From an uncultured Bacteroidota bacterium (GTDB taxonomy: Bacteria > Bacteroidota > Bacteroidia > Chitinophagales > Chitinophagaceae), in contig CAIRTW010000008.1 in assembly GCA_903881585.1 (NCBI GenBank), forward strand, positions 1 to 32,376: a stretch of 32,376 nt of DNA. Reading direction: 5' to 3'. The translations under genes were made by a program, and so were the position numbers. Shown here piece by piece: positions 1 through 32,376 of the stretch. Position 1 is the stretch's first letter. Each line of letters starts with the position of its first letter. The notes beneath the pieces were generated by a model, which was given only the letters and a program-made list of their open reading frames with translations, had not been told where the DNA came from and did no database searches.

Positions 1-162
1 GTAAAACGGAATAAAATCAAGGTTTTCAAGGATCTATTTGTCCACAAAAAAACCTCTACTCTAAAAATAGGGGGAATGTTGAATACAGCTTTTTTTTTTA
101 ATTTCGCAGCAACCGTTAGCAAGCACTAAAAGGTTCTCTATTGATTGACAAACTCAAAAGTC

Positions 163-564
163 ATGACAAAAGAAATATATGTAAATGAAATTCAAAAGGC
201 AACTGATGGCGCAACCTTTGCAGTATCCTTTGACCTTGAAACGTCGGCAAAAAATCTGGAAATGATTTATGGAAAAGACCTGTTAGATATTTTCAGGACA
301 GAAACAATTAAAAACGGCATACTTCGCCAATTTGACAAGTATTGCCAATATATTTTTTCGGCTGAAACAACATTAGTTCCTCGCTTTAATATAGTTATGG
401 TTTTTATGGATTTTCATGACGATGTTGACTCTGCTCTGGATGCTTATTCAACAGAAGGGTCCGGTTTACAAAAAAGTGAGCAGACAAAAATTATGGATCT
501 TTTTAATGAAATACAAAGTGGTAATCCACGAGAATATGCCGATATGAAACTAATAACTCCGTAG
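163..564 (+). CDS. Hypothetical protein (about 133 aa)
   Basis: I do not recognise this protein. The ORF track starts at a TTG (145), but the in-frame ATG at 163 gives a more ordinary start (MTKEIYVNEIQK). No Shine-Dalgarno sequence is visible at either, which is normal for Bacteroidota. The product is soluble and rather acidic, with no signal peptide or membrane segment. A hydrophobic central strand (FNIVMVFMDFHDDVDSALDA) suggests a small alpha/beta fold. The gene stands alone and is followed by a non-coding stretch with integration-like repeats, so it may belong to an old mobile island. Composition is more AT-rich than the kdp region. Codon pattern and length support a real gene; the function is unknown. 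Confidence 0.55.
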   Translation: MTKEIYVNEIQKATDGATFAVSFDLETSAKNLEMIYGKDLLDIFRTETIKNGILRQFDKYCQYIFSAETTLVPRFNIVMVFMDFHDDVDSALDAYSTEGSGLQKSEQTKIMDLFNEIQSGNPREYADMKLITP

Positions 565-610
565 GATTTACTTGCCAACCGGATGAAGAATTTGCTTTAA
601 AATTATTGGT

Positions 611-628
611 GGTGGCAGAAAGGTGGCA
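611..628 (+). repeat. GGTGGCA doublet, 11-bp period (left copy)
   Basis: GGTGGCA occurs at 611 and again at 622, exactly one helical turn apart. The same arrangement recurs at 819/830. Short heptamers spaced by 11 bp would suit side-by-side binding of a recombinase or accessory protein on one DNA face. That role is an inference, because no integrase gene remains nearby. Confidence 0.5.
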
Positions 629-772
629 GTTCGCATAGAACAACTGCGAACAACTTGAAACATGATGGTATAGCTTAATTCTTTTTTATGATTTGCCCGT
701 ATTCTATCTTGCGTCATCTTGGTAAAACATATAACACTTTTAGTGTTCCGTGTGCTCCCACCACCACTACAA

Positions 773-807
773 CGAAAGTCGCTCCCAGAGCGACTTTCGC
801 ATTTTTT
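773..807 (+). terminator. Strong Rho-independent terminator
   Basis: A perfect 12-bp stem (CGAAAGTCGCTC with GAGCGACTTTCG) closes on a CCA loop and is followed by CATTTTTT. No recognised + strand gene ends just upstream, so its parent transcript may have been lost or may be the small gene at 163-564. Confidence 0.8.
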
Positions 808-818
808 AGAAAATCAAA

Positions 819-836
819 GGTGGCAAAAAGGTGGCA
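819..836 (+). repeat. GGTGGCA doublet, 11-bp period (right copy)
   Basis: GGTGGCA at 819 and 830, with an A-rich spacer, repeats the arrangement at 611/622 about 208 bp away. It lies just after the terminator. The two doublets frame the hairpins between them, as expected of a recombinase-recognition region but not proof of one. Confidence 0.5.
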
Positions 837-932
837 CTATTTCTGTATTAGCGTAGATCATCCCATTGTGTTTTGTCAAGGAAGTAATACAAAAAAAGCG
901 TTTGCCCCAAAAGCGGGTGACATTTAACCGCA

Positions 933-1544
933 TCACTTCTTTCTCACACACCATGTCGTCATAGCGCGCAGATCGCCAACAACAGTTGTTTTTATGGGTT
1001 CATATAGCTCGCCATTAAGCTCCTGTGTATAGTGTTCCAGTGCATCCTGGTTTACCAGGTAGCGTGTTGTTCCATCGGTCAGGAGGTACCTGCCGTTGTT
1101 TTTGCTCTGCACCAGGTCTTCTATGCCAATGTCAGAAGCGAGCCTTGCGAAGAAATAGCCGCCGGGTTTTAATACACGCCATGCAGAGCGCAACATATCT
1201 TCAAAGTGGGCTTTGTTTTTTGCGAAATGCAGTACAGCGCTGCAGATCACAAGATCGAACGAAGCATCATCGAAGGGCATATCTTCTGCGTTGGCAACAA
1301 TGAAGTTTTCCTGAGAAGTGTGGGGCGCGACTTGCCGGGCCATGCTTTTAACGGCCTCTATAGCGCCGGCATCGGCATCAACAGCGAATACATCAAAATT
1401 ATTTTGAAGGAAATAAACAATATTTCTTCCACCGCCGCAGCCCACATCAAGCACCCTTGTGCAACTGTCAAACCGGCCTTTCAGCAATTGGTCGAAGAGG
1501 TATATGTCTATGTTCCCGAAAGATTCAAGTATTTCCTTGTTCAT
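933..1544 (-). CDS. Class I SAM-dependent methyltransferase
   Basis: This 203-aa protein has the Rossmann-type methyltransferase core. Motif I, VLDVGCGGG, lies near residues 32-40 and binds S-adenosylmethionine. An acidic strand end (VFAVDADAGAIEAV) contacts the ribose, and ANAEDMPFDDASFDLVIC matches motifs II-III. The VLKPGGYFFARL segment is the post-motif region typical of the Methyltransf_11/25 group. It has no signal peptide and should be cytoplasmic. Length is normal for a stand-alone small-molecule methyltransferase; the acceptor substrate cannot be read from the sequence. The ATG at 1542-1544 is the natural start. The ORFs on the opposite strand (1025-1559) are shadows. It is monocistronic as far as visible. 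Confidence 0.85.
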   Translation of the reverse strand: MNKEILESFGNIDIYLFDQLLKGRFDSCTRVLDVGCGGGRNIVYFLQNNFDVFAVDADAGAIEAVKSMARQVAPHTSQENFIVANAEDMPFDDASFDLVICSAVLHFAKNKAHFEDMLRSAWRVLKPGGYFFARLASDIGIEDLVQSKNNGRYLLTDGTTRYLVNQDALEHYTQELNGELYEPIKTTVVGDLRAMTTWCVRKK

Positions 1545-1825
1545 ATATGCCGCAGCTAATTTGAAGGATAGCTAAGGTATGTATTTGACAGGAACATAAG
1601 CTAGCGAGTGGTTAGAAATTGCATGCCAGGCCCATTTGATTTCGTCAGGGCGACATAATGTTGTATTTGCTGTACAATATGTGGTAATATAATTTGTGAT
1701 TCAAAAAGCGTTTATTGCATTCCATTATTTTCTTGTGAATCAAAGGCTATGAAAAGAAAAAATTATTATCTTCACCGCTATTGTTAGATTTATATATCTT
1801 ATTATAGAAAAATAAATTCCGTTTT

Positions 1826-3475
1826 ATGAGAAACACCTACCATGCCTATTTGAAACCGGTATTCGCTGGCCTTTCGTTGAAACTGAGTTATGTGGCTGTG
1901 CTTGTTGTTCCGGTTATTATTGCGCTTGCCTGTAGCTCGGCCAATGCGCAAAATGGCTGGATACCTGTTGGGAACCCTTACTTTTCAGGTGGAGGGGCTG
2001 CTTATACGGCTATGGTTGTAGACGCAGGTGGAACGCCTTATGTTGTTTACCAGGATTCGAGCCTTGGGAAAAGGATAACCGTAAAAAAATATGATGGTAC
2101 TAACTGGGTAACAGTTGGCCCTCCGGGTTTCTCTGCCGGTGAAGCTGACTTTTGTTCTATTGCGCTGGACCACGCCGGTCATCCTTATGTAGCCTATGTG
2201 GATGACGCCAACGGCTATGGCGCTACGGTAATGAAATTTGACGGAACCAGCTGGGGCCCGCTTGGCGGCACTGGTTTTTCTTTAGGCAGCACACAGTATA
2301 TGTCTATAACGCTCGACTTTATGGACTCAGTTTATGTGGCTTACGAGGATGTTGCTATGGGATATGCGCTTACTATAGAGAAATTCAGCGCAGGCAACTG
2401 GATCTATATTCGCCAACCGGGCTTTACGCCAAGCGGTGTGGCCTATCCAGCTATCACCACAGACGATACGGGCGCAGTATATGTTGCATACCAGGATTGG
2501 GACAGCAGCTATAAGGCAACTGTAGTTACTTATACTTCTGACAGCGCATGGCACTATGTTGGCAATCAGGGATTCTCGGGTGGATGGACCACGTGGACAT
2601 CAATAGCCATTGATGGCAGCGGCGCACCATGCGTTGCATATCAGGATGCCGGAGACAGCAATAGAGTAACCGTGATGCGATACAATGGAACTGGATGGCT
2701 AACTGTGGGTAGCCGTGGCTTCTCTGCAGGAGTAGCCCAATACCCAACACTGGCCATTGACAATACAGGTGCAGCATATGTCGCCTACAGTGACTGGAAC
2801 GCAGGCAAGCATGCTACGATCATGAAGTACAGTGGCACAAGTTGGGCAAGGTTAGGCGTACAAGGCTTTTCTGATGGCGAAGCAGATTTTACATCTGTTG
2901 CAGTAAACCACATGGGTACCGCTTTTGTGGCTTACAGGGATATTTCCCATGGCAGTAAAGTAATTCTGGCAGAGTATAAAGCTGTGCCGTCTGATACCGG
3001 AAACAGTAAGATATGCCTCTTTAAACAGGATACCCTTAGTAACCCTGTTCCACAAGGTGTATGGAGCAGCAGCAACACATTTGTTGCACGCGTAGGGTCA
3101 ACAACAGGTATCATAACGGGTATAAACCTGGGCACGGCCACCATTTCTTACACTAGCCTGGGCACAGCGGCAACAATGGAAGTGACCGTAGATGATTGTG
3201 CAGCGGAAGTGGGCACGGTAAATAATTCCGGGGAGCCGGCATTGTCTGTTTTTCCGAACCCGAGTCTGGGCTCATTTACACTCCACGTTTCTTCAGCGCA
3301 AAAGGAAAATGCGACCGTCATTATCACCAACATGCTGGGTGAAAAAGTAAAGGTATTTACCATTGCCACTAATGCAGATACGGAAGTGTCGTTGAACACA
3401 CCTGCAGGCCTTTATTTTATCTCAGCGACAGGAACTAACTGGCAGCAGAATGCAAAAATAGAAGTGTTGAAGTAG
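1826..3475 (+). CDS. Secreted seven-repeat beta-propeller protein with T9SS sorting domain
   Basis: This 549-aa protein begins with a hydrophobic signal region ending around ANAQ (residues 39-42). Residues about 43-390 form seven repeats of about 49 aa, each built on the pattern W-x(2-3)-G-x(3)-F-S-x-G...AYVAYxD...YxATVMKY. Seven such units would close a seven-bladed beta-propeller. A short Ig-like stretch follows (residues about 425-455, GIITGINLGTATISYTS). The last 80 residues carry a type A T9SS sorting signal, with the cores LSVFPNPSLGSFTL and GLYFISATG. The protein should therefore cross the inner membrane by Sec and the outer membrane by the type IX system, ending up cell-surface attached or released. 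The ligand is unknown; similar propellers bind glycans or proteins. An AT-rich region of about 280 bp lies upstream. Confidence 0.85.
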   Translation: MRNTYHAYLKPVFAGLSLKLSYVAVLVVPVIIALACSSANAQNGWIPVGNPYFSGGGAAYTAMVVDAGGTPYVVYQDSSLGKRITVKKYDGTNWVTVGPPGFSAGEADFCSIALDHAGHPYVAYVDDANGYGATVMKFDGTSWGPLGGTGFSLGSTQYMSITLDFMDSVYVAYEDVAMGYALTIEKFSAGNWIYIRQPGFTPSGVAYPAITTDDTGAVYVAYQDWDSSYKATVVTYTSDSAWHYVGNQGFSGGWTTWTSIAIDGSGAPCVAYQDAGDSNRVTVMRYNGTGWLTVGSRGFSAGVAQYPTLAIDNTGAAYVAYSDWNAGKHATIMKYSGTSWARLGVQGFSDGEADFTSVAVNHMGTAFVAYRDISHGSKVILAEYKAVPSDTGNSKICLFKQDTLSNPVPQGVWSSSNTFVARVGSTTGIITGINLGTATISYTSLGTAATMEVTVDDCAAEVGTVNNSGEPALSVFPNPSLGSFTLHVSSAQKENATVIITNMLGEKVKVFTIATNADTEVSLNTPAGLYFISATGTNWQQNAKIEVLK

Positions 3476-3498
3476 TTTCACTTTTACATTTTCTGAAT

Positions 3499-3984
3499 AT
3501 GCAGCATCTGTTGTGCCCACGTTCAATTGTACTCTTGCTGACTATTTCAGTTATCAGCAACTGTGGTTGTGACCCTGCTTATAGCCTCTGGATCAATAAC
3601 AAATCGGGACGCGACCGAAGGATCACGATACTGTATAACGACCGGTACACAAAGGACTATCATTCGTGCCCATGGCCAGGTACCTACTTCATGAATAGCA
3701 TTGTTTTGAGCAGGAATGATAGTACGGCCATTCTCGTGCGCGCCATTCGTAAAGATTCGCTTTCTGCTGACTGGACAAATAGTTATTCATTCATTCTTCC
3801 AGCATTCTGTGATGTTCGCACTGAGGGTGGCATAGGCGTTAGGCCTCCCGAACAATTCGTGGTTATCGATGAGAAGGATACAATAAACACAATAAAAGGA
3901 TCGAAAAAATATAGCTATAAAAGAGGAAGCCTCTCTGGCAATAAGCATGTGCTTCTGCTCCAGGACTCGCTTCATAAACAGTAA
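3499..3984 (+). CDS. Small predicted lipoprotein of unknown function
   Basis: The 161-aa product starts with a hydrophobic segment (SIVLLLTISVISNCGC) containing a lipobox-like ISNC|G cleavage site, so it is probably a lipidated envelope protein. The mature part is polar and beta-rich with several tyrosine/aspartate pairs, and no family is recognised. It starts only 23 bp after the T9SS propeller gene with no terminator between, which suggests co-transcription. It converges on the esterase gene, whose stop is about 30 bp away. The minus-strand ORF at 3787-4008 is a shadow. Confidence 0.65.
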   Translation: MQHLLCPRSIVLLLTISVISNCGCDPAYSLWINNKSGRDRRITILYNDRYTKDYHSCPWPGTYFMNSIVLSRNDSTAILVRAIRKDSLSADWTNSYSFILPAFCDVRTEGGIGVRPPEQFVVIDEKDTINTIKGSKKYSYKRGSLSGNKHVLLLQDSLHKQ

Positions 3985-4017
3985 TGTACAGCGCCGATCG
4001 GGCGGCACAAAATCTCA

Positions 4018-5454
4018 TTATTTAACTATGTAGTTGCCCGCAGCCCTGGTAACCACGGCATTAAATCCTGCATCATCATGAATACTGCTAAATGCGGGAT
4101 CTGCCTTTAATTTCGCTACCTCGTTAAACCCAAGTGATACACATTCGCTGAGCGCAGTAATCGCAGCCCTCTTATCACCCTTCTCCATATAATAAACGGC
4201 GGAGAGATAGCTGCAATCCGGATTTTTGGGGTCAGCCATTTTAAATATTTTCAAAAAAGCCAGTGCATTTGTGAGGTCATTTGTTTTTAGTGCATGGTCT
4301 GAATACATGTAGCCTAACAGCCCCAGGTAGTTCAGCACCCGTTTGTTCATCTGTCGCTCTTCGGGTGTTTTTGCGTGCTGTGCATTTTGGTCGAGCTGCT
4401 TTATTTTGCCGGCCCACCATTTTTCTCCCTGCACCGGAAACTGTTTTTGCAATTCCTGCTGCTGGTCCATTTCTTGCTGCCTGAGCGGGCTGCGGGCCGC
4501 GAAAGCGCTTTTATAACCGGCGCTATTGTCAATACCCGCAAGTTGCTTGTTGTAAGATGACACATCACCAAGCCCTTTCAGTAGCCTTATCGTTCCCGCA
4601 AGCAGATCGTGCGCCTTTGTCCATTCTCCCACTGCTATTGCTGCTGCTATCCGCCCGTCAAAGTCTTTTCTGAATACCTGTACCAATGTGTCGTTTTGCG
4701 TTTGCAAATGTTCTTTCATGGCATTCAACTGCAGCCACAATAGGCCCGACTGAAAATCTTCTACAGAAGGCCAGCCATGTATGCCACTGCTAGTGAGCAA
4801 CTGGTGGGTAAATCCATTTTGCTCCAGCGCGCCATCCAACTGCTCCATTTCGGCCAGGTTAAAATCATAGTCTCCAACGATGCCGAAATAATCAAACTTG
4901 TTCTGAAAAGGCCGCTCTATGCGCGGAAAGCCGGCGGCACTACCAATGACACCTGCCACGCCCCCATCCAGGATGGCAACAGAACATGCTACACGCGCAC
5001 CGCCTGAAAACCCTGCTGTATAAATTCGTTTAGGGTCTATGTTTATACGCCCCCGTGTATCACCCATTAGCGCTTGTACCCCGGCATTGGTTACCTCCCA
5101 CGCTGTGCCATTTTGAGAAACATTGGAGCCGACCAATACGAAGCCATATTTTTCGGCAATGTCCTTATAAGCCCTCACCGGCAATGAGCCACGTGCATGT
5201 GCATCGAAAAAATAAATGCAGGGAAATGGCCTAGCCGAGGTATAATACGATGGCAGGTATAAAGCATAGGTCTGGCCGCCATCTTTATGGCAAGCTATGG
5301 TATCAGCTATAATACCCTTTGTCAACGATGCGTCGAATACTTGCACAGTGGCCGCGTCTGTGTGGCTGCCAGTACCTTGCTGCCCATTTCCTGTGTTGCA
5401 GGAAATGAAGAAGAAGACCGTTATGGCAAGCGGCAGGAACGTTGTCTTTCTCAG
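4018..5454 (-). CDS. Esterase-like alpha/beta hydrolase lipoprotein with C-terminal TPR region
   Basis: The track calls 442 aa from a GTG at 5346, but the frame stays open to a stop at 5470-5472. That upstream part encodes a typical lipoprotein signal, LRKTTFLPLAITVFFFISCN, with lipobox FISC. No ATG, GTG or TTG lies in this extension before the lipobox. A CTG at 5452-5454 is the best-placed start, giving about 478 aa. The next section (residues about 45-240) is an alpha/beta hydrolase resembling PHB-depolymerase/feruloyl-esterase proteins. It has the nucleophile elbow GFSGGAR, the strand PFPCIYFFDAHARGS and a possible catalytic His in SSGIHGW. The C-terminal third has TPR-like helices (ALAFLKIFKMADPKNPDC, YYMEKGDKRAAITALSEC). 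It probably cleaves an ester in the periplasm or outer membrane; the substrate is unknown. Confidence 0.7.
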   Translation of the reverse strand: MRKTTFLPLAITVFFFISCNTGNGQQGTGSHTDAATVQVFDASLTKGIIADTIACHKDGGQTYALYLPSYYTSARPFPCIYFFDAHARGSLPVRAYKDIAEKYGFVLVGSNVSQNGTAWEVTNAGVQALMGDTRGRINIDPKRIYTAGFSGGARVACSVAILDGGVAGVIGSAAGFPRIERPFQNKFDYFGIVGDYDFNLAEMEQLDGALEQNGFTHQLLTSSGIHGWPSVEDFQSGLLWLQLNAMKEHLQTQNDTLVQVFRKDFDGRIAAAIAVGEWTKAHDLLAGTIRLLKGLGDVSSYNKQLAGIDNSAGYKSAFAARSPLRQQEMDQQQELQKQFPVQGEKWWAGKIKQLDQNAQHAKTPEERQMNKRVLNYLGLLGYMYSDHALKTNDLTNALAFLKIFKMADPKNPDCSYLSAVYYMEKGDKRAAITALSECVSLGFNEVAKLKADPAFSSIHDDAGFNAVVTRAAGNYIVK

Positions 5455-5548
5455 AAAAAATGGTTTTGATCAGGCAATAACAAATGTAAAGTATAATAGC
5501 AATCAGGGGAAACAATTATTCCCTATATTTATTTTCAAAATCGTCCGA

Positions 5549-6799
5549 ATGAAGTCCGCAGTTTTTATTTCTCTTTTCGTACTAAGTACTCCTGTGCTGG
5601 CGCAGCGCATCTATCTGGATTCGGCAAGAACCTACCTTTCAGAGGGCAATTATAAAAAGGCGCTGCCTTTTGCAGAAGGAGCGGTGAGGAACGAGAAAAC
5701 TAAGGATGATCCGGAGGCGTGGTTCCTGAGAGGTATGGCACATCTGCAATTGGCCCAGGAGGCCAGCGCAAATGCTCCAGGGGCAGCAACTGACGCCTAC
5801 AGTTCTTTCCTGAAAACATTGGCGTTGAAGCCCGACTATGGCAGGGAGATCAATAACCCCATGCATTCGGTTGCCATTATCAAGTTCAATAAAGCGGCTG
5901 AATTATTTGCAGCAAAGTCATACGACAGGGCATACAGCGAATTTACCGAGGTGTATGCTATCTATAAGATCGGGGACGGTAAGCGCTTTTCGGATAACAA
6001 GGAATTTAAAGGTATGGCCTACGAAGCCCGGAAAAATGCAGTGTCATCGGCCAGCAGTGCAGGGCGGAATGAAGATGCTATCGGACTGCTGGAGGACATG
6101 ATAAAAGGTGATTATAAAAACGATACCGAAGTTTATCAATCGTTGATAGACATCTGTGATGCAGAGAAAAACGATGTGGGAGAAGTAGCGGCTATCAATG
6201 CAGCCCGCAGCCGTTTCCCGAAAAATGAAAACTTCAGGACAGCAGAGCTCAACTACTACATAAACAGCGGCAAAAACGAAACGCTATTGCCTAAACTGGA
6301 GGACGCAGTAAAGAAAGACCCAGGTAATGCCGACCTGGTGTTCCGGCTGGCAAATGTGTATGCCGCAATGGCTTTCCCTGCAGATGAACAAGGTAAGTTG
6401 CTGCCTCAGCCAGCCAACTTTACCGACCTGTTTTCGGAGGCCGAGCATGCCTACAGCAAAGCGCTGGAAATGGCGCCGGGCGATGCAGCGCGCAATTTTA
6501 ATTTTGGAATATTATATTATGACTATTCCCGGTGGTACAACCTCAAAATGACAGAAAAGCCGGGAGCTGACGATAAACTAATATCCGAAATGACCGCCAA
6601 AGAAAATGAAGAGCTTAGTAAGGGGCTGCCTTATTTTGAAAAGAGCTTTGCTGTGCTGGACGTAAAGGCAAGTACGCTTCTGGGCGCAGAAAAGACAATG
6701 TATCATAACACTATGAACGTTCTGAGGGGTATTTATACCGAAAATGGGGACACAGCCAAACTAGCGCAAATAGACGCAGCGCTTGGGAAATGGAAATAA
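5549..6799 (+). CDS. Secreted TPR-repeat protein
   Basis: The track extends this frame back to 5297, through the opposite-strand esterase signal region. The ATG at 5549 is the sensible start because it gives a clean signal peptide (MKSAVFISLFVLSTPVLAQ) and a 416-aa product. The mature protein is helical and carries TPR-like pairs, e.g. SARTYLSEGNYKKALPFAEG, AWFLRGMAHLQLAQ, LVFRLANVYAAMAFP and RNFNFGILYYDYSRW. It should sit in the periplasm as a scaffold; no catalytic motif is visible. It diverges from the esterase/TPR gene, sharing a promoter region of under 100 bp, which suggests a shared envelope role. It converges on the lipoprotein gene at 6832. Confidence 0.8.
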   Translation: MKSAVFISLFVLSTPVLAQRIYLDSARTYLSEGNYKKALPFAEGAVRNEKTKDDPEAWFLRGMAHLQLAQEASANAPGAATDAYSSFLKTLALKPDYGREINNPMHSVAIIKFNKAAELFAAKSYDRAYSEFTEVYAIYKIGDGKRFSDNKEFKGMAYEARKNAVSSASSAGRNEDAIGLLEDMIKGDYKNDTEVYQSLIDICDAEKNDVGEVAAINAARSRFPKNENFRTAELNYYINSGKNETLLPKLEDAVKKDPGNADLVFRLANVYAAMAFPADEQGKLLPQPANFTDLFSEAEHAYSKALEMAPGDAARNFNFGILYYDYSRWYNLKMTEKPGADDKLISEMTAKENEELSKGLPYFEKSFAVLDVKASTLLGAEKTMYHNTMNVLRGIYTENGDTAKLAQIDAALGKWK

Positions 6800-6831
6800 G
6801 CTCCTTTTAGTTGACTTACAGAACTGGCTGG

Positions 6832-7296
6832 TTAGTCCTTAACCCCCGTGAATGTACAGGTAACAACATACTGGCTGGATATGGTCGTTGACACCGTAAG
6901 CGTACCTGATCCATCTATCGCGCCATTACCTGATATCAGGTATGTACCGCCACAATTATCATGAAAGGTTTGCAGGGCCAGGGCAAACTTAGCATTATTA
7001 ACCGTGGCTTCCACCGGCACTGTAGCCGAGCAACTGCCAAGGCCAAAAGTTGTGCCTATTTTAATAAGATTGCCGCCGTCTTCTGCGCCAATATACTCCT
7101 TGGTGTTAAGGGTCAAAACCGTATCATAGAACTCGTTATCCCAGCAAGTGGTGCTGCCTACCCAATCGCTCACGAACTTTGCATTTGCAGGTACCGGAAC
7201 GGTCTTTGTGCAGGAAGTAAAAGAAATTGCAGCAAGAGCGGCAACAAGCAGTAATGTTGTGAAGTTATTTCCAACAGATCGTGATTTCTGCGTCAT
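6832..7296 (-). CDS. Small lipoprotein, unknown function
   Basis: This 154-aa protein has a classical lipoprotein leader: basic N-terminus, hydrophobic stretch LLLVAALAAISFTSC and lipobox FTSC|T. The mature part is beta-rich with four cysteines spaced along it (TTCWD, GSCSA, DNCGG, VTCTF), suggesting disulfide bonds. It resembles the many short Bacteroidota lipocalin-like or beta-sandwich lipoproteins, but I cannot assign a family. The gene is transcribed away from the sigma-54 regulator gene; the roughly 209-bp gap between them must hold both promoters. Confidence 0.7.
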   Translation of the reverse strand: MTQKSRSVGNNFTTLLLVAALAAISFTSCTKTVPVPANAKFVSDWVGSTTCWDNEFYDTVLTLNTKEYIGAEDGGNLIKIGTTFGLGSCSATVPVEATVNNAKFALALQTFHDNCGGTYLISGNGAIDGSGTLTVSTTISSQYVVTCTFTGVKD

Positions 7297-7478
7297 ACGG
7301 TATGTCTTTAAATAGAATTTGGCGGTAATATAGCACTAAAAAACAAAAATATAAAATTAGCGGCAAAATCTGCTCATCCTACGGACTGGTATATTCTAAA
7401 AAAAAGTTCCGGGAAACCGTACAGTGAACGATCAACCGCCCGCCCTTCAAAACCCAGGCCGCGGAGTGGATAAAGTAA

Positions 7479-7486
7479 TAGCTTTG
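7479..7486 (+). promoter_or_regulatory. Possible Bacteroidota -7 box before the response regulator
   Basis: TAGCTTTG matches the Bacteroidota -7 consensus TAnnTTTG and lies 19 bp before the GTG start at 7506. A matching -33 TTTG is not clear, so this is only a candidate. Confidence 0.25.
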
Positions 7487-7505
7487 CAGTTCAAAAAGTA
7501 CATGT

Positions 7506-8855
7506 GTGGCAAATATTCTGATCGTTGACGACGAAGAAAAACTCAGAGCGCTCCTCAGGAGGATCATATCTCTGGAAGGCTATAAGGTGTTTGATTCCCC
7601 TACCCTTCAATACGCAAGGCAGTCATTGGAAAGCCATAGCATTGATATTGTGCTGTGCGATGTGAAGCTTCCTGATGGCAGTGGTGTGGATTTTGCCAAA
7701 GAAATAAAACAAAAATATCCCCAGACCGAAGTTATCCTGCTCACTGCTTACGGCAATATACCCGATGGCGTGCAGGCGATCAAAAACGGCGCGTTCGACT
7801 ATATTGTAAAAGGAGATGATAACGACAAAATTATCCCGTTGCTGAGCCGTGCATCTGAAAAAGTATCCCTGCAAAAGAAAGTTACCCAACTGGAACGGCA
7901 ATTGAATACAACGTATGGATTTGATACCATAAATGGCCAAAGCCCGGCAATAGCCGCAGCGGTGAACCTTGCAAAGAAAGTGGCTCCTACCAATACCCCG
8001 GTGCTGCTCACCGGCGAAACCGGAACAGGGAAAGAGGTATTTGCCGGGGCCATTCATTATGCGAGTGAACGGAATACTTTTCCATTTGTACCGCTTAACT
8101 GCAGTGCGCTTAGCAAGGACATTATGGAGAGTGAATTGTTCGGGCATAAGGCAGGCGCTTTTACCGGAGCGGTAAAGGATAAAAAAGGACTGATTGAGGA
8201 AGCGAAAGGAGGAACACTGTTTCTTGATGAGATAGGTGAGATGCCCATGGACCTGCAGCCTAAGCTGCTGCGTTTTTTGGAGAATGGCACTTACTACCGT
8301 GTTGGCGATGCCACACAGAGGACAGTTGAAGTGCGCCTTATAGCCGCGACCAACCGAGACCTGCAGCAGGAGATCGCTTCGGGTAGGTTTCGCAGCGACC
8401 TTTATTATCGTATTGCGGTATTTAGCATCGTACTGCCACCACTTAGAGACCGGCAGAACGATATTACGTTGCTGGCAGATCATTACCTGAAAGTGTATAC
8501 CGGAAAAACAAACAAGCAGATAAGCGGAATTAGCAAGGATGCCATGCAGGCATTGAAATTTCACTCCTGGCCGGGTAATGTACGCGAACTGAAAAACGTA
8601 ATCGAGCGCGCAGTGATACTTGAAGATACCTATACGGTCACACTCAATAGCCTGCCTTTCGAATTGCAGCAAAGTGCAGTAGCAACCGGCCCGGAAAATG
8701 TATTATCCTCATTTCATCTTGCCACGATAGAGCGGCTGCACATTCAAAAGATGCTGAGCTACACCAATGGGAACAAGGCAGAAGCTGCCCGGCTGCTTAA
8801 CATCGGGCTTGCTACCCTGTATCGTAAGATAGAGGAGTATGGCCTGAAGCATTGA
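7506..8855 (+). CDS. Sigma-54-dependent response regulator (NtrC family) of the kdp cluster
   Basis: The 449-aa protein has the complete NtrC layout. A receiver domain covers residues 1-120, with acidic pocket DDE at 8-10, phospho-acceptor Asp52 in [10 protein letters not shown], Thr80 and Lys102. An AAA+ domain covers about 140-370, with Walker A GETGTGKE (170-177), the sigma-54-contacting GAFTGA loop (217-222) and Walker [12 protein letters not shown] (235-245). A Fis-type helix-turn-helix ends the protein ([20 protein letters not shown]). It should be phosphorylated by a histidine kinase and drive open-complex formation at sigma-54 promoters. Genome context points to the HK at 21210 as partner, in place of the OmpR-type KdpE of E. 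coli. Start is GTG at 7506 ([10 protein letters not shown]). It opens the kdp cluster. The long minus-strand ORF 7623-8672 is a shadow. Confidence 0.93.
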
Positions 8856-8979
8856 TCTTCTCATTTTAAGAAACTCCCTTCTTGTTTTGATAGTATTTTG
8901 GCCGAGGGCCGTACACCCTGGTAAGTGAAAACCCTTATATACACCGGGTTTTGGCTGTTTTGTGCGATCGCTACATGGT

Positions 8980-8997
8980 TTGGCATTCGTTTGGCAT
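8980..8997 (+). promoter_or_regulatory. Candidate sigma-54 (-24/-12) promoter
   Basis: TTGGCATTCGTTTGGCAT carries the invariant GG (8982-8983) and GC (8994-8995) with exactly 10 bases between them. It keeps TTGGCA at -24, while the usual TTGC at -12 reads TGGC. The predicted start site near 9007 lies about 13 bp before the ATG at 9020. It sits directly after the sigma-54 activator gene, which strengthens the reading. It is not proven, and no activator-binding repeats were identified. Confidence 0.45.
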
Positions 8998-9019
8998 ATA
9001 CTGTGCAAACGAATCAATA

Positions 9020-9376
9020 ATGATCAACCAAGTAGAACTTCCAATGTACCTGGAAGATGCAATTCCGGAAATATCCCATGACCTCGTACTTAATTGCGAA
9101 ACCAATGCGTACAGTGCAATGAATACACTGACTGCATTCACTTCTGAAAATATTGAAGCACACAATTACAATGTAGTAAAACGCTGTTTTCTGTTGGCAG
9201 ATAAGCTTTACAGCAAGGGCAATGGCATTGTAAAAAATGCAGTAGAAAACGTATTCGTGTTTTCTTTTACCAGGATGTTCGACTGCTTTCCGGCTGAGAA
9301 AAAGCAAATACTTGCTATACTGCCGATCTCGCTTTACTCCTTGTATATCACTCAGGTTTGCCATTGCGGCAGCTAG
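9020..9376 (+). CDS. Small conserved-looking hypothetical protein (118 aa)
   Basis: The track starts at 8951, but the candidate sigma-54 promoter lies inside that extension, and the ATG at 9020 (MINQVELPMYLEDAIPEI) is the better start. The product is a soluble, probably all-helical protein. Its end (AILPISLYSLYITQVCHCGS) and core (KRCFLLADKLYSKGNGIVKNA) resemble small Bacteroidota proteins of the DUF7674 type; that match is from memory and tentative. It has its own -24/-12 candidate upstream and a terminator right after, so it appears to be a monocistronic unit inserted between the regulator and the kdp structural genes. It could be a stress-induced effector of the K+ response; no enzymatic motif is visible. 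Confidence 0.7.
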   Translation: MINQVELPMYLEDAIPEISHDLVLNCETNAYSAMNTLTAFTSENIEAHNYNVVKRCFLLADKLYSKGNGIVKNAVENVFVFSFTRMFDCFPAEKKQILAILPISLYSLYITQVCHCGS

Positions 9377-9402
9377 TTTTAGTTCTCATTTCAATAATAA
9401 AC

Positions 9403-9426
9403 CTTCTCATTTTGAGAGGATTTTTT
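9403..9426 (+). terminator. Rho-independent terminator after the 118-aa gene
   Basis: CTTCTCA pairs with TGAGAGG (one G-T pair) around a TTT loop, followed by ATTTTTT. It ends the 9020-9376 transcript and implies that the kdp structural genes have their own promoter between 9427 and 9571. Confidence 0.6.
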
Positions 9427-9571
9427 GGTCGATAATCTCTGGAAAGAATAGTTCGTACACGTCTAAGAGCCAATAGATCAGGGGTTTCGCGTGGGAAGCT
9501 ATCGGGCCGGCTTATCAGGCACACAATTTGGCTTAATAGCCTGTAGGAGTGATAACGTAAAAAAGTAAACA

Positions 9572-9658
9572 ATGCTTGTAACGACTGTATTAATAACCGG
9601 AACGCTGATCAGCTTTTGGCTGCTGTATAAGGCCATCGACTGGTTTGAGAAAATATAA
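9572..9658 (+). CDS. 28-aa single-pass membrane peptide, KdpF-like
   Basis: This short ORF is absent from the ORF track. It reads MLVTTVLITGTLISFWLLYK then AIDWFEKI: one hydrophobic helix followed by an amphipathic tail ending in FEKI. It lies 5 bp before the next gene, and the kdp genes follow in the same direction, as expected for an operon leader gene. In size and layout it parallels the true KdpF further on, so it may be a second small stabilising subunit of the Kdp complex or a separate regulator. I recall similar FEKI-ended peptides in other Bacteroidota kdp clusters, but cannot verify this here. Confidence 0.55.
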   Translation: MLVTTVLITGTLISFWLLYKAIDWFEKI

Positions 9659-9663
9659 ATGAT

Positions 9664-10224
9664 ATGAAAAGGAAAATATTAATGGTAGCACTGCTTGCAA
9701 TTTCTCTCAATGCTTATGCAAAGAGCGAAAGCGGCATCTATATGAATGTGGCCGATTTTAAGAATAGCAAACTGACTTACGACATCAGTTGTACCAACGG
9801 AGATAAAATTCATGTGCATGATTTCTTCTGGAACATGAGCACAATTAGAGTTGTGGACGATGGTAAAAAGTGCACCCTGAAAAAAAGCGATCTGTATGGC
9901 TACAGGGATTGTAACAATGATGTTTACCGGTTTTACAACAACATGGAATACCGTATTGCGGAGACCGGCAACATATACATCTATGTGCAGAAAGAAAGCA
10001 CCGCTCAAAACAAGAATAATAAGGTGATCGATGTTTACTATTTCAGCGCAACACCAGATGGTGACATACTGCCGCTGACAATAAGGAACCTTAAAAAGGC
10101 CTACAAGGATAATGACCGGTTTCTGGATATGCTCGACAAATTTTTTGGTGGCGGAGATGTACGGGCCTATGATGATCAGCATAAAACTTTTAAGGTGAAT
10201 TATCTTTTTTCAAAGACGCTGTAA
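9664..10224 (+). CDS. Secreted protein of unknown function embedded in the kdp cluster
   Basis: The 186-aa product has a clear signal peptide (MKRKILMVALLAISLNAYA|K). The mature part is rich in beta strands and aromatic residues, with landmarks IYMNVADFKNSKLTYDI, KKSDLYGYRDCNNDVYRFY and two cysteines that could pair. It has no transmembrane segment after the signal, so it is periplasmic or outer-membrane associated. It starts 5 bp after the 28-aa peptide and ends 26 bp before kdpF, so co-transcription with kdp is very likely. I know no characterised homologue. A role in sensing or in coupling the outer-membrane porins to the pump is speculation based only on position. Confidence 0.75.
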   Translation: MKRKILMVALLAISLNAYAKSESGIYMNVADFKNSKLTYDISCTNGDKIHVHDFFWNMSTIRVVDDGKKCTLKKSDLYGYRDCNNDVYRFYNNMEYRIAETGNIYIYVQKESTAQNKNNKVIDVYYFSATPDGDILPLTIRNLKKAYKDNDRFLDMLDKFFGGGDVRAYDDQHKTFKVNYLFSKTL

Positions 10225-10250
10225 CAGGAAGCAAATTTAAAAACACTTGT

Positions 10251-10328
10251 ATGGTAGCATTGTTCGTGATAGCCGTAATGACCTTTGTTTATATGGTCTA
10301 TGTATTAGTTAAGCCGGAGAAATTTTAA
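10251..10328 (+). CDS. kdpF: KdpF, small subunit of the K+-transporting ATPase
   Basis: This 25-aa ORF is too short for the track. It encodes MVALFVIAVMTFVYMVYVLV then KPEKF: one transmembrane helix followed by the KPEKF tail typical of Bacteroidota KdpF. KdpF is a lipid-like stabiliser of the KdpABC complex in the inner membrane. It lies 20 bp before kdpA, the conserved order. Short length is normal for the family (about 25-30 aa). The ATG at 10251 is the only sensible start. Confidence 0.88.
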   Translation: MVALFVIAVMTFVYMVYVLVKPEKF

Positions 10329-10348
10329 GTAAGTATCAATCGATTTTT

Positions 10349-12088
10349 ATGAATAGTCAAATTCTCGGGGTTGTAGTGATGTTTGTGGCAACCTTGCTGC
10401 TGGCGGTGCCGCTGGGGCGCTACATTGCCAAGGTTTATGCCGGCGAAAGGGTCTGGACGGACATTATTTTTAATCCTATTGAAAAATTGTTTTTCAAAGT
10501 GTCACGTGTCGATGTGACAAAGGAAATGAGCTGGAAACAGTGCCTGGTGGCCATGCTGACCATTAACGTCGTTTGGTTTTTCTGGGCCATGTTTTGCCTG
10601 CTCAATCAAAGCTGGCTACCCATGAACCCGGATCATAACCCGAATATGACGCCGGACCTGGCATGGAATACGGCGATCTCCTTTCTTGTGAACTGCAACC
10701 TGCAGCAATACAGCGGGGAGACCGGGGTATCTTACTTTTCGCAGGTATATGGCCTTATGTTCCTACAGTTTGCATCTGCAGGCACGGGTATGGCGGCCGC
10801 TGCTGTGGTTTTCAACGCGCTAAAGGACAGGACCACAGAAAACCTGGGCAACTTCTACAATTATTTTTTAAAGAGCTGCACACGTATTCTTTTGCCTGCC
10901 TGCCTACTTATTGCGTCCATTCATGTGTTTGAGGGTACACCAATGACCTTTAAGGGTATAGATACCCTGACTTCGCTGCAGGGGGATACGATGCATGTAA
11001 GCCGTGGTCCGGTGGCAGCGTTTGTAGCCATAAAGCATGTGGGCACAAATGGCGGCGGTTTCTTCGGTGCGAATTCAGCTCATCCGTTTGAGAATCCAAA
11101 TTACTTGTCCAACATCGTGCAGATGATCGCACAGATACTGATACCATTTGCGATGGTTTTTGCATTCGGGTTTTACTGCAATAAAAAGAGGCTCGCCTGG
11201 GTATTCTGGGGCGTGATGACGGTTGGTTTCCTGATCCTTGTGGTGCCTGCAATAAGTGCAGAAGTTCATGGCAACCCTTACATAGCAAAGATGGGCATCT
11301 CGCAACAGGGAGGAAATATGGAAGGAAAGGAAGTTCGGTTTGGTTCTGTTGCATCGGCGTTCTGGTGCATCGCCACGACTGTCATATCCACGGGATCTGT
11401 AAATAGTATGCACGACAGTTTTATGGCGGTATCGGGTATGAATATGCTGTTGGGCATGATGATCAATTCGTTCTATGGAGGTGTGGGTGTGGGGTTCTTA
11501 AACTTCTTTATCTATGTGATACTTGCTGTGTTCATTGGTGGTTTGATGGTAGGTCGTACGCCGGAGTTTGCCGGCAAAAAGGTAGAGGCGCGGGAAATGA
11601 AAATTGCCATGATAATCGCGCTGTTTCATCCCTTCCTGATATTGGTTGGAACCGCCGTCGCCAGTTATCTCACCGCGCATGATACCAATATGGGCTGGTG
11701 GTTTGCAGATGCAGCCGGAAAGCACAATGCAAGCGGGTGGCTGAACAACCCATCTTATCATGGCTTTAGCGAAATGCTCTATCAATACACTTCTTCTTCG
11801 GCCAATAATGGCAGTGGATTTGAAGGGCTGGCGGATAATAACCCGTTCTGGAATATTACCACGGGGGTTGTGCTTTTGTTTTCAAGGTTCCTGCCAATAA
11901 TAGGGCCGGTGGCTATTGCCGGCCTGATGGCCAAGAAGAAATTTATACCTGCGGGTAGTGGTACGCTGAAGACAGATACCGGCACATTTGGACTGCTTGT
12001 ATTTGCGGTGAAAGTGATCATAGCAGCGCTCGCGTTTTTCCCCGCACTGGCTTTGGGGCCGATAGCGGAATGGATGAAGATGCCTTAA
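10349..12088 (+). CDS. kdpA: KdpA, K+-channel-like subunit of the K+-transporting ATPase
   Basis: KdpA is the potassium-binding, channel-like subunit of the high-affinity KdpFABC pump in the inner membrane. The 579-aa protein is hydrophobic throughout with about ten membrane helices. It shows the four pore-loop regions of the family: [53 protein letters not shown] and [15 protein letters not shown]. The conserved C-terminal part ([20 protein letters not shown]) is intact. It is slightly longer than the E. coli protein (557 aa), mainly in loops. The gene follows kdpF by 20 bp and precedes kdpB by 25 bp. No frameshift or lost motif was seen. Confidence 0.96.
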
Positions 12089-12113
12089 ACTGAAAACGGC
12101 TAAAATATTTAAA

Positions 12114-14156
12114 ATGAAAAGTAATCGTAAAGACGGGCTGTTTAAGAAGGACCTAGTGATGGAGGCCGTTAAACAGTCATTTGTAAAACTCAATCCTAAA
12201 TACCAGTTCCGTAACCCGGTGATGTTCACCGTGGAGATTGGAACCGTGGTGATGATGTTCGTGTGCGCGTGGATCCTGTCCGGTGAAACCAGCCAGGGGT
12301 CGTTTGCTTACAACCTGATCATTTTCCTGATCCTGCTGGTCACTTTGCTGTTTGCCAATTTTGCAGAGGCGCTGGCAGAAGCGCGTGGCAAAGCACAGGC
12401 TGCCTCACTGAGAAAGACCAGGCAGGATACGCCTGCTAAGAAAATTCAACTCATTGGAGAGATATTCATGAACGAGGTACATGTTGTTCCATCTTCGCAA
12501 CTGGTAAAGGGTGACTACTTTTATTGTGAAGCAGGCGATATCATACCTACAGATGGAGAGATCATAGAAGGCATTGCTACAATTGATGAGTCGGCTATTA
12601 CCGGTGAGTCTGCGCCAGTGATCCGCGAATCGGGCGGTGATAAATCATCGGTGACTGGCGGTACCAAGGTGCTGTCTGACAAGATAAAGGTGAAGGTGAC
12701 CACAGAACCCGGTGAGAGTTTCCTGGATAAAATGATCGCCCTTGTGGAAGGTGCATCAAGGCAGAAGACGCCTAATGAGATAGCGCTGACGATACTGCTT
12801 GCAGGTTTTACGTTGGTGTTCATTATTGTGTGTGTGACGCTGCAACCATTTGCCGCGTATGCAAAGACACCGATACCTATTTCGGCATATATTTCGTTGT
12901 TCGTTTGCCTGATACCTACAACAATCGGGGGGCTTCTGTCGGCGATAGGTATATCCGGTATGGACAGGGCGCTGCGCGCGAATGTTATAGCAAAATCGGG
13001 TAAGGCTGTTGAGACCGCCGGGGACCTGGACGTGCTGCTGCTGGATAAGACAGGTACTATAACCATAGGCAATCGTAAAGCGACTCATTTTTATGCTGCC
13101 AAAGGAATAGACGACACTCACTTTATTAAGTGCGCTGTTTTGAGCTCTATGGCAGACGACACGCCGGAAGGTAAATCCATCATTGAGCTTTCGGCACTCA
13201 ATCCTAAAAATTTCCAGGTCGATCAGCCTAAGTACATAAAATTCTCAGCCGAGACCCGTAGCAGCGGAATTGACTTTGGCAATACCAAGATCCGTAAGGG
13301 TGCATACGATTCGATAAAGACGATGGTGGAGAAAGGAGGAAACATTTTCCCGCAGGGCACTGCAGATGATGTGAACAAAATATCATCGAATGGAGGGACG
13401 CCATTGGTAGTTATTGAGAACAATATGGTGCTGGGCGTGATAGAGCTACAGGACATCATTAAGACGGGAATATTCGAGCGTTTCGAGCGGCTCCGGAAAA
13501 TGGGGGTGAAGACAGTGATGGTGACCGGGGATAATCCGCTTACCGCAAAATATATTGCGGAGAAAGCAGGTGTGGACGACTTCATTGCAGAGGCGAAGCC
13601 GGAAGATAAAATGAGCTATATCCGCAGGGAGCAAGCTACAGGCAAGCTGGTTGCTATGATGGGTGATGGCACCAACGATGCACCGGCTCTGGCTCAGGCA
13701 GACGTAGGGGTGGCCATGAACAGCGGGACTGCGGCTGCCAAGGAGGCCGGAAATATGGTGGACCTGGACAATGACCCTACCAAGCTGATAGAAATAGTGG
13801 AGATAGGGAAGCAACTGCTGATGACGCGAGGCACGCTGACAACGTTTTCCATAGCTAATGATGTAGCCAAGTATTTTGCGATCGTACCGGCATTATTCAT
13901 TGCGTCTATCCCTGCATTGCAGCGGATAAATATAATGAGCCTGCACAGCCCGGCGAGCGCTATTCTGTCTGCGATCATTTTCAATGCCATTATCATTCCG
14001 TTGCTGATACCGCTGGCATTGAAGGGTGTGGCTTATAAGCCGATAGGGGCAAGTGCATTGCTAAGAAGAAACCTGCTGGTGTATGGCGTTGGTGGTGTGC
14101 TGGTTCCTTTCATTGGGATCAAGTTAATTGATATGGCTGTGACATTATTTATGTAG
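12114..14156 (+). CDS. kdpB: KdpB, ATP-hydrolysing P-type ATPase subunit
   Basis: KdpB hydrolyses ATP and drives K+ import. The 680-aa protein carries every P-type ATPase signature: the actuator TGES motif at residues 163-166, the phosphorylated aspartate in DKTGTIT (Asp311), the nucleotide-binding KGAYD segment, [10 protein letters not shown] and the hinge [10 protein letters not shown]. The C-terminal membrane helices are present ([20 protein letters not shown]). Ser166 corresponds to the E. coli KdpB serine whose phosphorylation inhibits the pump at high K+, so the same post-translational control is possible. The ATG at 12114 ([10 protein letters not shown]) fits the usual start. It lies between kdpA and kdpC with short gaps. 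Minus-strand ORFs across it are shadows. Confidence 0.97.
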
Positions 14157-14180
14157 TGAAGAATTTGTAAACGAAATAAG

Positions 14181-14747
14181 ATGAAAAAGGAAATAATTCC
14201 ATCGTTAATACTGACTATAGTGTGCATCCTGTTCTTTTCAGGCGTGTATCCGTTGCTGATATGGGGAATAGCCCAGTTTGCACCAAACAAAGGAGCGGGA
14301 TTTACGGTAAAGGATGCAAAGGGCAAATACTATTATGAGAACATTGGGCAAAAGTTTTCTGATGATAAATACTTCTGGTCGCGCCCATCGGCTGTAAACT
14401 ATAATGCAGCGGGATCTGGTGGCAGCAATAAAGGGCCCGACAATCCCGACTACCTGTTAACCGTGCAATCGGCCATTGACTCATATATACTTCACAATCC
14501 CGGTATCATTAAGGCAGATATACCGTCTGATATGGTTACTGCAAGCGGCAGCGGCCTGGACCCCCACATCAGTGTGCAAGGCGCAGAAGTGCAGGTGGCG
14601 CGAATTGCAAAGGTTCGGGGGCTTGATAAAAACAAAGTGGAAGCGCTGGTAAAAGAACATATAGAAGGACCTATGTGGGGCATGGGGCCGGAGCGTGTGA
14701 ATGTTTTGAAACTGAATATTGATCTTGATAGATTGACTGCAAAATGA
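14181..14747 (+). CDS. kdpC: KdpC, accessory subunit of the K+-transporting ATPase
   Basis: This 188-aa protein has one N-terminal membrane helix (LILTIVCILFFSGVYPLLIWG) and a periplasmic domain with the family motifs YFWSRPSAVNYNAAGSGGSN, VTASGSGLDPHIS and VARIAKVRGL, ending in VNVLKLNIDLDRL. KdpC stabilises the KdpAB complex and may assist K+ capture. Length is normal (about 190 aa). It starts 24 bp after kdpB, and its stop overlaps the start of the YnfA-family gene by four bases (ATGA), indicating translational coupling. Confidence 0.96.
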   Translation: MKKEIIPSLILTIVCILFFSGVYPLLIWGIAQFAPNKGAGFTVKDAKGKYYYENIGQKFSDDKYFWSRPSAVNYNAAGSGGSNKGPDNPDYLLTVQSAIDSYILHNPGIIKADIPSDMVTASGSGLDPHISVQGAEVQVARIAKVRGLDKNKVEALVKEHIEGPMWGMGPERVNVLKLNIDLDRLTAK

Positions 14748-15082
14748 CTAAAGAAGTAATATACCGTTCCATATTTTTTTTCGTGCTTGCCGGTCTGTTT
14801 GAGATAGGCGGTGGGTACATGGTGTGGAAAGCGATTAAAGGGAATCAGCCATTGTGGGTAGGCATTTTGGGCGGCACATTCCTGGCCATTTATGGCATGA
14901 TAGCCACCTTCCAGCCTGCAGGCTTTGGGCGCACATACGCAGCATACGGAGGCGTTTTTGTACTGATGTCGTTGCTGTGGGGATGGGGTATGGAAAAAGT
15001 GAAACCTGATCATTATGATGTCATTGGAGCCGTAATCATAGCAATTGGAACGGCTGTGATTTTTTACGCGCCTCGCAAGTAA
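14744..15082 (+). CDS. YnfA-family (UPF0060) small membrane protein
   Basis: The 112-aa protein has four predicted membrane helices and the hallmarks of the YnfA/UPF0060 family: GLFEIGGGYMVWKAIKG near the start, YGMIATFQPAGFGRTYAAYG in the middle and a C-terminal IGAVIIAIGTAVIFYAPR. YnfA proteins are related to the small multidrug resistance transporters; their physiological substrate is not settled. Here the ATG overlaps the kdpC stop by 4 bp, so the two are co-translated. This links the protein to K+ starvation rather than drug resistance, perhaps as an ion or proton exchanger that balances K+ uptake. That functional link is inference. Confidence 0.88.
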   Translation: MTKEVIYRSIFFFVLAGLFEIGGGYMVWKAIKGNQPLWVGILGGTFLAIYGMIATFQPAGFGRTYAAYGGVFVLMSLLWGWGMEKVKPDHYDVIGAVIIAIGTAVIFYAPRK

Positions 15083-15174
15083 CATTCAAGAACGGATTTT
15101 TAATAACCGAGATAAAAGCAAAAAAGTTTAAAAGAAGGAAAATCAATTTGAACACACTTTTAAAAAACAAACCA

Positions 15175-16587
15175 ATGAAGAGAACAAAAATGGCGTTTCT
15201 GGCGGTAGCGGCCTTTATGCTTACACAAAAAGCTAATGCACAAGCAACAAATCCCAGTGACGGGACACAAGGCACAAGCACAGAAGCTTCTGCGGAAAAA
15301 GTTACCTGGGATGGGTTCGATATGTCCTGGGAAAATGGCAGCGACCGCAGGGATTCATCGGTCTTCCACATCCCTTATTTCACGCCCAGCATTATGGTTG
15401 ATTGCAATGCCACCCATTCGTTTAATAATCCGATAGACCATACGGTGGTGGGCTCAACAGCGATATCCCGTAATGATGAGATGACGATCTCGGCAGTAAA
15501 TCTGGGAGGCGACTTTACTTTTGGTAACGCACGCGGCCGGATCATGACACAGTTCGGAGACCGGGCAATAGTCGTTCCCAGAAATGACCTCAGCCCTTAT
15601 CGCGGTCAGTATTCCCTTGCAGACGCTTACCGTTATCTTGACGAAGCTTATGCCGGGTATCATTTTAAGAATATTTTTTATGGTGGGATGAATGTGGACT
15701 TCGGTCTCTTCATGTCATACATCGGTCTTAATTCCTATTATCAGGAAGAAAACTGGGAATACCAGGCATCCTTTACTTCTGACAATACTCCCTGGTTTTT
15801 CAATGGCATTCGTATCCAGATGTTTCTGAGTAAAACACTAAAGGTGGAACCCTGGATCATCAACGGATGGCAGAGTTACGGCATGTTCAACCAGCTGCCG
15901 GGTCTTGGCTGTAACGTTACCTGGAGGCCGAATGAGAAATTGAAATTGCTGACCAACGATTATTATGGTACAGATGCCGCAGGACTTATCGGCAGGCATC
16001 GTTTTCATTCTGACAATAGCTTCTTATACCGCTACTTTAATAACCGCCAATCAAAGGGGCTGAGCAGGTCGGCACTATCTGCCACCGTGGACTTCGGGTA
16101 TGAAAAAGGTGATGGCGTAAACGGATTCAATAACAGTGACCCGGTAAATAACCCAGCACAGTATTTTGTGAACTGGATGGTGTATAACAAAATGTGGTTT
16201 TGTAAAAATCATTTAGGCTGGTACATTGGTGGTGGCTGGATGACAAATCCCGGGCGTTACCTGGTTCTTGCACCAACAGGTGATGCAAGCCCATTCCCAA
16301 ATCAGTATAACCCAACACAGCCCGCAGGTACGCATCCATTTACCGAAAACCCGGGCGACCAGTTTACCGGGTGGGACTGCTCTACCGGACTTAGCTGGAC
16401 GCCAAACCAAAGTATTGAATTTAAGCTGGAGTGGGTACACCGTGAGGCAAGCGTAAACTACTTTGCTGGTCCGGGTGGCGTGACATCGCCAACGGGATAT
16501 ACTTATAGTCCATTGCCCGGTACCTGGGCTCCAGACCTTGTAAAATCAGAAAACCGGGTCATTGCAGCTTTTCTTTTCCGCTTGTAA
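15175..16587 (+). CDS. Outer-membrane beta-barrel protein (BBP2/OmpL-like), first tandem copy
   Basis: The track starts at a TTG (15148), but the ATG at 15175 gives a proper signal peptide, MKRTKMAFLAVAAFMLTQKANA|Q, and 470 aa. The mature protein has alternating aromatic/polar beta strands throughout and ends in a strand closing with phenylalanine and leucine (IAAFLFRL), typical of outer-membrane barrels. Landmarks are SSVFHIPYFTPSIMVD, HSFNNPIDHTVVGSTA and YYQEENWEYQASF, which resemble the putative porin-2 (OmpL-like) family. It lies 92 bp after ynfA with no terminator in between. A close paralogue follows at once. It probably provides outer-membrane permeability when Kdp is active; its ion selectivity cannot be read from sequence. 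Confidence 0.85.
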   Translation: MKRTKMAFLAVAAFMLTQKANAQATNPSDGTQGTSTEASAEKVTWDGFDMSWENGSDRRDSSVFHIPYFTPSIMVDCNATHSFNNPIDHTVVGSTAISRNDEMTISAVNLGGDFTFGNARGRIMTQFGDRAIVVPRNDLSPYRGQYSLADAYRYLDEAYAGYHFKNIFYGGMNVDFGLFMSYIGLNSYYQEENWEYQASFTSDNTPWFFNGIRIQMFLSKTLKVEPWIINGWQSYGMFNQLPGLGCNVTWRPNEKLKLLTNDYYGTDAAGLIGRHRFHSDNSFLYRYFNNRQSKGLSRSALSATVDFGYEKGDGVNGFNNSDPVNNPAQYFVNWMVYNKMWFCKNHLGWYIGGGWMTNPGRYLVLAPTGDASPFPNQYNPTQPAGTHPFTENPGDQFTGWDCSTGLSWTPNQSIEFKLEWVHREASVNYFAGPGGVTSPTGYTYSPLPGTWAPDLVKSENRVIAAFLFRL

Positions 16588-16627
16588 TTTAGTGTCAAAA
16601 AATAGCTGATACAGTGTGTTTAAATAG

Positions 16628-16660
16628 AAGGTGGCGTAGCCTGGTGGGCTCGCCACTTTT
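16628..16660 (+). terminator. Terminator between the tandem porin genes
   Basis: GTGGCG pairs with CGCCAC, and the stem continues with AGCC/GGCT after one bulged base, closing on TGGTG and followed by TTTT. It would end or attenuate transcription coming from kdp/porin 1 before the second copy, which therefore probably has its own promoter in 16661-16738. Confidence 0.65.
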
Positions 16661-16738
16661 CTGTTGTCCAAACCCGGCTGCTATAATAATTACAGTTTTA
16701 TTGTTACATTTAAAACGCACTTTTAAAAAAACAATAAA

Positions 16739-18142
16739 ATGAAGAGACCAAAAATGGTACTATTGGCGGTTGCCGCTTTTATGTTTTCCCAACAAACCAA
16801 TGCCCAGTCAATAGATCCCAGCGATGGAACCCAGGCCCCGGCAGCCCGGGAGCCAGTGAGCAGGATCCCATGGGATGGATTTGATCAGACATGGATCAAT
16901 GGCAATGACAGAAGGGATTCGTCGGTATTCCACATACCTTATTTCACCCCAAGTATAATGGTCGATAACAACATCACGCATTCTTTTAATAATCCTATTG
17001 ATCATACAGTAGTCGGATCAACGGCACTTTCCCGCAATGATGAAATGGTGATCTCTGCGATCAATTTAGGCGGAGATTTCACATACGGTAACGCTCATGC
17101 GCGGATCATGACCCAGTTCGGCGCCCGCTCGCAGGTGGTGCCGCGTAACGATCTCAGTGTTTATCGGGGCCAGTACAATCTCGATGATGCCTACCGTTAC
17201 CTCAATGAAGCCTACGCCGGCTACCATTTCGATGTGATGTACGGTATTAATGTGGACTTCGGTTTGTTCATGTCCTACATCGGTCTCAACTCCTACTACC
17301 AGGAAGAAAACTGGGAATACCAGGCATCCTTTACTTCCGATAATACTCCATGGTTTTTTAATGGCATCAGAATACAGATATTTCCAAGCAAATACCTGAA
17401 AATAGAGCCGTGGATAATAAACGGCTGGCAGAGTTATGGTTCGTTCAATGCACTGCCGGGTGTGGGCTGTAACGTTACTTATATGCCGAAGGAATATTTT
17501 AAAATACTTACCAATGATTATTGGGGCACTGATGCGGCAGGCCTCGTGGGCAGGCACCGGTTCCACTCGGATAACAGTATGTCGCTAAGGTATTTTAACA
17601 ACAGGCAATCCAAGGGCCTCAGCCGGATGGCATTGAGCGCTACCGGAGATTTTGGTTTTGAACAGGGCGATGGTGTGAATGGTTTTACCAGTGACCCGGT
17701 AAAAGGGCCGGCACAATATTTTGCCAGCTTCATGGTGTATAACAAAATGTGGTTTTGTAAAAATCACTTAGGATGGTATATAGGTGGTGGCTGGATGACT
17801 AATCCCGGTCGTTATCTTGTCCTCGCTCCTACAGGAGATGCGAGCCCATTGCCGAACCCAAGCAACCCAACCCAAACAGCAGGAACGCATCCATTTTCCG
17901 AGAACCCAGGCGATCAGTTTACAGGATGGGACTGTTCTACCGGGTTTAGCTGGACTCCAAACCAGAGCATAGAATTTAAGTTGGAGTGGGTGCACCGTGA
18001 GGCTAGTGTAAACTACTTTGCGGGTCCGGGTGGCGTTACGTCGCCAAGCGGATATACCTATACTCCGTTAACTGGCGGCTGGGCACCTGATCTGGTGACA
18101 TCAGAAAACAGGATTGTTGCTGCTTTCCTTTTCCGTCTGTAG
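16739..18142 (+). CDS. Outer-membrane beta-barrel protein (BBP2/OmpL-like), second tandem copy
   Basis: The 467-aa protein is the sister of the preceding gene: same signal peptide design (MKRPKMVLLAVAAFMFSQQTNA), same length and roughly four-fifths identity by eye, with long identical blocks such as YYQEENWEYQASFTSDNTPW and HLGWYIGGGWMTNPGRYLVL. Differences gather in the post-signal linker, a short gap near residue 167, and loop-like segments. The C-terminus keeps the barrel signature (VAAFLFRL). The leader before both ATGs also matches (CACTTTTAAAAAA then CAA). Terminators lie on both sides, so it may be expressed separately from copy 1. It is probably a porin with altered loop properties. 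Confidence 0.85.
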   Translation: MKRPKMVLLAVAAFMFSQQTNAQSIDPSDGTQAPAAREPVSRIPWDGFDQTWINGNDRRDSSVFHIPYFTPSIMVDNNITHSFNNPIDHTVVGSTALSRNDEMVISAINLGGDFTYGNAHARIMTQFGARSQVVPRNDLSVYRGQYNLDDAYRYLNEAYAGYHFDVMYGINVDFGLFMSYIGLNSYYQEENWEYQASFTSDNTPWFFNGIRIQIFPSKYLKIEPWIINGWQSYGSFNALPGVGCNVTYMPKEYFKILTNDYWGTDAAGLVGRHRFHSDNSMSLRYFNNRQSKGLSRMALSATGDFGFEQGDGVNGFTSDPVKGPAQYFASFMVYNKMWFCKNHLGWYIGGGWMTNPGRYLVLAPTGDASPLPNPSNPTQTAGTHPFSENPGDQFTGWDCSTGFSWTPNQSIEFKLEWVHREASVNYFAGPGGVTSPSGYTYTPLTGGWAPDLVTSENRIVAAFLFRL

Positions 18143-18165
18143 CGCGGTACAATAAAATTGTTTGA

Positions 18166-18204
18166 AAGAGTGGCATCGTAAGATTTGCCACTCTTTTGTT
18201 TTTA
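18166..18204 (+). terminator. Strong terminator after the second porin
   Basis: AAGAGTGGCA and TGCCACTCTT form a perfect 10-bp stem with a 10-base loop, followed by TTGTTTTTA. The downstream porin therefore needs its own promoter. Confidence 0.85.
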
Positions 18205-18306
18205 TACGCCCCATTGCTTGCTGATTGTGATCCGGTTGCCGCAAGTCGCCCTATTTGAATTACAAAATAATAGCAATAAGTTTGTTAGCAACAAAAACAC
18301 ACTCAT

Positions 18307-19401
18307 TTGTTATACACTCGTTTTGCTTACATCGCCATCTTTCTGCTGGCAGCCATTAACTGCTCCGGTCAGTCTAAAGATTCTACATCAGAATTTAAAC
18401 TGAGCGGCTATGCCGATGCATATTATGCCCGTTATTCGGATTCCGTGGGTAGGGGCAATTATCAAAAATTCGCAGCCGTTTCGCCAAGGAGCGCCGAGTT
18501 TGGATTGAATATCGTTCAGCTCACTGCGCAATACACCTCCACTCATATCAGGGCGGTTGCCACTTTGCAATATGGAGATATTCCGGCAAGCGCCTGGTCG
18601 CCGGTGTTCAATATGGTTCAGGAAGCAAATGTTGGTGTGAAGCTGGGGAAAAAAGTATGGCTGGACGCTGGTTTTTTTAAGACTCATATCGGCACAGAAG
18701 CATTATTGCCCAAAGACAACATCATTAGTTCGCTTTCGGTGATCACAGTATATGAGCCTTGGTTTCAGAGTGGCGTAAAGCTGACCTACATGCCCAACGA
18801 TAAGTTTCTTTTTTGTCTGCATGTACTCAATGGTTACAATATATTCGTTGATAACAACAGTAAAAAGTCCGTGGGCGTCTCTTTTACCTATACCATTAAT
18901 GACAAAGCCAATTTCGGTTACTATAATTTGATTGGTGATGAATTGCCCGACAGTATCAAGTCCTCGCATGTGCGGTTCCTGAACAATGTAGTTTTCAATT
19001 ACCAGGTAACCCCAAAATTAAAAGCGCTGGCTGGTTTTGACTATATAGGCCAGCAAAATTCAGGCATTGTTGATCCCAGGAAATTCGCCTCTATATACAG
19101 CGGCATCGTAACGCTTAGATACCAGGTATTGAAGCTGATGGGCGTTTATGGGAGATTTGAGATGTTCAATGACCAGGAAGGATTTCTCAGTGGTGTGATA
19201 ACTGATTTTAATAATAAGCAAACTGGATACAAACTGACGGGCGCGACCCTGGGACTTGAAATAAAGCCCACAGACAACTCGTACATCCGCCTGGAGGGGC
19301 GTGACCTGATGATGGATAATGCGCAAAAGATATTCTATACCAACGGTGTTTATACGAACATCAGGTATGAGGCTATGGTGAATGTCGGAATATGGTTTTA
19401 G
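18307..19401 (+). CDS. BBP2-family outer-membrane porin
   Basis: The 364-aa product begins at a TTG (18307); no ATG precedes the signal sequence LYTRFAYIAIFLLAAINCSG. Residues from about 30 on show the OmpL-like porin-2 family pattern: KLSGYADAYYARYSDS, FGLNIVQLTAQYTS, ANVGVKLGKKVWLDAGFFKT, HIGTEALL, PWFQSGVKLTYMPND and VLNGYN, ending in a barrel-closing strand (YEAMVNVGIWF). It differs from the tandem pair in sequence but shares the fold. A strong terminator lies upstream, so it is transcribed from its own promoter in the 100-bp gap. Membership in the kdp cluster suggests an ion porin. The cysteine in AINCSG could suggest a lipobox, but a porin is the better reading. Confidence 0.85.
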   Translation: MLYTRFAYIAIFLLAAINCSGQSKDSTSEFKLSGYADAYYARYSDSVGRGNYQKFAAVSPRSAEFGLNIVQLTAQYTSTHIRAVATLQYGDIPASAWSPVFNMVQEANVGVKLGKKVWLDAGFFKTHIGTEALLPKDNIISSLSVITVYEPWFQSGVKLTYMPNDKFLFCLHVLNGYNIFVDNNSKKSVGVSFTYTINDKANFGYYNLIGDELPDSIKSSHVRFLNNVVFNYQVTPKLKALAGFDYIGQQNSGIVDPRKFASIYSGIVTLRYQVLKLMGVYGRFEMFNDQEGFLSGVITDFNNKQTGYKLTGATLGLEIKPTDNSYIRLEGRDLMMDNAQKIFYTNGVYTNIRYEAMVNVGIWF

Positions 19402-19562
19402 TGATTTCCAACTGTCTTGACGTTATGTTTCCTTGCTTTCAGGATTCAATATGCGTTTTTATCAATATGATAATGGCGCTGTCGAAATGAGAATTTTTTT
19501 TCAAGAATAATGCCTGAAACCACGCCTGCGAATGCTGTCACACTTGCTGGGAGCGGATCTGC

Positions 19563-20015
19563 GTGTTCAAATCTAATGGGGTGAATTCGCGCATGATATT
19601 TGGTGTACCAGCATTGCACCAAATAAAAGCTGGAATGAAGCAACATGAAGGGCATCCCCCCGCCGCCGAGCCAATTAGCGGTCTCTCTGCTGTAAAGGAC
19701 ATTTTGACGAGTAAAATTTTCGTGTTCGAGGGAGCAACGTCGTACGTTTTTAATGCGGATGCGTTTGCTATAATGGAAGGAGATCTTAGCATGTTGATCA
19801 GGCGAAATTATATTTCGTGGAATGATGTGGGAAGCAAACATAAGTACTCATTATCTCAAAAGGGGCAGGATTTTATTTTCCGAACATTTCACAACGAATT
19901 TTGTCCGCATGAAAATGAATTTATTATCGCTATCATGCGGGCCGGTGAATCCTATGTCTTTTCCTTTCTATCTTTAACAGACAACAAAGAGTACCTGCGA
20001 TTAACATCAGACTAA
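19563..20015 (+). CDS. Hypothetical protein between porin and kdpD
   Basis: The 150-aa ORF starts at GTG 19563; an in-frame ATG at 19593 would give 140 aa. I do not recognise it. The second half (YISWNDVGSKHKYSLSQKGQ then DFIFRTFHNEF) has the feel of a winged-helix hairpin as in MarR/PadR-like regulators, but the match is weak. It has no signal peptide or membrane helix. Two overlapping minus-strand ORFs (19446-19841, 19538-19792) compete for the locus but have poorer composition. It lies 62 bp before kdpD on the same strand, so it could be co-transcribed with the sensor genes. Confidence 0.45.
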   Translation: MFKSNGVNSRMIFGVPALHQIKAGMKQHEGHPPAAEPISGLSAVKDILTSKIFVFEGATSYVFNADAFAIMEGDLSMLIRRNYISWNDVGSKHKYSLSQKGQDFIFRTFHNEFCPHENEFIIAIMRAGESYVFSFLSLTDNKEYLRLTSD

Positions 20016-20076
20016 AAACGTTTTTTAACCTTCCAGTTCATAAGCAAATAACGGCGTGTAATGTAAACTGTATATA

Positions 20077-21207
20077 ATGGAGATACCCGATAATGACCAG
20101 AACGCCGAACATTTTCTCGACCTCATAAAAAAGTCGAAGCGGGGGAAGGTCAAAATATACATCGGTATGAGCGCAGGCGTGGGCAAGACATACCGGATGT
20201 TGCAGGAAGCTCATGCTATTTTGCAAAACGGGATCAATGTGCAGATCGGTTTTATTGAATCGCATGGCCGCAAAGAAACTGTTGCACTAATGGAGGGCAT
20301 ACCAGCCATACCCCGTTACTCGGCATTCTATAAAGGCAAGCTGGTAGAAGAGATGGATCTCCAGGCGATCTTGAACATACATCCTGAAGTAGTGCTGGTG
20401 GATGAACTGGCCCATACAAATGTTCCGGGAAGTAAAAATGAAAAGCGCTGGCAGGATGTGATCGATATTTTAAATGCGGGTATTAATGTTGTCAGTGCCG
20501 TAAATATCCAGCATATTGAAAGCCTGAACGATGTTGTGAAGACCATTACGGGCATTGAGGTTGCCGAGCGGATCCCAGACAAGATCTTAAAGATGGCAGA
20601 TGAAGTGGTGAATATAGATCTTACTGCTGATGAGCTCATTGACCGGTTGAAGGCCGGCAAAATCTATACACCGGATAAAGTGGAGACCGCGCTCTCTAAC
20701 TTTTTTAAATCTGATAATATTCTGCAGTTACGGGAGCTGGCATTGAAAGAAGTTGCCGGCCAGATAGAACGAAAAGTGGAAAATGAAGTACCAAGAGGTG
20801 TATCTTTCAAACACGAAAAAATACTGGCATGCATCAGTAGCAACGAGACAACAGCAAGAGTTGTCATTCGTAAATGTGCGCGTCTGGCCAGTTATTATAA
20901 CGCACAATGGTTCGTGCTGTATGTGGAAACCCCGAATGAGAACCCTGATAAGATACCGCTCGACAAACAGCGGTACTTAATCAATAACTTTAAACTTGCT
21001 ACAGAACTTGGAGCCGAAGTGATAAAGCAAAGTGATGCGAAGGTGGCGACTGCTATTATGCGCGTAACCGAAGAAAAACATATCACTACTGTATGTATCG
21101 GCAAGCCTACACTAAGCCTCGTCGAAATCATCATGGCTACGAGCATATTTAACCAATTGCTTAAAAAACTTTCGGATAACAACATTGACCTCATAATAAT
21201 GTCCTGA
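20077..21207 (+). CDS. kdpD: KdpD N-terminal sensor protein without kinase domain
   Basis: The 376-aa protein corresponds to the cytoplasmic input part of E. coli KdpD. Residues about 22-230 form the KdpD domain with Walker A GMSAGVGKT (30-38), the segment GFIESHGRKET and VVLVDELAHTNVPGS. Residues about 245-376 form a universal-stress-protein-like domain (ILACISSNETTARVVIRKCA, AEVIKQSDAKVATAIMRV, VCIGKP). It stops where membrane helices and a histidine kinase would follow in full-length KdpD (about 900 aa). The kinase is encoded separately, 2 bp downstream, so the pair is a split KdpD. It should sense K+/ionic state and modulate the neighbouring kinase. The S. aureus-type c-di-AMP motif (SxS followed by FTAxY) is not evident. 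Confidence 0.92.
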   Translation: MEIPDNDQNAEHFLDLIKKSKRGKVKIYIGMSAGVGKTYRMLQEAHAILQNGINVQIGFIESHGRKETVALMEGIPAIPRYSAFYKGKLVEEMDLQAILNIHPEVVLVDELAHTNVPGSKNEKRWQDVIDILNAGINVVSAVNIQHIESLNDVVKTITGIEVAERIPDKILKMADEVVNIDLTADELIDRLKAGKIYTPDKVETALSNFFKSDNILQLRELALKEVAGQIERKVENEVPRGVSFKHEKILACISSNETTARVVIRKCARLASYYNAQWFVLYVETPNENPDKIPLDKQRYLINNFKLATELGAEVIKQSDAKVATAIMRVTEEKHITTVCIGKPTLSLVEIIMATSIFNQLLKKLSDNNIDLIIMS

Positions 21208-21209
21208 TC

Positions 21210-22913
21210 ATGGCTTTATCAATCAAATCAAAAATTGCGGCGGGTATCGGCATTTTATTTGGGCTGCTGCTTACAGTGAGCATACTTGCAATCATTTTCA
21301 TCAACCTGCTGTCTTCCAAAACAGAAAAGCTGCTCACTGCCAATTATAATACGATACGCTTTTGCAGTGAAATGTCGGATGCGCTGGATGAATTACATAA
21401 TAGTCCGGCTGCGTTGGCCAAATTTGAAACTAACCTGGATGCGCAGGAACACAACATTACGGAAGCAGGCGAAGCCCCGGCTACGCAACGTTTACGCAGC
21501 TACTTTGAACATTTAAAGGCTGGCGGCCCGAACGCGGAATTATCACACGAAATAAACAAAGAGATCTACGAGATATACCTGCTTAATCAAAGGGCCCTTG
21601 AAAGTAAAAATGCCAACGCCCTGAAAACCGCTGCCAGCGCCAAATTATGGCTCACCATACTTACTACTATCCTTGTCCTCATCAGCTTTTCATTAGTGGT
21701 TAATTTTCCGGGATATATAGCTAACCCAATACGCTTATTGACGGAGGGTATAAAAGAGATTGCCCAGAAAAACTATGAAAAACGGATATACATCCACAAC
21801 AAGGATGAATTTGGTGAGATGGCAAGCGCTTTCAACCTGATGGCCGGCAAGCTCTATGAGTACGAGCACAGTAACCTCTCGAAGATCATGTTTGAAAAGA
21901 AACGGGTGGAGACCATCATCAACCAGATGGAGGATGCAGTTATTGGCCTTGATGTGAACAACAGGATATTGTTCATTAATCATAAAGCGGAAGGGCTTTT
22001 TAACCTGAGGGAATCGGAAATAGTGGGGAAGTATGCCCCTGATGCGGCATTGCACAATGACCTGCTCCGCACTGTGTTGCAGAAAAATGACAAACAGAAA
22101 CCATTGAAAATAATCGTTGACGGGAAGGAAAATTACTTTTCCATGCATTATCGTTCGGTTTTCAATGATGGCGCCAGCATAGGCGAAGTGCTTTCTTTGA
22201 GAGACATAACTTCATTTAAAGAACTTGATATTTCTAAAACAAATTTGCTCGCCACCATATCACATGAGCTGAAGACGCCCATCTCATCTATAAAGATGAG
22301 CCTTAAACTAATTAACGACACCCGCGTGGGTGCGCTGAATGAAGAACAGGAAGAACTGATAAATAATATTGAAGAAGACGCAGAGCGGTTGCTCAGGATC
22401 ACCGGGGAGCTGCTGAATATGACCCAACTGGAATCGGGCAATATCCAGCTGAAACTTCAGCGGGTTTCGCCCAATGATATTGTCAATGAGTCTTTACACG
22501 CCATACAGATGCAGGCCGAACAAAAAAAACTAAAACTCGAAATTGCTTGCCCCGAAAATCTGCCGCTGGTGCAGGCAGATGCTGATAAGACATCCTGGGT
22601 GCTGATCAATTTTCTCACCAATGCGATCAAGTATTCGCCGGAACAAAGCAGCATTCGGATCAAAGTACAGGCTGAGAAAAACAGTGTGAAAATTTCTGTA
22701 CAGGACCCTGGTAGGGGTATTGAGGAAAAGTATCTTTCAAGAATATTTGACCGGTACTTTAAAGTTCCCGGCGGGGTTGAGAAAAGCAGCACCGGCCTGG
22801 GGCTTGCAATTTCCAAGGAATTTATTGATGCACAAGGTGGCGAGATAGAAGTGCACAGCGAAATAGGTAAGGGTTCGACCTTTAGTTTTTCATTGCCGGT
22901 AGTCAAAGGTTAA
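21210..22913 (+). CDS. Membrane histidine kinase with HAMP and PAS domains, partner of KdpD
   Basis: This 567-aa kinase has two membrane helices (about 10-33 and 146-170) flanking a short, helical periplasmic region. A HAMP linker follows (NPIRLLTEGIKEIAQKNYEK), then a PAS domain (about 230-335; EDAVIGLDVNNRILFINHKA). The HisKA phospho-acceptor is His352 in SHELKTPISS. The ATPase domain has the N box (NFLTNAIKYSPE), G1 (DPGRGI) and G2 (GLGLAI). It starts 2 bp after kdpD's stop, so translation is coupled. It likely supplies the catalytic half of a split KdpD and phosphorylates the NtrC-type regulator at 7506. That pairing is inferred from gene order; no other kinase or regulator is present in the window. 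Confidence 0.9.
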   Translation: MALSIKSKIAAGIGILFGLLLTVSILAIIFINLLSSKTEKLLTANYNTIRFCSEMSDALDELHNSPAALAKFETNLDAQEHNITEAGEAPATQRLRSYFEHLKAGGPNAELSHEINKEIYEIYLLNQRALESKNANALKTAASAKLWLTILTTILVLISFSLVVNFPGYIANPIRLLTEGIKEIAQKNYEKRIYIHNKDEFGEMASAFNLMAGKLYEYEHSNLSKIMFEKKRVETIINQMEDAVIGLDVNNRILFINHKAEGLFNLRESEIVGKYAPDAALHNDLLRTVLQKNDKQKPLKIIVDGKENYFSMHYRSVFNDGASIGEVLSLRDITSFKELDISKTNLLATISHELKTPISSIKMSLKLINDTRVGALNEEQEELINNIEEDAERLLRITGELLNMTQLESGNIQLKLQRVSPNDIVNESLHAIQMQAEQKKLKLEIACPENLPLVQADADKTSWVLINFLTNAIKYSPEQSSIRIKVQAEKNSVKISVQDPGRGIEEKYLSRIFDRYFKVPGGVEKSSTGLGLAISKEFIDAQGGEIEVHSEIGKGSTFSFSLPVVKG

Positions 22914-22935
22914 CCAGTCGCGCAAATGAAACCAG

Positions 22936-23172
22936 CTACAATTTTTTACGGACATATCCGAAAGCAAAATGGCCAATGTATGCAGCCACGACCGCGATGA
23001 TGAAATTGGGAATTGTGAAAATATCTTTAATAGCCCAGATAAGGCCGTTTGCTCTGCCCTTGCCGGAAGGCATAAATTCCCCCATCAAAAGATTTGAGTA
23101 AAAGAGGAAGATGATAAACCCTACCTCAACGATCGTTCTTAGGAATGGTATATAACTTCTCCGGTTCTTCAT
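22936..23172 (-). CDS. Small two-helix membrane protein
   Basis: The track extends to 23205, but the ATG at 23170-23172 (MKNRRSYIPFLRTIVEVGFI) is more natural because it starts with positive charges before the first helix; the product is then 78 aa. Two hydrophobic segments (VEVGFIIFLFYSNLLMGEFM and FIIAVVAAYIGHFAFGY) flank a glycine-rich loop, and the tail is basic (VRKKL), so both ends should face the cytoplasm. The family is not recognised. It converges on the histidine kinase gene. Confidence 0.6.
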   Translation of the reverse strand: MKNRRSYIPFLRTIVEVGFIIFLFYSNLLMGEFMPSGKGRANGLIWAIKDIFTIPNFIIAVVAAYIGHFAFGYVRKKL

Positions 23173-23254
23173 AAAACAAAGATAGGAAACGCAGTAAATT
23201 ATCATTGCTGTCCGGGCAATAAATAACCATTAGGCGCTATGGTAAACATATCTC

Positions 23255-23300
23255 GCCTGAAAAATAGAAAGCTAAAGCCACTGTAAAAGTGGCTTTAGCT
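23255..23300 (-). terminator. Terminator of the cold-shock gene
   Basis: AGCTAAAGCCACT and AGTGGCTTTAGCT form a perfect 13-bp stem around a 5-base loop (23283-23287). Read on the minus strand it is followed by a T-rich tail (TTTCTATTTTTC). It lies about 20 bp after the cold-shock gene stop. Confidence 0.85.
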
Positions 23301-23319
23301 AATGCTGCAAATGGTTGAA

Positions 23320-23511
23320 TTAAGAGCGCTTAACGTTCACCGCGTTCAAGCCTTTTGGGCTGTTCTCTACGTCGAAAGTTACCTTGTCGCCATCACGGAT
23401 TTCCTCTTTTGTGCCGGAAACGTGAACGAATAAATCCTTACCGCCGTCATCGGGGGTGATAAATCCAAAACCTTTACTGTTGTTGAAAAACTTTACTGTA
23501 CCTGAAGCCAT
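23320..23511 (-). CDS. Cold-shock protein, CspA family
   Basis: The 63-aa protein is a complete single cold-shock domain. RNP1 reads KGFGFI, RNP2 reads LFVHVS, and the start MASGTVKFFNNSKGFGFI is standard. It binds single-stranded RNA/DNA and acts as an RNA chaperone that melts secondary structure. Length is typical of Bacteroidota CspA proteins. It has its own strong terminator and an AT-rich leader, so it is monocistronic. Which csp paralogue it is cannot be told from sequence alone. Confidence 0.95.
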   Translation of the reverse strand: MASGTVKFFNNSKGFGFITPDDGGKDLFVHVSGTKEEIRDGDKVTFDVENSPKGLNAVNVKRS

Positions 23512-23604
23512 TTTGATTGAATTGAAATTAAATAATAACTAAACATACAACTAATTATTGGGAAAGTGGTTTTTTATTTTAGAAAGTAACTTAGATGCGT
23601 TATA

Positions 23605-23612
23605 TACCTTTG
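23605..23612 (+). promoter_or_regulatory. Possible Bacteroidota -7 box upstream of the BNR protein
   Basis: TACCTTTG fits TAnnTTTG and lies about 80 bp before the ATG at 23691. No clear -33 TTTG was found at the right distance, so confidence is low. Confidence 0.25.
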
Positions 23613-23690
23613 CTTAATTGCACCCAAAGTCCTTGTTAAAGCGCTGTTTCAGAATAGAAATTTCTTTGAGGGCTGCTAACGATTAATCAC

Positions 23691-26618
23691 ATGCGGATAA
23701 ATAAAAAATATTTCTTGTTGCTGTGCATTACAGCATTTTCATGTACAACTTTATTGGCGCAAAGCGCAGACCCATCATTATTCTCGTTCCTGCGCTGGCG
23801 CATGATAGGACCGTTCCGCGGTGGACGCACTGTTGGTGCGTCCGGCGATGTACAGCATCCCAATGTGTTTTACATTGGTGTGAACAACGGCGGGGTATGG
23901 AAGACAACCGACTATGGCCGAACCTGGCTGCCCGTTTTCGATGAGCAGCCTACAGGCTCTATAGGCGATGTGGCTGTTGCTCCATCTAATTCCAATGTCG
24001 TTTATGTAGCCAGCGGCGAGGGCCTGCAACGCCCCGACCTTTCGGTAGGCGATGGTATGTATAGGTCAGCAGATGCGGGTAAGACCTGGCAGCATATTGG
24101 CTTGACTGAAGGACAGCAAATAGGAGGTATCTCTGTAGATTCTAAAAATGAGAATAGGGTATTCGCCGCCGTGCTTGGACACCCATATGGGCCTAACAAA
24201 GAGCGTGGCGTTTATCGCACAACCAATGGCGGCAAGACATGGGAGCAGGTATTATACCTTGATGAAAATACCGGCGCAGTGCAGGTTATTGTTGACCCTG
24301 CCGATCCGAACATTGTCTACGCCGATATGTTTGCTGGCCGGCTGGCCCCTTGGGAAAATGGAATGTGGGCCGGGGCAAAGAGCGGGCTTTTCAAATCTAC
24401 TGATGGCGGCAATAACTGGAAGCAATTGAAAACAGGGCTCCCCACCACCAATGAAGGGCTCGACAGGATCGGGTTTTGTATTGCACCCTCTGATCACAAC
24501 AGGCTTTATGCGGTAGTTAGTGCGAATGATAAGTCGGGCGGATTTTACCGCAGTAACGACGGCGGCGAATCATGGACGAAACTCAGTGCCGACACCCGCC
24601 TGTGGGAGCGCGGCACCGACTTTGCCGAAGTCAAAGTTGATCCTCAGAATGCAGACATTGTTTACGACGCAGATGTAGTGGTATGGAAATCGACTGATGG
24701 GGGCAAGACCTGGGGCGGCTGGAAGGGCGCGCCGGGCGGCGATGACTATCACCGGTTGTGGATCAATCCGCAGAACCCTGATGTTATATTACTGGCTTGT
24801 GACCAGGGTGCCGGTGTTACTGTAAACGGAGGAACTACCTGGAGCTCATGGTACAACCAGCCTACGGCACAACTTTATCATGTTAGCGCCGACAATGCAT
24901 TCCCCTACAATTTGTATAGCGGGCAGCAGGAAAGCGGTTCGGTGGGTATATCCTCCCGCAGCAATGATGGCGCTATCAGCTTCCGCGACTGGCACCCGGT
25001 GGGCGCGCAGGAATACGGCTATGTAGTTGCCGACCCAAACGACCCCAACATTATTTATGGCGGGAAAATAAGCCGGTTTGATAAGCGCACGGGGCAAGTG
25101 CAGGATATATCGCCTGCGGGCAAGTTTCGTTTTGTTCGCACGGCGCCTGTCGTTTTCTCTCCTGTGGATAATAAGACACTTTTTTATGCAGGCAATGTAT
25201 TGTTCAAAACCCGCGATGGCGGCAACTCATGGAAGATAATTAGCCCCGATCTTACGCGCACCACCTATGACGTAGCTGATTGCATTGGCATCTATCGCAC
25301 AGACTCTATGGGCCGCATGCCGCAGCGGGGCGTCATCTACACCATTGCCCCATCTCCATTAGATAGTAATATCATTTGGATAGGCACAGACGATGGTCTC
25401 ATACAAAGAACCACAGACGGCGGAAAAACATGGAACAACGTAACACCCACCAGCATAAACTCCTGGAGCAAAATATCACTGATGGATGCCAGCCACACAG
25501 ATAAGAATACGGCCTACGCCGCTGTAAACCGCATCCGGCTGGACGATCAACACCCACATATTTTCAGGACGCACGATGGCGGAAAAACCTGGAAAGAAAT
25601 AGTGAACGGACTGCCCAATGACCCAATCAATGTTGTGAAGGAAGATCCGCAATGTAAGGGACTGTTGTTTGCCGGTTCCGAAAGAGCCGTGTATGTATCG
25701 TTCGACGATGGCGAAAACTGGCAATCTCTGAGAATGAATATGCCGGCAACTTCTATTCGGGATCTCGTCATAAAGGACAATGACCTTGCGATAGCTACAC
25801 ATGGCCGCTCATTCTGGATAATGGACGATTTGACATCGTTGCGGCAAATAGCCACCGATAAAAAGAAACAGGATGTGCTCTACAAGCCCGCCGCTGCCTA
25901 CAGGGTGCGGTGGGACATGTGGACCGATACGCCACTGCCTGCGGACGAACCTGTAGGCGAAAACCCACCCGACGGAGCCATCATAGACTACTACCTGGAT
26001 AAGGGAGTTGCTGAAGCAACACTGGACATCTGTGATGCGACAGGAAACACTATCCGGCACTACAGCTCAAAGGATACACTCTACACCATTCCCGATGTGA
26101 ACATACCACTGTATTGGATTCGTCCGCAGCACATACTTTCTGCCGATGCAGGCGCACACCGCTTCCTGTGGGACATGCACTACGCACCATTGAACGTACC
26201 ACCATCCTACCCTATCGGCGCTATCATTGCCAACACAGCGCCCGCGCCTACAGCGCCATGGGTAATGCCCGGCAATTATGTTGTAAAGCTCACCGTGAAC
26301 GGAAAGTTATTTTCGCAGCCACTGAAAGTAATTATGGACCCTCGCGTAAAAACCAGCCTGCATGATCTTCAAAGGCAACATGACCTTTCTTATCAATGCT
26401 ATATGGATGAAGCAAAATGTCTGGGATGGATAGAAAGGCTGAAGGCCCGGAACCAGGCAGAGCAAGCCGCAAGTGTTATGTCTTTAGCACGAGCCCTGAG
26501 ATCAGCATGCGACTGCCTGCAGGGAGCAGATGTTGCACCAACTACACAATGTATAAATACCGCGCAGCAAGCGCATATGAAATGTGAACAAATAATCGGG
26601 CAACTGGAAAAGGGATAA
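23691..26618 (+). CDS. Secreted VPS10/BNR-repeat (Asp-box) beta-propeller protein
   Basis: This 975-aa protein has a signal peptide (MRINKKYFLLLCITAFSCTT then LLAQ) and at least ten Asp-box motifs of the form S/T-x-D/N-x-G-x-T/S-W, e.g. TTNGGKTWEQ, STDGGNNWKQ, SNDGGESWTK and THDGGKTWKE. These form one or two large beta-propellers (residues about 30-730), as in sortilin/VPS10 and BNR 'glycosyl hydrolase-like' proteins. The N-terminal WRMIGPFRGGRTVGASGD is characteristic of a Bacteroidota group often annotated as WD40/YVTN/BNR-like. A beta-sandwich region (about 770-890) and a helical tail follow. No glycosidase catalytic triad and no T9SS tail are visible. It is probably periplasmic or outer-membrane bound, with unknown substrate. 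Confidence 0.85.
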   Translation: MRINKKYFLLLCITAFSCTTLLAQSADPSLFSFLRWRMIGPFRGGRTVGASGDVQHPNVFYIGVNNGGVWKTTDYGRTWLPVFDEQPTGSIGDVAVAPSNSNVVYVASGEGLQRPDLSVGDGMYRSADAGKTWQHIGLTEGQQIGGISVDSKNENRVFAAVLGHPYGPNKERGVYRTTNGGKTWEQVLYLDENTGAVQVIVDPADPNIVYADMFAGRLAPWENGMWAGAKSGLFKSTDGGNNWKQLKTGLPTTNEGLDRIGFCIAPSDHNRLYAVVSANDKSGGFYRSNDGGESWTKLSADTRLWERGTDFAEVKVDPQNADIVYDADVVVWKSTDGGKTWGGWKGAPGGDDYHRLWINPQNPDVILLACDQGAGVTVNGGTTWSSWYNQPTAQLYHVSADNAFPYNLYSGQQESGSVGISSRSNDGAISFRDWHPVGAQEYGYVVADPNDPNIIYGGKISRFDKRTGQVQDISPAGKFRFVRTAPVVFSPVDNKTLFYAGNVLFKTRDGGNSWKIISPDLTRTTYDVADCIGIYRTDSMGRMPQRGVIYTIAPSPLDSNIIWIGTDDGLIQRTTDGGKTWNNVTPTSINSWSKISLMDASHTDKNTAYAAVNRIRLDDQHPHIFRTHDGGKTWKEIVNGLPNDPINVVKEDPQCKGLLFAGSERAVYVSFDDGENWQSLRMNMPATSIRDLVIKDNDLAIATHGRSFWIMDDLTSLRQIATDKKKQDVLYKPAAAYRVRWDMWTDTPLPADEPVGENPPDGAIIDYYLDKGVAEATLDICDATGNTIRHYSSKDTLYTIPDVNIPLYWIRPQHILSADAGAHRFLWDMHYAPLNVPPSYPIGAIIANTAPAPTAPWVMPGNYVVKLTVNGKLFSQPLKVIMDPRVKTSLHDLQRQHDLSYQCYMDEAKCLGWIERLKARNQAEQAASVMSLARALRSACDCLQGADVAPTTQCINTAQQAHMKCEQIIGQLEKG

Positions 26619-26636
26619 CCGCAACCAGTTCACCTA

Positions 26637-28391
26637 TTACACCACATAATACATCTTCAGCATGCCCTTACCCTTTGCAAAGATCTCACCGCGGAACTCG
26701 AACTCGAATTTATCCTTCACCAGCTCATGTGTCGTTTCTGAAATGTTGATCCTGCCGGCATCGCTGTTTTGTTCCATGCGGGCTGCCGTGTTCACAGTGT
26801 CGCCCCATATATCATAAGCGAACTTTTTAACGCCCACAATACCGGCTACCACACTGCCACTGTTTATGCCTATGCGCACATCAAATGTGGTGTCGCCAAG
26901 ATGTGCTTTCCTGTCTTTGATAAACTCCCGTATATCAATGGCTGCATTCACCACTTTTTCAGCATGTATCGGGTCTTCCAGGGGAAGCCCGCAAACAGCC
27001 AGGTATGCATCCCCCACTGTTTTTATCTTTTCAATGTCATACTTCCCCATGATGTCATCAAATGCCTTAAAACAGGCATGAAGCTCGCTGACTAATTCCT
27101 TTGGGGTAAGCCTGTCGGCAGTAGTGGTAAAGTCTATAAAGTCTGTAAACAGCACTGTGACATTACTAAAGTACCTGGCCTCAGCGCTGTCATTGTTTTT
27201 TAGCTCTTCGGCCACCTCATGCGGCAGGATGTTCAGCAACAGGGCATCGCTTCTTTTCTTTTCCCTTTCGATCTCCTCTTTCTGGGCTTTTATTATTTCG
27301 TTTTCCTTCATCGCCTGCTCGGCATCAACGAATAATTTTATGTTTTTTATTTTTTGTTCATGAAGCTCATTGTTCTGTTCTTCAAGCAGCGCATTGTATT
27401 GTTTGTAGTAAGCAAGGCTGGTAACGAGATCCCCCTTTTGTTCATAAAGCCCCGACAGCCTTTTCATTATCTGCAGCATTTTTGCTTTGGCCTTCAGGTC
27501 CTCAGCAATCGAATAGCCCGGAAGCAACGCTCGGATCGCTTCATCGGTATTATTTTGCAGCGCATGTATGTTCGCTATGTTAATGATGTTGGTGATCGCC
27601 GCGTTGCGCAACTTCAGCGTTTCTCTTATTGCAAGTGCCCGCTCATTATGTTCTATTGCCTGGGGAAAATCACGCGTTAACAAATAATACCCGCCTATAT
27701 CAGTAAGCACTCTCGCTGTTACCGGCGACTGGCCCAGTTCTTCGCTCTGCTTCAGCGCCTTTCTGAGATATTCCAGCGCAAGCTCTTTGTTGCCCAGTTT
27801 TGCATAAACATTGCCCATCGTATTCAGCAGGCGGGCATCAAACATTTTTTTCTTATTGGCAGGCAGTTCCGTAAGTGGCAGCACTTCCTGGCACATAGTA
27901 AGGGCTTCCGTATAATTTCCTGCTTCCGTATATAGGTCGGCCAGCTGGTGGCCGCTGGCTATCGTAAAATGCAGGATGCTGTCGGTCTTGTGCAATTGGT
28001 GGTAAGCTTCCGTCATGTACTGTATGGCCAATTCTATATTGCCCAGGCCACGGTAATTGGTACCGGTCACTACAGAGCACATGGCAACACCGTCCAGGTA
28101 ATTTATTTCTGCAAATATTTTACTCGCCTCACTGCAAAGGTCCAGCGAAGTACCATGCTTTGAGTAGAAAGAATCTACAAAGCCAGCGATGAACATTGAG
28201 TACCCAAGACCCTTCCTGCTTACGTGCGGGTTGTCCCTGAACCACAACGCCTTATCAACAAGCTGTGATATATTCATTCCCTGTGCCAGGGAAACCACTT
28301 CCAGAACCTCATAAAAAAAGTCATCTACGGCACATTCAGTACCGGTCTTGGCCTTGTCATACAGCAACTCTAAAGCGTCGGGGGCATTCAT
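26637..28391 (-). CDS. TPR-containing class III adenylate cyclase
   Basis: The ATG at 28389-28391 (MNAPDALELLYDKAK) is preferred over the track start at 28448, giving about 584 aa. Residues about 60-350 hold TPR-like helices (e.g. MGNVYAKLGNKELALEYLRK). A helical coiled-coil linker follows, ending NILPHEVAEELKNN. The C-terminal 190 residues are a class III nucleotide cyclase: metal aspartates in LFTDFIDFT and GDAYLAVCGLP, the purine-selecting lysine in KIKTVGDAY and aspartate in YDIWGDTVN, and transition-state Asn/Arg in VNTAARM. Lys plus Asp indicate ATP rather than GTP, so the product is probably cAMP. There is no membrane helix. Input is likely through protein binding to the TPR part. It is flanked by propeller genes with no evident operon. 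Confidence 0.9.
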   Translation of the reverse strand: MNAPDALELLYDKAKTGTECAVDDFFYEVLEVVSLAQGMNISQLVDKALWFRDNPHVSRKGLGYSMFIAGFVDSFYSKHGTSLDLCSEASKIFAEINYLDGVAMCSVVTGTNYRGLGNIELAIQYMTEAYHQLHKTDSILHFTIASGHQLADLYTEAGNYTEALTMCQEVLPLTELPANKKKMFDARLLNTMGNVYAKLGNKELALEYLRKALKQSEELGQSPVTARVLTDIGGYYLLTRDFPQAIEHNERALAIRETLKLRNAAITNIINIANIHALQNNTDEAIRALLPGYSIAEDLKAKAKMLQIMKRLSGLYEQKGDLVTSLAYYKQYNALLEEQNNELHEQKIKNIKLFVDAEQAMKENEIIKAQKEEIEREKKRSDALLLNILPHEVAEELKNNDSAEARYFSNVTVLFTDFIDFTTTADRLTPKELVSELHACFKAFDDIMGKYDIEKIKTVGDAYLAVCGLPLEDPIHAEKVVNAAIDIREFIKDRKAHLGDTTFDVRIGINSGSVVAGIVGVKKFAYDIWGDTVNTAARMEQNSDAGRINISETTHELVKDKFEFEFRGEIFAKGKGMLKMYYVV

Positions 28392-28530
28392 AAATATTTC
28401 ACCGGGATTTGCGGGGAGGCAATCAGCCGTAAATATACAAAAAAACAATAGGCTTCAAAATTCCAGGAAAAGCACGGAGCGTTTCAATCTTCGCGTATAA
28501 ATGATGATACTATTCGCGTGAAAAGAAACC

Positions 28531-28616
28531 TAACGGGCTTCAATGTGAATAGCCACCGGTGGAACCGGTGGTAAAATGACCGAAAAAAGTGCGAACCCCA
28601 ACGGGGTTTAATGTGG
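28531..28616. repeat. REP-like palindromic repeat with two hairpins
   Basis: Two hairpins sit in tandem: CCACCGG/CCGGTGG around TGGAA (28553-28571) and AACCCC/GGGGTT around AAC (28594-28608). A related string flanks the unit on both sides: ACGGGCTTCAATGTG at 28533 and ACGGGGTTTAATGTG at 28601. This compact architecture is typical of interspersed repeats scattered between genes in Bacteroidota. The 66-aa minus-strand ORF at 28484-28684 is a by-product of the repeat and not a credible gene. Confidence 0.6.
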
Positions 28617-28680
28617 TTTTTTGCGCGAAAATTTGAAATGTACAGGGAAGCATTCATCAACGACCGTTTATAACATGCAC

Positions 28681-29751
28681 TCATTTACTTATTTTCACTA
28701 CCGCCACTTTCCCCTGCCCGCCAGCTATAATGATCAGATTGCCGCTCCTGCTTTTCTTAACAACATGAAACTGTTTTTCATCCGATAGCGGCATCCACTT
28801 ATTGCCATTATCATAAGAGATATCCATACCTCCGGGCCCCACGGCTAACAGCGTATGTGTGTTGTAGATCCGTTCTCCCTCGCTACGGAAAGTACCAGGT
28901 CCAATATTCTCCAGGCATTCCCTATATCCCCTTGTTGTTGTCGCAGGCGCGGCCCAGGTTTTCCCGGCATCAAGAGTAAGAAACAAGTTAGCGGTGCACA
29001 ACGAATCACGTTTATAATCTCCTCCCGCTATCACCCAAAACGTATTACTCGATGGCAAAAATGTAAAAATACCCGTACTTGCCGCTCCCTGCAAAATAGG
29101 CGTGGACATAGCTTTCCAGCTTTTTCCCCGGTTTTCCGAAACCAACAATCGCGATACCTTCCCTCCTGTAGCAATAATTAATTCCTTATGCTTCATGCAC
29201 CTGATACAAGTGCCACTCGCAGCAAATGAAGCTTCACCGTCACTCATTACCGGGCATTCTTCTGGCGGATGTTTGGTCCATGTTTTACCTCCATCATTTG
29301 TGCCGAGTAGTAACAGATGTCCGCCAATAGGATCACCATATACAATACCATGTGTACGGTCCCAGAAATCTATACCATCAATGAAAGCCGCCGTATCTCT
29401 ATTCTCATAAATTTTCTGCCACGAACTTCCACCATCCGTGGTGTAAAGTATATACGCCGGATAACCCGCATTTGCAATCACCGCACTCTTAGCATTAAAC
29501 GCATACAAGCTCCTGAAGTCACATTGCTCAAAACCCTTCACCTGCCCGAATTTCCAGTCGTTACCACCATTCACCGTAACACCCACCCAGCCCTTGCTCC
29601 CACTCACCCACGCCACACTATCATCTACCACAGAAAGCCCCCGGAATGAAGCATTCGTTTTTGTATCCACCTGCCGCAACCCCATTTTCTGTGCAGAAGC
29701 AGCGGAAGTGAGCAGGATGAAGAAGAGGATGTTTTTGAACATGATTTTCAT
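28681..29751 (-). CDS. Secreted Asp-box/YCF48-like beta-propeller protein
   Basis: The 356-aa protein has a signal peptide (MFKNILFFILLTSAASAQ) and six Asp-box or related turns: TVNGGNDWKF, TTDGGSSWQK, TNDGGKTWTK, SENRGKSWKA, TLDAGKTWAA and SYDNGNKWMP. This matches a single propeller of the YCF48/photosystem-stability-factor-like type. Such proteins are widespread in Bacteroidota and often annotated 'oxidoreductase' without support; no cofactor motif is visible here. Probably periplasmic. Start is MKIM at 29751, with MFKN three codons later as an alternative. It is unrelated in detail to the larger BNR protein at 23691 but shares the fold. Confidence 0.8.
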   Translation of the reverse strand: MKIMFKNILFFILLTSAASAQKMGLRQVDTKTNASFRGLSVVDDSVAWVSGSKGWVGVTVNGGNDWKFGQVKGFEQCDFRSLYAFNAKSAVIANAGYPAYILYTTDGGSSWQKIYENRDTAAFIDGIDFWDRTHGIVYGDPIGGHLLLLGTNDGGKTWTKHPPEECPVMSDGEASFAASGTCIRCMKHKELIIATGGKVSRLLVSENRGKSWKAMSTPILQGAASTGIFTFLPSSNTFWVIAGGDYKRDSLCTANLFLTLDAGKTWAAPATTTRGYRECLENIGPGTFRSEGERIYNTHTLLAVGPGGMDISYDNGNKWMPLSDEKQFHVVKKSRSGNLIIIAGGQGKVAVVKISK

Positions 29752-29873
29752 TTTTCGCGTTGGTTCAATGTAAGAAAAAGATCTGCCTGCAGCCCAACTG
29801 CTCTAAGTCATGTAAAAATGCTGATAGCTGCAAAGGGACCAATAGATAGCTCTTGAGTGACTATTTAAAATTT

Positions 29874-30458
29874 CTACTTTTTAGTCTTAGATGCTCTCAG
29901 GTATTTTCTAAAAACCCGGCTATACATATCCTCAAATTTCACAGTGGTAATATCATCAAATTTTACTGTTGTAGGTTTAGTGTCAAGCAGCCCTGATGCA
30001 TCATAATATTGTATGCTCACAGAGTTTTTTCCGACTCTGGCTATTGGCCCAATTAGGAATTTTGAATTGATCTTGTTTTCGCATTCCACCACAACATGTA
30101 AGTCTAACTGCTGCAGACAAGTGAACGCTTCATGCCAACCTGTAATGTCAATGTCATGCTTTATACCCCAATCTCTGTCGCGAATTCCCTCTGCCACTAA
30201 TATCTTAGTTAGGGTCTTGTCATATTTGTTGAACCGGAGACTATCAAAAGCGTATTTAGGCATAATAGCGTAGCCATCAACGACAAAATCATATTCCACT
30301 TGCATAAGCAAAAGTTCCTTTGATATATTCAGCAGGTAGCCAAAAATATTTGCCTCTCCTTTCTTAAAGGAGCGGAGCAATTTAACGACATGCTTCTTTT
30401 CAATATGCCGTTGAAGCATGTTGTCATATTCCTTAATAGCAGACTTCCTGTTGCTCAT
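29874..30458 (-). CDS. Hypothetical protein with two similar beta-barrel-like segments
   Basis: The ATG at 30456-30458 (MSNRKSAIKEYDNMLQRHI) is a better start than the track's 30482 and gives 194 aa. I do not recognise the family. Two stretches look alike: residues about 18-75 (FGYLLNISKELLLMQVEY then DFVVDGYAIMP) and about 128-180 (FLIGPIARVGKNSVSIQYYD then a TTVKFDDITTVKFED segment). Each is a short five-strand-like pattern reminiscent of small Sm/SH3-type barrels. No signal peptide or membrane helix is present, and the C-terminus is strongly basic (RKYLRASKTKK). Nucleic-acid or peptide binding is conceivable but not shown. It stands alone next to the non-coding right end. Confidence 0.6.
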   Translation of the reverse strand: MSNRKSAIKEYDNMLQRHIEKKHVVKLLRSFKKGEANIFGYLLNISKELLLMQVEYDFVVDGYAIMPKYAFDSLRFNKYDKTLTKILVAEGIRDRDWGIKHDIDITGWHEAFTCLQQLDLHVVVECENKINSKFLIGPIARVGKNSVSIQYYDASGLLDTKPTTVKFDDITTVKFEDMYSRVFRKYLRASKTKK

Positions 30459-31198
30459 ATAAAACGATTGTTGATCTGGCAAAGATAAAAAAGCATGGCA
30501 TCTTCCGTCCCCTCCGAGTAGCCTTTGTAGGGACTCGGAGGCGATCAGGGAACTGAAGCCAAATGACTGAACCTGCCACCATGCATCGCTCTATCCCGTC
30601 ACTAATACCAAGTGTCAAAATTTCTACCGGCAAACGCCTCGCGCACAACGGCACGACACATAACAATCCCAGCTAACATCTCTCGCCAAACACAACTTTC
30701 CACATCAAAAATGCACCTGTCATTTTCTCAAGGTATTCATAATCTGTAATCCCCTGCAATATCAACCCCTTACCTCGAAAAAAAATTACATCATATTCAC
30801 CCTGCGCTCTATGGCAGCACGAAAAACGAACTATCATAAAAACTCGTTTTGCAAAAACCATTTCCTCAGCTCACCTTTGTTCCAAAAAAGCAAAAAATGC
30901 TTCTTTATACCGTTTACACAAATTAAACATTAAAAAACGGTATCAAAGAATATTCGCGCTTACCCTGCCCGTACCGAAAAGGCACATAAAAGCTTTGCTA
31001 CTTTGCGATCAAATATATAATGCCGGTCTCTGCGAATCTTTGCGTGAACTTGTTTTGCCGGGATTTGATGTTGAGTTGGCATTAGCCTACAGTTCCAACT
31101 GGGGACCAAAATTACAACCTGTTTGTTTACTTATTTTAGACATTATCAAAAAAAGTGACAACCTATTAGCACGAGTCAGTATGACAGCCAACTGAAAG
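30459..31198. other. Long region without a recognisable gene
   Basis: The small ORFs here (30433-30666, 30673-30861 and 30995-31195) have no recognisable domain and irregular composition, so I do not call them. The stretch contains a 9-bp inverted repeat (30511-30541) and loosely repeated CTTTGC strings around 30990-31045. The texture is of decayed or shuffled DNA leading into the integration-like repeats further right. A remnant coding segment may hide at 30673-30861 on the minus strand but cannot be named. Confidence 0.4.
30511..30541. repeat. Inverted repeat, 9-bp stem
   Basis: CCTCCGAGT (30511-30519) and ACTCGGAGG (30533-30541) are perfect complements separated by 13 bases. There is no U-tract in either direction, so it is not a normal terminator. 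It may be a REP-like or insertion-scar palindrome. Confidence 0.4.
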
Positions 31199-31248
31199 TG
31201 GGGCATTGTGGGGCACGAATGGGGCATAGATGGGGCATGAGTGGGGCA
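31199..31248 (+). repeat. Five helically phased TGGGGCA repeats
   Basis: TGGGGCA begins at 31199, 31209, 31220, 31231 and 31242, a spacing of 10, 11, 11 and 11 bp, so all five copies face the same side of the helix. An inverted copy (TGCCCCA) follows at 31298-31304. The array lies in a gene-free stretch. Phased heptamers of this kind suit cooperative binding by a recombinase, plasmid/phage initiator or regulator. It parallels the GGTGGCA doublets at the left end. No protein gene for such a factor remains in view. Confidence 0.7.
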
Positions 31249-31432
31249 CCGCCTAAAAGTGCAAACAATTGAAAATCAAACGAAATATTTTTTTAAATGC
31301 CCCAAAAGCAATAGATTTTCTTCGGCCAGTACGGGGCTTTTTCGGAAGTAGATTTGCCCCCGTTTTGCCGCGCCGCCGTTGTTGGTCTTATTTTCTGACC
31401 AACAACCTCGCAAGTACAGTATCCAGAATCTG

Positions 31433-31621
31433 CTACTGGATATCCAATTTCTCAATTCCCGCTTGCTTGAGTATGGCAAAGAAAGTACCCTTCTTCAAAT
31501 CTCTGCTACCATGTACTGGAACAGTCGCTGTTTTGTGAGACTCCGCGTTGTAATAGATATGGTGTGAGCCACTCGTTCGTTTATAATAGAAGCCGTTCTT
31601 CTCCAGTATTGACTTTAAGGC
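31433..31621 (-). pseudogene. HicA-type toxin remnant lacking a start codon
   Basis: This frame is not in the ORF track because it has no start codon. Read on the minus strand it gives about 62 aa: ALKSILEKNGFYYKRTSGSH, then HIYYNAESHKTATVPVHG, then SRDLKKGTFFAILKQAGIEK, ending in a TAG stop at 31433-31435. This is nearly the whole HicA/YcfA mRNA-interferase fold, with the conserved catalytic GSHHIY histidine and VPVHGSRDLKKGT. An ATG at 31621-31623 sits exactly where HicA should start but is out of frame by one base (ATG CCT TAA). A terminator hairpin lies just upstream, so its promoter also seems lost. No HicB antitoxin gene is recognisable on either side. I read it as an inactivated solitary HicA. 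Confidence 0.65.
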
Positions 31622-31624
31622 ATG

Positions 31625-31658
31625 AAAAAAGCCACCCGAGTTGGATGGCTTCTTTGTT
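31625..31658 (-). terminator. Probable terminator just upstream of the HicA remnant
   Basis: AAGCCA (31629-31634) pairs with TGGCTT (31646-31651), extended by CC/GG after one mismatch. On the minus strand it is followed by TTTTTT; on the plus strand by the weaker TCTTTGTTT. It would stop minus-strand transcripts before the HicA frame. Confidence 0.55.
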
Positions 31659-31669
31659 TGATGTCGGGA

Positions 31670-31689
31670 TGGCTGGACAAATTTCGAAC
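31670..31689 (+). repeat. 20-bp direct repeat, copy 1 (2 mismatches to copy 2)
   Basis: TGGCTGGACAAATTTCGAAC recurs as TGGTTGGACAACTTTCGAAC at 31789-31808, 119 bp away. The repeat contains the palindrome TTCGAA. It could be a recombination core duplicated by an integration event; nothing recognisable lies between the copies. Confidence 0.5.
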
Positions 31690-31788
31690 CTTTTTATTAA
31701 AGACCTACTTGCATTACAAGCACTTTTGGTGATGATTGGGGATGTATAGGGAACAACTGGAAAGAACTGGCAAATACTTGCCGGTGGT

Positions 31789-31808
31789 TGGTTGGACAAC
31801 TTTCGAAC
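31789..31808 (+). repeat. 20-bp direct repeat, copy 2
   Basis: TGGTTGGACAACTTTCGAAC matches copy 1 in 18 of 20 positions. It lies about 30 bp before the DUF2199 gene start, so it may also overlap that gene's promoter region. Confidence 0.5.
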
Positions 31809-31839
31809 AATTTGTTTGATAAAAGTGTAATATTGCCTA

Positions 31840-32352
31840 ATGCAATTTCAATGTACAAAATGCGGTAATATTCACGAGGGATGGCCAGCTATTACATTTG
31901 ACGCACCACATAATTACTATATACTTTCCGAGGAAGATAAAGAAAGGTATGTAAAAGAGTTGAGTGATGATTTTTGTATTATTGAATACGAAGATCAAAC
32001 AGACCGTTTTATTAGGGCGGTACTTTTTCAAGAAGTAATTGATGGTTGCCAAGATTTGCATTACGGTATTTGGGTATCCTTAAGCGAGAAAAATTTTGAT
32101 GAGTACAACGAGAATTTTCTCTCAGAAGATCAAGAGGGAGGTTACTTCGGATATTTGTGTAGCCAAATACCAGGGTACAATTTTTCAAGTTCCATCAAAA
32201 CAAATGTGGTATTAGCTAAAAACCGACAACGTCCCGAAGTAATACCGCACAAGGATCAAATGGATAATGAGTTTGTTCAGGATTACTGGAATGGTATCAC
32301 CCAAAAAGAGGCAGAAAAACGTATTGCTGAAGCTATGAACAACAATCAATAA
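31840..32352 (+). CDS. DUF2199 domain protein
   Basis: The 170-aa protein matches the DUF2199 pattern as I recall it. It has an N-terminal zinc-ribbon-like half site FQCTKCGNIHEGWPAITFDA, then APHNYYILSEEDKERY, DFCIIEYEDQTDRFIRAVLF, and the signature HYGIWVSLSEKNFDEY. The family is cytoplasmic and uncharacterised; it is common as a single gene and sometimes sits in accessory regions. The ATG at 31840 is the natural start, with no Shine-Dalgarno. The reading frame ends 24 bp before the window edge and is complete. It lies directly beyond the integration-like repeats, so it may be part of a mobile or accessory island. The minus-strand ORF 31837-32061 is a shadow. Confidence 0.85.
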   Translation: MQFQCTKCGNIHEGWPAITFDAPHNYYILSEEDKERYVKELSDDFCIIEYEDQTDRFIRAVLFQEVIDGCQDLHYGIWVSLSEKNFDEYNENFLSEDQEGGYFGYLCSQIPGYNFSSSIKTNVVLAKNRQRPEVIPHKDQMDNEFVQDYWNGITQKEAEKRIAEAMNNNQ

Positions 32353-32376
32353 TGCTAACCCCAGAACTGGATTCGA

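Follow-up and report, generated by a model that had tools for sequence, protein, structure and literature searches.

Operators of the PhoB/OmpR type consist of 7-bp direct repeats with 4-bp spacers and are located at promoters; a heptamer and 4-bp spacer repeated along one face of the helix suits regulators of the OmpR/PhoB fold that bind cooperatively. Clusters of 11-bp repeats are found in parC of plasmid R1. In phages, integration of an element would split attP into attL and attR. Published attP sites carry arm-type sites as pairs and triplets, one of them inverse, with arm words that differ between phages having the same core, and the arm sites of mycobacteriophage integrases vary independently of the cores (PMC3203893). 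Among Bacteroidota, the BrickBuilt MITE of Porphyromonas gingivalis occurs in about 20 intergenic copies with promoter activity (PMC4596501).

The window analyzed here is a 32,376-nt stretch, contig C8 of a 4.85-Mb genome assembled in 376 contigs. The TGGGGCA array that it contains belongs, as a diverged copy, to a dispersed family of non-coding elements of ~125 bp, termed EL. The half-site order in EL is fixed (direct-direct(-direct)-core-inverted-direct): outer half-site(s) and direct TGGGRCA words 10–11 bp apart precede an AT-rich core of ~50 bp, an inverted TGCCCCA at a fixed position and a direct TGGGGCA ~28 bp beyond it, this last site being usual but not universal. A promoter-like block, termed UP, lies ~320 bp upstream of the array in the window. 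The features are as follows:

30769–30891, + strand: UP block, promoter-like, with ATCAT/ATGAT words, reading toward the array (nhmmer E 8e-26; R2 model E 6e-24)
30892–31198, + strand: variable stretch from UP to the array (length 86–367 bp, depending on the copy)
31199–31248, + strand: five direct TGGGGCA half-sites at steps of 10-11-11-11 bp (sequence, pattern search, chance test)
31212–31337, + strand: match of the EL model to the window copy (R1 E 8e-14; nhmmer E 6e-16)
31249–31297, + strand: AT-rich core from the last direct to the inverted half-site, holding the TTGAAAATCAA dyad and diverged from the family consensus (alignment)
31298–31304, − strand: inverted half-site, TGCCCCA on the + strand (position as in other EL copies)

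Like the attP arm arrays of mycobacteriophages Pixie and CrimD (PMC3203893) and those at loci L406, L356 and L392 described below, EL is built from short words set ~11 bp apart as direct pairs or triplets, placed on both sides of a core with some in opposite orientation, and in both cases relatives differ in their words independently of their cores. In the window and in relatives, helically phased arm-type repeats flank the EL core as they do in attP. However, attP is single and lies beside its integrase gene, whereas EL occurs as dozens of compact copies per genome without an adjacent integrase; none was found on the EL contigs of the window's own genome, the exception, outside the genus, being one weak relative. 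BrickBuilt and EL are both taxon-restricted, intergenic, non-coding elements of Bacteroidota with a direct-repeat array, but in BrickBuilt the tandem repeats are 23 bp long and unspaced and the inverted ends are IS5-like, whereas EL has 7-bp words at helical spacing, with unequal spacers of 3–5 bp, in its fixed direct-core-inverted-direct layout. PhoB/OmpR operators share the 7-bp direct repeats with 4-bp spacers; EL differs from them in being dispersed and in having its AT-rich core surrounded by an inverted site and a distant direct one.

The exact TGGGGCA words of the window occupy 31199–31205, 31209–31215, 31220–31226, 31231–31237 and 31242–31248 (+), and TGCCCCA begins 49 bp past the last of them. 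The first-pass annotation had judged the spacing too regular for chance and had noted the inverted copy 50 bp on. The regularity was confirmed using 300 dinucleotide-preserving shuffles of the window, in which the longest run of TGGGGCA at 10–12 bp steps was 1 (298 shuffles) or 2 (two shuffles), compared with 5 observed. Both chance and a simple tandem repeat were ruled out by these shuffles together with the unequal spacers between words. Among the EL copies read, the window copy has the longest run of direct words, and the last direct half-site that is usual in EL is degenerate or missing from it. The same annotation had named a conserved coding frame in relatives as one of two findings that would speak against its reading; none was seen through the array in relatives, and the array is overlapped by mechanical ORFs only.

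A search of the whole genome for TGGGGCAN4TGGGGCA with up to two mismatches gave 66 places, compared with 15 for a reversed control pattern. The genome contains 21 clear EL copies by blastn and 31 matches to R1, a sequence-only covariance model of EL. Across the 35 genomes of the genus searched with R1, EL was present in 12, with up to 48 matches per genome (G012, 48; G002, 41; G015, 32; G023, 23; G020, 16; G005, 13; G003, 11; G004, 10) and none in many others, giving a patchy distribution. Another 149 genomes, almost all of which belong to other genera of the family, contributed no more than three matches, each of them weak and single. Being a member of a dispersed family, the array is not unique, uniqueness having been the other finding named as speaking against the earlier reading. 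The proposal that it is the recognition array of a lost integrase, of a plasmid or phage initiator, or of a host regulator holds in part: a binding array, plausibly that of an integrase, is retained, and a unique relic of one element lost at this place is ruled out by the dozens of dispersed copies. The dispersal, the UP block upstream and a layout shared with other words (see below) go beyond what that annotation had observed. A literature search on TGGGGCA returned nothing relevant. In G002, EL forms rows of two to three copies, many of them close to the end of a contig (C115, C242, C331 and C302, for example), as if such repeats break the assembly. An integron-like cassette array was considered for these rows (copies 250–700 bp apart) and for a pair on C349 (766 bp apart), and was rejected because the C349 pair is a duplication (left flanks 89% identical) and because the G002 copies sit in repeat-filled intergenic DNA.

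In 128 pairwise alignments the ends of EL were sharp and located at the outermost half-sites: most right ends fell either within ~11 bp of the last half-site or, where the right segment comes in two alternative forms, ~35 bp short of it, and most left ends fell inside the left half-site cluster. The majority base was found in 95% of copies at half-site columns and in 77% at other columns, and in the window copy the match to the consensus was 86% over the half-site positions in register, compared with 51% over the rest. Half-sites are thus conserved and the core is not, which points to half-sites read by a protein. Taken together, the sharp ends, the dozens of recurrences, the fixed order and the half-site conservation show the behavior expected of a multi-site DNA-binding element, and neither that of an RNA nor that of a protein gene; membership of the array in a dispersed family of multi-site, protein-binding DNA elements is well supported.

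The UP block was present in 31 of the 35 genus genomes (R2 model) and, in 11 of 20 units examined, lay 86–367 bp upstream of EL in constant orientation. Its 3' end carries what we take to be a Bacteroidota-type −7 motif, CACCTTTG, and UP may act as promoter and operator. A coding gene was considered and set aside, the minus-strand open frames being shifted in divergent copies by inspection, and UP was left as a promoter-like block. In other species UP precedes prophage-type genes, or elements with the EL layout but other words. Using a strict definition (three exact hexamers at 10–11 bp), a word array was found downstream of UP at 8 of 48 loci and upstream at 1 of 48, with 0.1% in shuffles. 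UP is probably a promoter common to prophage-type genes of the genus; since it is shared with them, the EL units would be relics or satellites of phage-borne DNA. Two such types of gene were noted behind UP-like blocks. In G029, G009, G034 and G001 such a block lies just upstream of stand-alone, multi-copy genes for an HTH protein of 295–342 aa (PHROG 4151, with a Terminase_5-like N-terminus; loci L447, L458, L463, L473, L469, L456 and L471), and at L191 (G026) and L474 (G009) the gene behind it codes for a Mu-like prophage I protein, with a capsid gene next in L191.

The layout is not restricted to one word. TCGGGCA is found in an EL-type layout in two other genera (L717 and L716, both weak EL matches outside the genus), TGGGATAA occurs in direct-direct(-direct)-core-inverted-direct order in the genus member G026, and ACGTACAG in G007 shows a partial layout, with direct words and a shorter inverted CTGTACA. 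One core type, TTAATATCAGCCAC..., is common to copies with different words, and at an orthologous locus (C112 of G000 and C39 of G003) UP and the words are retained with a core of another type, so that words and cores vary independently. A core shared with phages was considered for TATCAGCCAC, which gave five IMG/VR matches, and was dismissed, the five contexts being apparently unrelated and without word arrays. A broader reading, which we regard as somewhat unlikely, is that dispersed chromosomal elements of a single layout make up a class that spans the family, in which word (TGGGGCA, TCGGGCA, TGGGATAA, ACGTACAG and others) and core type switch independently from species to species and even within one orthologous locus, and which a trans-acting recombinase family with diversifying arm specificity would maintain, that is, a many-copy, compact att-site system outside prophages.

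A link to tyrosine recombinases, for which the first-pass annotation had suggested looking beside TGGGGCA arrays of 11-bp period, was found in other organisms. GTDB genomes and IMG/VR were scanned for three TGGGGCA words with 3–5 bp spacers, and recombinases were detected with an HMM built here. Among the matches listed, the periods were mainly 11 bp and 12 bp; a recombinase lay within 1 kb at 12 of 67 loci with 11-bp arrays compared with 6 of 150 with other spacings (Fisher p 0.002), a test that is not fully independent because 5 of the 12 recombinases were HMM seeds picked for lying beside arrays. The 12-bp class had a recombinase nearby in 1 of 107 cases among the matches listed. TGGGTAA arrays were likewise recombinase-associated (7/16 vs 4/47), and TGCGCAA and CGGAAAT arrays showed no such association in IMG/VR. 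The integrases beside L358, L406, L356, L264 and L392 were confirmed by Pfam and PHROGs. In L406 and L356 the words flank a presumed attP core on both sides, beside the integrase gene, and in L392 the array adjoins tRNA genes (read by eye); all three loci resemble attP or attL/R arms. A weak EL relative from a different genus of this family (L706) lies directly before an integrase with PF17293 (Arm-DNA-bind_5), PF13102 (Phage_int_SAM_5) and PF00589 (Phage_integrase) domains. Among the IMG/VR loci, L358 and L388 encode an IntI-looking recombinase of 320 aa (Phage_int_SAM_4 and Phage_integrase), with the array of three TGGGGCA words ~110 bp beyond its 3' end. Phased triplets of TGACGGC and GGTGTCG were seen near integrase genes at two integrase loci of the window's genus, L430 and L440.

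Within that genus no recombinase was found beside any of the dozens of EL copies. Of the five recombinase genes found in the window's own genome, two look Xer-like from their length and score, and Arm-DNA-bind integrases are encoded on C9, C234 and C288. No EL copy shares a contig with any of the five, no TGGGRCA array lies near them, and no PF00589 gene was found on the EL contigs. No EL copy seen was split into attL and attR, the arms surrounding an uninterrupted core, and no attB was identified for this core. Neither a precise empty site nor a target-site duplication emerged. Of the species compared at the locus downstream of pgk, only G003 and G020 carry the unit, and the others differ in neighboring genes and gene order; at the C79 locus G003 and G020 lack the unit, and just one flank is conserved. 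The window's own flank gene, as a synteny probe, was found in only two other genus genomes and was therefore of no use for an empty-site comparison. Some units occupy orthologous places in two species, so that units can be old and need not be mobile at present.

A tyrosine recombinase is the best-supported single identity for the binding protein, on the basis of analogy, the statistics from other taxa and the one weak relative in the family. We tentatively favor, as a real possibility that falls short of being probable, a dispersed att-like cluster of arm-type sites, read by a protein that is most likely a Bacteroidota-type tyrosine recombinase, with an Arm-DNA-bind and a catalytic domain, acting in trans or lost. 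The TGGGRCA half-sites would be its arm-type sites, along which the protein may oligomerize on one helix face and wrap the AT-rich core, and the dispersed copies would be att-like units that are not autonomous and that the recombinase would spread and exchange, either in trans or before it was lost.

Alternatively, a chromosomal protein of the OmpR/PhoB-like or ribbon-helix-helix type could bind dispersed clusters and regulate or organize the genome, as in a host regulatory or nucleoid-type array. The heptamer with its 4-bp spacer on one helix face would suit a cooperative regulator, and half-site conservation, retention at orthologous places in species pairs and the upstream UP block are also consistent with such a role. 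However, EL copies lie in varied intergenic surroundings, often beyond the 3' ends of facing genes and without a consistent promoter position, their patchy distribution and absence from most genus members are unlike a core regulon, and the fixed inverted-then-direct right half would be superfluous for a simple regulator, making this reading unlikely.

Less likely still is a MITE-like remnant of a DDE-type transposon or IS, with clustered subterminal transposase sites, ATGCCCCA...TGGGGCAT ends and a BrickBuilt-like habit. EL does consist of short, multi-copy, intergenic, non-coding, AT-rich, genus-restricted copies without a transposase, with sharp ends bearing inverted TGCCCCA/TGGGGCA and tandem clusters in G002. 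In most copies ATGCCCCA/TGGGGCAT lie at the two ends or close to them. Against a MITE origin, no target-site duplication was recognized at the copies and no parent IS was found, at least three words at helical spacing would be unusual for IS ends, and the left end varies, being inverted in some copies and a direct site in others.

A replication-initiator or partition site of plasmid or phage origin (iterons together with AT-rich DNA, or 11-bp repeats serving as a centromere), scattered as relics, would match the direct repeats with an AT-rich core and the 11-bp repeat clusters of parC, but is improbable given dozens of chromosomal copies in varied contexts and an inverted-direct right half that it leaves unexplained. 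The weakest candidate, a non-coding RNA transcribed from UP and folded through complementary half-sites, is consistent with a promoter-looking UP that reads toward EL in constant orientation but is most improbable and was ruled out by pair counts, RNA pairing being argued against because word position 5 (G or A) varies independently in each partner site and because pair counting detected no more covariation than in shuffles at either of the two possible stems, with one stem pair mismatched in 6 of 21 copies, a variable UP–EL spacing and no Rfam family over EL at its cut-off.

If the recombinase reading is correct, short phased arrays that are ignored by annotation pipelines would mark many dispersed recombination or binding sites in this Bacteroidota family, a comparison of words across species would offer a natural series for the evolution of recombinase arm specificity, and the fixed layout would make a search for the binding protein directly testable.

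Other features of the window were also noted. Just to the right of the element is a HicA toxin frame (31436–31618, − strand; PF07927, E 6e-20) with no in-frame start codon seen in the 61 residues read, and the last gene before the contig end at 32376 encodes a DUF2199 protein (31840–32352, + strand; PF09965). Two adjacent, near-duplicate genes for outer-membrane porin-like proteins (15148–16587 and 16739–18142) follow a kdp-type potassium operon.
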